Source: Blattamonas nauphoetae
Lineage: Eukaryota; Preaxostyla; Oxymonadida
Direction of reading: 5' to 3'
Assembly (NCBI GenBank): GCA_033064195.1
Contig: JARBJD010000202.1
Coordinates: 62,001-126,000 of the forward strand
Length of the DNA stretch: 64,000 nucleotides
This document shows, one piece after another, positions 1 to 64,000 of this stretch (the stretch's first letter is position 1; the number at the start of each line of letters is the position of its first letter). The translations under genes and the position numbers were made by a program. Under the pieces are notes generated by a model. The model made no database searches and was not told the origin of the DNA. It was given only the letters and a program-made list of their open reading frames with translations.

Positions 1-2122
1 ATGAATGGGTCGCCCAGAACATCTCTATTGGCGACGACGAGCTGGCAGAACTGTCCTTCTCGTATTATTCGTCCCTCTTCTATCTCTTCCGCGACGACGC
101 CAAAGACATTGTGCCTTTCATCGTCCCGACCCTCCTCGCTGTGTGCCAGTCCGACCGCGGCATCTCCTTCGTCCCTCTCTCGGACGACACCACTGCCGAC
201 CCACTCGGAGGCCTCACGGAAGACAGTCAAGACGTCGTCCAGCTGACCCGATCGTCGACGGAAGACAATCAGGCGTCGTACGGCATTGCGGTGACTGAGG
301 ATGAGCAGTTGATGGAAGTGGTGGTCAGCACAGCCACTCGAGACCTCACCAACTCCGCCATCACAAACTTGGGCATCATTGCTCGTTACATGGCCGCTCA
401 CTTTGCACCGTTTCTGGAGCAGTCGATCGGAGCAGCTTTGCGATGCCTGAAACACCCGCACGAGAACGTCAGGTCAAGTGCGACCCTGGCTTTGGTTGAT
501 CTTGTGTACACGAGCTCTGTGCTCTTCAATGGTGCAGCGCCGATGCCGGTCACGAAGGAGCAGGCCATCTCTCGAAAGTCGCCAGAATCGACAGCTCTTC
601 TCGGCGTCACTCCCAACACTGACTTCCTTGGGATTGCATACAATTCCATTGAGCAGCTGTTGGATGTGACACAGAAAGAGGACCACGAAGAGGTGAGCAG
701 GAGCGCCATGGATGCTGTCACGGCCATTCTGAAACTGACAGGCCACTTCATCCTCCTCCCACCGAGTGTCATTCAGGGACCAGCTGAAGCACAAAGCCAG
801 GCGCTGATGCAGTGCCTCCAAATGGAAGAGCCGAACATCCTGAAAGCTCTCCTCGAGCAGTGCATCATCTTCTTGCGCCGAGAGAGTCCGTGCCAAGATG
901 TGGACGACGATCTCGACGACGGTGACTTCGACGACGAGGGAGATGCTGGGCAGAACGAGTCGTATGTGATCGGATCCGCACAGAACCAACAATCCGCCCC
1001 GTCCCATCAGCGCCAGTCCTTCTTCTTCGGCGGAGACGACGAAGAATCAGACGACGACGGTGACGAGGACGATGACGAGATCGACTCAGACGAGGCAGAC
1101 GAGCTGATCGACGCGACGACAGAGACGCTCAACACAATCGCCGAGATCCTCCCGACCGACATGGTTGGGTCAGTCTTCCTCCCCCTCTCCCATCCTCTCT
1201 TCGAGTTCCTCCGCCACACTCTCCGTTGCGCTCGCAGTGCTCGCCGTGCTCAGACAGTGTCTGGGTCGCTGGTATGTGCTTTTCTTGGAACGTGCGTGAC
1301 ATACGCCGACAGAGGAAAGGATTCCATGAACGAGCTCCATCCGTTCCTGTGGGATTTCGTCTTCACCTTCCGCTTCCACAAGACCTCCTCTCTTCGCACA
1401 ACTGTCTACAACTCCATCAACGTGATGGTTAAACACAACCCCCTCTGCCTCGTCCGCGATGACATCAAAATGACAGACACAAAAAAGCGAAGGAAGCACA
1501 CAGACAACGTCTTCCTCCTCGCCCAGCATCGCTACGACGCCACCCGCGAGCTGATCAGCCAGATCATCCAAGCGATGGCGCAGGAGCAGGACGGGGCGGT
1601 GCGGGACAACATGATCGGGGCTCTTGCTCAGATCGGGCGGGCGCTGCTGTCTTTTGTGACTTTTGATGGGTCGCCCACACTTTTCGCTCAAACCTTCACT
1701 CAAAATCCCCATCCGCGAGTCACACGCGAAGAAGTGTATGGACTGGCAAAAATTGTGCTTGGGGCATTTCCTCTGAGGACAGACACAACCGAGAATGAAA
1801 CAGGGCTTCATTTCATCCTCCAATTAACCAACACACCTGGCTCGGATTTGGTTTGCTGTTTTATTTTTCATTTTTCCAGCCATCTTCCATGCAACTCCAG
1901 CCGTCCATCTTCTCCGGCCATCTCCTTCTGCTCATTTCAACCATCCTCTCCCTCTCCGACTCCCTCAAACCACACTCTCCCGTTGCACCGCTCATTTCTT
2001 CTTTCATCGCCTCGATTCAGGCCAACCCGGAACTCTTCCAACAAGTTGTTGCTCAGATGGAGCCGACGCAGCTGGAAGCGGTTAACATGTTCATGAGCTT
2101 ACATGCTCAGACAGGACAATAA
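1..2122 (+). CDS. Importin-beta (Kap123/IPO4-like), 3' part
   Basis: Nuclear transport receptor of the importin-beta/karyopherin family, truncated by the window edge. The reading frame is open from base 3, before any ATG. Known role of the family: HEAT-repeat solenoids that carry cargo through the nuclear pore and release it on Ran-GTP. Seen here: repeated amphipathic helical pairs, including a segment reading FLEQSIGAALRCLKHPHENV near 410-470 that closely resembles the HEAT repeats of importin-4/Kap123. A very acidic Asp/Glu loop is encoded at about 893-1110; acidic loops occur in this family, but this one is long. A 29-nt intron (1851-1879, GT-AG) restores the frame into the last exon, which ends at TAA 2120-2122. 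Assignment to the IPO4/IPO5 branch is by resemblance only; another karyopherin is possible. Confidence 0.8.
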
Positions 2123-2352
2123 CCTGCAAGCTGTTCGATTTCGAGAAGAACTGCAGATTCTTTCTTCAAACTTGATTGTGAACACTTCATCTCGATGAAA
2201 ATATCCTCCATCTTGAATGTAATTGCTTTTTCAGCTTCTATAGCTCCAACGGGTCCAGTTTCCCCCAACATTTTGCCAGTTTAAACGAAGAACGTGTCGA
2301 TTCTTTGAAGATCAGAAATGATGGACTTGATCATTATATCTCACACGTTCAG

Positions 2353-4279
2353 ATGCCAAAAGTAACTGCCTCGCGACCAACTCAACCTGAAACAGACACA
2401 CAGGTGACTCCACCCAATTGTACGAGCATTCATTGCCTTCTCATTGTTCTGTTCTCGTTTTGAAGATGATCCTCTCTCACGAGTTCTGATTGGAACAGGG
2501 TCCGCTGGAAGTGTTTTCGAAATGCGGAAGGTTGGCCTGACGAATAGCCATGCTGTGAAGATTGTCCCAAAATCGCCAAGCGGAGGGCCAGATGTGTTTC
2601 AAAGTCAATATACGCTCCACAACAAATACCGACATTTCAACCTTGTTCGACACTATCCGATGAGTTTTGACAAGGACTTTTATTTTGTCGGGATGGAGCG
2701 ACTTTTGGGAGGAAGCCTGAAGACATTCTTGGAAGAAACACCGACTCATCCTCGCCCAGGCCTGGCTGTCTGCTCTTCTTCTTCTTTTTGACATTCTCTT
2801 GTTGATCTCTGTGGAATCTCGTTTTTTCTGTTTTCTATGATTTTGATTTGCCAGAGGATTTGCAGTGTTTTGTCTGGCGTTGTGGATGGTCTGTCGTTCC
2901 TGGAATCGAAGAACCAGGGATATGGGGCTCTTCATCCAGACAACATTTTGATTGGAAGATACAAATGTGGTGTTCTTGGTGTGTTATTTTGACATTTTTA
3001 ATTGTTTTGTTCCTACATCGTTTCAGGTGACTTCTTCTTCACACCTCCATCGTTGACGAATCCACAGGACATCGAGAGCGGGAGGTGTGCGTATCTTGCA
3101 CCGGAACTTGTTGGGGGACCAAGCACCACAGTGGCAACAAGCCGGTCCGATGTCTGGTCATTCGGAGTGATTGTGATGGAAAGTGTTGTTGGAGTGAATC
3201 CGTTCAAGGACCTGTCGAGCACGACGTTGCGGACAGGAGTGAACAGCTTCGATTTGGAGAAATATGTGGACAGTCTGAATGAAGAACAGAAATCGCGAAT
3301 GACACCAGCGTTGAAGCAATTGTTGTCAGAATGCCTCCAAATTGTTTGTATTCTCCCTGTTCGTCACTCTTCATTGTTTGTTTTAATGCCTCAGACACCC
3401 ACAGACCGAACAACATTTTCATCGATCCGACAACGCCGTCTTCTCCGCTCTCTGCTGACCATGCAAGAAGAGATCAACACATTCAACGAAGCGGTCATCC
3501 TCCACCAACAAGAGCAACTCTCACAGAGCATCTACTCTCCAGCACTCACTTCAGACCTCATCAAAGTCACTGTTTGGGAGGGCCAGTTGAATGAATTACA
3601 TCACCATACACAGCACAATGTACCCTTCCATTTGCAAATGCCAGTTGATTCTCTCATTCGACTCTTTCACCAGGGACCAAGCCAAGTCGTCTCACCGAAC
3701 GGTTCGGTCGTGGCTGATGGACGTTTGATTGACCGAAGTTCTACACTCTTGGAGGCAGGAGTGACAGCCCATTCAGAAATTTCCATTTTCCCTCAAGTAT
3801 CATCGGACAAGAACATTTTTATCATTCTTCCAACCAAACAGTTCTTCATCATGGAATATGACGTCCCACATCACCAAATGAACGCAGGAGCCTTCCTTCA
3901 CGACAGTTTCAAACGCTTAGGTCGTCCCGTAGAACAGTGCACACTCCATGGAGAAGACAATCGCTTGATTGACCTTTGTCAAACGATGAACGGGAACGAG
4001 ATACACGCTGGCTCTGTCATCACCATCAAAATGGTAACAAAAGGACACTTAATTTATATTTTATCATTGGATCAAACTATTACAGCTCTCGATGTTGATC
4101 TTCAAAATGACACGATTGACGCTGTTAAAAGGAAGATACAGGAAGCCAAAGGGATCCCTCCAGATCAGCAACGACTTATATTCGCCGGAAAACAGCTCGA
4201 AGATGGCAGAACCCTCAGTGATTACAACATCCAGAAGGACGCTACCCTTCATCTTGTCCTTCGTCTGCGTGGAGGCTAA
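2353..4279 (+). CDS. Pseudokinase fused to two UBL folds and a C-terminal ubiquitin
   Basis: A multi-exon gene with introns at 2420-2465, 2768-2854, 2979-3026 and 3344-3394, all GT-AG with matching phases. The protein starts with a kinase fold: glycine loop [12 protein letters not shown]-type lysine in HAVKIV, LAPEL and SDVWSFG. The catalytic loop reads [10 protein letters not shown], so the HRD aspartate is replaced by Ala, and DFG reads DFF; I infer a pseudokinase. Two divergent ubiquitin-like segments follow (about 3560-3790 and 3815-4030). Then comes a near-canonical ubiquitin (about 4046-4276) with [19 protein letters not shown], keeping Lys48 and Lys63, the Ile44 patch and the terminal LRLRGG immediately before TAA. 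That exposed Gly-Gly is what ubiquitin needs for conjugation. The ubiquitin N-terminus is divergent, so Lys6 and Lys11 are not obvious. First in-frame ATG is 2353; the frame is open upstream to 2182, so a 5' exon may be missing. Confidence 0.85.
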
Positions 4280-4491
4280 GTCACCCTTTCGTAAGTCTGC
4301 CCCTCTGAGTGTTTGTGTTCCTCAGCATTTTCTTATTTCGGATCTTTTTTTAGCGTTCGCGTCATAAGCTCCTTATATCGCTCCCTTTTTTTTTTGAGAA
4401 TTCTGTAACAATGAAGACGAGGGGTGAGATGAAAACAAGATCAAAACGATGACAACCCCCATAAAAGAAGACCACAATTAACAAATAATCC

Positions 4492-7400
4492 TCAAAGACC
4501 CCGGATGAGCTCTTCCTCACTCTTCAGTTTGGGCAGAATATCTTCCTTCTCACTCTCAAACGGGTCTCTCTCCCTGCTCAGACTTCGCCTGTCCTTCTCC
4601 GTCGGAATTTGCCGAATCAGAATGCTTGGTCCAGTTGACTCGCGAGGAACAGACTCCGCTGAGAAAGAAGAGAGCAAACAGACATCCTGGAAGACAGACA
4701 CGCACACCTTGCAGAGAGACGCTTCCACGTCGAATGTCCTTCAGCTTCCAGTTCGTGTTTCCAGCGTATCTTTCGTGATCACCATGCCGTTCACGCGACT
4801 GCGAGCGAGATGGGATTGATGGTGGGGTTGTTTGTGTCATAAGGAAGCTGGAGAGAAATAACGAGAGAAGCGACACATACCCATCCTTCCCGAATCCCCA
4901 CTCGACCGACACATCTCCCTTTTCGTTCTCGTTTGTGATTCGCATGCCTTCTTTCAGTGTCCCCATTCGAATCCCCCTGCTGCTCTCAGAGCCCCGCCGT
5001 GTTGGGGAGAGGGCGATGCGTGTTGAGCCATAGCCGGGTCCGGATTTTGGTGCCTGCCGCGATCGGAACGTGGCTGAAGAAGAAGAAAATGGAAAAGAGG
5101 AAAGTCAAACAGAGCTGGCCGTCTTCTCCTGTTTCGTCGATGCCTCTTCGCTCGCTCCTTCCATTCATGTCTCTCTGCAAAGTGCCCTCGTTGTTCGGAT
5201 TTGCAGTTTCTCCCATTTTCCGATTGTTCTCGTCTGAACGAAGAAAGCAAGGAAGAAACAACGAATGACAACACAAGAACGAGCCATGCCTCGAATCATT
5301 TTCATTTCCAGTTCATTCCACGACGTCCCAATCTGCTCCAGCCAGTTCTCAAAGTCGAGTCGGACCGACGGCATGTTCCTCTTCATCTCCCGCAGAAGCG
5401 CAATCAGATTCTCCGAGAACGCCGGGGCTGGCTCCGCACCCTTCCTTCTTCCGTTCTTCCCCTGCCGCCCTCCCTGCAGCCGATACCCATTCTGACCAGC
5501 CGAAATCGACAAATCTGCGTTCCCTTCAGCAGCGCTTGTGGTGTATTTCTGTCCTCTCATCTCTTCCCGTCTCTGAATGTCGTTGTTTCGGGTCTCCGAC
5601 TCCCTCCGCCGCTTGTTCTGCCCCGCCGAGAGATATCCCATATTGACATGCCCGTCGCTCTGTCCAATCCGCACCAGATTGCTCGACTCGCCGTTGCTGT
5701 CTGGCCGACTCCTCCCTTCAGTCCTTCCCTCGTTCCACGCATCTCCACCAGCTGTCGAATGCGGCGTGCCCTTCTCCATCCTCGGTGTTGCGCCAGGTGC
5801 ATTCCATCCGCCCTGTACATTCTTCGGTCCTCCACGCGGCGTGTACAGTGTGGATCCCGGGGCAGACTCATCACCGACCCCCATCACCCACTCAACCTCC
5901 TCCCGCACCCACGCCTGCGCAAGCATCTTCGAAAGGCCACGCGCTCTCTGCTCGTTGCTCTCCTCTCGCTTGTCCACCCAGTACTTGTCCCAGTCTCGCT
6001 TTCGCCGCTCGATTCGCAGCGCAAACTCCGAAAACGACAAGTCCAGCTCTTTCCTCTGCTTCCGGATTTCGGAGAGCTCGTCCAGTCTCTTTCGGTTGAG
6101 GAGGCCTCGAGCAAGCTTCTCCCACTTCGCGATCACTTCGTTCAGTCTCGCCCGTCTGATGTTCTCAAGCTCCTTTCTGGCCATCTCGTCGACTCTTCTG
6201 TGTCTGACTCTGTTCTGTTCATCAGTCAGGAGATCCTCCACACCTGCATGGCCTGAAAACACGTTTATGGGAAGAAGAACAAAATACCCTCATCAGCCTC
6301 AGCCTCGCCGATCGCCTTGATCAGTTGGAGTGCAGCATCTTCGAATGTTTGAACCTGCCTTTCTCTCGCCTCTTCGACCATCTGCGCCACATCGTCCTGC
6401 ATCGACATGACCGACAGAGTTGGCGAGCAGGGAGAGGGGAACGAGTACGACATTCGCGAAGGACGTTCCTCTGCCTCATTCCGGCTGAGATGGTCGGGGT
6501 GACCTTCGACGGCTTCCTCGCCCATCGCCCCAGCGGCTGGTGGAAAGAGTGTCTTGCGTGGAGATGGTTGGTCGAGGTTGGCTTCTGCACTGCGAGGCGA
6601 GACGATCGAGTCTCTTCCTCGGTTCCTAAATAGGTAATCGGAAGAATGAGAAGTCAAAGAATGAAGGAATGACGCAAAAGAGACACAAACGTTGGGTTTT
6701 TGGGTGTGAGAGGAACCAGAGCTACCCCTTTGAAAGACTGGATGAAGTCGTTGAGCTGGTGGATCTCGTCTCTCAGAGTGTCCTCCAGTCCATCCACATC
6801 ATCCTCCCTCCATCCCCTGTCCGAGCTGTACCCGTCCCGCACACTGAACTGCCGATCCTCCTGCGCATCATTGATTCCCAACAGTCGTTCCAGCGATCTC
6901 TGCTTCTCGCCCATCCCTCTCTCCGTCGATCCGCCGCGCGGACTCAGCTGTCTGTCACGTGACCCTTCTCGACTGCCCATCTGCCTCTCCTGCGAAGTGC
7001 CTCTTCCGCCTGTTTGTCTTTCGGCTGATCCATCCCGCCCACTGCTCCTGTCAGTCAACCCAACCTCTCTTCCTTGCCTTCCCACCGACCCAAACACATT
7101 GCGATCTGTTCCACTCCCACTTCCTCCTGTCTGCTGTGACGGTCTCGGCCTCTGTCTCACCCCATCACCCCTCTGCTCCCCGCTGTGGTCTGTCACCTCA
7201 GTCACCAACTTCAGTTGAGGCGGACGAAATCCTTGCCCTGGTTTCGTTCCTCCACCAGACACGCCTTCCTCACCCGATTTTGCATCGCCTCTTCCTCGTG
7301 AATCCGAGCGAGAGTAATAAGGCGAGGAGGGGACATCCGGGTTCGAATCGTCGCTCTTCGCCTTCTTCCTTCGAAGAGCATTCTGAACAATGGTTGTGAC

Positions 7401-9640
7401 TTGGCCAGTGAAGGCTTTTGTGGCTCGCGTCTGCAGATCCAACTCGTCCTTCATCTGCTGTTCTCTCTCCATCATCACCTTCAGTGCCTCCTGCAGCTCA
7501 GCCACGTCCTGCGTCGCTTTGTTGAACTCTCGAGGAGTGACGTTGGTTGATGTCTGCTCAGGGTCTTCTGCCATCTCATCCAAAAGCTGTTCGAGTTGTT
7601 TCTTCTCGTTTTTCAGCTGGGCCACCTCTGCTCGGAGTCGCTCTGTCTCCTTCGCTTGTGCTTCTGCCCTTTCCATCTCTTCCGGTGTTTGTGTTGGTTG
7701 TGGAGTGGTTGAAGTGTCTTCGAGACGAGCCTCTCTCATTTCCTTCATTCGCTTCTTCAGCCTTTCTATTTCCTTCTTTGCTTCGGACAATTCTTCCGTC
7801 TTCAGCATCTTCTCTCGAATCAACTCATTCCTCTCTTCGTGCTCTTCTTGCTCCATCTGCTCCTTTTCAAGTTTTTGCTTGTCCTGCCATTTTTTGATTG
7901 ATTCTTCCCCAAACTGCTCGTTCTGCTTCAGCATCTTGTTGTCCACCTTCAGTTGGAGCAGCTGCCTCTTCAAATCCGCAATTTGGCTTTCATAATTCTC
8001 CATTTTCTTGTTCCCACTGTCAATCTGCTTTTGGAGTGCCTGTTTTTCAATTTCGAATTTGGCTTCCTTTTCAGACCCAGCAATGTCGGCCTTTCTGATC
8101 TCCGCCTGCACTTCTTCAGCGTACTGCCGTGATTCTTCCCTGCCCTCCTCCCGAGCCTTCTCCATTTGTCGCTGAAGCTCTGCCTCCTTTTCTTTGAGGA
8201 ACATGTCCTGGTGTTCGTGAAGGGTCTTCACTTGATTTCTCAAATCTGCAATCATCTCATCTTTGCTTTCCACCTTTGCTATCATGTCCTTCATTCGTCC
8301 AAGTTCCATCCTGGCGTTGAGAAGATCGGCTTCTGTCTTTCTGAGGGAGTATTCAAGTCGCCCTTGCGTTGTCGATGCTCGTTCATCTTTCAACTCCAAT
8401 TCACGACGTGTTTTCTCAAGTTCACCACGTTCTTTGATTAAATCCTTTTGCAAATCAAAGTTTTGTTCTTGGAGCGAATCAACTTGCACGTTGAGTCGCA
8501 TATTCTCGTCGGAGAGGCGGTCACATTGTTGAGCCTTTGATTCCTCTTCTTGGGAGACTTGGGTTCTGAGATCGAGAAGTTGTTGCTCATACATCTTCTT
8601 GAGATTCTCTATCTGTTCTTGGTGAACAGAATGAAGTATCATTCCTGTTTCTGCTTGATCAATAATGAGGTCATCAAATTTACCGATTCCTTTCGTTCTT
8701 CGGGATCTTCGTGAAGAGAGAGCTCGACTACTACTCAATGGTGATGATGGGAGTGTTCGAGCTGTCTGCCCTCCGCGTCTAGGCGAGGTGGAGAGGAGCG
8801 GTGGTGGACTGATTGTTTTGATGGTATCAGAGAGGTCCAATGGAGATGAACCTCGCTCTACCACACCAGTTTGAACTGGGGAGTCTGGTGACTCTTCGTT
8901 GATTGGGAAATCTATATGTGCACTTGCATTGACTTCGATCTCCTCCATCTGTCGGACTTTCCTGACTTCTTCGATGTTTTCAGACGGGTCAAAGTCATCA
9001 GGAAGTTGTGTTTCAGAGAGTTCATTCAAATCCTGGTCTTCAGCTCGCTCAACAAACCTGTGATTGCTTAGAAAACTACAAGAGAAAGATACCATTTTTG
9101 AAGTTTGTTGAGATTCGAGTTCGTTTCTGTTTTGCAGTTCTGATAGGCTTCAAACGTTGAATTGATGGTATTTTGTGTTTTCTGACCAGATATACAATCA
9201 AGATAGTCGAATAGAACATACATCAAAAACTTGGTCAGCATTCAACATTTTTTCTCCCTCTGGCTTTGACACCAGGAGTTGAGCCGTGAGCTCATTGTCC
9301 TATTCAGTAAATTATGCGTAAAATCAGAAGAAATATGCTAACAGCGAGCTGCGTTGCAGTTTCATATTGATTCAAAGTTTGTTGGAGTCTTTCTCGAATA
9401 CCTCTGAGTTCATTTTGGTTTTGTTGTTGTTTCTGTGAAACATATAGAGACAGACACTGTAAAAACAAACTTCTTCGTAGGCTTTGAGCTGTTGGGCACT
9501 GAGTGGGAGAGTGAATGATGAAAACAGAAATAATGATACGAATCTGTGGCTCCTGACCCTGACTGTTGTGATGATCCTGTTGCAACAGCTCGATACGGAG
9601 TCATATACGAACGTCTGACGCGTGGAGCAGAGGAATGCAT
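4492..9640 (-). CDS. Large coiled-coil protein, multi-exon
   Basis: Function not recognised. I read one gene of roughly 1,450 residues from ATG 9640 (MHSSAPRVRRSYMTPYRAV) down to a TGA at 4492. Short exons at 9100-9640 join, with agreeing phases, into an 800-codon exon (6.7-9.07 kb) that is almost wholly heptad coiled coil rich in Glu, Lys and Gln. Two more large exons (6.3-6.6 and 5.2-6.25 kb) add charged helix and low-complexity Gly/Ser/Arg linkers. Introns of 24-100 nt have clear pyrimidine-rich acceptors. Such proteins often belong to the cytoskeleton or basal body; that is inference from composition only. The C-terminus is uncertain: an alternative acceptor near 4793 would end the protein at TGA 4741-4743 instead. 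It could also be two adjacent genes, though the exon phases join. Confidence 0.6.
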
Positions 9641-9717
9641 GAGTCCAACGGAAAAAAGAATTTATTGAGAGTCGATCACAGCAAAATGAAGAGATTGCTT
9701 GAAATGAGAAAAAATAC

Positions 9718-11527
9718 TCAGGAATATGTTTTATTTATCTTTGATGAATCAAATAACTCATCCTCAACAATTTGAGGCAACGAAAATGGCGACCACCAGC
9801 TGTTGGAGTGAAAAAGCGAAAAAAGGAGACCTTTTGTGGTTAATTCCAAAAATAGTTTCTGCATTCTTGATTTTGCTGTGTCTTGCATACAATTGTCGTT
9901 GACTTCGACTGTCAAAGTCCAAGGTTGTTAAGTTTGAAAAGCAGAATGAACAGTGCGAGCACATCATCGTCACTGCGGACATCAGAAGAGCAAGAATGAT
10001 CACTCCCGATACAAGAGCAACGATTTGTGGGGCAGCAAAACCAGACGAGAAAATCTAAGAGAGAGGAGGTGTTGATAACCAGAGCGAGAAGAGAACACCA
10101 TGACAATGTACACAATGTCCACAACACAATAGAATGTGGCAGCGATCGTCGTGTAAGTCAGAAAGAGGATGAAGAACTTGTGGTTGAACTGGCCGATGCA
10201 ATTCCCCATCCACGGACCTGAATGGGTGAAAGTGAGAGCAGAATGAGGAAATACAATGATGATCCATTCTGAGAACGCATCGTTTGCATATTGAGCAGTG
10301 ATGAGCTCGATCTGGCCGTACACGCTGGCATTTGTCACAGTACGACAATCCAATGAAATTAGCCACATTTTTTGGCGTAACTACAGAAAAGATGAACCAA
10401 ATTGATGAGAGTTGCATAAAAGTCTGTTTTTGACGAGATCAACATACTTGGTTGGCCGTTTGGAAGTCTTGACCATTCCGGAGAAATGGGATCGAGGTAA
10501 GAAGAGTACAAAGAGCAGACTTGTTGTATGTATTTTCAAGTTCCTCGAGTGTGTGACCATTCTGCTCCTGTTCAGGTGGGGTTGACCCATCGTGGTTGTA
10601 TCTTTCCATTGCATCCTGAAGAACGATCATCTTTTGCTCTGTCCAGGTCGGATCTTGCGTTCCTGAGAGAAATCGAAATAAAAATGCAATTGAAGCACAA
10701 GAAGAGAAGTATAGAGAAAGATCTTCGTGTAGAAGAAGAAAAATGGAAAAAAAGAGATTGGTCAGTGAGGGTGGCAGAATAGACTTCGAAAATGACGAAT
10801 AAATCACAAAAGATGAAAAATCTATCAATGAGAAATAAGAGGTGCTTTCTTAGACACCTGGATCAGTCCAACTGAATGACGAATATGGTGGACAAGGAGA
10901 GGGCATTTCATCACGGAGAAGAAAATTGCGTACAAAGTTACATGGTATGTATAAATGTCAAAGAACATAAATATTAGATGGAGGATGCACAGTGGGATAC
11001 AAAGCCCAGGATGTATTTTCCAGAAGTGTGGAGCGAGCCAAACATAGAAGTGAACCAAAACCCATAGTTGTATGAGCCTGCAAGACCACAGAAATGAGGG
11101 AGAGGGAACAGATAAAAGGACGGAATGCTTTGAGACAATGCATACGCAATGGAAACATAAAAACAGATATTCTCGCAATTCATGCTTTTATTCCGCTCAG
11201 TTGAGCACCAACTGCAAGACCGGATTGGAGGCATCGGGAAAAATCTCTCAATACGTTAATTGGTGGATGCCTTTGGCGATGAGAGTCGATCCAACCACAA
11301 AGTTTTGGGGGAGGTAGACTTGGGCAGAAGATAGAACAAAAGAAGACGCCATGTGAGTACCAAACGAGAATAACATCGAAAACAAATGAAGAGCGTTGAA
11401 ACAAGATGCAATGAAAGTGTAAAAAACCTGTTTTTGTCCGTCAAGTGAAATAATGCCTTATACAACAAAAAGTCTGGAAAAACGCATGAAAAAGATGATT
11501 CCAGGCTTGACGAGAGAGATCATTCAT
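9718..11527 (-). CDS. DHHC-type protein S-palmitoyltransferase
   Basis: Membrane enzyme that transfers palmitate to protein cysteines. Seen near 10,170-10,380: the zinc-binding cysteine-rich domain [20 protein letters not shown], then RMDHHC, an intron, and [15 protein letters not shown]. This is the full DHHC-CRD with the catalytic Cys of DHHC intact. Hydrophobic membrane segments lie on both sides (for example [19 protein letters not shown]). Downstream a TTLD motif sits where the family usually has TTxE. N-terminal exons are short and hydrophobic (10.8-11.5 kb), with one longer soluble exon at about 10,440-10,660. Start is the ATG at 11527-11525, which overlaps the stop of the gene upstream. 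The end is approximate (9718 or 9764, depending on the last splice). Exon edges before the DHHC domain are only partly resolved. Confidence 0.8.
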
Positions 11528-12087
11528 GGAGGTGCTCGAGGGTTAGCAAGAATCTGAACACGAGCAAAGAGACGCGATAGGCGTTGATCCAATGACAAAG
11601 ATGATGAGAAGGATCGTATTGGTGGAGAAAAGTTCTGGAATCGCGGTGGGGAGCATGAAGGTGGTGTATTGAGCATGTGAAAAGGCTTTGAAGGATCTTG
11701 CCGAGTTATTGGAGATTTCCGAGTTAACTGTTGGAGGTTGGTCGTTAAATCATCTTGTAAAGCTTGTTCAACGGATAGAAGATGAGTGTGTTCCTCCGAA
11801 AGAGATTTGTACCTCTCAGTTTGAGTTCTTAATTGTTCATCGATTGGAGGTTTCAATCGCGTCGCTGAATTATCAATGAAGATGTGAGATGACATTTGAA
11901 TGAGAGATGGAGGCTTGGATGTGTGTGATAATGGAGAATTGGTTGCTGGAGGAAGTCCAGAAAAAAAGTGGACTGTCACAGTATCGCTTGCTTTTGACTG
12001 AGGGACAATGGATTCAAGACGCTTCGAAAGTGCGGAAATACGATCAAGGATGGGAGATTCAACAGGATTGGATTGTGATTCATTCAT
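11524..12087 (-). CDS. Hypothetical protein, 187 aa
   Basis: Single-exon reading frame starting at ATG 12087 and ending at TGA 11526-11524. Not recognised. The protein is Ser/Pro/Thr-rich at both ends, with a short helical stretch in the middle (QTERYKSLSEEHTHLLSVEQ) that could form a coiled coil. No membrane span or signal peptide is seen. The start faces the NEK-like kinase across 91 bp, so the two probably share a divergent promoter. The stop overlaps the start codon chosen for the DHHC gene as ATGA, which is very unusual for nuclear genes. An undetected splice joining it to the DHHC gene would also explain the overlap. Confidence 0.55.
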   Translation of the reverse strand: MNESQSNPVESPILDRISALSKRLESIVPQSKASDTVTVHFFSGLPPATNSPLSHTSKPPSLIQMSSHIFIDNSATRLKPPIDEQLRTQTERYKSLSEEHTHLLSVEQALQDDLTTNLQQLTRKSPITRQDPSKPFHMLNTPPSCSPPRFQNFSPPIRSFSSSLSLDQRLSRLFARVQILANPRAPP

Positions 12088-12178
12088 TTATCCCGATCAA
12101 CCCAGCACACCATATTCTCTCACATCACCATCGTACACTCTGCGCCACTCCTCTTGAAATTCCGTTTCCAACACAAAA
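12088..12178. promoter_or_regulatory. Short divergent promoter region
   Basis: Ninety-one bases separate the start codons of the minus-strand 187-aa gene and the plus-strand NEK-like kinase. Both 5' leaders and any shared promoter must fit here or within the coding sequence. I see no clear TATA box or named motif. Confidence 0.4.
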
Positions 12179-15100
12179 ATGGACAAATATAAGGAAGTAA
12201 AGCTTCTTGGACGAGGTGCTTCTGGCACTGCCTATCTGTACAAACGAGAAGCTGATGGAAAGTCATTTGTCATCAAACAAATCAACTCCATGAGTATGGA
12301 CAAATCAGATCGAGAGGAGGCTCTCAACGAAGTGTCCGTGCTCTCGAAAGTTGATCATCCAAATATTGTCCGCATGGAAGAATATTTTGACGAAAATGGT
12401 CTTCTCTGCATTGTCATGGAATATTGTGAAGGAGGAGATCTTAACTCTCTACTGAAACGCAGAAAGCAGAGGGCATTCCCAGAACCTCAGATTATTCATT
12501 GGTTCCTCCAAATATGTCTTGCAGTCAAACATCTCCACTCCAGAAAAATTCTTCATCGAGATCTCAAGCTTTCAAACGTATTTCTCACTCACAAACGAAG
12601 AATTGTCAAACTTGGCGATTTTGGGATCGCAAAAACTCTCGGGACGTCATCAGCATTTACTCTCACGTCAGTTGGAACTCCCTATTATTTATCCCCAGAA
12701 ATCTGCTCTAATCAACCTTATGACACAAAAAGTGACATATGGGCGTTAGGTTGTCTCTTGTATGAACTGATCACACATCGGCATGCATTTCAAGCGCGTA
12801 GTATTCCCGCCCTTGTTGTCAAAATTATGAAGGGCACTTATCCGACTATTCCGCCATCTCTTGCGTCACAAGATCTTCGCGATCTAGTAGCACGAATGCT
12901 TTGTTTGGATCCAACAGAACGACCGACAATTTACGAGATTATTCAATCCGATGTGATCCAAAATGAAATTCATTCACTACACATCAAGAAATCAGGGAAA
13001 AATCGAAAAATTGATCTGTCAGCAACACAAGCTGTTCTGCAAGGTATTGCTGAGATGGAGTATTCCAATACTGAAAGAATGGTTCAAGAGCTGAAACTGG
13101 AAGAACCAAAACCGGAAATGTCTTGGCAAGAGCGAATGATGGCTCAGTTGAATGACCTTGAAGGCGCACTTGGAAAAGAAAAGACCCAATTGAGTGATTC
13201 TCGTACCCGTGATTCTCATCTTTCACTCAGCATCAAGTCAACCACCAAACCTGATTCTCCTCAAGACCCGCCAGAAACGTCACCAACTCCAACGAACGCA
13301 TCATCAACAATATTTAACGGAACTTCGTCCTCCTCTCAGCAGACGGAAGAGGATGAACGGAGAGAGGTCGATGATTTGATTGAAGTCCTGAAAGGAGGCG
13401 AAGACAACGAAACCGACATGAATGACACCGCTGGTGATGAAGAAATGTCAGGAGAAGATGGGTTTCCTGACGGAACGTTTGTTATTCTTCCATCGGACGA
13501 TGAAAATGAGTTGACTGGACACGACGGTCTTGTTCAGTCGATTCTCGAAGCTCAGAAAGATTTACAGGCCCAGAAAATGCAGGAAAATGCTCATACCTCC
13601 AATGAGCAACATAAAAATGCAACAAAAAGCGAGGAAACGACTCCAGAACACCAAACCACAATATCGCCCGAACCTCATTCACGAGGTCATTCATCCAACA
13701 GAAAAGGACGAACAGGCGAGAAAAAGACTATCTTCGCTGAATCTTCCTCAGAAAGACCGAAAACGTCTGTTTCAAAATTGAATAAAATAAGTCCCATTCG
13801 ACACACCAACGGAGAGGAGACGTCTTCACGTGGGAATTCTCCAGGCATCTCTCCAACCACCTCAACACGAGCAGACGGGACAGACAGGAAGGGAGAGAGG
13901 GAGGGTGAAGAGAAGGAAGGGAAGGGAAGAGTGACGCTTCGGTTGTCGTTGTTGTCCCATCCACTTCGGAAGCAGGTTGCTGTTCGACCGAAGACGGCGA
14001 CAGGATTGAGGGAGCGAAATGCTGCAGGTGCCACCGACAGCACTTCCAGCAATCGCCCTCTTCGGACACGGATGATGGATGGGATTAAGAAGAACGAGAA
14101 GCTGCTTGAGAAGATGGAGGGAGGGAAGGTCGGGGGACGAACGTCAGGCCAGTCGACAACGAGCAGAGACAATTCTGGACCCAACACTTCTCGCCACCGC
14201 CCATCCAACATAGCACAACCTCGTCCAAGCGGCGTCTCCAGAGATCCTGCAACAATCAGAGGAAGAACACCGCCCACGGGAACCGAAGCTAAAGTGATGG
14301 GAAGGAAGCCTGGGACACGCCCGACGTCGAGGGAGGCGAGTAGCGAAGGTGACAAGGGCATGCGAGAGAGGGGGAAGGAGGAAGTTCGAGGACGAAAGGA
14401 GCAGTCAAGCCGGTCGCTCAATTCGACAGCCTCCACACGCAACACGACGTCATCACGCCAACACTTCTCGCATCGAGTGGTCGACCCGGCGGCGTTGTCG
14501 AAGTTGAAGGAGGACAAAAAGCGGAAAGAGGAGGAACAGAAGAAGGCAGCCGAGGAGAGGAGGGAGTTTCTGCGCGGGATGAAGAATGTTCGGAGCAAAA
14601 TTAAGGGCAAGCCGAAAGAATGGATTGAGAAGGAGAGAGAGCGGTTTGAGGCGATGAAGGAGAAGGAGGAGGAGCAGATGAAGCAGTACACGTGGAGGGA
14701 AGAGCAGGCAGCGATGGAAAGGGCAGATTCGAATGTCCTCACGTTGAGGAAGAGAAGAGAGGGACAAGGAATGGAAAAGGAGGACAACGACGCAGGGCTG
14801 ATTCGACGGAAGGAGAATGAAGAGAAGGAATCAACGGAGCGAGAACAGATGGAGAGAGAAGAGGAGAGCGGGAAGGCATTCAGACACGAAGAGGAAGAGC
14901 AGAAAAGGAAGGACGAGGAACGACGAATGATCGAAGAGGAGATCGCCAACATCCAACGCGAAGAGGATCGAAGGAAGGACGAAGCACGACGGAAGGCGGA
15001 AGAGGAAGAAGCACACCGACAGGAGCAGCTGGGAGAAGAGAAGCGGTTGGAGGAGGCTTGGCTGTTCGCTCAGGAAGAGGATCAGCAACGGATGGCCGCA

Positions 15101-15511
15101 GAAGAAGAGGAAATGCGAGAACAGGCCAAGTTGCTTGAAGAGATGAAGCAGGCGATGTCCGAACAGGCAGCACTGAAAGCTGCAAACGAAGGACACGACA
15201 AGACGGTTCCTTCCCAACATGAAGAGGCAACGGAGGAACACGGCACAAACACAGAAGAAATCGTCAACCAGAAAGAAGACGATGAACAACAGAACGAACC
15301 AGATCCTCCACAGAAAGAAGAAGAAGAAGAAGAAAAAGAGGAGAAGCCCGTTGCCGAACACGAATCAGCGTCCGAACCTCCACCGGTCCTCAGCTTGCCC
15401 TCAACAGAGCCCCCTCCTGAAGCAACTCCGTGTTCGACATCAGAACAGACTGACCAGATCAATCATCCGAGTGATTCACAAAATGTGGAAGAGGGAGACT
15501 CGACAGGATGA
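12179..15511 (+). CDS. NEK-like Ser/Thr protein kinase with coiled-coil tail
   Basis: A 1,110-residue intronless gene. Residues 4-262 form a complete kinase domain of the NIMA-related type: GRGASG loop, Lys33 in VIK, Glu51 in helix C, HRDLKLSN at 126-133, DFG at 147-149, GTPYYLSPE, and DIWALGCLLYEL. All catalytic residues are present, so it should be active. After a Ser/Thr-rich linker with acidic patches, the C-terminal third (about 760-1000) is a continuous Glu/Lys/Arg-rich coiled coil, ending in an acidic Pro/Glu-rich tail. NEK kinases with such tails act on cilia, basal bodies and mitotic microtubules; that role is inferred here. A long minus-strand frame opposite 13.7-14.95 kb is a compositional shadow of the basic/acidic tail. 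Confidence 0.92.
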   Translation: MDKYKEVKLLGRGASGTAYLYKREADGKSFVIKQINSMSMDKSDREEALNEVSVLSKVDHPNIVRMEEYFDENGLLCIVMEYCEGGDLNSLLKRRKQRAFPEPQIIHWFLQICLAVKHLHSRKILHRDLKLSNVFLTHKRRIVKLGDFGIAKTLGTSSAFTLTSVGTPYYLSPEICSNQPYDTKSDIWALGCLLYELITHRHAFQARSIPALVVKIMKGTYPTIPPSLASQDLRDLVARMLCLDPTERPTIYEIIQSDVIQNEIHSLHIKKSGKNRKIDLSATQAVLQGIAEMEYSNTERMVQELKLEEPKPEMSWQERMMAQLNDLEGALGKEKTQLSDSRTRDSHLSLSIKSTTKPDSPQDPPETSPTPTNASSTIFNGTSSSSQQTEEDERREVDDLIEVLKGGEDNETDMNDTAGDEEMSGEDGFPDGTFVILPSDDENELTGHDGLVQSILEAQKDLQAQKMQENAHTSNEQHKNATKSEETTPEHQTTISPEPHSRGHSSNRKGRTGEKKTIFAESSSERPKTSVSKLNKISPIRHTNGEETSSRGNSPGISPTTSTRADGTDRKGEREGEEKEGKGRVTLRLSLLSHPLRKQVAVRPKTATGLRERNAAGATDSTSSNRPLRTRMMDGIKKNEKLLEKMEGGKVGGRTSGQSTTSRDNSGPNTSRHRPSNIAQPRPSGVSRDPATIRGRTPPTGTEAKVMGRKPGTRPTSREASSEGDKGMRERGKEEVRGRKEQSSRSLNSTASTRNTTSSRQHFSHRVVDPAALSKLKEDKKRKEEEQKKAAEERREFLRGMKNVRSKIKGKPKEWIEKERERFEAMKEKEEEQMKQYTWREEQAAMERADSNVLTLRKRREGQGMEKEDNDAGLIRRKENEEKESTEREQMEREEESGKAFRHEEEEQKRKDEERRMIEEEIANIQREEDRRKDEARRKAEEEEAHRQEQLGEEKRLEEAWLFAQEEDQQRMAAEEEEMREQAKLLEEMKQAMSEQAALKAANEGHDKTVPSQHEEATEEHGTNTEEIVNQKEDDEQQNEPDPPQKEEEEEEKEEKPVAEHESASEPPPVLSLPSTEPPPEATPCSTSEQTDQINHPSDSQNVEEGDSTG

Positions 15512-15846
15512 GAAAATGGTTGATGTTGATTCTTGTTTCGTTCTTCGATATATCGAAGAGGCATCACATGATCGAGGACTTTTGTGAATCAGACCACACA
15601 GTGTGTTATTTTTGGAAAGATTCACACGGTATCTCATCCTTTTTGATTGTATTCTTTCTTTTCCCCAACGATCTTCATTTTTCACTTCACATATATACTT
15701 TTCATCAACTTCCCTTACAAATTGTATTTCTTTCATTAACATAATCAGATTTCTCGATGATCAGTTCATGAAAAGGGGAATCGGAATAACTGAGTGACGA
15801 ACTTGTTCATGGGTCAACGCGATCCAGTCTTAAACCTCACCTATTC
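15512..15846. other. Intergenic spacer, 335 bp
   Basis: AT- and T-rich spacer between two plus-strand genes (NEK-like kinase and Nudix hydrolase). It should hold the 3' end of the first and the promoter of the second. Short overlapping frames here are unsupported. I see no repeat or RNA gene. Confidence 0.5.
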
Positions 15847-16482
15847 ATGACTGAGGAGATTATTGACATTTTTGACGAGGATATGAAACATATTGGGACA
15901 GCGCCTCGTTCACAGGCTCATCTTGAGGGACTTTGGCACATGGCTTTCCATTGTTGGATTCTCAGCAGAGATCCACAAGGAAAAGAAGTTGTTTGGCTTC
16001 AACTGCGAAGTAAAACCAAAAAGGATTTCCCTGGGCTTCTCGATATTTCTGCAGCTGGTCATCTCGACGCCGGGGAGAAACCAGAAGATGGGATTCGAGA
16101 AATCGAAGAAGAGTTGGGCATGACTGTTACCTTTGATCAACTTACCTACCTTTTTACTGGAAAACTATCTTATCACGCTGGTAACTTTTTCAACCAGGAG
16201 TTCACTCCGACGTACTTCTTGGAAACACAACAACCATTATCATCACTCAAACCCGACCCAGTTGAGGTTGATGGGGTGTACGAAGCTCAAATTTCTGATG
16301 TATTGGCATTGTTTGAACATAAAGTCGACCAGATCAACATTCATGGGATTGAGATTCAAAGTGATCACATCTTCCATGAAACTCAAAGAACGGCAAGAAT
16401 ATCCGATTTTGTCGTTGTTAAAGAGGAATATTATGTTCGGATCATGAATTTGGCTCATGAACATTTCCAGAAGAAACAATAA
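15847..16482 (+). CDS. Nudix hydrolase (IPP-isomerase-like subfamily)
   Basis: A 211-residue intronless enzyme expected to hydrolyse a nucleoside-diphosphate-linked or related pyrophosphate substrate with a divalent metal. The Nudix signature lies at about residues 77-98: GHLDAGEKPEDGIREIEEEL, followed by GM. The REIEEELG metal-binding core is intact. The spacing between the first Glu and the RE pair is one residue shorter than the textbook consensus. The N-terminal part (LWHMAFHCWIL, then DISAAGH) resembles the subfamily related to isopentenyl-diphosphate isomerase and plant Nudix 3. Substrate cannot be told from sequence. Start chosen at the first ATG in frame, right after a stop-rich spacer. 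Confidence 0.85.
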   Translation: MTEEIIDIFDEDMKHIGTAPRSQAHLEGLWHMAFHCWILSRDPQGKEVVWLQLRSKTKKDFPGLLDISAAGHLDAGEKPEDGIREIEEELGMTVTFDQLTYLFTGKLSYHAGNFFNQEFTPTYFLETQQPLSSLKPDPVEVDGVYEAQISDVLALFEHKVDQINIHGIEIQSDHIFHETQRTARISDFVVVKEEYYVRIMNLAHEHFQKKQ

Positions 16483-16639
16483 CCAATTTTCTTCTTTTTC
16501 TTTCGCTCTTTTTAATTTCAATTCAAATTACACTCTCTCGCAAATACTGAAATTGTATGTGACATCTATGATATAACTGTCGCTCTGACTGCTTTTTCTC
16601 TAGATCAAACAACAATTGTTTTATTCCACTTTTTCAGTC

Positions 16640-17284
16640 ATGTCGTTTTCTCGTATGCTGTCTATTTTTGTTTCTGGGACCAATATCCTCATGTTTTGCC
16701 TTCTTCTGCTTTCTTTATCTCTTGCAGAGCAATCATTAACACCGGCCACACCCTTCCCTTTTCTTCTCTTCCACCAAGATTCACCTGAAGACCAGCTTGG
16801 AACTTGCATTTGGGTAACTCCATACGCAGGATACAGTGTTGAGTGCGATATTTTGCATGCACGATACTTTGTCGTCGACCCACTCTCCACCACAATTTTG
16901 ATGATCAAACAAGCCCTTTCACTTGTTCTCCATCATCCAATTTCACACATGCGGTTGACAAACTTGTTTAATAACACACAGACATATGATGACGTCCAAA
17001 CTGTTCAAAGCATTACTCCTGAGAAACACTTGGATCTGAGTCTTTTTCTTGCTCAATGGCAGTTTTTAATCACTATCACTGATCAAAATGACCGTACTGA
17101 CACCATAGGAATCGATTCATTGGAATCGATACAAGAGATGAAGGCTCGATATGCCCATATGAGACAAATTACACCAGAACGAATCACTCTTTCCTTTAGA
17201 GGGGAACAACTAGATGAATCTTCACAATTCTCTGCGTATGGAATCACAGAATCTTGTGAGCTTCACTCTGTTTTGATCATTTGA
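16640..17284 (+). CDS. Ubiquitin-like-domain protein with N-terminal hydrophobic leader
   Basis: About 214 residues. Near the N-terminus is a strongly hydrophobic stretch (ILMFCLLLLSLSLA, about residues 16-29) that looks like a signal peptide or signal anchor. The C-terminal 75 residues resemble a ubiquitin fold: LITITDQNDRTDTIGIDSLE as the first hairpin, an EMKARYAHM helix, then ITPERITLSFRGEQLDESSQ, which parallels [20 protein letters not shown] of ubiquitin, and a final hydrophobic strand. It ends in VLII with no Gly-Gly, so it should not be conjugated. The middle segment may be a second, degenerate UBL. Starts further 5' in the frame are non-ATG, so I chose ATG 16640. A ubiquitin-like fold behind a secretory leader is odd. 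Not assigned to a named family. Confidence 0.65.
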   Translation: MSFSRMLSIFVSGTNILMFCLLLLSLSLAEQSLTPATPFPFLLFHQDSPEDQLGTCIWVTPYAGYSVECDILHARYFVVDPLSTTILMIKQALSLVLHHPISHMRLTNLFNNTQTYDDVQTVQSITPEKHLDLSLFLAQWQFLITITDQNDRTDTIGIDSLESIQEMKARYAHMRQITPERITLSFRGEQLDESSQFSAYGITESCELHSVLII

Positions 17285-17451
17285 GGATTCTGATGGGAGT
17301 TCATGTGTTTCTTGTTTTCCATTTCAACTGCGATCAAACGCAATTGATGAGACAAAATGGTGCGTTTTCAATTGTATCATTTCCTTTCAATGAGTATAAA
17401 ACGTTAATTCACCTTAATTGTCAAACAGAGTCGATCCAACCATCTCTTATT

Positions 17452-17483
17452 CTGTCACTCCGGCTTCCGGTTCTTGGGTCTTG
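17452..17483 (+). repeat. Left terminal inverted repeat of the 380-bp element
   Basis: 32 bp, inverted copy of 17800-17831 with one mismatch. Confidence 0.85.
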
Positions 17484-17799
17484 CCAAATTGAGGTAAGGT
17501 TAGATCGTCGGTGTTTTGCGAATTTAGGTGAATGATGAAGGGAAACAAGTTACGAAAATGAGATAGGAGAAACAAGGGACAGTATTTGAAGTGAAAGCTG
17601 TTGTGAGGTCTGAATTTGGTGATGATCGGAGTGAATTATGGGTTCGCAAGCCACAGTTCTCACCAACTATAGCTGAACACCGATCACTAAATCATTGATT
17701 CAATTTGAGAAGTTCTGAACTGCAGTTTTGTGAAGTGGAGAAAAACTGAAATGGAGTTAAATAAATGTATTGTCTGATCGCACCCTTTATTCCTTGTTA

Positions 17800-17831
17800 C
17801 AAGACCCAAGAACCGGAAGTCGGAGTGACAG
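17800..17831 (-). repeat. Right terminal inverted repeat of the 380-bp element
   Basis: 32 bp, inverted copy of 17452-17483 with one mismatch. Confidence 0.85.
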
Positions 17832-17914
17832 TTCTTGTCCCACTGAATCACAGTTCTCCTTGTTTGTACATTCGTCATCCTGATTTTATAATCGTATTTC
17901 TTCCAGGAGTTCTC

Positions 17915-20900
17915 ATGGGAGGGGCAGAAAGCCAAGATCTTTCCGGAAAGAATGTCTCCTTCTCAAGACAGCATATTTCGGCTTTCCCTCTCGACATTCT
18001 CTCTAAGGAAAGACCTTGGATCAACCATCTGAATCTCTCCAACAACCTTCTCGAAGACCTTCCTCGAATTTTACATGTTTTACCGAATCTTCGGACATTA
18101 CAACTAAACATGAATTGCTTCACATCATTTCCCTCATCGCTTAATATGAGTCCATCTTTGGCACGAATGGTACACACTTCCGTTCTATCTGCATATTTCA
18201 ATCTTTCAATCTCATTCAATCAGGATATAAGCAACAATACACTAACGGAGTTCCAACACATCATCATTCCGCATCTTGAAGATCTCCGAATGAATCACAC
18301 AAAAATGCGAATATTTCCTCATCTCATGAAACAAGTGTTTCCTGCTCTACACCAACTAGAAATGACTTCAGGCGAGTATGACATCTCATCTTCAGAAGCC
18401 TCTCATTTCTATTTCTTCACTCATTATGCTCTCTTCTCAGACTCCGGGAATTCCCTGTTCTCGAACATGATACTTTGACTTTGCTTGACCTCCAAAGCAA
18501 TGCATTGGAACGAGTTTCTGTGCAGCTAAATCTCCCACTACTTAAATCTCTTAATTTGGCTGTTAACTCAATGCGCATTTTTGAACTCGATCCTTTGTCG
18601 AAACTATCGCTCCTTACAACTCTTGAGCTCAGAATAAACGACTTAAAGGAGATTTCTGAAGCAGTATCTTCATTCTCTCTTTTCACTCCCTCAGACTTTT
18701 TCCTGTATGCCAAAACTCACCAAACTCAAGCTCACCCACAATAAGCTCGACTCTCTCCCTGATAATCTCTTTGACATTTGTCCAAATCTCAATCTGGTCT
18801 GGATTGGAGAGAACAACGTGTCGAGCATTCCTTCCTCTACATCCAGACTGAGGGTGTGCATTCATTCTTTCTTCATGCGATCATGTTTCCTTTCATTTTT
18901 AGGATTGCGATTCTTTCCTCTGTTCTCATAACTTTATCACCGCACTTCCAACTCTCTCAACTGTCTACTCTGAAACTGGCACCCAATTCAATTTCTCAGA
19001 CAACCTTCTCACCACAGTCCCTATCCTGTCACTGGATACTGTATGTTTTACTGCGGACAACAATGCCATCGTGAGCATGGAAGGCTTCGTCAACATCAAC
19101 CAACAAGAAGATGGTGCCAATCAGACTTCTTTGGATATCGATGAACCCCGGAACCGGAAATCCGAAGAAGCTCCATCTCACCAGGACAGTGCGGCAGATG
19201 ATGATGTCCTGTGCAATCTTTCAGTTCTGTCTCTTTCTCACAATCAACTCACCGAATTTCCGATGCCCTTCCAAGCTGAGTCAGCTGTTCGGAATGTAAT
19301 TCCTCTCTCAACGTCCTTGATTTCTTTGAATTTCGTAAATAACCGAATTAGGACAATCCCGGACACACTTTCGACATTTTCCTTGCTGACATCCCTCAAC
19401 CTCTCATTTAATTCGATTCTGGTGATTCCAGAAGTTTTATCATCATTACGCAGTCTCAAAACTCTTAATTTGGCGTTTAATCAAATTTCTGTCGTACCAC
19501 CATTCATCTTTCGACTTCCGTCACTTTCCGAGCTCAACCTTTCGTGCAATTTCATTCAATCTCTCCCAACCTTCGAAGAGATCACTGTTGATCACGAATC
19601 TGTCGCAACAACTGGCCAAGTCCTCCCCAAAGTCCGCTCAACCCGAGTCCTCGGCGAAATCCCCCTTCCATCCTTCACGTTAAGTCCTCTTACGAGTCTC
19701 AACCTTAATATGAATCTTTTCGAGAGTTTTCCATCGATTATTCCTAGTTTTTCGCTCCTGCACACAATCTACATGTCCCATAACAACCTGACCTGTCTTC
19801 CAGCCTCCTTGTTTGTCTCCCTCCCGTCGATCAGTCGAATCGATCTCTCTTTCAATTGTCTTTCATCACTACCACCCTTTCCTTCGTTTATTCCCACATC
19901 AACACGCTTCTTCCTCGATGTCTCCCACAACAATCTTCCAGAGTTCCCGCCGTTTCTGATCCATTCTCATCCTTCCCTCTACACCCAAACCCTCTCCGAC
20001 ACCCGCACAACATTTTTGAAAGAACAGCCTGTCTTTGTTCCTCCTCTCCCGCCAGCCTCCATCGACAACGAAACCGAGCCCGACGAAGCAGACAAGGTCA
20101 CACTGTCCCCTGAACACCCCATCGGCCTCTCTTTGCCTCTCTCGAAGGCTCTGAGGCTGTCCTCACTCACCGTTTCAGAGGAAGACGACCCACCAATCGT
20201 CACGACAGACGAGAACAACGAGCCTCTCGTCCACTCTCCACACACTCCTCGCTACGTCCTCCCTCCCGACACCACCGTCCTGTTCAACCCGCTTGACGTC
20301 ACTCAGCCCATCACCGATCCAAAGCGGCCGTACGACGAGTTGGCTTCGCCGAGCGTGGCGAAGACTGGGTCGGGAGACTCTGAATCGTCGCCGAAAGACA
20401 ACTTTGCTGATGCCGGCACGCCGAAGCAGTGGAACACGTCGCAGGCGTTTAATTTTGTGGATGTCTCGTTCAACCCGGTGGGTGAGATGAGATGGATGGA
20501 GCAGATGGACGAGTTCATCAAGTCTGCTGAGGCTGACAGCGATTCCAGCTCGAATCCAAAGGAGTCTGAGTTACTGGCACTCTTCACGAGAACGTTCCAG
20601 CGGATCCGATCGTCGTCGAATGCTCAGAAAGAGCGTATGTGGGAGACAGTTCCTTCTCTCCTTTTCATCTTCTTATTCTCTTCTTCTTCAATCATCCTTT
20701 TTGTCTTCTCATCACTCTTCTTCTCTCATCATCTCGTGTTCCCAGTTCTCTTAGACGACCAAACCGTCCCTCATTCGGAGATCGCCGAATTGATCGACAA
20801 CGAGGCGGACATCTCGCCGATTGACAGCTCTCCAATCACTTCGTCCAGCCCGACAGACGAGTCGCCGATGCTCATCTCAACTGACGACGAACAGTTCTGC

Positions 20901-23802
20901 CGAGAGATGGAAGACGCACTGGACAACGACACGTTCCTCTCACTCCAACCGCAGATCATCAAAAGCAGAAACAGGACAGCTCTCACTCTTCAGCTGTCGT
21001 CACTGATGCCCCATCATCTCACACACCGCTTCGAAAGTGTCCCCTTCCCCGCATACCTTCCACACTTCATCAACAGCTCGTCGTATCTGACACACTCCTT
21101 CCTCACTCTCTCTTCATCGTCACAGGCCTTTGTCACTCCTCGTCTGCTTTTCTTTTCCTTTCATTTCTCTTCTCTCTTCACTCATTCAAACAACAGTCTC
21201 GCCTGGCACTTTCAGACCTCCAAATCCAACCTCAACCATCCACTCACTCCCTTCCTCCCTCTGCACTCTCTCGTCGCCTCCGTTTTGGTGTTACTCGTCT
21301 GTCATCCTTTTCGACAACGAGCTTCGTCGACGCCGCACAGAAAAGAAAAGAGAAGCAGAGCGAAGGCAGATCCGGCCGCGGAGTGTGTTTGTAAGCGAAG
21401 TTGAGATCGGACACGGAGTGAAGGAGACGGATCTGAAGAAGGAGGAGCGAGAGAAGCGGAAGAGGCGGAAGGAGACCGAAGAGAGGAAGTACTACGAAAG
21501 CTTTGATTCGTTCAAACACATCGGCGACAAACGAACACCCGCCTCTCACCAGATCGAGAAGACGCCTGTCCGCGATGTGCAGTGCTCACTATGCTACCCT
21601 CCATTCCCAGAATCCACAAAGGACGACAGCTCCAGCGAGGACGAGGAAGACGAAGAGAAGGCGGAGAAGGAGGAGGAACAAGAACAAGATCAGTCGCAGG
21701 TGACCACCACTCCAGTTCCAGTCAGAGGTGGCTTCGACGACAGACTCGGAAATGCGTCGACGTTGGGCCTCCTCCCATTCGCTCCACTCGAAAAGAAGCA
21801 AACTTCCACAAACAGCGTCTCTCCTCTGGGCAGCACCATCACCAACAGATTTGGGAAGACCACTTCTCCGTTCTCTCTCTCGCTGGCAGTGTTTCCTGTC
21901 GGCGTGGCGGAGACTTGTGGGTCTCGACCGTCGATGGAGGATGCTCTTCTGCTGGCACCGATCGACGGGTGGGATTTGGATGGTCTGGTTTGTGATTCGG
22001 AGTGGGACACTATCGAACGACTGCTGACTCTTCCGAACGAGCTGAGGCTGACACAGACAGGAATGGAAGCCATGACAGAACGAGAAGTCCTTCTGAACCC
22101 ATCCGCCCACACAAAACACTTCCATCCCAAAATGCACAGCTGCGGATTGTTTGGAGTGTTTGATGGACACAAAGGGCCAACAACGTCTCACTTCATCTCG
22201 TCCGAGTTCGTCCACACGTTCATCGCGACAGGAAAGAAGCTGACAGCAAAACTCAGACAGCGAGAACGACAGACACAGACTCTGCTCACTTTCACATTCA
22301 GAGACAAGCCGAAGGAGTTCGTTCCGGGCACACATCGACCGCAGAGCATGACAATCGCACACACCCCGACGCAGAAACAGAAGAACGCCTCGCCGACCAC
22401 GTTCACGAGGGATCCACATCCCATCCAACAGACTCACCTTCCAACTCCTCCGCCACCAATTCACGCTGCAAACCTCAAAAACGGAGAAGCCGGCGAAGAT
22501 GTGGACAAGACTCGTTCGATCAACGGCAAACCGACTCCCCCAGAGCCGTTCACTGTTGCTCAGAAGAGCAAAGATGAGCGTTCGTCGTGTGTGAACCTGA
22601 ACCAGATCCTCGCTGAAACAGTCCGCGTGCTGAACGAGGAGATCCGCCACAACAAGCTGGACGATGGATCGTGTCTGTGTGTCTGTGCCATCACAAAGGA
22701 TGCTATCAAATGTGTGAATGTCGGCGACAGCCGAGCCGTTCTTGTTTCGGAGTTTCCGTTCGAAATCGAGAGACAGGTCTTCCAAAGCGGAAAAGGAGTT
22801 GGGAAGCTCACTGTTCCCCTTCTGAAGGAACACCCCTCACTCAAACCCCTCCTCCACCCGCTCCTCCTCCCTCGCCCGTTCAACACAGCCCCCACATTTC
22901 TTGCTTTGCCTCTCTCCTTCGACCACAAACCGGTCAATGCGGAGGAGATGGCCCAAATCCGTTCACGAGGCGGTTGGGTCAGCTTGGACCGCAGAGTGAA
23001 TGGAAAGTTGGCCACCGCTCGGTCACTCGGTGACATTGAGTTGCAGCCCGAAGTTAGCGGCGAGCCTGACGTGTTCGAACGATCCAGAACGAACACGGAG
23101 CCGACGCAGACGGGCCAAGTGGCAGCAGATGTGCTGTTGTCATGCTGGACAGCATACCTCAACTCTCTCACTCCTCATCCACTCCGCCCAACGCTCATCA
23201 CCCCTCCCAAAGACACCGATTCCCTTTCCAACGCAAATCCCCCGAAAACCACGCCAGGTGAAAGTTCATCCTTGACAGGTCTTGATTTACAGAACACCAC
23301 TTCTCCCCGACTCTCAATTCCACCGTCCGCTGCCGCCAAAGTCCCCTCTACGCCTGTCCCTGTAATTCCCCCAAAACCTCGCTCCACATCACCGTCCGCG
23401 GCAGGCACAGAAGAGAAGGACAAAGCGACAAAACCAACTGTCGAACCCGTCCACGACCAGACACACTCCCACAATTCAGCCATGTCGAATGCATCCCTGT
23501 TCGGCTTCTCTGCCCCGCATGCCCTTCAAACAGACTGTGCAGTTGTGATTGCATGTGACGGCGTGTTCGATGTTCTTTCTTCTCAGCACATTGCTGACAT
23601 CATCCACCTTGTTCTGCTTCACTTCACGCGTCCCTCTGCTCCCTCCTCCAACCCGTTCGAGACAGCCACTTCTCCGCTCGTCTCCCGTCTCACTCCCGCC
23701 GAGAAAGGGCATGTTGCTCAGAAGTGCGCTGTTGCCATCAAAACTGCGGCTCTTGCTCTCAATACACAAGATAACCTCTCTGTCATCGTCGTATTATTAT
23801 GA
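17915..23802 (+). CDS. Leucine-rich repeat - PP2C phosphatase (PHLPP-like architecture)
   Basis: About 1,800 residues over at least eight exons starting at ATG 17915 (MGGAESQDLSG). Exons to about 20.0 kb encode many LRRs, with units such as LNLSNNLLEDLP and LSLSHNQLTEFP. After a Ser/Asp-rich linker comes a PP2C phosphatase (21.4-23.8 kb). Its metal-binding motifs are all present: SRPSMEDA, VFDGHKG, VGDSRAVLV, ARSLGDIE, ACDGVFDVLS and DNLSVIVV. PP2C enzymes dephosphorylate Ser/Thr using two metal ions. LRR plus PP2C is the order seen in PHLPP and in protist LRR phosphatases. The catalytic domain is unusually stretched by low-complexity loops, one near 22.25-22.56 kb and another near 23.1-23.5 kb. 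Introns I could phase include 18170-18223 and short ones before 18450, 18692, 18902, 20750 and 21197, plus a possible one near 21.34 kb. A 400-codon minus-strand frame at 21.6-22.8 kb is a shadow. Confidence 0.88.
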
Positions 23803-24090
23803 ACATGTTACTCTTTCCACATCTTCTTTTGTTGTTCTCGTCGAACGATGCTGTTTCAGTATCTGAAATGGACGACCATCTCTGCGCGCTAGCTCACTCA
23901 ATTACCTGCTGTTTCTCTCTTTTCCTGAAAAAAAACATGAGAAGTTTGGGGAAAACTAAATTGAAGTGAGTACAATCAAAGTAGAACGATGGTATAGCGC
24001 ATTTATTGAGAAAAACTTGTATGAAAGGTTGGATCGTCTTATGCCGGCACATTGATTGTCACTCAAACCAACTGAAAGCCAGAGGTACAT

Positions 24091-24557
24091 TCATGATCCA
24101 CTCCACGAATCAAGAAGTTCCATTCCTTCGTTTAGGATTTGCTGGCTCTTTTCAATTTGTTGCTCCGCTCCTGGCGGAATATCACCTGAAACAAAGTGAT
24201 CCTTTGAGAGAATTTCTGACATAGAAGCAATATGAATACCAAAATGGTTGACAATTCGAGGACTGCAGTTTCAAGGCGAGATTGTGATTCTGGGATCATC
24301 TGAATCGTTTCTTCGAGAATTTCTTCCTGTATCGGATGAGAAAAAGAGAAAAGAGAAATAACAAGAGGAAAAGTCAATCAGGGTTACCAGAAAGAAGGCA
24401 AAACCTGCTTCATGATGTCATGTTTCTCTTTCCCCTTTTCTTTCATCATCTGGATTTTGTCTTGCATATCTACAATATCATTCGTGTAGAGCATCACATC
24501 CTTCGTGATTCTCTCCACAACACCACTGGCAATTAGGAGTTGCTGAAGATCGTCCAT
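24091..24557 (-). CDS. TBCA: Tubulin-folding cofactor A
   Basis: A 117-residue protein in three exons, with introns 24327-24404 and 24202-24239. Cofactor A is a small helical-bundle chaperone that holds beta-tubulin during folding. Seen: GVVERITKDVMLYTNDI, then KEKHDIMKQEEILEETIQMI followed by PESQSRLETAVLEL. This parallels the conserved core of cofactor A (GVVKRL, then YDIKKQAEILQES, MIPD, RRLEAA). Length fits the family (about 105-120 aa). Start at ATG 24557, stop TGA 24093-24091. It lies tail to tail with the LRR-PP2C gene across 288 bp. The splice into exon 3 was chosen because it alone keeps the frame open to a helical C-terminus (EQQIEKSQQILNEGMELLDS). Confidence 0.85.
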
Positions 24558-24770
24558 CTAAAAAAGTGTGTTCATGGGATGATCGACAATGGTTCTGGAA
24601 TTAAACCTCAAAACCAAAAAGTGAAGGCAAAACGGTATTTTTACACGTTGACTCACTGAATTATTCCTCTCTCCTTTCATGTGGTGGCAAAATGTTTTCT
24701 TTGTCGGCATCTTTGTTTCTCCTTTGATCACGACTCAAAGCAAGAGATTCGAGTAAGTTTTCAGTTTCTT

Positions 24771-27700
24771 TCAATATGGATCATGACCAGATGCAGTTGC
24801 CGGGCGTGGCTTCGTGAACTGATTCTTTCTCTCTTTGCTTGGTTGTTGACCAGCCTTACTGTCAATTGCGATGGGCTGGAATGGCGACTGAGTTGTCCGC
24901 ACTGACTTCCCAAGCAGAGCGTGTGTCTTTCCAGCAGATGTCACCACGAGGTTGGGAAGTGGCTGAGGCTTTGCTGGGGATGAAGAATGATTCTGCGTTC
25001 CGGAAAGGCCATGCGACGTTCGCTGGGAGGTGTGTCGAGCGAGATGAGGCGATTGTTGGTTGGTTGGCGTCAGAGCGTTGATGTTTGTGAGGAGGGCTTC
25101 GTTTGCGGATCGGAGGTTCTGGACTTCTTGGTTCTCTCTCTCCAAGATCTTGTTCCTCCGAATCAGCGCTTTGATCTGCTTTGTCGTCAACGTCTCTGCT
25201 TCTGATTCGCTCACAGCTGCGTCACGTTCGAGTTCTCTCATCTGCACCCCTCCTCCACTCTTCATTGCCAGCTTCAACTCTCCCAACTCGTGTTTGAGAA
25301 CAGCAATTTCCTCTTCCAGTCTCTTTCGCATGAGCTCTCCCTTCATCTCCCCTTCCGTCGTCTTCTTCGCATCCCACAATGCTCTCTTCCTTTCCTTTTC
25401 CTTCTTCACCAGCTCTCGTTCCTGCGTGTCAATCACCCGTTTCAAAATCTGAGCCTCAGCAGACAGTGTTGTGTCGAACAGTGGGATCCCGCTTTCCCCT
25501 TTTTTCTGTGTCCTACCCATTCCGGGTGTGGAAGGCCCGAACGAGGTTGAAAGTGGTGTGGACAGAGACCGTCCGTGTGTACGAGATTGTGAGGTTGTTC
25601 GTGTGAAGAGCGGAGACGAAGAAGGAGACAAGGAGCGTTCGTACGGGAATTCAAAAGGCTTGTCCTTTCCAAAAGCTCGTTGTTGGAGTTGTTCGGTTCG
25701 TTCCCACTCTTCATGGCGATCACGCTCCCTTTTCTCTCGTTCTTGGGTTTCCTAGGAGAGAAAATAATCAAACAATAAGAGAAAAATGGAAAAAAGGGAA
25801 TAAAGTTGGAAAGAATGGCATTAGAAGGGTGTCTAAAAACTTTCTCGATGGATTTCCAGAGTCGCTGATATTCTGACGTTAATTTTTCAATTTCTTTCTT
25901 TAAAACTCGATTCATTTCATTTTCATGTCGAAGTTCCACAGAAAGGCTGATGTATCGGAAAAGATGACGAAAAAGCATATTGACTAAAAAAGGGAGATCA
26001 TACCTTTTTATTCGTTCATCTTTCTTCCCAAGCATCATCTCACATCTTCGTAATTTTTCTTTCGTATCCAACAAATCTTTTCGTTGAAAATCGAGCTGAG
26101 AAGACCCTTGAGAAATCGAGTTGAAGAACGAACCTTATAAGACTTCAATTCAGTCTCCGTTGAATGAAGAGCATCTTCCAGCCGTTCACGTTCGAGCTAC
26201 GAGGTTTAAAGGGATGATAATCGAGAGAAGATAACAGGTGAGGTACACTTTGAAATTGATGTGTGCCAGACCTCCATCTGATGGTTTACTCGCATCACTC
26301 GCAGTTTTTCCTTGACTTCCATCCTATGAGCATTACTAATTTCTAGAATATCGGCATGTTGTTGCTCTTTCATCATATGGAGTCGAGACTAAGGAGAAAA
26401 CATAAATGACAGATATAGGAGATAATATGAATATTTGGGAATTAAATTTAGGATATGATAAGTAAATATATGTTCTTCACAATATTTTGGATATATAATC
26501 ACAAATATCTTTTTATTTCGTACAAAAACTCGATAAAGCTTGTTTCTCCATATCTCATGACATACATCAAGTTGAGTGATTTTAAGAAGACGAAGTTGCT
26601 GTTGATTGATAGTCTGTTTCTGGATTTGAACGCGATTCTTCTCCTCGCGAAGTTGAGATGTAAGTGTCGCCACTGCCTCCTTTAGCCGTGTGATGTCTTT
26701 TTATCCAGAGGGTTGCAAGCAGTCACAATGAGAAAATCCCAGAAAAATGATGAGATATGATGAATAATATGAAAAAATTGAGAGAAAAGAGGTCAGAAGA
26801 CGAAAATCATGTTTTGAGAGCATGATTTCCAAAGTTGAAATAGGGAATAGGAAATATGAAACAAAAAGGAAATTCTACGATAAAAAACGAAGATATTGAA
26901 GTTGGGCAGCATACCATTCCTAAGATTATGGATGGTGCCTTCAGCTCCCATGATCAATTCCGCACATTCCTTCTCGTTCTGAGCGATTTTTTTGTCAGCT
27001 ATCTCCGATGGTGTTGAAATTGATATGAGTCTAGCATGCTATAGAAAACGTTAGAAAAAAAAGTGTCGAGCGAAAATGAAGTTAAATCGGTTGCACAACT
27101 AGAATTTCGATCTCATTTTTCAACCCCTTTATCCTGTAAAATGAAAAGAGAGTTTTCATATGACAAGAAAATATGAGTGACCTCCTGCTCTCTTGATTTT
27201 GTGCCAAATTAGTCTGTCCTGTCTGAGTTTCGAAGGCATTCTTAAAGTCGAAGAGAACTGTGAGCTCCGACCTGCGTAAAAAGAAAAAACAAATAGAAGA
27301 AAACTATGAAGACACAACATATAAATCCAGGAGAATGGTTGATGTCCAAAAAGAGGGAATATTTTGGCAAAAAATTGAGCAATATGAGAAAAACCGTAAA
27401 TAGCCTAGAATCGTGAGAGAACTCAATTTTCTATGGATTTCTCTCTCTTCTTTCTGTTCTTGTTTTGATAACGTGTTTATTGAAGGTTGTTTGATTGACA
27501 GATACCTGATATTGAAAAGAGGTTTCAAAATTCATGATGATAAAGGTATAAATCCGAATAACATCAGAATAATTCAAAAGAAAAAGGAAAAATCACACAA
27601 ATAATAGATGTGGGTGCACATCTAGCACCGTAGATGCTCACAAAAGTGAATCATACAGATCAACAATTCCATCTTCAACTTCTCGAACAGGAATGAGTCG

Positions 27701-27880
27701 TTGTGCCAGCAGATCCCGCTCAAGAGTAATTTCATCACGTATCTTCTTATGTTCAGCAATTTCTCTCTGAAATTCGGTTTTGAGACTGGCAATTTGACCT
27801 TTTAACATTTCGTTCTCCTTCTTCAACATAGTCATCTCATATGGATCAGATCCGCCTTGAAATCCACCAGGATATGACAT
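24771..27880 (-). CDS. Multi-exon coiled-coil protein
   Basis: Function not recognised. The start is ATG 27880 (MSYPGGFQGGSDPYEMTMLK) and the last exon ends at TGA 24773-24771. About ten short exons between 25.7 and 27.9 kb carry heptad-type sequence, for example KNEMLKGQ-like leader helices, KECAELIMGAEGTIHNL, VATLTSQLREEKNRVQIQKQ and LSVELRHENEMNRVLKKEIE. The long last exon (24771-25690) has further coiled coil (RNKILERENQEVQNLRSANE) followed by a Ser/Thr/Pro/Gln-rich basic tail. Introns are many and short, unlike the intronless NEK gene. Axonemal or basal-body coiled-coil proteins look like this, but that is inference. Exon edges in 26.2-27.6 kb are only partly resolved. Confidence 0.6.
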
Positions 27881-28115
27881 TATAATTTTGGGATGTGTAG
27901 ATGGTGCCTGTTATCAAAAGTGGACAGATGACCTTGATAACCAATCCTGAAGGGTCAGATCAGAATTCAATCTCTCATTCTACATGTAATCACATCTTTT
28001 CAAAACGAATCATCTAAAACTGATCCCTGCACTCGTTTTTTATATATTTCTGTTCCTCACCAACCACTACAAGTATCATGTCGTGTCATCAAACAACACT
28101 CACAAAACTTGTGCC
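27881..28115. promoter_or_regulatory. Divergent spacer between coiled-coil gene and ferredoxin gene
   Basis: 235 bp separate the minus-strand coiled-coil start (27880) and the plus-strand ferredoxin start (28116). A T-rich stretch with TTTTTTATATATTT near 28036-28050 is TATA-like. Promoter use is inferred from position. Confidence 0.35.
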
Positions 28116-28385
28116 ATGAGTATACTACTCTATCCATTAATTTCTCCCAGCCCAAAAACCGGAAGTTAATCAGGATGAATGCATTGGATGCACCACATGT
28201 GTTTCAGCTTGCCCAGTTGGTGAACTTTTCGCGATGAACGATGAGAACAAAGCTTTCTTCAAACCTGAAAGCGTAGATAGCTGCTGTGAAAATCAAGAGT
28301 GCGTAAGAAATTGTCCAGGTTCGCTTTTTTGCACTCTCTATCAGATTTTCTAGTCCAATGCATCCACATGGTTGATCGATCTTAG
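28116..28385 (+). CDS. Bacterial-type 2[4Fe-4S] ferredoxin
   Basis: A 67-residue electron carrier in three exons, too short and too split to show as a long frame. Exon 1 is only ATGA (28116-28119), then a 31-nt intron (28120-28150), exon 2 (28151-28318), a 35-nt intron (28319-28353) and a short last exon ending at TAG 28383-28385. The first cluster motif is DECIGCTTCVSACPVGEL, the classic CxxCxxCxxxCP. The second half has SCCENQECVRNCPVQCI, giving cysteines for a second cluster with a longer gap than usual. Such ferredoxins carry electrons for pyruvate:ferredoxin oxidoreductase and hydrogenase in anaerobic protists. No targeting peptide is seen, so the cytosol is likely. Confidence 0.82.
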
Positions 28386-28671
28386 TTTCATTCAAAAGCT
28401 ACCTGTGTTGAGTTTCACGACTCAAATTCGATCATTTCAGCTCAACCCATCTCCATTCCACATTTTTCTGATTCTCTGCGTTAATTTTTCAATCGGTCCC
28501 TGAGTTTCTAACCCTCTCCAAATGATCACATGATTATGAGTCATCCAGATCACCTGTGAATATTTGATGATATGAATTCACCCATTTAATAGCTAATAAA
28601 GGCAATTCATTCAGACCTTTCGGCGAAATGGTTTATGTAGCTAAAAAAAGTCGATAAAAATCATGAGAAAA

Positions 28672-29218
28672 TCACGTCAGTATCGGGCCAGCTTGTCCTT
28701 CCGACGATTGCTGAAGGAATCACAACACAAAAAAAGAGCAAACTTGATTTAACCAAGGAATCATTCGCAAGAATTGTCCACCTGGAAGTGTCTGGATGCT
28801 GTGATTTATGATCTGTGGAAGTTTCGACCAAAATAGCATCCATGCACCCACAATTTCTGCCACAATCCCCAAAAAACCAAATTTAAAGAGTATTAGCACA
28901 ACGCCAAGAAAGAACAGAACTGTCCCTGTGATTGATTTGAGTGTCTTGGCCTTGAACAACTTCAAGAATTTGATTGGTCCACGAAGAACAATCAGCCCAA
29001 AAAGGAAGAGAATCTGTCAAAATGAAGTGATGAGGCAAGCAAACATTTCCGATCGCAAGGAATCCACTATCGAAGAAGAGAATCATCCCCAGGACCATCA
29101 ATGCAACACCTTCAGGAGAGAAAAGGGAATTTAGTCAGTAAAAGAGACAAATAAACCGGAGTATGTGAGGCCATTTCCAATAAGCACTCTGTCCTGTCCT
29201 GATTCGACCTCTGACATC
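28672..29218 (-). CDS. GOT1: GOT1-like Golgi transport protein
   Basis: A small four-span membrane protein of ER-Golgi vesicle traffic, about 145 residues in four exons. Start ATG 29218 (MSEVESGQDRVLIGNGLTYS). Then comes GVALMVLGMILFFDSGFLAI followed by GN, matching the GMILFFDKALLAIGN signature of GOT1. Next are ILFLFGLIVLRGP, TGTVLFFLGVVLILFKFG and LGIVAEIVGAWMLFWSKLPQ as the other spans. The last exon follows a 31-nt intron and ends at TGA 28674-28672. The reading restored by four short introns matches the family length (about 140 aa). It is tail to tail with the ferredoxin gene. Confidence 0.85.
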
Positions 29219-29483
29219 TGTCGATGGTTTGATCACAGATATTCTTTTAAATAGAATTATTCTGGCACTGTTTCCAACGAACTATCACAAACAGTACATT
29301 GATAACCTCTTTGAGAGTTTCTTAATATAATTCAATTTGAATCTTCTGAGAACTCAAGTCATCGATTCTTGGTTGACAAATTCTCAATTACGGATGATAT
29401 CTCTGGGCAATTCAAGTTAAATAACGACGGAGTAATTGTGTGAGACTGATGAAGAAATGAAAACACAGATTTCTTCCTTCAAT

Positions 29484-29880
29484 CTAGAAGTCTGCGGGGA
29501 ATGTGAAAACATAGTCACGTGTCGGTCCAGACACGTTCTTGAATGGCTGCTTTAGTGACTTTCCATTAACTGTAATTTCATCAATCACACGAACGGAGGT
29601 CCAGGTGCCTACGAGGAGAAAAGAGAGAGGTCGGAGATGTGAAAGAACGGACCTTGGTTGTCAGTAATTTCTTCGATTTTGGCTTCTCCATTTGGCTGAG
29701 CAGTGAGAACAGAGTTGTGAACCTGCTGTTGGGTATCCTGATAGTTAACGTTAATGTTGATGGGTTCGTTTGTCGTGTTCTTGACGATAGCGGAGTAGAC
29801 GTCTATGGATATTCAATAGAAATATACCTGTCTGACTTGACTTGACAGACCTATTTTTTAGAAAATGCGTTGACTGTCAT
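29484..29880 (-). CDS. Small hypothetical protein, about 97 aa
   Basis: Not recognised. I join ATG ACA (29880-29875) through a 34-nt intron to a short exon, then a 25-nt intron, and two longer exons ending at TAG 29486-29484. The main body reads DVYSAIVKNTTNEPININVN, continues with a Gln-rich turn and AKIEEITDNQG, then after an intron TWTSVRVIDEITVNGKSL and a C-terminal DYVFTFPADF. The pattern of short beta strands suggests a compact all-beta protein. Phases agree at each join, and the coding bias is clear in the two long exons. The first exon is the weakest part of the model. Confidence 0.5.
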
Positions 29881-30084
29881 GACATTGGACTTTTTGTTTG
29901 TGGGTCAGAGATCATTTCTCATTTCCTTGAATAAGACGATAATGAGGGAAATTCGAAGTTCAACCGACAGTTCTGTGACGGTAATCCAGTATAATGTGGC
30001 AATTGTTGATATTTGTGGCTTTTTAACACACTTCATTGACATTTTGTGGGAATCATGGGATGATCCTGATCCACTTGCTGAAAA

Positions 30085-31140
30085 GGCAATTTATGTTCTT
30101 CCATTGAATTTATTGGATCATCCGTTGTCCATCAGTGCATTGTGGACTGGGGCTTCACACAATCTCATCTTGGTTTCGCCGATCGATCTTATGATGATAC
30201 ACCGTATCTATTCGACGATATTTGAGTGATACTGTTTTCCATTTTCCTGTTCAAATCATTATAAAGGTTCTCTTCCAGGTTTTGGTGATCATTCTCACAC
30301 CGATCGCATGTAAAACAGAATCATCTGAATCCAATCATTTCCATGCAAAGAACAGAAGCATAAGAAACATATTTCATTTTCGTCACAAATGCAAACAAAA
30401 TCGACACCATTTCTTTGTCAAATCAGACCTGGATCTGTTCAATAACCATTCCACACGAGCTTTTGACAAAACCTCACCCTCGATTCTTAAATTTGATCGT
30501 TAATTCATCTGAATGTTCATTCAGGCGACATTTTCATGATCTGTATGCTCTATTGACTACTTTTCTTCATCATTTTCCAGTTGATCAGCCTGTTATTTCA
30601 CAGAACAACGATACTCACAACATTGCCTAAAACAAGCGATATACGCAAGAGATGAGAGATTCAAACCAAATTCCTGCTTATTCAGTGGTCGATCACATTT
30701 TTCATTTATTCATCTTATTTAGAACCCACATCTTACCTTCTGATCACGTCTACGTTGATTTTTGCTTCACATGGTTCAGTGAACCGAATTAGACCCTCCA
30801 ATGATGTCAAAACGATAGTTGTGATCCAATCAAACCATCTTTCTTGCCACTATAGTCTTGATTCGCCTCTCACACGATACTTTCATCAGCCTGCTTTTGG
30901 GCTTCTTCATTGAGATATATCTCAACAAACGGTTTTATTCTGTCTTTTTTGACATTGTTTGTTCCAACTCAGGAGTTTTAAAATCACATTTCATCATCAT
31001 TACATTGTTGTTTTGAAATTCTCATCACGCACAACTACATCTGTTTCTACCTGAATGGCTTTCCAAAACGAAGTAAAAAGAGATTACAACATGTTTTCAA
31101 CTACCCAGGGCACGATTCGAGAGCTTGACAAGATCCTGTT
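30085..31140 (+). CDS. Probable divergent actin-related protein, intron-rich
   Basis: No long frame marks this gene; segments were recognised by motif. At about 30145-30205 the plus strand reads IVDWGFTQSHLGFADRSYDD followed by TP. In actin the first phosphate loop reads VVDNGSGMCKAGFAGDDAP, with the same D-x-G-x6-GFA spacing. Near 30535-30600 a segment HDLYALLTTFLHHFPVDQPV resembles the actin region around DWDDMEKIWHH to PVLLTE. Near 30720-30790 EPTSYLLITSTLIFASHGSV resembles the [20 protein letters not shown] region, followed by TIVVIQSN where actin has GIVMDSG. The order is right. Start, exon joins and end are unresolved, so the coordinates are approximate. An overlapping 117-codon plus-strand frame (29879-30229) would then be a shadow. 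A decayed copy is also possible. Confidence 0.42.
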
Positions 31141-31707
31141 GTGATCAGTTCCCATAGATAAAAAAGATTGACAGTTTGACATCGAAAAAAAACCTGTCAT
31201 ACAGGTATAAATAGAAAGTGAAGAGAGAAATGGAAAGAATGATGTTAAGAGGGCACAAACGTTTAGGTGGGAGAACTGCCATGATGACTTTGATCAACCC
31301 CCTATCGACTTTTACCAGAATCAAACAACAAAAATGTCCGGTTCTGTGATCACTTTCCCAAAATATGGCATATGTCGTCAGACAGCTGAAATTTTTTTCT
31401 TGACAACCGTTTTTTAGGCCTCTCAATCATCATTTCTCAAAGAATTTGGCACACCGGATTGCACGCACGATTCTGTCTCAAGAAGGATCCATGGGGGTCT
31501 TTTCTCGTCATCTGTGTGATAAAATCCTCTCCGATTCGCTCCCAATCTGCCTCAGAACCCTCAGCAACGCGAGTTATGTTGCTTTTCATCGTGGTTTCCC
31601 AAATTGGAATTACGAACAAAACCAGAAGGTGGTGAAAATGTTTGGCGTTGAAAAGAACCCAAAAGAACATCCAAAGTCGACTGGATACATAGAGCAGTCA
31701 GACCTGG
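31141..31707. other. Unassigned 567-bp stretch
   Basis: Lies between the ARP-like segments and the stop of the minus-strand surface-protein gene. It has open frames of about 75-100 codons on both strands (for example + 31446-31748 without an ATG start), none recognisable. It could be the 3' exons of the ARP-like gene. A short inverted repeat, ACCTGTCATACAGGT, lies near 31192-31206. Confidence 0.3.
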
Positions 31708-33879
31708 TCACTCCCATTCCCCTAAAGTCTTCATCGAAGCATCTTTAACCTCTCTGGGTATCGCATATATCTGTTTTGCTGCTCCCATCATCAACACCAA
31801 CGCATTTCTCTCCTCCCACTTCTTCAGTGCTGTGTGGTTCTTTGTTCGTTGAGCATGTGTTTGCTTGTTCGATTTGTCGAGATATTTCCAGATCAGATTC
31901 GTGTTCACCTCACCTCCTTCCGACGTCTGTTTCAGAATGTTCGTTGATGTGAGGTTTCTGAACTGAAAAACCAGCCATCTCCAAAATTTGGGATAAAACA
32001 CCAACACCCACGACAAGGGAAGGGAGAGAATCGTAAACCCAGCTGATATCAACGTCCGGATGAGAGGAACTGGCTCCATCGGCTCCAACTCGGAACATAC
32101 GGATCCAACCCTGACGGTCAGGATAATGGCTCCAAGGGTGTAGAAAAGAATCAGAACTCCACCCCAGATCCAGTTCGTCGGGTCCATCTTAAATTTCGGG
32201 ATCGTTGGGAGCAGATCGGCGAAAGGGAAGTCGGCGGAGGGGGAAGGCTGGCCAGAGGAACGAGGGAGCCACGATCGAGTCGTGTTCTCGTGGCGAGACA
32301 CGAATACGATCTTCCGCTTCTTTCTGAGTGTTGTCGTCGTTTTGAATGTCGATTTGTTCACCCACGTCAGCCACGAATCGTGCAGGATCATCCCGAATCC
32401 TTTCTTCGAGTTCGGGAATGACACGAATGTGGTGTCGCTGAACGTCAGCGAAACTGAACACGAGAGAGGCGTCGCGCCCAAAATCAAGTTCGGTGTGAAC
32501 GTGTTCGCCGTCGACACAAACCAACAGTCAACAAAACTCATCCGTTCTCCCCCGAGGCACTTTTTCAGCTCAACCAAACAGCGGCGAGTCGTGTCGGTCT
32601 CGAAAAGCGACGACGAGACAAGCAGCGATGACGGAACTGTGTCCATCACAAGAAAGCAATCAACACCCGACCGAACGTTCTCCACAATTTTCATTTCGTC
32701 AACGATTGCTGACGACACAGGACCAGAAATCCACAGCATCGAGCCGGCGGCACTCGAAAGGGTCGTTTCTCCGTCAATCTGCACGAGATTCGCGGATGAC
32801 ACGAAAAGTCCATTCGTTTTCGAAGACAGAGCGCTCGAACTCATTTTGAGTGTTGAGAGAGCACCAGCGATTGTGATGCACGCGGTGGATGCGTCAGATG
32901 CGAGAGAACAATCGACAAACGAGAGAGAGGCGTTCGTGCCTGAAAACAGTCCAGTTGTTGCTGACGATGATGTCAGAGCCGAACACGAGGTGAATGTGAT
33001 TGAAGTGTCGGTTGTCGATGAACAGCTCCTGAACGAACATGGCGAATCGGAGAGTGTGGTGTTTCGGATCGAAGCAGGGATCGAACAGTTTCGGCTTCCA
33101 AAAATGTTTCCAGAAATCCCGTCCACACATTTTGAGAACAACGAACCAGAAATCGAACAGGTCGATGACAGGACATCGTTGTGTGTGGTCAGGGGAGAAA
33201 GGAGAGCACAATAATCGTTCGAAGGGAGAATCGAGGCTTTCACTGAGATATTGTCTGATTTGATGGTGGACAGGACGATCGAGTCGCACAATCCACAAAG
33301 AACAGACCCTCTTCCATAGTGGTCCCAACCGACCATCGGGGAGTTGGAAAAAGTGATGCGAGTTCCATTTGTGCTGTCAGGCAAATAAATAAGGCTGTGG
33401 GCAACAATCTGATGATCGACGATGTTGATGGAAAGCCAGTTGAGCACAAGATCGGTTGATGTCACCACGAAAAGCGGTTCCAACACGCGGGATATAACAA
33501 TCGTCACTTCGGAGAGTGTGATATCCGAATCCTCAGCCAATACAAGGCGAAGAGAGTTCATCACCGAATCGATCGTCAACTCAGAAGCAAGGAGAGTACT
33601 GTTCGAACAATCAAACAGAAATGATGACGAATCGGCCACAGTGTATGTGGCATTCAGGTAGGATCCAACACTCTTTGAATTTCTAAGGGTGATTGGCGTA
33701 AAAATGGGAAGTTGGTTCGAAGGGCACAACGCGTCGATGACTGTGAGTGGATCGGAAAGAGGAACAAAACAAGGCGCGCTCTTCGGGATGAGAGCTGAAA
33801 ATGAGTTGATAAGGAAGATGAAAATCATTTGGATCTCTGTGCCCAACTTAAATTTATGAAATCGATTGAATCCGAACAT
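31708..33879 (-). CDS. Surface protein with signal peptide, beta-helix-like ectodomain and C-terminal membrane spans
   Basis: A 723-residue intronless gene. The N-terminus has a hydrophobic leader (MIFIFLINSFSALI); translation may start at that second Met rather than at the first. The large middle part is Ser/Thr/Cys-rich with irregular short repeats such as SSLFSKC-type, SFVDCSLASD and SFVDCWFVS, typical of right-handed parallel beta-helix ectodomains; many Asn-x-Ser/Thr sites are present. Near the C-terminus two hydrophobic spans, WGGVLILFYTLGAIILTV and FTILSLPLSWVLVFY, anchor it, followed by a Lys/Arg-rich cytosolic tail. I know this kind of protein as a large family in oxymonads, of unknown role. 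The opposite-strand 310-codon frame is a shadow. Confidence 0.75.
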   Translation of the reverse strand: MFGFNRFHKFKLGTEIQMIFIFLINSFSALIPKSAPCFVPLSDPLTVIDALCPSNQLPIFTPITLRNSKSVGSYLNATYTVADSSSFLFDCSNSTLLASELTIDSVMNSLRLVLAEDSDITLSEVTIVISRVLEPLFVVTSTDLVLNWLSINIVDHQIVAHSLIYLPDSTNGTRITFSNSPMVGWDHYGRGSVLCGLCDSIVLSTIKSDNISVKASILPSNDYCALLSPLTTHNDVLSSTCSISGSLFSKCVDGISGNIFGSRNCSIPASIRNTTLSDSPCSFRSCSSTTDTSITFTSCSALTSSSATTGLFSGTNASLSFVDCSLASDASTACITIAGALSTLKMSSSALSSKTNGLFVSSANLVQIDGETTLSSAAGSMLWISGPVSSAIVDEMKIVENVRSGVDCFLVMDTVPSSLLVSSSLFETDTTRRCLVELKKCLGGERMSFVDCWFVSTANTFTPNLILGATPLSCSVSLTFSDTTFVSFPNSKKGFGMILHDSWLTWVNKSTFKTTTTLRKKRKIVFVSRHENTTRSWLPRSSGQPSPSADFPFADLLPTIPKFKMDPTNWIWGGVLILFYTLGAIILTVRVGSVCSELEPMEPVPLIRTLISAGFTILSLPLSWVLVFYPKFWRWLVFQFRNLTSTNILKQTSEGGEVNTNLIWKYLDKSNKQTHAQRTKNHTALKKWEERNALVLMMGAAKQIYAIPREVKDASMKTLGEWE

Positions 33880-33880
33880 G

Positions 33881-34439
33881 ATGTTTTCTCATGAAATCGC
33901 ATTTTCTGATTCTGTGTGACTCATCGTTCTCGAAATCTTGTTCTCTCTCCATTTATTCTATTTAGAAACCAGATTCCATTGAGTCAGTGTTGAACAAATT
34001 GTTGAGTTCAGGATTGAATGTGTCAGTGATTGTGAACATGCCGAACTGGAATCGCATTCCACATCTGATTCGGGATTGGGACGGAAAAGACGAATCAACG
34101 ATGATGAGACTGCTGGATGAGATGTCCCGAGTTCTGACACTCATTTCCGATTCGGATCTTCCTCTGTCGAACAAACGCCTTCTACAATCGTCTCTCCCCA
34201 CCCTCTCTCAATCTCCCACTCTCCCAAAACAAATCCACACACGTATTGGTCAATGTCTTTTTCTTTTAGATTCTGTTCCCGATGGGTCTTTCGTGCTTGT
34301 GGAGACAGAAGAATTCCAAAGGATGGAACAATCGCTCTCTGATCGCGAACAGCGATCTTCGGAAATGACACAACAAATCAATGAGCTGAAAGATCAAATT
34401 GCACAGGCAGAGCGAGAAAAAGAGAATTCATGCGATTGA
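33881..34439 (+). CDS. ARM-like / coiled-coil hypothetical protein
   Basis: Two exons: ATG 33881 (MFSHEIAFSDS), a 52-nt intron (33914-33965), then a frame to TGA 34437-34439; about 168 residues. The N-terminal two thirds are helical (KPDSIESVLNKLLSSGLNVS, LLDEMSRVLTLISDSDLP), and the end is a coiled coil (MEQSLSDREQRSSEMTQQIN). It resembles the N-terminal helices plus the coiled coil of the ARM-like-SPRY protein at 56.6-58.0 kb, so it may be a shortened relative. Its start codon lies one base from the start codon of the minus-strand surface gene. Function unknown. Confidence 0.55.
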
Positions 34440-34479
34440 GGGTTTGTGAACTTGATTCACTGTTGGTGAAAGTCAGTAC

Positions 34480-34518
34480 AGGGTGTTCAGAAAGTAATGT
34501 GATCAAGTTGGGCCGATC
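34480..34518 (+). repeat. Left 39-bp terminal inverted repeat of the MITE
   Basis: Perfect inverted copy of 34772-34810. Confidence 0.95.
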
Positions 34519-34771
34519 ACCTCCCATCTTGAATGATTCGAAGCATCGACCATCTTTTTCCATATATCTTTGATATTAATTTCCAAAACTTTTTAAATCT
34601 CCTCAGTCTCATTGCTAAAGGGGAGATATAGAGGCAGATCACAAATTTGGACGTGCGCAGATCGTGAAGTATCCACGAAGATCTCGTTCAGGCAGCACCT
34701 TTAATGTTTTTCAATGACAAAAATATGAAGAAAGAGACGTAGAATAGATGTTAGACGAGACATTGATACGC

Positions 34772-34810
34772 GATCGGCCCAACTTGATCACATTACTTTC
34801 TGAACACCCT
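34772..34810 (-). repeat. Right 39-bp terminal inverted repeat of the MITE
   Basis: Perfect inverted copy of 34480-34518. Confidence 0.95.
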
Positions 34811-34861
34811 ATAGATTTCTTGTGGTTTTGATCAGAGCTCGTTCTCTTAATTCATTCCTCA

Positions 34862-35914
34862 ATGAAAACCATTGTAAACATTACCAAACCCCATTCCATC
34901 CAAGCCTTAAACCGAGGTGCACACAGTGATACAACTCCATTGTTCATGAGAACGAAATACTTCAACATCGAAACAATCGATGAGGCTTCATCACATTTCA
35001 TTTCACTTGTTGACTTCATCAAGAAAGGAAACACGTTGGATGATAATGCGAGTGAACACGCATGCGCTCTTCTCGAAGCTATCGTGCCAGACTTGTTTCG
35101 TGAGTTCAAAGTTAAACAGATCCCATTCAAACTCGTTCCCAAACCGGATGGCTCTTGTTCTAGTTTCACCGAATCAATTGTACTGCTCCTCGCTTCATCC
35201 AACGAGGAACTTGTCAAGACTACATTGTGGTTTCTGCATGAAATTTTAGACAGCCTTGATTCGTCAACGTGCTTCGACTTTCTAGCCACAGGATTCTTTT
35301 CTCTCCTCCCATCGGCCTTTTATGAACAGAAAATGCTTCTATTGGACCCACACAGATTGTATTTGATGAATATCATGCTCATGTTCACCTCTTTTTCAGT
35401 CTCTCGACTAACACGAGAAATATGTCAGAATAGAGACCTTTCGAAGGATCCCTTCCAACGTACATTCATCGACAACTTTTTTCATCCTATTCAACCTTTT
35501 CTGAATTATTTATGCAACAACAGACGCCGACTCACAGCTTGTCAAGATTCTTTCAAATTCTCAACACTTTTTGGTTACATCATCGAGTACTCGCCCTTCC
35601 TGGAACAGATAACCCAGTTCATGTTATCGTCTTCATTTCCTATGGCCTTCACATCCTGTCTTGATTTCTTTGAGAAGGAAGACCTGACGTTCATTCTGCT
35701 TCGGAGTGTCTTGAATGGACTCAGACAATGGCGAAATGCTGCTCAAGTTGTTCGGAAGCGAGGACAGCAGATTGTGTCCAAACTGAATGAAGAAGGGTAT
35801 CTGGACGAGATCGAGCTCCATTTCCAATGGAACGGGATTTATGTCTCTGAACACCGTACTGTCTTCCCGGGCGTTCGACTGCTTGTTCAGTTGGGAGCGA
35901 ATGCCACATATTAA
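34862..35914 (+). CDS. ARM-like helical repeat family protein
   Basis: A 350-residue intronless protein starting MKTIVNITKPHSI. It is all-helical with ARM/HEAT-like pairs: FIKKGNTLDDNASEHACALL, KLVPKPDGSCSSFTESIVLL, FFHPIQPFLNYLCNNRRRL, and DLTFILLRSVLNGLRQWRN near the end. The pattern K-x-GNTLDD, then KLxPKxGxxCxxFT, then xPIQPFL is shared with the gene at 53.5-54.5 kb in this window, so the two are paralogues. I recall this as a very large family in Blattamonas with no known function. The MITE lies just upstream and may be within its promoter. Confidence 0.75.
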   Translation: MKTIVNITKPHSIQALNRGAHSDTTPLFMRTKYFNIETIDEASSHFISLVDFIKKGNTLDDNASEHACALLEAIVPDLFREFKVKQIPFKLVPKPDGSCSSFTESIVLLLASSNEELVKTTLWFLHEILDSLDSSTCFDFLATGFFSLLPSAFYEQKMLLLDPHRLYLMNIMLMFTSFSVSRLTREICQNRDLSKDPFQRTFIDNFFHPIQPFLNYLCNNRRRLTACQDSFKFSTLFGYIIEYSPFLEQITQFMLSSSFPMAFTSCLDFFEKEDLTFILLRSVLNGLRQWRNAAQVVRKRGQQIVSKLNEEGYLDEIELHFQWNGIYVSEHRTVFPGVRLLVQLGANATY

Positions 35915-36046
35915 ACAGAATGAGAGCAGGGTATTTCTCATTCACTCACTTCCTCATCATCATCTCTCGTTTGTGGTTCCAACACGAGCACAACAAATAT
36001 GCAAATTCATAAATGTGATGTTTAATCAAAATAAAGAAGAAATAAT

Positions 36047-39000
36047 TCAATGCATTTCTGCCTCTTCCTCCTCCTCTTCGTTGTCCACGAACGAATACTG
36101 CTCCAAGACCCTCTCCAAAAACATTACAAGCTCAGCCGCGTACCCCCTATCCACCTCCTCCGCCTTCTTCTGTGGACGACGTACCGCTTTCCCTCCTCCT
36201 TTCTGCTCCCTCCTTGTCTGCTCTCGCCTGCTTCGCTGTTCCTCCGCTTCGCCCAAAATGTCTTGGATTGTCATAATCAGCGTGATCCTCTGACCCTCCC
36301 CGCGCGTGTCGAGGAACCTGCAGATGCCCTCCAGTCCGATGTCGATCACCACTCGACTGGCTGCCGTTCGCACACTCCAACTTTGATCACGAAGAGCGAG
36401 CAGAAGGGGACCAATGCCAACAAAACCAGTAAATTCGACATTGTCCGCATCGGATCCCTCCATCCTCCTTTTTTCTTCCATCTTCTTCTTCCTCCTCTTC
36501 ACCGCCTCTCCAAGCCCAAAACAAGCACCGACACGGATGATCGACGAAGAATCCCTCAGCAGGCCCTCAACAAGCAGCAATTCGCCTTCCTCACCGCACT
36601 GAGCAAGGACACGCCCAGCTGAGAGCGACACAGCTCTGTCCGAGTCGCCCAAATAAGGATAGATGGTGGGAAGGAACGCCTTGTCTTCGAGAAGGGGGTG
36701 AGAGAAAGTGGATGTTGATTTGGAAGCTGCTGCTTCTTTGGCAATGGAGAAGACCTTTCCAAGTCCAGACACACCAGCCTTCCGAACATTCGGAGTCGAG
36801 TCACAGCATGCCTGGAAGAGCGTCTCCACAATCGAGTCGACGAGTGACGAGCTGGACAGCAGATACGGGAACGACGTGTCGATCTCACCAGCCGCTGCGA
36901 AGTCAACACGCGACAGGCTGAACAGAACAGCCTGCCTCGCCTGCTGGACCTGCATCGAAATGTTGGTCGACTGGCGAGTGATGTCCAACAACCCTTCCAG
37001 CCCCTGAAGCGACATGGAAGCGAGTGTGCTGGCGATGTGGTGTCGATTGGAGATTCCCTTCAGAAGAGCGTCAGTGAGGACGGAGACGATTGGGAGGAGT
37101 GTTGGGCGGTGTGGGAGAGTGGTTGGGAAGGGAGAGGTGGAATCGTGAGAGAGGGAGAGGCGGGAGGGAGTGGGGAGAGGCGCCGGGAAGAGAGACGAGT
37201 AAACACAGAACGGGTTCTCCAGTCGCTCCACCCCTTCCTCGCCCACACTCTCCTTCATCTTCGACTCATCCTTCACCCTCTCCTCGTCCAAAGCGAACAA
37301 AAACGAGAATGATGGGAATGCTGTTGAAGCCGTGTTCGAAGTTCGTGTGAGTCTTCCAAGCGACTCCACAGCGGTCGTCCGAATCTGCCAAAACTCCGAA
37401 TTAAGGCACCCCAACAGACACGACACGATGCGTGAGAAACAAGACGGCTGAGCCACTGGCTGTCTCGGCCGAATCGTCGCCTCTTTCTCTTCCTCGTTCA
37501 GGCTCGTCTTCGATCCTCTTCGCGACATGACTCGCGAGGTCGGTCGGGAATTGGCTCTCGAAACAGCTCGAGAAGCTTCGACAGTATCGACCATCTTTTT
37601 CGCTTTTGGTTTGGACGTGCGGAGGAAGTTGGAGTAGTTCCCTTCCAGTTGCGATTTGCTGTCGTTGACCGTGCGGCGCTGTTTGTTGACTTGGATCAGT
37701 TTTCGCCTTCGTTCGATTCCGAGTTTGATTCTCCTTTCCGTTTTCGAGTCGAGCAGCAGCTCTTCCAATCTCTCATCCACATTCCCGAACGAGCCGAGAG
37801 CACGCACAACCGATTCTTTCACAGCCGACGACTCGTTTTCGTTGTTGACAATTGTGATGAGCTCGTCCACAACGAAAGCAGCGGAGTGCACAGAAAGATT
37901 GCAGAGAGATTCCGAGCAGCAGATGCGAACGTTGGTTGGGTTGGACTGATCGAGAAGTTGGGATGTGAGGGCGTCGATGACTGAGATGCGAGTGGGAGGG
38001 GGCAGAAGGATGAACGAGTCGGGAGGGCAGTAGCGTGTTGGGTTGAAGGGGAGGGACTGATTGTGTGAAGTGGGGGTCGTGTGTGTGCGCTGGACTTCGG
38101 ATTGGCGGGATGGGAAGTGGATGGGGGAGGAGGTGTGGAAGGAGGGGAGGGTGTCGTTGAGGGGAGAGGTATCTGGTTGATGGTTGGTGTCGGGATTGGT
38201 CTGTTCGAGAGATTTAGGATGTTCTTCTTTGTGAAAGACATCAGTAGGCTCTGAGGAAGACTTTAAAGTCATCGTTTTCTTCCGTCCAATCCATTCGTCT
38301 TCGTCAGCTCGCTTTTCGGGTTGTGGGTTCCACAGAAAGACATTCTCGGCGAGTCCTGTTTTAAGAAGGCTCATAAACTCACGGGGATCAACTAAAATAG
38401 AATCCTCAAACAGCCCGTTTCGTTCGGTTTTGCTTCTGATTAATTCCCATTCAGCAGGACGTGAGAATCGTTCGATATCAACACAATTGACGTAAAAGCG
38501 AGCTTTTCTTATTTTTTTCGCGAAAGGAAGAGTTGGAACGAAAGTATGGATAAGTTTGTTGTGAGAGGACGTTGATGGAGTGGTGAGACGTGGAGAAGGG
38601 TGATCTTGCTCAGATTGAGATGGTTGCTCATCTTCTCTCTCTTGTCGCTTCTTTTCCTTCCGCTCATCCGCGGAAATCTTAACAATTTGCTCAATTTGTT
38701 CATCAGTCGGGAAAATCCATGAAAGAGCACGGGCAGCCGCAACACGGGCGTGTGTTGGGATTGTGACAGAAGTTAGCAAAGAAATCAGAATTTTTTCCCC
38801 TTCCCTCCCACATGAGCGGATATGATATGCAATTCTCAATGGATTTCCGACACCATAACACAATGACTCGACGAGGACAGGGAGACAGGGACTCCAGAAA
38901 GATGTTGTCGTTTTTTGGCAATCGGGGGGAGCTACGATGTATGTTGGTTTGGATCCTGTGCTATGATCATGCCCATAATCGATGGAGTTTTGAGACCATT

Positions 39001-40577
39001 CGGTACTGTTGACTGTGAGTGGATACACATGATGTTCGCAGGCCTCCAAAATTTTGAGCATGGTGTCCTTCTTCTCCTTTGACGCTCCCTTAAAATCTCG
39101 GAGAATGCTGGGAAGGAGGATGCTATGAAAAATTTGATTGTTGTTCGCCATGTGAGTGAGAATGGAACTTTCGAGGTCTGAATCTCGACCCTTCACAGCG
39201 CTGCTTAGAAGCGTCTCAATTCCATATCCACCGATGTTAATTATGGTATCAACAATCATTCCGCGCAACGACGAAGCTTCTGGTGAGTGGAGGATGTCAA
39301 TCAAGAGAGGGAGAACTGGTAGAGAATGGCTCTTCAGAAGTGAGAGTATGTAGAGCGCGAGCGTGAGAATTCGACTAGATTCAGTTTCGTAGAATTCCAG
39401 TAAATCATGAATTGCAGTGACAACTCCTCCACCACTTTCGGATCGATTTATTTCTGGATTGGATGTTTCTGGCTTTTGATCTTTGGTTCCTGTCTCATCA
39501 GTATCAGGATCGGTGATCCGAAGACGAATAAGAATTCGGGGAGGATATTTACAGAGAGAACGGAGAGCGCCATAACGGATTTCTTCTCGTTTGTGGGAAA
39601 GAAGTGAACATAGGTGAGCGATCTTATCAAGCACGCTTGAGTCTTCAGGAGGGATCAATAATGGCTCCTCTTCCTCTGGTTCTGGAGATTCTACATCTTC
39701 TTCACTCGAAGTATCGGGATGATCCTTTATTCCTTCAAGGAATTGCTGTTCTGGGATCGTTTGTTCGGCCACGAACAAATTCGTTGGACCTGAGAAAAAC
39801 AGATTGAAAAACGAAAGACAATACATACCAATTTCTGGTACGTTTGAACCTGAGCGTTTTTCTTCAAGGACTCGTTGGAGAACTTTTGTTGATGAAATCG
39901 ACAGTTTTTGTTGGTAGTTCATGGTATAATGGATTGGTTTTGCGCGAAGTTTATCAGGTGACAATGATCGCATGTTTTGGGGCGATGATTTAGGAGATGC
40001 TTCAGATTTTGAAGTATGGTAGATGTCATCAACAATTTGCGCCTTTTTCTCTTTCTTATCCTCCAATTCCTCAGCAAGTTGGTGAATTTGAGCGGTCTCT
40101 ACTGATTTTGGGTTCAAGTATTGTTGGAAACCTCTTTGGGCTTGTCTTTTCGTTGGGGATAATTCTGTTGCAGTTAATTCAGACAGTGTCTGTCTCCTAG
40201 TGGTCTGAAAAGCAGTTTCCCACCGATCTTCCTCAAGAGGTGCTTCATCCTCATCCTGTTGTGCAGATTTTCGGTGAAATCTTCCTCCACCACCCGTGCC
40301 ATAGTCAATTAGAATAGGTTGGCCTGTTTCTGAATTGTTGAAAAGTTCAGTTGTGTAATGTTTGTCAGAAAGTGCTGTAGACGTTCTCTGACTTTCTCCC
40401 AAGGTTTCTAAGCGAGGATCTCTGGGTTTGACTGAGATTTATCAAGATTTTGAAAAGGAGTGGAATGAGCAAACTGTCACTGGTGCCTTTTGTCGCATGT
40501 CTGAGAGATTGAAACTCTCGGAACGTTCGAATTGATGATGAAGTTCGTTCTGCTCCAGCCACCAATGGAGTTGTCAT
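36047..40577 (-). CDS. Large HEAT-repeat protein (HEATR4-like, tentative)
   Basis: About 1,490 residues. The first in-frame ATG is 40577 (MTTPLVAGAERTSSS), spliced into a long exon; a 39-nt in-frame intron near 39790-39830 (GT-AG) explains a local run of Phe/Leu. The stop is TGA 36049-36047. HEAT repeats occur in two blocks: YGALRSLCKYPPRILI through THARVAAARALSWIFP, and VRICCSESLCNLSVH through SVRTAASRVVIDIGLEGICR. Between them FVPTLPFAKKIRKARFYVNC leads into a basic linker. The C-terminus is acidic. HEATR4-type proteins are found mainly in organisms with cilia; I suggest that family by general resemblance, not by a search. HEAT solenoids act as scaffolds. Confidence 0.7.
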
Positions 40578-40745
40578 TTGAACAAGATCATGCCCATGAA
40601 GTCCAGAATCAGAGATCAGACTCAGGTGGGACTGCAACTATAATTTTGAACAATTAGATCTCAGTCAAAAATTAAGATAAATGACAGTTGGGAGGGAAAC
40701 TCCAAAAAAATGGTGAAAATAACATAAAAACTCTTGTACTCACAC

Positions 40746-43017
40746 TTAGATGGGAACAATCTTGTTATCATCATCGTCCTCTGGGGGAGGAGCCGTAGCA
40801 AGTGTGTCATGAGAAACAAGCGCCTGGTACATGGTCGTGTTCGTGCTGAATCCCGTCGTTTCCGGCCTGTACATTGACTGCTGATTCTGACCGTCATTCT
40901 CTTGGGCGATTTGTGGGGGAAGATGCGGGGGAGCGTAGGGATCTGGTGTGTATGGGTAGGACGGCGGAGGGGACCCATAAGGCGGAGAAGCTTGGACTGG
41001 AACCACGTTTGACGGATTACTCAATTTCCGCCTGTGGTATTCAAGAGGTGAATGGGAATTGCCGATAGAAAGCACTTCGGGGGTGTGATATTTCATATAT
41101 TTGTTCCTTCCATGTTCGTACACACTGGCCATGAACGTCTCCATTTCTTCAGGTGCATACGGCTCGGATTGGCATTCACGCGAGATTTCCTCATCGAGAA
41201 GGAAACAAGTGATGATTGTCTCTGCACCAATGGAGTAAAGTTGGAGAATGACGGTTGAGATGAGAAAGACAAAGATTGGGACTGTAGCGAGGATGAAGAA
41301 GGAGGCCAGGTCGAGTCTGAACCTGATTGGAGCGCCCAATCCAGAAAGAATGAATGAAATCACAGTCACGATGAGGATAATCACAATTGTTCCGGCCGTC
41401 CTCACAAACGACAGAGAATCCGAGAACACTGAAGTTCGGAACACATTTCGGAGATTTAGCAAACCCATATCTTTAGCGCTTGGGTAGAACTCCTTTCCTT
41501 TGATTCCAACCATTGTGAATGCTCGCGGAGTGAGATACCAGGCAAAATTGCGACAGCAACACATGAGTGGGTAGATCGGGCAGGCGAGCAGACTGAAAAG
41601 GCAGTTTTTCTTCTGCTTCAATGAAAAATACAGTTTTTGAAGAAAATGGAACGGAAAGCCGAATAGAAGCTCGAGGGCACCATTACACGCCGATCCTATT
41701 TTGCGGAATGCGAAAGAGAGTGAATGGCGAGATCGGGTGAGCTTCCCGTTTGCTTTCAGACCAGAGAAGTACCATCTTGAGAAGATAGACGAGAGAGAGA
41801 TTTGGCTAAAGCCGAGGACAGAGATTACGAAGAGAATCGAAATTACTGTTTCAACGATCATGGCGAGAATCGTAATTGGCCCAAAACGATATTTCCGGTG
41901 TCCATCGACAGTGTCGACTTTGATACTTGCCACGATTGCGAAAGTCACCCCAAAGAAGAGGCCAAGAACGATTATGGTTCCGAGGACGGTCGTGATCGGA
42001 AGGCAGACCATTTTTGGGACGTCTTTCCAGGCGCTCGTGACATAATCATAAATGGTAAGAGTGTAGTTGAGGCTTCGGTGAGAAGAGAAGAGTTGGTAGA
42101 GCATGTAAAGTGTGAAGCAGATGCAGAAGATGATCAAGAAGACGACAAGGACCTTAATAGGCGCAGTGAGAGAAATCCGAACCTGGACAGCAAAGTAGAT
42201 GAGAACCACGTCCAAGGCTATCAGCGACAAGATGCAGAGAATGGAGGATAAGTATGTGAGTGGTTTGGCGTGTTTCCGAAGACAGCAAAGATATAGCAAG
42301 GAAAGGACGAATGAGAGAACAGCAGCTAATCCGTACACCCAGAGTGAATTGAGGAGATGTTGGAAGAACATCAATTTATCAAATCCCGTGTCTTCTTTTG
42401 GATTGAAGGACTCACTGACGCAACGGCGAGAAATAGTTTTGAATTCCTCTTCGTGGGTGTAGTAGCATGTGAGAGACGAGGTGTTACGACATTCTGCTTC
42501 CGTATTATTTTTAAATGGCCCTCGGTTTTTGCATATGCAGCTGTTTTCCGGTGAGGGACATTGGTTGACACACCACCCATTTCCTGTACTATCTATAGGG
42601 TTAGGAATGAACAGATATGGTTGGTCAACACGATTGTACTCGAGAGTTTCTAGTCCACAGAAGCCTCCACTGAAAAAATGAATTTGAGAGTGGCAAACTC
42701 AGCAGGCACAGGATAATACAACGGTCGAATGTCAGCAGAGACAGCAAACCAGATTCCCATCGCCATTAAACACAAAAACAAGATGATTATTGGAATGCAA
42801 CTGTAAATGTTAGTTGTATTTTTCTTTCTATAGGGAAGGAAGTGTTGTTGGTCCTGGATGGTCTGGTCCAGAGGTTGGGTCAGATATGCTAGATGAGAAT
42901 ATCATGAGGAGAAATCACATACGTGCATAAGTATCCCTGGCTTGGATCATTGTTGATCTGGTCCACGAGAAAAACAAAACCACAGTCGATGAATATCCTC
43001 TCAAGAGTGCCTGACAT
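40746..43017 (-). CDS. Choline-transporter-like (CTL/SLC44) membrane protein
   Basis: Three exons starting at ATG 43017 (MSGTLERIFIDCGFVFLVD), with phased introns near 42,806-42,923 and 42,676-42,705. The first span (CIPIIILFLCLMAMGIWFAV) is followed by a long cysteine-rich extracellular loop (GGFCGLETLEYNRVDQPYLF, GWCVNQCPSPENSCIC), as in CTL proteins. About nine further spans follow, including FGPITILAMIVETVISILFV and LDLASFFILATVPIFVFLIS. The conserved C-terminal TM block with NAYILIA-like character and an acidic cytosolic LLDEEI stretch is near 41190. A Pro/Tyr-rich cytosolic tail ends the protein. CTL proteins move choline or ethanolamine. It lies head to head with the UNC93-like gene. 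Confidence 0.78.
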
Positions 43018-43286
43018 TCATCTTCCCTTCTCGAGTTAAATCATCTGCTTTGTTAGTTTCTTTGGAGAATTAGTGCCAAGAAACGCCTAATAGTGGAGTA
43101 GTTTCATCGATGAGTATTCGATACGAATCCTTGTAAAAAGGAGTCATTCTTGATGAATATTCTTCCAAATAGTTTGAAAACATGTAATATCTCGGAATTC
43201 TCGGTTGATAAGAGAAAGAATAATCGTGAGGATTAGGAATTGTTTGTGACGAACGAACAACTTTTCAAGGGCCAATATACCACGAA
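43018..43286. promoter_or_regulatory. Divergent promoter region, two membrane transporters
   Basis: 269 bp between the start codons of the CTL-like gene (minus) and the UNC93-like gene (plus). AT-rich, with no motif I can name. Shared control of two surface transporters is inferred from layout only. Confidence 0.4.
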
Positions 43287-45461
43287 ATGACAGATGGCCA
43301 CTTTCACGATGTCCAAACAGAAGTTAATGAACTGCACACCATTTCATCATCACATTCATTATCAAACGTCAAATCTGGGACCAAGAAACCACTCTCATCT
43401 CGGACAAAGGTTGTCATCCTTGGAATATCAGTTTGCCTTCTGTATGTCGGTTCAAATACGTGCCTCAACTACATGACAACCTTCTTCCCACAATATTCAT
43501 CCATTGTTCTTTTCATCTACGGTGTTGTCGTCGGATGTCTGGGACTCATCGCCCCCCTCGTAGCAACCCGTGTGTCTGTCTACATCCTCCTCTGCGCTTG
43601 CGCTATTTGTATCTTCGCATTCTGCGGCCTTTCTTTATATGTCCTTATTTCTGTCCACTTCTCGCCAACACCACCCGCCTCATCATCAGTTTTCCTCTTC
43701 GTTGCTGCTGCAATGTCCGGGATTGGAAATGGGATTCTTTGGACTTCTTGGACAGTGTACATGAATTCTGTTTCAACCGATGAAACAAGAGGGACACTAT
43801 CAGGCCTTTTTTACGCTATCTTTTATGTGTCTACCCCAGTTGGGAACGGGTTGTCGGCACTGCTCTTTGCAATCAAGTTTGAAAAATGGCAAGTTCTTTT
43901 GGTACTCAACTGCTTTGCATTTGTTGGTGTCATAGTTATGTTTTTCGTTCCAGCCAATCAATGCCAGCGGAAGTCCAAAACGCCCAAACCCCCGACAACC
44001 CACATCCCTGTCAAGCAGTACTTTATTGATCTCGTGAGTCTCTTCAAAGTGCCGTCATTCTATCCCCTCGCCATGACATGCGTCGTCTACCAGACATCGA
44101 ATGCTTTCATGCAAGCCTGCTTCACACTCCAACTTCCTGCAGACCTCGCTGGGACAATTGTCGGCATTGGCTTTGCGATCGGTGGAGTGATGTCGGTCAT
44201 AGCTTCTCTCAGCTTCGGAAGACTCGTTGACAAAGTGAGTCTCCGTGCCTCTCTCTTTTTGGTCCTTCTTGCGTACATCACAATGACACTCTTTTCATAC
44301 ATTACCCTTCTCATTCCGATGGACACTTTTCGATGGGCCCGTGTTGTGATGTGGGTCCTGTCTGTGTCTGTCTACGGTTTCGCTCAAACAGGAATCGATG
44401 TGAACTCGTATGTTTTATGTGTTGCTCTGTGCCAAACTAACCCTGTTGCTTTCCTCCAACTTTCAAAGTTCTTCGGATATGTTGTTTATGGAATCAACGC
44501 ATTTGTCTCGGAATGGCTGGCCGATATGCCTCACATCTACATCCTCATGCTTCTTGGCTTCATCTTCCTGCTGTTCTATTTGCTTTGGACAGTGGACATC
44601 CACAAATTCTCGTTTTCAAAGCAGCCCGTCGATGATGACATAGCATCACTCGAAATGGAGGAAACTCGATCCATTCGTCAAGCATCGAGCCACCACAGCT
44701 CTATTCACTCTTTCCCGAAAAGTCGAAGTATCCAAACTAGTCTCTCTACATCGACCAACATTCCATCTCAATTGGGGACGACAAGTTTTGTGGATCTCCC
44801 CGAATTGACTCCGAAACAGTTCCAAGACACTCTGAGCGACTCAGTCAAAAATCCAATTGATACAGAATCAATGGATCCACCTCCTGTCCCGATCCCAATC
44901 CCAGGAGCATCTGGCGTGACATCTCGCCCTAAGATTCGCTCCACCCTTGCCCTCTCAGCCACCAAGTCAGACTCAGCATATATCGACGGAACAGCAACGT
45001 CTCTTCCGTCGGGGCATCTCACAGCCTTCTCCCCAACACTCTCCGACCATCCAACACTCCCCACCCAACCTCAAATGAAATCTTCCCTCAGCCGGCCATA
45101 CATCCCGCGAAGCTCCGTGCGAAATACGTCATACCAATCACTGTCTGGTGCAGTTCCCTCAACCCTTGCGACCAGCGTTTCAAGATCCCAACTCGGGCCC
45201 AGAAAACGGTCTCAATACATGCGCGGTGAAGGAGATTCGATGTTGGCGATGTATGCCCTGCAAAATCTCTACGCCTCACAAACGTTCTCCCAACACCACC
45301 TCAATCAAAATGAAGAATTCGTTCGTGGCGTCCCGATTCGGTCGACTGCAAATGCCGAACAGTGGGATGTCATCGACGAAGAAGGTGATATTATCGCCGA
45401 TGACGGTGCAGTGGGGGTACGTTTGGATGTCCACCCATTGTCTGATGAGTTCGCAGATTGA
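43287..45461 (+). CDS. UNC93-like major facilitator membrane protein
   Basis: About 700 residues with 11-12 spans in an MFS arrangement. The N-terminal part has VVILGISVCLLYVGSNTCLN followed by YMTTFFPQYSS, characteristic of UNC93 proteins, then GAAMSGIGNGILW-type and SGLFYAIFYVSTPVGNGLSA spans. The second half has LPADLAGTIVGIGFAIGGVM, FGYVVYGINAFVSEWL and a final FIFLLFYLLWTVDIH span, then a 240-residue Ser/Thr/Pro-rich cytosolic tail. A short hydrophilic-hydrophobic oddity at 44409-44469 is best read as a 61-nt intron joining DVNS to FFGYVVYG. UNC93 proteins regulate channels or chaperone receptors; the substrate here is unknown. Confidence 0.8.
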   Translation: MTDGHFHDVQTEVNELHTISSSHSLSNVKSGTKKPLSSRTKVVILGISVCLLYVGSNTCLNYMTTFFPQYSSIVLFIYGVVVGCLGLIAPLVATRVSVYILLCACAICIFAFCGLSLYVLISVHFSPTPPASSSVFLFVAAAMSGIGNGILWTSWTVYMNSVSTDETRGTLSGLFYAIFYVSTPVGNGLSALLFAIKFEKWQVLLVLNCFAFVGVIVMFFVPANQCQRKSKTPKPPTTHIPVKQYFIDLVSLFKVPSFYPLAMTCVVYQTSNAFMQACFTLQLPADLAGTIVGIGFAIGGVMSVIASLSFGRLVDKVSLRASLFLVLLAYITMTLFSYITLLIPMDTFRWARVVMWVLSVSVYGFAQTGIDVNSYVLCVALCQTNPVAFLQLSKFFGYVVYGINAFVSEWLADMPHIYILMLLGFIFLLFYLLWTVDIHKFSFSKQPVDDDIASLEMEETRSIRQASSHHSSIHSFPKSRSIQTSLSTSTNIPSQLGTTSFVDLPELTPKQFQDTLSDSVKNPIDTESMDPPPVPIPIPGASGVTSRPKIRSTLALSATKSDSAYIDGTATSLPSGHLTAFSPTLSDHPTLPTQPQMKSSLSRPYIPRSSVRNTSYQSLSGAVPSTLATSVSRSQLGPRKRSQYMRGEGDSMLAMYALQNLYASQTFSQHHLNQNEEFVRGVPIRSTANAEQWDVIDEEGDIIADDGAVGVRLDVHPLSDEFAD

Positions 45462-45673
45462 ACGAACGAAGCGTTTTCTAAATGAACAAAGTTTCGTTTC
45501 CCTTGCATGCTATATAGAACTATATTCATTCATTTCCGAATTTTTTATTTCATCAGTATATTTTCATGACGTGAGGAGAGTTGTATCAACACCACCGCAC
45601 TCGATCAGATATTTTAAACCCACACCTTTTTTCACACATCTCTTCTAATTCTGATACCAGTGTGTAGGAGAAA

Positions 45674-48600
45674 TGCAATCACAGATTGCGCTGGATCAGC
45701 AAAAAGCGCTGGATCAGCAGTTGCTTTCTCGTTACCAATGCGAAGTACGCTCCTTTCTTCTTTTTCATCTCTCGTGGTACAGTGCCTGAAACACCTCGGT
45801 TTGCCATACAACGTTGTTTTAGTATCATTTTCATCACTTTTCTGTTCGTCAGGAAATGGTACTTCGGGACGGTTTGCGCCTTCGTGTCAAATTCACTTCC
45901 TCCACCTTCATCCTAAAGCGTTTACCAAGTTCGATTCAAGGGAGGACTTGCCGCTGTCAAGATTATTGCATCGGAAGGTGTCACTGATGGTGAGAAAACC
46001 TACGGTCCCAGGCTCTTGAGGTCTAGAAATTCATCATGTTTTTCACTTCGCTCCCTTCTCAGTGAGGGAATCTCCAACAAGTACTTTATCCGAATTCGAG
46101 AGATGTTGAAAGATCAATCACAATTCCTTGTGATGATGGACTATGCCAATCTTCCTGTTTGTCTTTGTTCATTTCAGCGTGTTTATCACCATTTTCACAC
46201 GAAACAGACACTCACTCACATTTTACAATACAGCGGAGGCTCTCTGCCAGTTCGATTTGTTGGAATTTGGATGAGACAACTCCGTTTTATCCATTTTTGT
46301 TCATTCTGATTTCCGTTCTCTCTCATCGGTTAATAGTGACATGTCTCTCCGAATTTCACGCTCACGGGTACATTCATCGGTCTTTTCTTCATTATTCTCC
46401 CAACTTTCTTAATATTTTTGGCTTATTCTCTGACTTTGATGATAATAGGGACATCAAATCAGAGAACGTATTCCTTCACCTCGATGGTCAGAATACTGTG
46501 ATCGCCCAGCTTTCCGACTATGGTCTCCTCACGCCCCAGTCCAATCACACTGCACAAAATGGAATAGTCGGGTCTGTTCGTCATTGTTTCATTTTCGACA
46601 GCACGCCGCTCTATCTCGCCCCAGAAATTGTCTACTTGAGTCCCCGCTACTCGGACAAATCCGATATTTGGGCCGTGGGAGTCCTGATGTTCTATTTATT
46701 ATGTGGAAAGTCTTCCATTCTTTTTTCGTCACCTGGGTCTGTCATTCCTGCTCGAATAGGTACCCATTCAGTGGAGCGACTACTCATTTATTGTATAAGT
46801 GTGTTCCTTTTGATTTGTTCCTTTTTCTTTCACCCAGTGCCATCCAATCCGAGAACCCGCCTCTTCATCTCCTCACATCGATCGATGCGCTGTGCAAAGA
46901 TGCCATTTCCTCTCTTCTCCAAAGAAACGCCCAAAAACGTCTATCAGCCCAGGATGCACTGAATCATCCATTTTTCAAGCAATTCGAAGACGAAACCACA
47001 AACAACATTCCATGGGACGAATTCGCTGAAGTCACCCGTCATATCAGTCTCCCTCTCTTCTTCATCACTCCTTTCTCTCTCACTCCTCTTCTGGACAACC
47101 TCCTCCGTCCGATTTCAGTTCCTCGTCCTCCAGACGACGTTTATTACACACCTGCCACCCACGCCAGCGATCAGAATTACAGACACAACACCCCACCTCG
47201 GAAAAGCGCCGAGCCTTCATCGGATCACCAACTGTCCAACCAACAAGGCGGCCAACTCATCCAGGCACTCGCCAGGCAGAACACTCCACCAGGAGTGCGT
47301 GGCTCACCCCATCCTGCCCCAAAATTCGTTCCACAGATGAAGGGGATCAATGGACCTCCCTTCTCACCTTCAGCAAAACCACCGTCGGCACAAGTCGTCT
47401 TTCCACCGCCTCCCTCAAACAGGCCAACACAGCATTCGCAACACCCACTTCCAAAGACTCGTCCGTCTCCCCCACCAAACAACCTCACTCTCCCTCCCAC
47501 ACCCACCAACTTCACTCCTCCTCCCCCACCCACAAACTTCACACACCCTCCTCCGAGACAGCTGAATCCGAATGCGAATCATACGCGAACACCGTCGAAC
47601 GGAAGCTATTCATCCGCAATGACGACACCCAGTCCACCACCCCCCTCTCAGCAAAGCGGGCACCAGTCGAGCGATCCGCAACACTCCCTCCCACAACTGA
47701 TCGCAACTGGTCGCATCACAGATGGCATTCATCCTTCGACACTCCAACGCCAGGCCTCACCGTCCATCAGCCCAGACGTCCACAACAATCCGCCCCTCCC
47801 AACACTCATCCCTCTCCCGCAGATCGTTGTGAAGAAGCAGACAGTCACGACAGCCGAGATGAGGCAGCTTGGGTTGGTCGGGCTGGAGAATCGAGGGTTG
47901 GTGTGCTATCTCAACACAGCCACACAAGCGCTGTTCTCCGTGCCACTCTTCAGACAGGTCTTTCTTCTTCTTGTTTTCTCATTCGGAATCGTCTCTTTCT
48001 CTCCGCATCGAACATCTCTGCTCTTAGCTCCTCCTTTCCCACTCTCCCCACCCCTCCTCGTCTCCCTCTTTCACTGACGTGTTTTCACAGCTCTTCCGTC
48101 AAATGACCACATCTGCCAACCCTGTCACCACTCGTCAAATTCTCTCCCCATTTTTTGACAAAACTGGCTGGCCTGGGTTCAATCCGTGGGTCATGTGCGA
48201 CACAACAGACTTCACATCTCGTGCCCTGACCGCCATCCGCACAGAGACAAAGGTGTGCTTTGTGTTTTTGTGATATTTTTGTGCTTTATCAGAATACACA
48301 TCTGCACGGACTGATCCAGACTCTCTTCACTGGCTCCCTCCTCCGCCGAACATTCATTCCTGGTTTGTGCTTTCACCTTGTTCATTGGTCTCTTTGTGTC
48401 CTCATTGCCTCCTCATTCTCAGCAACAGAAACGAGCAGACCCATCGACGTCCACTCCCCTGAACGCTTCCTGTCTCTCCCCATCCCGCTCATCTCCAACT
48501 CTCTCGAAACAGCCATTCGACAGCTGGGTGAGCGGAAAAGCAGCGATTCGGTATGTCCTCTTCTTCAGCAATGATATCTCGCCCTCTTGCTGCAGTATAT

Positions 48601-50319
48601 CGTCTACACCTCTCTCCCGCCAATCCTGATCGTTAATCTGCAGAGGTGGAAATCCGACGCAACTGGACTCCAAAAAAATAATGATTTCTTCTCCTTCCCA
48701 ACACATCTCGACTTCTCGCCGTTCGTCAAGCCGCTGACTCTTTTTGAGGAGATGCACGGGATCCGAAGGAGGAAGGAAATGAAGAAAGCAAAGCAAGCAC
48801 ACGCCACAAACCCGAAACCACCCCAATCAACCTCAAACTCAAACAGATCCGTCTCTTCTCGCTATCCACTCACAACCATCCTCCCTTTCACGATTCCCCG
48901 TCTCGAATCGAAGGAGTTGCTGTGGACAAGTCTCCACAATCACTTCAACGACCCAGCGAAGGAGGAGGAGTGGGCCAAGCAGAAGGGAAGCGATCCTTAC
49001 TTTTCGGAATCGAAGAAGTATTCACTCGTGACGGTGTCTGTCCATTCAGGCACGACGAGCGGAGGACATTACTACGCATACACGCGGTGTGTGAGGAGTG
49101 AGAGACGAGCAGTGCGAACGGCAGTTTTGAGTTGTTGTTGGAATGATTGGCTTTTGGATGTGTATTTTCTCATCTCTTTCTTTGCCTCTTTTCCAGTCCA
49201 CTCGGACAGCAGCGCTGGTTCTTATGCGATGATTCCGAAGTGAGGGAAGTGACAGGTTTGTTTCTCTGTCCCTTTCGATCTCTTTCCCTCTCCTTCTTCT
49301 CGATCCAGAAGAGGAAGCTGTGGCAGACCAGTTCGGAGGAAAAAATGGTATGCATCTCCCATCTTCATCTCTCTCCAGCACAAGACAGAATCAAAACACA
49401 CTCCGCTCTGTCTCTTTTGTACGTCCAAGACACCTTCACAACAGACTCTTCACTCGTCTTGCAGCAGCTCGCCAACACGTCGGTCAGTACACTCATCCAC
49501 CAACGAGAGGAAGAGAAGAGGCTTGTTGAACAGGAAGAGCGTGAAAGGCAGCTGGAGTTGAAACGACAAGAACAGGAAGCTCTGGAAAAGGAAGCATCAG
49601 AGCGGAGACAACGAGAACAAGAACGCCTCGAAGTGCTTGACCGAGAACAGAAACAGCGAAAACAAGAAGAGCAAGAGAGGCAGCTCGAATTGAAACGGCA
49701 GGAAAAGGAAGCGCTGGAAAAGGAAGAATCAGAGCGGAGGCAACGAGAGCAAGAAGAACAGGAGAGACAGCTCGAGTTGAAACGGCAGGAACAGGAAGAG
49801 TCAGTACAGAGACAACGAGAACAGAAAGAGAGAGAAAAGCAGCTCGAGTTGAAACGACGAAAACAGGAAGCGCTTGAAAAGGAAGAATCAGAGCGGATGC
49901 AACGAGAACAAAAACAACTTGAAGTGCTTGAAAAACAACAGAAACAGCGAAACCAGGAAGCAGAAATCCAACATCACCAGAGCCTTCACCAGATCGAGCC
50001 ACACACATCGCACAGACCAACAGGAAACGAACAAGAACAAGTATTCTTTCCATCGTCGCCTCACTTTGCACAGCTGATCGTTGCTGAAGACGGCCGAGAG
50101 ACACAAAATGAGGATGAAGACACAGACACGGACCAGACCCTCCTCATTCAGCATCAGCCACCTCTCGAGAAGAAGCCCACAAGTCGAAAACGGAAGAGGA
50201 ATCGGTCGATCTGCAAGAGATGTTTGCAGATCCTTGGCATCCTCGGCTTCGTCCTCATCGTCATCCTCATCATTCTACTCCTCGTTAGATTCTTTCGCTA
50301 TATCTTCCGTCCGGAATGA
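45674..50319 (+). CDS. Protein kinase - ubiquitin-specific protease fusion with coiled coil and tail anchor
   Basis: One gene of about 14 exons. Kinase: glycine loop GNGTSG, lysine in AAVKIIAS (codon 45959-45961), HRDIKSEN across an intron, SDYG in place of DFG, YLAPEI, SDIWAVGVLMFYLL. All catalytic residues are present. A single open frame (about 46840-47960) then carries the kinase C-lobe (LSAQDALNHPFFKQF), a Pro-rich linker and the USP cysteine box GLENRGLVCYLNTATQAL (Cys codon 47904-47906), so the fusion does not depend on splice guesses. Later exons give the USP histidine box SLVTVSVHSGTTSGGHYYAY (His codon 49067-49069), WFLCDDSEV with the third catalytic Asp, and ALSLLYVQ. The C-terminus is a repeated coiled coil and a tail anchor (ILGILGFVLIVILIILLLVR) before the stop. 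The first exon (MQSQIALDQQKALDQQLLSR) is the least certain. Confidence 0.87.
49540..49960 (+). repeat. Tandem-like coding repeats in the kinase-USP coiled coil
   Basis: Imperfect repeats encode units around ERQLELKRQEQEALEKEESE, each followed by an RRQREQ-type spacer; the unit recurs about four times with 10-25% divergence by eye. This looks like internal duplication lengthening the stalk between the protease and the membrane anchor. A short related direct repeat (GCGCTGGATCAGCA, twice) occurs at the start of the same gene near 45690. Confidence 0.7.
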
Positions 50320-50624
50320 AACCATCCTCTCCCACCACTTTTCACAGACACTTCATGGAGTCATAAGCCATTTCTTTACATCATTTGGACAGTTCACATG
50401 ACTTCTCTTATCTTGCATGCAATCCCTGTCCAGAATATTCGGTTGTAAAACTCGTGTAGGGGAATATTATGTCTGAAAACCATGACTTTCCTTGAAATTT
50501 GACTTATTTTTTGGCCAGAACACCATTTTCGACATCAGAGACAGATCACGTTTGGATCCCGTTTATTACGAGGATTTGGTGACTAACTGGAACTGAAGTG
50601 CCACATATCTGTGAAGAAAGAAAA
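50320..50624. other. Convergent intergenic spacer, 305 bp
   Basis: Between the stops of the kinase-USP gene (+) and the hypothetical gene (-). No open frame, repeat or RNA gene seen. Both 3' ends must lie here. Confidence 0.5.
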
Positions 50625-51383
50625 TTAATGGCGGCGGCGAGGTGGACGGTTGTTCAATGTGACTTTGTGTTCAGCTGTTTGAGTTGTTGTCGTTTGTGTG
50701 TGTGTAGATGCTGAATCGTATGCCCCATTTCCGAAAATTGTGGACACAGATGGAGCAGGAGTGGTGTCAAAGTCAAAAAGTCGATTCTCGACTTCTTCCA
50801 GGAATTGTTCATCGCGGGCTTTCTTCAGTTCAAGCTCAGCAGCATTGAGAAACGCTTTTCGTTTCGAGACCTCTGCAACACCTGACATAATTCGTCCGCA
50901 TCGTTCGTAACAGGCTTGAAGATGCTCTGGTGATCCACGGAGGATGCAATTAAGGAGACATTGAGATGACTCTTCCTAGAGGGCTAAATCGGGGAATAGA
51001 TATATCAAACCTTAATTTCACTGACATCCGAAGGAGCTTCAGTTTTAGCTTGGAGGGCTGTCCATTCAGCTTCAAATGGAGTAAAACAATCAGCGAATGC
51101 TGTTTTGGCGCAGGTAAGGATGTTTTGGGTATCTCCCTGGACGCATCCTGTGAGGCTACTCAGAAGGTTGGATTTGTGAGTCTCCTGTTGGAGAAATACG
51201 AGAGAAATAATGACAAACCAGTGCGATGGTTTCTGGCTCTGTGAAAAGTGGGAGTGGTTCAGAGGTAAAGAGCTGCTCACACAACAATGTTGACACAAGG
51301 ACATATAATGTGCTCATTGGAAAGACAAGATTCAAAGAATCGTTTGAGCAAGATATCGTGAAAAATGTAGTGTGACATGGCAT
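50625..51383 (-). CDS. Hypothetical cysteine-containing helical protein
   Basis: Not recognised. Three exons. The first in-frame ATG is 51383; a second ATG at 51317 (MSTLYVLVSTLLCEQLFTSE) may be the true start. Introns of 34 and 35 nt lie near 51190-51223 and 50979-51013. The protein is about 210 residues and helical with spaced cysteines: LTGCVQGDTQNILTCAKTAF, then SSQCLLNCILRGSPEHLQAC and YERCGRIM, followed by a charged helix (NAAELELKKARDEQFLEEVE) and a Thr-rich tail ending in RPPRRRH. The cysteines are not in a CX9C or small-TIM pattern. No signal peptide is clear. Confidence 0.5.
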
Positions 51384-51484
51384 GCTGTAGAATCTGTTTA
51401 GTGGAAAGAAAATTCAGGAGAGGAAAAGGTGCATAAATTTTCACTGAATAGAGAACGGATCTATTGTATTAGATTCCATTAATC

Positions 51485-53257
51485 TCACGAGATGAGAGAA
51501 AAGTTAACTGGTGGGTTTGATCTTCGTCTTTTCCTCCACCTTGTCACATACTCAGCTGCATTTTGTGGGGGCGTGTGCGACTTGTCCAAACTATCGTCGA
51601 GTGACAGCGAGGCTCTGTCAAGATGATTGCCTGAAGCAGATCTTCGAATCCTGAGATTGACTCGCGTTTTGATTCGAACAACGGTTCATTTCCGAGGGGA
51701 CAGTCGACTTGTGAGGAGAGAATGAAACAGACGAATTTGGAGGAGTCGGGTTTGTTGTTGCATTCGATCTATCTGGTGCTGTGTGGTTGTCACCATTCGT
51801 TTTCTTCTGTTGTATGTTAGAATATTATCCACCCAAATCCAAAAAAGCAGAATTACATCAATTGGAAGAAGACAGAGCCAGAAAGGCAGTCTGATGACGT
51901 TGTCGCCTCGCAGTGCGATGGGAGTGTGAATCAGACTGATCAGCAAAAATTGGATGCTTTTTAGGATCAATTTTCTCAAAGTTGGCTTGATTCTGCGTCG
52001 GAGAGCCGTGAAAATTGAACTTACGACCGATGAGAGGGCAAGAGGCAAGTCGACCAAAAACCACGGAATATGGATCACATCTGCTCATCGAAAGACATGA
52101 AAAAGTCAAAAAGCAAACGAGTCCCGTTTAAGATGCAGAGGATGATTGTAGTTAAGACAAGGAGCGATTCGAGAATGCGAAGTGAATACACCCACCAGTT
52201 TCGACGAATAGGACCCAAAATGTCCGAGAATAGAGTTTTGAGCACCACAAGAAAACCGAATACAAGACTTTTGAGAGGAATTCGTAATCTATTTGGTAGT
52301 TCTGGGTGTGAATTGAGCTGGAGTTGCGTCAAGAGAATCGAGTTCGAAATGAGCTCAAATAGAAGAATAGCGAAGAAAGAGATGCACAGGGCAACGAGTA
52401 GCAGTTTGTCAGAGTCTGGGTCTTTGATGTTTCGATGCAGGTCAGCTTCAAATAAAAAAAGGGTGAACAGGAGAACATAAATGCAAAAATCTGCCTTGAA
52501 CCACAAGAAAGGATGAAGATGTGTCAAGTTATTGCTTGTTTTTGACATTGCAAGCGATGTTATCACAAGGGAGAAGAGACAGATGACATTGATTGGGATG
52601 AGAGACACTCGAACGCTTGTTCTCAATCGACGAACACGACGTAAAGTCTGTTGCAGTAAGGGGATGTCTGGATGAGGAAGAAGAGGGCAGTCTGCACGTG
52701 TCTGTCGATAAATTCTGAGAAGATGAGAGTGAGTCATGTCAGTGAAAAAGACGAACCTAATAGTATCGAAGAAACCATTTTCACTCAAACCATGGTCCAA
52801 TAATACTTGTTTGGTCTGAAAATCGAAATTTGGATTCCTCCTCCAAAACAAAGGAGCAGACTAGCTGCCCATCAAGTTGGGATTCAGAAAGAATTGGGAA
52901 TGTGTCCTTAGGAAACGAGAACTCTGATCGAATTTCCCGGACTTCGGAAATACAGCCACGAGCCCAGACACTGGAATTGCAGAGAAGGATATGAAGAGCA
53001 GTGAGAGAGTTGATGACGATGAATGAACAGACAAGTCTTGCTTCAAAATAAAATTGATCCGTTTATTGGTAAGCAACAGACTGGAAAGTGTGTCTACATC
53101 ACAAAGCTTGAATATTCTAAACAATTTCGTGAATCAATGAACAGATTGTCGAGATCCGAGAGTGACATACTCTGGGAGCACCAGATCGTTTAGTTCACCT
53201 AAGAAGATTCAAAAATAGCAGCAAGATACTGAGAGAGACGTTTGATCGGTGATTCAT
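51485..53257 (-). CDS. F-box protein with multiple membrane spans
   Basis: Multi-exon. Start ATG 53257 (MNHRSNVSLSELNDLVLPE), with a 29-nt intron inside and a 54-nt intron before the exon IFKLCDVDTLSSLLLTNKRI. Together these read as an F-box: L-x-x-LVLPEIFKLCDVDTL followed by S-x-x-x-x-NKRIN. Downstream exons have several long hydrophobic segments: VICLFSLVITSLAMSKT-type, DFCIYVLLFTLFLFEADL, LLLVALCISFFAILLFELIS, VFGFLVVLKTLFSDIL and LPFWLCLLPIDVILLFWIWV. The last exon (SLDDSLDKSHTPPQNAAEYV) ends at TGA 51487-51485. F-box proteins bring substrates to SCF ubiquitin ligases; an F-box on a polytopic membrane protein is uncommon. Joins between 52.75 and 53.05 kb are not fully resolved. Confidence 0.58.
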
Positions 53258-53464
53258 TTCTCCGAATGGATCTTGGAGATAACTGCTAAAGTGATGGTTT
53301 GATCATGTTTCAGTCAACTGAGAACAGGGTTGTGTTCATGAATTCGATCAGAGAAGATATATTTTAGAAGCATTCATTCAGGTTCGCAAGCTGAACATAG
53401 AAAACAAAGATCAAGCCAGAATCTTTGATAAACATCAAAGTCATCATTTCACATCGAGAAAACG
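53258..53464. promoter_or_regulatory. Divergent spacer, 207 bp
   Basis: Separates the minus-strand F-box gene start (53257) from the plus-strand ARM-like copy (53465). AT-rich, with a TATATTTTA-type stretch near 53358. Promoter role inferred from position. Confidence 0.3.
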
Positions 53465-54537
53465 ATGTCCGGTATATCACCTTCTCTCTTTTATCATGTT
53501 TCTTCCCAGATTTTCAGCCACTATTTGTAACTGTGGAGCCAGAATCCGTCATCTGAATTGAACGAGCTGCTGAAGTCTTCCTGTCTCTTGTATCCTTTGT
53601 CAAGGATGGGAATACTCTGGACGATCATTCAACCCAGAAGGCAACACAATTTTTAGACTCAATAATTTCACGATGTCCGCATAAATTCAACCCAGAACAA
53701 ATCCTCCACAAACTAGCCCCCAAGTCAGGACGAGGTTGCCGAGGATTCACAAATCACATATTGCCACTTCTCTTATCTGAAAATGAGAGACTTGTTGAAT
53801 CAACAATCCATTTTGTTGGGAACGTTGTGTCAAACGCCAGTCATGATCTCCGCCTCGTCTTTGTTCGTTCATGTTTCTTCGTCCTTCTCCCTCCGACATT
53901 GCAAACCCAAGAAGTCCTCATATCCTTCAAATCTCAATGGAGTTCCAATTTTATCGGCCTTGTCTGTTCTTGCTTCGAACTCATCAACTCTCAATTTCTC
54001 ACAATTCACAATCCTAAGACCGGAATTCCAAGAGAAACAGTCCCAGACATTGTTTTCCGAAATGTTGTCAAACCACTCCAACCATATTTCTGTTTTCTCT
54101 TTTCTCGCTGGATCGAACTCCTCGACTCTGGAACTCGCCTCTCCCATTATTTTCAGGGCTTACTCTTGCATATACTGACAATATCCCGTTTTCACGAACA
54201 AATACTGCAGTTTTTCCAATCACTCTCTGTCTGCCTTCCGGTCCTGAGCATACTGACCAACGCAGACGATATTCAGTCCCGACAACAGATATTGTTTGAC
54301 CTCTCACAGACGCTGCCTGACCTCATCCATCTGAAAGAGGAAAACGACATTGTAAGACATATGACACTTCTCCGATCGTTAAATGAGGAAGGGCTGAGCG
54401 ATGCTGTCGAACAGATCGTACACGTTGCTCTGCCAGCTGATCCGTACTATTTGGAGAGATCTCAAAGAGATTCTGCATTCGAACTATTGAAGTCCAATTT
54501 TCCCAGGCTATACAGGCCACTCCAAGGCGATGACTGA
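53465..54537 (+). pseudogene. ARM-like family copy with an in-frame TGA
   Basis: Paralogue of the 350-aa gene at 34.9-35.9 kb. ATG TCC G (53465-53471) joins through a 38-nt intron (53472-53509) to an exon reading FQPLFVTVEPESVI, then TGA at 53554-53556, then in the same frame IERAAEVFLSLVSFVKDGNT and on, open to TGA 54537. The part after the stop aligns along its length with the paralogue: KDGNTLDD, HKLAPKSGRGCRGFTNHILP, VVKPLQPYFCFL and a C-terminal LLRSLNEEGLSD helix. No GT-AG intron that removes the TGA keeps the frame. So this is either a recently disabled copy, a base-calling error, or a gene starting elsewhere. The rest shows no other break. Confidence 0.55.
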
Positions 54538-54911
54538 AAACAACACAACTACACCCTGATCGTTCATTTCGTTGGATACGCCAATTTTCTTGCTTTGGAA
54601 TAGAACTCTTACAATTGTTTCAATCACACTCGGAAGCAGTATCAGCGACATCCAATGTATTCAAGATCTTTCTGGACAGGCTCCGGAATATCGAATTAAA
54701 TATGCGAAACGACGCCTCACAAGAGATCAGCAGAAGAAACAGAATCTCGAGATATTGGGGTCTTGGACAATGGCCTACAAACACAGGTGCCCTAAGAATG
54801 TCATTTTCTTGGAATATAGAACCAATTTGCACTTTTTCACTTCATTCATCGAAAATATAACAGAGAGTTCAATTCAAATGTCAACCGACTCCCAACAATG
54901 TGACACCAACC
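54538..54911 (+). other. Open stretch without a clear start, possible 5' exon
   Basis: The plus strand is open from 54535 to about 54787 in one frame, reading for example FQSHSEAVSATSNVFKIFLD and later RNDASQEISRRNRISRYWGL, followed by a possible 33-nt GT-AG intron (54787-54819). It lacks a well-placed ATG and I cannot join it in phase to the membrane-protein gene at 54912. It may be an upstream exon of that gene or a relic. Confidence 0.3.
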
Positions 54912-55634
54912 ATGAAGTTTAGATCAAACCACAGATTTCTGTTTTTCATTCCTGCCTTACTTTTTTCTCTCATGAATCTCAATTCTCTGTTAACCATGAT
55001 TTCATCGCCAGCTGTAGCGTTTCCAGTGATGCTTTCTTTGGCGTCATTTTTCGTGTTTATTGTGGTATCCATCTTCTCTTCTCATGCTGTTGTTAAGTGG
55101 TGCATTGAGGAATCAGAAAAGCCTTCGCTCGCAACTGAACTTCGAAGAAACGTTGGAGTGCCGCACGTTCAGACTCCTGGACCATCTGAGGCGCCAGAAA
55201 CGAAAGCACCGACCTCAACACAACAAGCGCCTCAAGTGTCACAATTAACAAGACCAACACTCGTCATCGAACAAATGATTGCACCAAAACAAGAAACCCA
55301 AGAACAGGCCAAATTAATGACGACGCCTCAAAATCCGGAAGAATCGATTCCTCATATTCCAATCCGTCACAGCGACAGTCTCTCACGCCTTGCTTCACTT
55401 GTGAAGAAAACGGAGGAAATGGAGAAAAATCCTCCATTGTTATGTCAGCGTCAACAAGAGCCGAATAAGGCTGTGGAGGACATCAAACCAACTCCGAATC
55501 AGCTCACACCCTCCCAGCCAATTTTGTTGATTGAGGGAGACACAATGGTCGGAAGAGATTCGGAGGATGCGGAACAACGAAGCAATACTTTTGGGGGAAT
55601 ACCCCTGACTGGGAAAGGATTTGTCGTCAACTGA
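54912..55634 (+). CDS. Two-span membrane protein with long cytosolic tail
   Basis: About 240 residues from ATG 54912 (MKFRSNHRFLFFIPALLFSL). Two hydrophobic spans lie near the N-terminus: FLFFIPALLFSLMNLNSLL and VMLSLASFFVFIVVSIFSS. The remaining 170 residues are polar and rich in Pro, Thr, Gln and Glu, with no recognised domain and a few short helical patches (SLSRLASLVKKTEEMEK). Family unknown. The tail could be a phosphorylated or scaffolding segment; that is a guess from composition. An upstream exon may exist. Confidence 0.55.
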   Translation: MKFRSNHRFLFFIPALLFSLMNLNSLLTMISSPAVAFPVMLSLASFFVFIVVSIFSSHAVVKWCIEESEKPSLATELRRNVGVPHVQTPGPSEAPETKAPTSTQQAPQVSQLTRPTLVIEQMIAPKQETQEQAKLMTTPQNPEESIPHIPIRHSDSLSRLASLVKKTEEMEKNPPLLCQRQQEPNKAVEDIKPTPNQLTPSQPILLIEGDTMVGRDSEDAEQRSNTFGGIPLTGKGFVVN

Positions 55635-56629
55635 ACCAATTTCGGGATTTTGTCTCTGAGGGAGGATGAGCTGCAGGAAACTTTATTTTTTTGTTTTTTC
55701 GGGTTCTTTTAGATTGAGTTGTGCTTTTACTGATCAAGAACCCTTATCTGAAGCCCTTTTCGCTTCAGAAGATGGTTTTTCATTTTTTTGACACAACTGT
55801 GTGGATATGACACTTTTCTGTTCAGTGATTGTTCTGTTGAATACTTGGGGACATGTTCGTGCTCACCCTTCCACCGCAGACTAGTTCACCAAGCACCAAC
55901 ACCTCGCATTGGTTTGGTTCTTCTCTCGCTCCATCCTTTCTCCCGTCGCTGCCAAAAAAGAAGTGTAATGAGTTCGTATTGTCAAGTAATGACGCTATCC
56001 ATCTCTTTTTCGTTGCACACGTTCTCTGATCTTATTTCGTCGGAGAGAACTCCTCGAGTGCAGATGGCTCGACGAAATCGGATCCAGAACATTTTGGTGG
56101 AGATATCATGATGAGAAAGGCATTTATGTCTAATTTTCTGTTTATTGTTAACTATTTGGTGTTCTTCATTTTTCCAGAGCTGAGACTGACATTCAATTTG
56201 AATGGGTTCCTTTTATTGCTGCCCGTGATTTTTCTTTGACTAATCAATGACATACTGTCATTTGCCTTGCTGTTTTATGATGATTCTGGAAGTTTCGGGA
56301 GATTTTGTCGAGCCGAAACTGATTAAAGTCATTGTTTTCCTCTCAAATTGACAGTCGCTTTTCTCCATGATTTTGTTGTTTTGACCCTGAATCTCTCCCT
56401 AAAAGGTACACAATCAATCTCCAATCCCCTTTAAAGCGATATCCATTTTTCACTTCTCACGAATACCCTCCTAACCTCATAAATTCGATTCGTGAAAAAA
56501 TGTGACTTATAAATAAGAATTGTGAGAAGTTAACAAAGACAAATTGTGGCCTCATGTGGATCAAAAAAAGGTGGAGATCAATCAAGACTGAAAGTGGATT
56601 TCGAGGAGCGGGTGAGATTGGTGTTGTCA
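55635..56629. other. Intergenic region, about 1 kb
   Basis: Between the two-span membrane gene (+) and the stop of the ARM-like-SPRY gene (-). The middle (55790-56110) has a run of open frames on the plus strand, including a 25-codon MTLFCSVIVLLNTWGHVRA that looks like a signal peptide but stops soon after. I cannot build a gene from it. From 56,110 to 56,550 the sequence is AT-rich with dense stops. No repeat or RNA gene seen. Confidence 0.35.
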
Positions 56630-57984
56630 TCATTCATCCATTCTGATTTCGGTTGTTCCTCCTGTCATTGTTGGTTCGGTCAGTTCTTCAACAGATTCAA
56701 TCTCAACATTATCGTATCGTCCATAGAGAATGATTGCGAATCGGAAGGGGAATGGAATGAGGGAGAAGAAAGTTGGTTGTGTCTGTCCATTCTGACTCAG
56801 CCGAAGTGTCCTTTTTCCATCTCGACCATCCGCCTCCAACACCACTCGCTGTCCAGCGGCTCCTGCTTTACAAGCTGATCCTGATGAAGATTTCTTTCCA
56901 TTCTGGCAAGTATCTCTCCATTGTTTATGCACATTCCATCCCGCTCCCCCCAACAGACTCGGGAAATAGCCTCCTCCCTTCACTTTCTCTGTCTGTGAAG
57001 AAGCGACAATGCCAACTGCAGTCCATTTTGAGAATCGTCGGAAAGTGAAAGTGAATCGAGCAACAACTTTTCCACACGAGAACGAGAGAAGAGTTGTGCA
57101 TTCACCTTCAAAGTGAGAGAAGACAGAGCCAGTAAGCGAAGAACCATCTGGTGTGAACCATTCGATCGCTGCTGCTCCGCTTCTGCTTCTCACAACTTGC
57201 TCTTCAGCAGTCTCAACTTGTTGTCCAACCATTCGCTGTTCTGTTCCCATCCTTCCCTCTTCACGATCGCCCTTCCTGGTTTGCTGAGCAGTTCGCAACA
57301 TTGCCTCCAATTCTTCGATCTTCCTCTTCAGTTCATTCTGTGTCTTCGCAGCCTCTTCCTTCTCCCTCTGTCTTGCGGTTCGTTCTGCGTTCAGATGATC
57401 TCGCTGCTGAACACTTCGGTCCTTTTCGTTGGCAAGTGCTGCTTGATCTTGCTTCAGTTGATTTCGAAGCTGAGTATTTTGACTTTGCTCCTGCTTCAGT
57501 TGATCTTGGAGTGGTTTCATGCCTTTTATGAGTTCTGCCACTTTCGCTTCGGTCTCTCTTGATTTCATCTCAATCAGTTTCCATCCTGCATCTGTCGTGT
57601 TGATCAGACATCGCAGAATCGACGATTCCACAAGTTGTTTGCTTGTCAGTCGGGATCCACAATCCTCAACACACAATAAACAAAGAAAATGAGGGAAAAA
57701 CCGGTGATGGCCTGACTGGGTGAGGAAATGAGAATCACAATGTACTGTGCGAAGTTGAGACAAAATTCATCAGTGAACGAAGTAGAGCTGTTGAGAAAAG
57801 AATCTGCCGATTCTTCTCCAATCGGATGAATAGATTCGAGAAACTTCACGACCTTTCCTTCAAAAGAGACAACAAGAGCAGGCTGGAACCTCAAAGAGGC
57901 AATGAGAGCCCGAAAGACAATGCCTTTTTCTTCTTCAGTATAAAGCTTTTCTTCGCTCCAATTTATGAAAGGAAAGCAATCCAT
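56630..57984 (-). CDS. ARM-like - coiled coil - SPRY-like family protein
   Basis: Start ATG 57984 (MDCFPFINWSEEKLYTEEEK). This N-terminus, followed by FRALIASLRFQPALVVSFEG and KVVKFLESIHP, is the hallmark of a very large ARM-like family I know from Blattamonas. An intron near 57,670-57,700 separates it from a second helical segment (QLVESSILRCLINTTDAGWK), then a long coiled coil (LKQEQSQNTQLRNQLKQDQA). The C-terminal 170 residues are beta-rich with FSKWTAVGIVAS, GGYFPSLLGGAGW and RVVLEADGRDGKRTLRLSQN, which fit a SPRY/B30.2-type sandwich. SPRY domains bind protein partners. Role unknown. The exact splice between the two helical parts is not settled. Confidence 0.7.
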
Positions 57985-58164
57985 TGAACATGCTACATGA
58001 TAGGAGGACATATTTGAGCACGATGGACGTGAGGATCGGACCATTCGGGATGATCCAACCGTAATAAGATCCTTTTCAGATGAGATGCCAAAATCACTTG
58101 ACCATCGTCATCGCAGTGCTTTCTGCAATGATCATTTCCGGTCCATTGTTCAATTCTGTCCATA
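57985..58164. promoter_or_regulatory. Divergent spacer, 180 bp
   Basis: Between the starts of the ARM-like-SPRY gene (minus, 57984) and the HRD1-like E3 gene (plus, 58165). It contains short frames on both strands that I treat as shadows. Promoter role inferred from layout. Confidence 0.35.
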
Positions 58165-59854
58165 ATGGAGATCTCCTTCTGTTGTTGGAGGAGAAAACAA
58201 AAAGTCGATTCGGAGCTGTCGTTTGTCGCTTTTTTTGCATATACTCTCCAGACTTCAATCTTCTGTCTTTTGGTGCTTGGAATTTTCTGTGCATTATTCC
58301 TCCATCCCCTGAATAGTCCCGATGACACAGTAGAAGCGTTGAAAGTGTGATTTAATTACTTTAAAGTGATCCATAGGCCTTCGGGAAATCCATTTTGTCT
58401 GTCATCAATGTCAATCCCCCGGCAACACACGTCTTTTTTATGACTATCTCCATTGAAAAGATTCTTGAGCTCATCACTTTCCTCTTCTGCTTATACGTCA
58501 ACTCGGGACTCGATGCCCTTATTCTTTCAGTGAGATATTCATCCACCATCCACATCCCTGGATTGATCCGATTTATACTCTCCGCAATCATCACAAGTTC
58601 AATTGGCCTTTTCTATCTCAACCCACTCAATTTACCTGTCTTCATAGAATTTCCTAGAACCGATGGTTATTCTGAATACATGGGAGCAACAATGGAAACA
58701 CAATTTGCACTAAATATAATGTATACATGCCTTGCGAAGGTCAGTGAACTCCTCGCAGCCTTCCTCACGAGACTTTCACAAAAGAACTATGAAAATGTTG
58801 CATTTGTGCATTTTTCGAGATATTTCGCGCGTGAGCATCGCTTTTTCACGAAGCTGCCACTTTGGAAGAAGATACTCGCTGCGATCCCAACCGCCATCGT
58901 CCATTGTGCGGCTGATCTCCTTGTCGGCCTTCTCATTGGCTTCTTCTCCATTCTCCGGCTCTTTTCGCATAAACTTTCACCTCTGTTCCTCTCATCCATT
59001 GTTCTAATCATTTTCCTCCTCCGTTTCATCGACACCTTCATACCTCTCTACTACGACCCCCAATTCGAATGGAAAAACCTCATCCACCCACTTCTGCCAA
59101 TTTTCGCATCATTCTTCAACGATGACATCAATGATGCGGTCGTAAGCGAAGCAGTTGACCAGCTCTCTCTTGCCTGGAGTTCTCTCTTCATAATTGTGTC
59201 TGCTGTCGGCTGGGGTGTCTCAAGACAGTGTGGATCCTGCTGGAGGGAATCATAAACCTGAAATGGGTGAAGATGAAGACGCTGAGCGTGGAGGAGATGA
59301 GGGAGCTGAACGACGACATGTGCTCGATCTGCAGAACGAGTGTGTGGGAGGGCTTCGAAGATGAGCGAGACGAGTGGCCGAAAGAGGAGGCTGGTGACGA
59401 AGACATTGCGGGAGAGAACTCGACAGACCCAACCAATCTGGCCGAACACGCCGAGGCTGAACAAGAACAGGACAACAGTGACGATGTGCATCTCCGACAA
59501 CAATTTGAAGATGGAAGGGAAGAACCAGGGACACAACAGCAAAATGAAACTGGGACTCGGATAGAGAACGACCCGAACGAGCTCGCACAACGTCTCCAGA
59601 TGAGCAATTTTCATGTTTGGGATGAGCAGCTGGATCAGCCAGCGAATGAGATTCCACCGCATCTTCTGTCTGCCCCGTCCTCCTTTCTTGGTCTCTTCCC
59701 GTCGGTCCATCGGCGATTCGTGCGTTCTCTTCTCGTTCCGACATTCACACTGCCATCCCAAACGCCGTGTGGGCACACGTTTCACAAGGAGTGTCTGGAT
59801 GACTGGCTGGTTTCCCAATCAACCTGTCCATTTTGTTGCCAGTATATCTCGTGA
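58165..59854 (+). CDS. HRD1/AMFR-like membrane RING E3 ligase with split RING
   Basis: Three exons with introns at about 58348-58379 and 59194-59222; about 540 residues from ATG 58165 (MEISFCCWRRKQKVDSELSF). Six or so hydrophobic spans fill the first 350 residues (TSIFCLLVLGIFCALFLHPL, ILELITFLFCLYVNSGLDAL, FLSSIVLIIFLLRFIDTFIP), as in HRD1-type ER-associated degradation ligases. The last exon has DDMCSICR, giving the first two zinc cysteines. About 145 residues later PCGHTFHKECLDDWL and CPFC supply the rest of a RING-H2. The inserted segment is acidic and Gln-rich, with one hydrophobic patch near its end; no GT-AG intron can remove it, because it has no usable acceptor before the CGH motif. 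E3 activity is inferred. Confidence 0.78.
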
Positions 59855-60662
59855 AATGCTTTCCTCGCACGTCATTTCGGTCTCGATGCTTGAGTCGAAT
59901 TCAGCTTACAGCTCGCCTTGTGCCTGCATTCACTCCCTCGCGCTCAACACCACTCGAACTCACAGTCATCACACACCTTTCATCTTTTAGGAATGCCATT
60001 TCTCACTGGATGTTGGCCATCACAGTTTGACATCATTTCCACATTTCCTCCTGTCTTTTCATCATCTCGTCTCTTTTCCTTCTCTCCTCGTCGAAATTCT
60101 TCCTCTTCTCTTTTCGTTTCGTCGACATCGCCGCTAAATATCATTTGGGACTCCTAGAATGAGCCCAACTTATTATATCCTCTTTCGCCAAAAGGCCTTG
60201 TTCTTCGTTTCCTCAATTTCAAATCTGTTTGTTCATGAATCTCGATTCTTGTACTCTTCATCATCTTGGTCCTTCGTTTCTTTGATCAATTCTATTGCTC
60301 TAACCTCCGATTACGTCATACTTTCACCAAAGGGCCTTCTGTTGGCTCAGATGAGCGAAATTCCTGTCAAGGAACGATGATTGGTGCGTAGTTGTCCATG
60401 GAAAAGTCTTATTCTGCGAGAAATTTCTCGAGCTCCTCACCAACAATCTCGGTGGCACAAAACCGTTTTCTCCATAAAAGCGTTGGATCTCAACCCGAAA
60501 AACATCGGAGTGGTTTTTTTCGAAACTAGACTTGATGTTCGGTACTACTAAAGACGTAAAGCATGAAATGAGATCACCACAATACTGAAATGAACGCGTG
60601 GGAGAGTGATTTTGTGTGAAGTAAGAAAATGGGATGTCTCGTGAAGGATAGGGGCCTCATCT
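59855..60662. other. Intergenic region, about 0.8 kb
   Basis: Convergent spacer between the HRD1-like gene (+) and the alpha/beta hydrolase (-). The part 59,980-60,144 is pyrimidine-rich on the plus strand and open on the minus strand for 54 codons (MIFSGDVDETKREEEEFRRG, charged), a possible very small gene that I cannot confirm. A 73-codon plus frame at 60159-60380 (MSPTYYILFRQKALFFVSSI) is unrecognised. The rest is AT-rich. Confidence 0.3.
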
Positions 60663-61868
60663 TCATGTTATCTTCTGTTCGTGAGGAGAGAGGTTGTATT
60701 GCAGGAATTTGAAGATATGTTCTTCGTCAAACTTGCGTTTTGAGCTGAACGGATAAAACTGGCCCAGATGACCCCCACTTGGTGTCTGAAGGAGAGCAAG
60801 ATTCTCGTTCTGCGAGATCTCACGGAATGGAGTTGCAATTGGTGTTGAGGCAGGGTCGTTCCCCGAAGAGATGAAGAGTGTCGGAACGTCAATCCCGTTG
60901 AGATACAGCGACGCAGAGCAGTCAGCATAGGCATCCCGGAGTGACTTGTATCCGAAGACATCGGTGGAGAGGTACTGGTTGAAGTCATCAGTGGTCGGAT
61001 TGGCAATCTGTTTGTATGTTTCGTAGTCCTTGTGGTATTTCAATTGTTCCTCGTTCTTCTTGAAGTATGTGTGGCAATTCTTCCCGATTGATTGGGCCTG
61101 CTTCTCTGTGCAGGATTGAGTGGTGATAATATAGTCAAATGGACATCCGGTCATCGCCCCAAAAACAATCGAACTCGGACGAGCATCATGATCCGATATG
61201 TGTTTTGGGGGAGCGAGCTGTTTGTGGCAGCTTTTGAATTCTCCAAGGTATTTGGCCAGTTGATTTCCGCCCATCGAGAAGCCGACAAGGGCAATCTCCG
61301 ACTTCGGAAAGCGCTTCGAGATTTCTTTCAAAGCTATATGGATATCTTCTGTTGCACCGCCATTGTAGGTTCGGGGTGTTGTTATTTTGGCGCCAGCACA
61401 GCCTCGATAGATGTAACAGACAGGGCGATATCCAAACTCCTTCAATGCTCTCAAACCAAAATGTTGCACAAATGCTTCTCCACTTCCTCCATTGACGCCA
61501 TGACATATGAAGATAATTGGACTTGTATCTTTGATTTCGATGCCTCGGTCTTCGAACCAATCAATCGCGAACTGTCCTCCATCCGCACCAATAAGGAACT
61601 CTCTGCGAGGCTTGCAAGCTATTTTGTTGAGCTGAAAGGCCGCAATTGTGTTTAATTGATTGTTAAGTCCAAGAAGAAAGTGCGGAAAGTAGAAAAGATA
61701 ATCTTTTGTGTTTCCGAGGTAAGCGAGTGGTTTGTGTTCCTTCCCACAAACTTTTACGGATCCACCCAAGGATATCCACCTAATGAGCCAGATTACCAAA
61801 ATAAGGAGAAGAGTATTCCAGAGAAATCTGACAGTGATCATTTCACAACCTAATAATGGGCTGACCAT
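60663..61868 (-). CDS. Alpha/beta hydrolase, ABHD1/3 (YheT-like) family
   Basis: A 401-residue intronless enzyme. A membrane anchor (FLWNTLLLILVIWLIRW) lies near the N-terminus; translation may begin at Met1 or at Met10 (MITVRFLWN). The hydrolase core has FICHGVNGGSGEAFVQHFG, then the nucleophile elbow GFSMGGNQLAKYLGE with Ser, a FISSGNDPASTP acid turn with Asp, and TPSGGHLGQF with the catalytic His. All three triad residues are present. The order and motifs fit the ABHD1/2/3/15 and YheT group, which act on lipid or acyl esters at membranes. Substrate unknown. A copy of the 17.45-kb element's terminus lies 20 bp upstream of the start. Confidence 0.88.
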   Translation of the reverse strand: MVSPLLGCEMITVRFLWNTLLLILVIWLIRWISLGGSVKVCGKEHKPLAYLGNTKDYLFYFPHFLLGLNNQLNTIAAFQLNKIACKPRREFLIGADGGQFAIDWFEDRGIEIKDTSPIIFICHGVNGGSGEAFVQHFGLRALKEFGYRPVCYIYRGCAGAKITTPRTYNGGATEDIHIALKEISKRFPKSEIALVGFSMGGNQLAKYLGEFKSCHKQLAPPKHISDHDARPSSIVFGAMTGCPFDYIITTQSCTEKQAQSIGKNCHTYFKKNEEQLKYHKDYETYKQIANPTTDDFNQYLSTDVFGYKSLRDAYADCSASLYLNGIDVPTLFISSGNDPASTPIATPFREISQNENLALLQTPSGGHLGQFYPFSSKRKFDEEHIFKFLQYNLSPHEQKIT

Positions 61869-61885
61869 CCAAGATCAGAATGCTT

Positions 61886-61930
61886 CAGTCATTCCGGCTT
61901 CCGGTACTTGGGTCTCAAATAAATTTAGGG
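61886..61930 (+). repeat. Solitary terminus related to the 380-bp element
   Basis: From 61888, GTCATTCCGGCTTCCGGTAC and the following TTGGGTCT match the terminal repeat at 17454-17481 in 26 of 28 positions. I see no partner end nearby in inverted order, so this looks like a solo or deleted copy. Confidence 0.55.
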
Positions 61931-62048
61931 CACGAGTGGACTTTCTGGGCCAAAGATGATTGAGGTGTGTTGTAACTTTATTGTTCAACTTGGCTATTCT
62001 CTCGTAATAAATTGTCGGATATTGATGTGAACACGTTTTATTTTTGAC

Positions 62049-62827
62049 ATGTTACAATCCCACCCACCTCCCATCGAAATCCCACTTTTTTCTGGAAATC
62101 CCACAAAAACCACAGATATGTTGATACTGGTTCAGCGGTCCCTGATAAAAAGGACCTTCCAAAACGGTCGTTTTCACGAGTATTTTTGTTCTCTTTTTCA
62201 ATTCATTCTTTCGAAAGTGTCCTTCACCGACAAATTATCACAGGTTTGTTCTCTTTTACGATTTATCTTTTCATAAAACACATTTGTGAACAAGATATTC
62301 AAACTCATCGTTCATCAAATCAGGAAGAAATGACACCCCCGAACAACGACACTATGTCCCAATATCTCCAATCAACATCTTAACTGTGGCAGTTCGTGTT
62401 GATCCTATCCTTTTTTCATAACCAGCCGGGATCAATTGTTTCTGACTGACACCTTTTATCTTTCTGTCCGATTTACTTTTTATCAATAATTGTCTAGATC
62501 AGTAATAGGAGACTTCTGTCTACAGCACATCCTCAACTTGATAAGAATCGTACGCAAGACGAACTGGATCCCTGGTCCACTGAAGGCAGAACTGGCTTTG
62601 AAGTGGATCTTGGTGCTCAGTGGGACCATGAGTTCGATATATCCAGCGAAAACCCCAACATTCGTTCATTTTTATCCGAGCCGTCCGTTCAAGATGCACC
62701 TGTCGCTGATGAGCCTACCGCCACGGGGAGTCTTCTCAAAGTCGGAATCAATCCTTTGAGCACAAAAATGGGAGTGACAGAGGACACTCCTACAGTAGTT
62801 ATAGAAGCGAAATGGGAACCCGATTGA
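62049..62827 (+). CDS. Small four-exon hypothetical protein
   Basis: Not recognised. Exons 62049-62179, 62218-62243 (26 nt), 62324-62391 and 62498-62827, with introns of 38, 80 and 106 nt; all junctions are GT-AG and phases agree. The protein is about 185 residues: MLQSHPPPIEIPLFSGNPTK, then RTFQNGRFHDVLHRQIITGR and RNDTPEQRHYVPISPIN across three exons, then an acidic C-terminal half (ELDPWSTEGRTGFEVDLGAQ, ending VVIEAKWEPD). No membrane span. The restored frame reads smoothly across a 26-nt microexon, which supports the model. Function unknown. Confidence 0.6.
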
Positions 62828-63583
62828 AAAAATCGTTGAAAACCAAAACTAAAAGTCAAGTCCGATTGACCATTTTTGAATCTTGTATTAAAAGGAATTT
62901 ATGACATTTTGATGACATCAATATTTGGCCTAAATTCTAAAAATATGTCCAATATTTTGACCTCGTGAAAAGTGTCATTTTTGAAGCAAATTTTGACAAC
63001 ATTCGAAAAAATGTTGGCGCTTTTTTGGTGTTTTTCCCTTTTTGACCACAAATCAAGTGAAACCAAAGTGAGAACCATTTCGAAAAATTCTGCAAACAAT
63101 TCTAAAATCTCGGGGACACTGTCGGTCGTTGATCAAGACAATCCTGATCAAAATCGGTTGAGAATTCGTCGAACTGTGTACCGAACTTTGGTCCCAAAAG
63201 TGACGAAAAAGTTGATGTTCGAATTTCGCCACTATGAACGCCTTTATGTCTCAAATTGTGCTCAAACACGTAGGCATGGGCAGCGGTCGGTCCGACTGCT
63301 CGTCGACCGACCGACTGCTTTTTTTGGCGATCGTACCCATTTCCAGCTAAATCGATGATGAAGTCGCTGAGAACGTTTTTTTCACTCTTTTCTTCAATTT
63401 CCTTTATTTCTGATTGAATTGTTGTTGAAAGATACTGGACTGAAACAGAACAAACACTAATGAAAGAGAGTGGAGTGAACTGTGACACTGGCCGCATTAT
63501 CTCACTCTTTTCTTCTCGTTCGTCCTTCTCTTTCTCTTCTTCCCTCTCCCCTCCCATTCCAGTTCGACACAATCAGAGTCCCT
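62828..63583. other. Unassigned region with a GC-rich hairpin
   Basis: AT-rich stretch with frames of 100-150 codons on both strands, none convincing. At 63284-63292 and 63305-63313 there is a perfect 9-bp inverted repeat (CGGTCGGTC / GACCGACCG) around a 12-nt loop, closely followed by seven T residues. The part from 63,360 may belong to the minus-strand gene at the window end. Confidence 0.3.
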
Positions 63584-64000
63584 TCATCGCTGCTGATCAG
63601 GCAAGCGATGTGCAGAAGACAGACGAGCACAGAAAAACAAAGTGGCGAGTGTCAGAGATGACGAACTGCCATGTTTCATGTCGGACACAACGTCGGGTGG
63701 TTGGGTCAGAAACACAGTTGCCATGCCCGCTGATGAGGACGAAATCAAGACATTGTGTTCGAGTTGAGAAGTGAAGTTGAACGATGTGTCGTCCACGACG
63801 AGGATTGTTCCGGCGTGATCCGCAGCGAGACGGGCACACCAACATCGAGTGAGTAGCAGGGCGACGAGTGCGATTCGCACGGTCCAAAAGTGGAGCCTTC
63901 TCCGCACCAACAATCTGCGAACGTCGCGTCAACTGCAAAGTCCCACTCGTTCTGCGTTGGAGTGAGGGAAACGAGACAGCAGCTGCTATCGCCTCCAGAC
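63584..64000 (-). CDS. Unrecognised gene fragment at the window edge
   Basis: Minus-strand coding looks likely. From the window end one frame reads SGGDSSCCLVSLTPTQNEWD and continues CWCGEGSTFGPC and SLDVGVPVSLRITPEQ before a stop near 63,720. A second frame from 63,913 to 63,584 is open too (VVDDTSFNFTSQLEHNVLIS, TVFLTQPPDVVSDMKH). An intron between them is probable but I could not fix it. The short beta-strand patterns vaguely recall calpain C2-like repeats, which I would not rely on. The 5' part lies outside the window. Confidence 0.3.

Follow-up and report, generated by a model that had tools for sequence, protein, structure and literature searches.

A predicted pseudokinase of the oxymonad Blattamonas nauphoetae ends in a ubiquitin domain with a bare Gly-Gly tail

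We analysed a stretch of 64,000 nucleotides from the Blattamonas nauphoetae genome (contig JARBJD010000202.1, positions 62,001 to 126,000 of the forward strand), referred to here as the window. A gene on its plus strand encodes a kinase domain followed by two divergent, putatively ubiquitin-like segments (UBL1 and UBL2) and a ubiquitin domain that closes the protein. The gene comprises five exons and four GT-AG introns, and its spliced product, read from the ATG at 2353, is 564 residues long. Together with its copies elsewhere in the genome it forms what we call family A. Two minus-strand frames in the window, 5165-6286 and 6654-9146, gave no Pfam match. The features of the gene, in window coordinates, are as follows.

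2353..2419, plus strand: exon 1, with the start ATG (spliced model equal to the deposited protein P0001)
2420..2465, plus strand: intron 1 (GT..AG, homologous sites in 6/6 family-A copies)
2466..2767, plus strand: exon 2, kinase N-lobe with glycine loop and AVKIV lysine (Pkinase match from residue 30)
2768..2854, plus strand: intron 2 (GT..AG, homologous sites in 6/6 family-A copies)
2855..2978, plus strand: exon 3, catalytic-loop region (spliced model and alignment of family-A copies)
2924..2944, plus strand: GALHPDN, catalytic loop with Ala at the expected HRD Asp (Ala in 6/6 spliced family-A copies)
2979..3026, plus strand: intron 3 (GT..AG, homologous sites in 6/6 family-A copies)
3027..3343, plus strand: exon 4, kinase C-lobe with GDFFF and APE (Pkinase matches residues 27-114 of the open reading frame 3002-4279)
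3344..3394, plus strand: intron 4 (GT..AG, homologous sites in 6/6 family-A copies)
3395..4279, plus strand: exon 5, end of the kinase, linker, UBL1, UBL2, ubiquitin and stop (open frame and spliced model)
3551..3799, plus strand: UBL1, divergent putative ubiquitin-like segment, residues 323-405, limits set by us (profile comparison with shuffles)
3800..4036, plus strand: UBL2, divergent putative ubiquitin-like segment, residues 406-484, limits set by us (profile comparison with shuffles)
4013..4063, plus strand: junction of UBL2 and ubiquitin, without Gly-Gly (sequence)
4043..4276, plus strand: ubiquitin domain, residues 487-564 (Pfam ubiquitin, E 1.4e-23; 53/76 identical to host ubiquitin)
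4271..4276, plus strand: Gly75-Gly76, with the TAA stop at 4277-4279 directly after

The frame 3002-4279 is single and unbroken up to the ubiquitin tail and the stop, and the spliced model matches the deposited Blattamonas nauphoetae protein P0001 at all 564 residues. On deposit, P0001 and P0002 bear the product name 'Ubiquitin-60S ribosomal protein L40'. Pfam detects no ribosomal domain in P0001, so this name is unfitting, and it conceals the kinase-UBL-UBL-ubiquitin architecture. Deposited and spliced models coincide for the window copy and for C394 (P0002); P0003 (C157), P0004 (C197) and P0005 (matched to C634b by its sequence and the length of its contig) deviate in start or introns, P0003 having a later start and a retained intron 4. 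Family A occupies eight genomic loci, namely C116 (the window copy), C394, C634a, C634b, C334, C157, C197 and C576. Introns were compared in C116, C394, C634a, C334, C157 and C197, with exon ends projected from the window copy. The lengths of introns 2-4 vary among these copies by non-multiples of three, and splicing preserves an open frame. In the window copy, for instance, intron 4 is 51 nt long and stop-free, so that it could be read through, and that of C334 measures 49 nt. Homologous introns that change length in this way with the frame intact are poorly explained by errors in the reads or by an overlooked gene boundary.

The earlier note on this DNA had described a kinase fold, two divergent ubiquitin-like segments and a terminal ubiquitin, encoded with four introns; the spliced model agrees with this anatomy, and the introns stand, given the identity with P0001 and the homologous sites in all six copies. 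Its reference to oxymonads was also right. It had also named what would overturn its reading, a separate ubiquitin transcript unit or a frameshift in the assembly before position 4046. We reject both on the strength of C394 and C634a, which lie on other contigs and keep intact 425-aa open frames ending in LRGG, and of the deposited window protein, which equals the spliced model. The ATG at 4031-4033, from which a separate ubiquitin gene could start, is absent from C394, C634a, C334 and C197 and present in C157. Two further GT-AG pairs share the end 4085, namely 4016-4085 (70 nt) and 4034-4085 (52 nt); removing either as an intron would disrupt the reading frame of the ubiquitin domain.

The N-terminal part of the spliced protein matches Pkinase over residues 30-284 (E 7.1e-28, 98.2 bits against a cut-off of 31.7). 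The glycine loop (GTGSAGSVF), the AVKIV lysine, the catalytic-loop asparagine and the DFG aspartate (as DFF) are all kept in the window. The HRD aspartate is missing, as had been noticed before, and is replaced by alanine in all six spliced family-A copies; the catalytic loop reads GALHPDN in the window and GALHPGN in the other five. Judged by these motifs, the window kinase domain is a pseudokinase of the protein kinase superfamily. Some pseudokinases retain phosphotransfer activity.

UBL1 and UBL2 gave no Pfam match on the spliced protein. With HHalign, we compared 13-sequence profiles of the two segments with a 12-sequence ubiquitin profile. The probabilities against ubiquitin were low, 48% for UBL1 and 13% for UBL2 (26% and 13% under the settings of the shuffle runs), and UBL1 against UBL2 reached 82%. 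None of 100 column shuffles attained the real score in any of the three profile comparisons. This supports a provisional assignment of both as ubiquitin-like segments.

The last domain is similar to ubiquitin along its entire length. It keeps Leu8, Arg42, Ile44, Lys48, Gln49, Lys63, His68, Val70, Arg72, Gly75 and Gly76; among the lysines, Lys27, Lys29, Lys48 and Lys63 are retained and Lys6, Lys11 and Lys33 are lost. Alignment with host ubiquitin thus upholds the previous statement that Lys48, Lys63 and the Ile44 patch are intact, and the protein does end exactly at LRLRGG, followed by TAA. The mature C-terminal Gly-Gly expected of an ISG15/FAT10-like modifier is therefore present, and there is no free N-terminal Met1, as the chain continues N-terminal of the domain. 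The host polyubiquitin units that were read end in GG-F-stop, unlike the untrimmed LRLRGG-stop of the window.

Deubiquitinases cut after Gly76. In cleavable fusions of the UBA52/RPS27A type the junction carries Gly-Gly; here ubiquitin comes last and no Gly-Gly precedes it, either in the window copy or in the remaining five family-A copies that were spliced. Deubiquitinases thus lack their usual site and release of free ubiquitin is unlikely, which speaks against the earlier suggestion that the domain is cut off as a source for the free ubiquitin pool. Its similarity to host ubiquitin would suit such a source, but the first strand has diverged and the genome has normal polyubiquitin genes, and we give this reading very little credence. 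At C445:187500-194500, divergent ubiquitin-like units lie beside normal ubiquitin, one of them ending in LRLRG-stop with a single Gly.

The window copy is identical to host ubiquitin at 48/55 positions between residues 22 and 76, the closest match among the 11 fusion copies compared. In this region its dN to host ubiquitin is 0.09-0.11, and dS exceeds 1.5 or is undefined for all 14 host units; NG86 estimates throughout this analysis, on 45-83 codons, are noisy, some being undefined. The dN to host ubiquitin is 0.33-0.53 in four other family-A copies and 0.20-0.33 in six copies of family B, a set of kinase fusions described below; for the sister copy C157 it is 0.33-0.37 over 45 codons. A match of this kind despite saturated synonymous sites is what purifying selection on residues 22-76 would leave. 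Selection on a ubiquitin face seems to have preserved the window domain, apart from a first strand that has drifted. Among family-A copies, ubiquitin dN/dS is not low (0.48/0.88 for the window and C157), so the window copy is the one member of the family in which strong constraint is evident. Recent conversion from a polyubiquitin gene is not supported, as nucleotide identity to the 14 host units is 74-77% with dS above 1.5 or undefined; a later conversion is also countered by the dS between the window and C157, which is about equal for ubiquitin and UBL1. A one-residue insertion is common to the ubiquitin domains of the window, C394, C634a and C334. Together with the dS to C157, it indicates that the window ubiquitin descended with the family.

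These data bear on whether ubiquitin domain and Gly-Gly tail are a relic, inherited from the fused ubiquitin and without a role, with the tail decaying copy by copy. Fast evolution of the UBLs and ubiquitin in most copies would fit such decay, as would the state of several tails: C157 has lost Gly-Gly, C197 is cut off early in the ubiquitin domain, and in C334 GG is followed by eight residues, with GAA at the position of the C394 TAA stop. The window copy does not fit, since it differs from the host at 7/55 positions in the face of synonymous saturation while C157 has drifted much further, and we hold a roleless relic to be improbable.

Five of the eight family-A tails end in LRGG-stop (C116, C394, C634a, C634b and C576). 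Leu73-Gly76 are invariant in four Gly-Gly-bearing copies, in which 24/76 positions are invariant overall (P 0.008 under random placement; the test was post hoc and its four sequences are related). C394 and C334 have Lys at position 72, and these two and C634a have Arg at position 48, substitutions that we count against a special role for the tail. C634b (C634:130500-140400, minus strand) has an interruption of about 6 kb that separates UBL1 from UBL2; the open reading frames of at least 150 aa listed there are the two gene pieces, with none inside the insert. C576:1-4000 nearly duplicates the C394 copy but differs from it by many small indels, and its contig may be poorly polished. C334 also carries an N-terminal family-A fragment at 306569.

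The family has a mosaic history. In steps of 100 bases, the window and C394 are 91-100% identical across the kinase, introns included, and identity drops at about 3500-3600, the UBL and ubiquitin segments beyond being 46-72% identical. The corresponding dS is 0.10 for the kinase, above 2.7 for UBL1 and UBL2, and undefined for ubiquitin. The tail cassette of the window instead pairs with that of C157, with dS of 0.84 for UBL1, 0.60 for UBL2 and 0.88 for ubiquitin. With a kinase near C394 and a tail near C157, one pseudokinase head appears on two different UBL-UBL-ubiquitin cassettes, a case of visible domain shuffling.

Two further families were found in the genome. Family B has the same domain order, with kinases that look active on their motifs: the seven B-type proteins P0024-P0030 all carry HGDLKPEN, and 6/7 carry DLG (DLR in P0027). 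Among the matches listed, kinase matches lie directly upstream at 10/11 B loci, C256 being the one without. Gly-Gly is present in 0/11 readable family-B UBL-UBL-ubiquitin tails; nine end with Arg at or near position 74, and the other two with Ser and Val. Nine of these tails use TGA as stop and two use TAA. Since a single substitution separates TGA here from GGA, a codon for Gly75, an old nonsense change is the likely cause of the family-B tail loss. At C49, a further B-type locus, there is no match past residue 402 of P0029 among the matches listed. P0029 as a query gave at least 126 six-frame matches, several per gene and mostly to the kinase part (78 of 980 candidates scored), and on this count the genome holds a large kinase expansion. 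Family C comprises four pseudokinase loci (C545, C485, C68 and C1), of which C545 and C485 are nearly alike. The catalytic loop is GALHLSN or GVLHLSN in the three of four for which an alignment was possible. Similarity of the last segment to the window ubiquitin is weak (E 0.03-0.2, three loci reported by tblastn), and 0/4 tails have Gly-Gly.

A giant modifier, the second reading of the earlier note, is one explanation for the window tail: E1 and E2 enzymes would activate Gly76, and the entire protein, from pseudokinase to ubiquitin, would be ligated to targets. The LRLRGG-stop is already mature and needs no trimming, Arg42, Lys48, Gln49, Arg72 and the Ile44 patch are kept in the window, and the genome has three E1-type loci (PF10585). 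A parallel is offered by Toxoplasma PUBL, described as a larger unprocessed protein with a C-terminal ubiquitin-derived domain whose terminal glycines are kept and indispensable (PMC5487736). Pulldowns of PUBL, however, are reported there to have given no additional bands (PMC5487736), and PUBL is unlike the window protein in its length (311 aa), its place in the apicoplast, the RGG before its ubiquitin domain and the lack of any kinase in the available text of that report (PMC5487736). The tails within the genome also count against ligation: Gly-Gly is lost in C157 and C197, C394 and C334 carry Lys at residue 72, and the lack of Gly-Gly throughout families B and C points to a common function independent of conjugation. 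Taken together, ligation as a giant modifier is possible but has the smaller share of our confidence. Somewhat more doubtful is the fuller proposal that the 564-residue pseudokinase is ligated through Gly76 and that its sisters with matching domain order, which stop at about Arg74, are natural controls that could not be conjugated.

We favour, at about an even chance of being right, an uncleaved pseudokinase adaptor that displays ubiquitin in cis, and we rank such a built-in ubiquitin decoy as more likely than a whole-protein tag. The dead kinase head would bind a partner, possibly an active kinase from the same expanded set, and UBL1 and UBL2 may provide binding surfaces or act as spacers. 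The ubiquitin domain, whose Ile44-face residues Leu8, Ile44, His68 and Val70 are kept in the window, would leave this intact face and its free tail accessible to ubiquitin receptors. The protein would then act as if permanently monoubiquitylated, or mimic unanchored ubiquitin, with neither conjugation nor cleavage. The absence of Gly-Gly from the tails of families B and C suits this reading, as do its absence from the family-A junctions and the host-like residues 22-76 of the window copy. A free Gly-Gly is a possible ligand of ZnF-UBP domains. A simple adaptor needs no Gly-Gly, so the bare LRGG-stop kept in C116, C394, C634a, the interrupted C634b and the near-duplicate C576 counts against the adaptor reading, as do the invariance of Leu73-Gly76 and the ubiquitin dN/dS among family-A copies, which is not low. 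By analogy, OASL may serve as a precedent for the adaptor: it is described as a dead enzyme with two C-terminal UBLs able to stand in for K63-linked polyubiquitin (PMC4446440). It differs from the window protein in having another enzyme fold and two UBLs rather than three, and in being a human antiviral protein.

Other known systems share single traits with the window protein. In L40/S27a fusions ubiquitin is likewise joined in frame to another protein, but there it is N-terminal and cut off after Gly76, whereas the window ubiquitin is C-terminal and is accompanied by no ribosomal domain in Pfam. TBK1/IKK resemble it in having a kinase followed by a ubiquitin-like domain, and Pfam TBK1_ULD gave a weak match, under the cut-off, on the window ubiquitin domain. 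TBK1/IKK are active, carry a single internal ULD and do not end in Gly-Gly. ISG15 (PMC10693564) and FAT10 (PMC6102260) are described as modifiers with tandem ubiquitin-like domains; unlike the window protein, they have no kinase head and are much smaller. The earlier note had regarded the reversed order, with ubiquitin C-terminal, as a departure from the norm. It is unusual but has precedents in PUBL (PMC5487736) and in algae, from which C-terminal and internal ubiquitin fusions are reported, those of Guillardia theta and Bigelowiella natans being C-terminal (PMC6332867). The algal fusions have ubiquitin C-terminal on another protein, as in the window; the partners named are not kinases, and the word 'kinase' occurs 0 times in the main text (PMC6332867).

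A protein-database search returned 23 rows, consisting of six Blattamonas proteins, P0007 and 16 kinases without a Pfam ubiquitin domain (best 7,997 candidates scored), and in two further searches 12/12 and 4/4 matches were from Blattamonas. The kinase-UBL-UBL-ubiquitin order was not found outside Blattamonas by this word-based search of the protein database, which relies on shared 5-residue words and may miss distant relatives. P0007 (929 aa) is a separate fusion, with an N-terminal ubiquitin ending in LRLRGQ, perhaps uncleavable, and a kinase further on. Among the papers listed, no publication on such a family was recognised by title or abstract opening, and the Blattamonas genome paper (PMC10703272) uses the word 'ubiquitin' 0 times in its main text. 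On present evidence, the window gene is a new version of a ubiquitin fusion rather than a new kind of system.

Ubiquitin usually stands N-terminal in fusions and is then cut free; this oxymonad has built and multiplied proteins of kinase-UBL-UBL-ubiquitin order. Several pseudokinases with conjugation-ready tails and active-looking kinases that stop at about Arg74 form natural pairs, with which one may ask whether a protein this large can act as a modifier, and in what way a ubiquitin signal can be built into a kinase itself.
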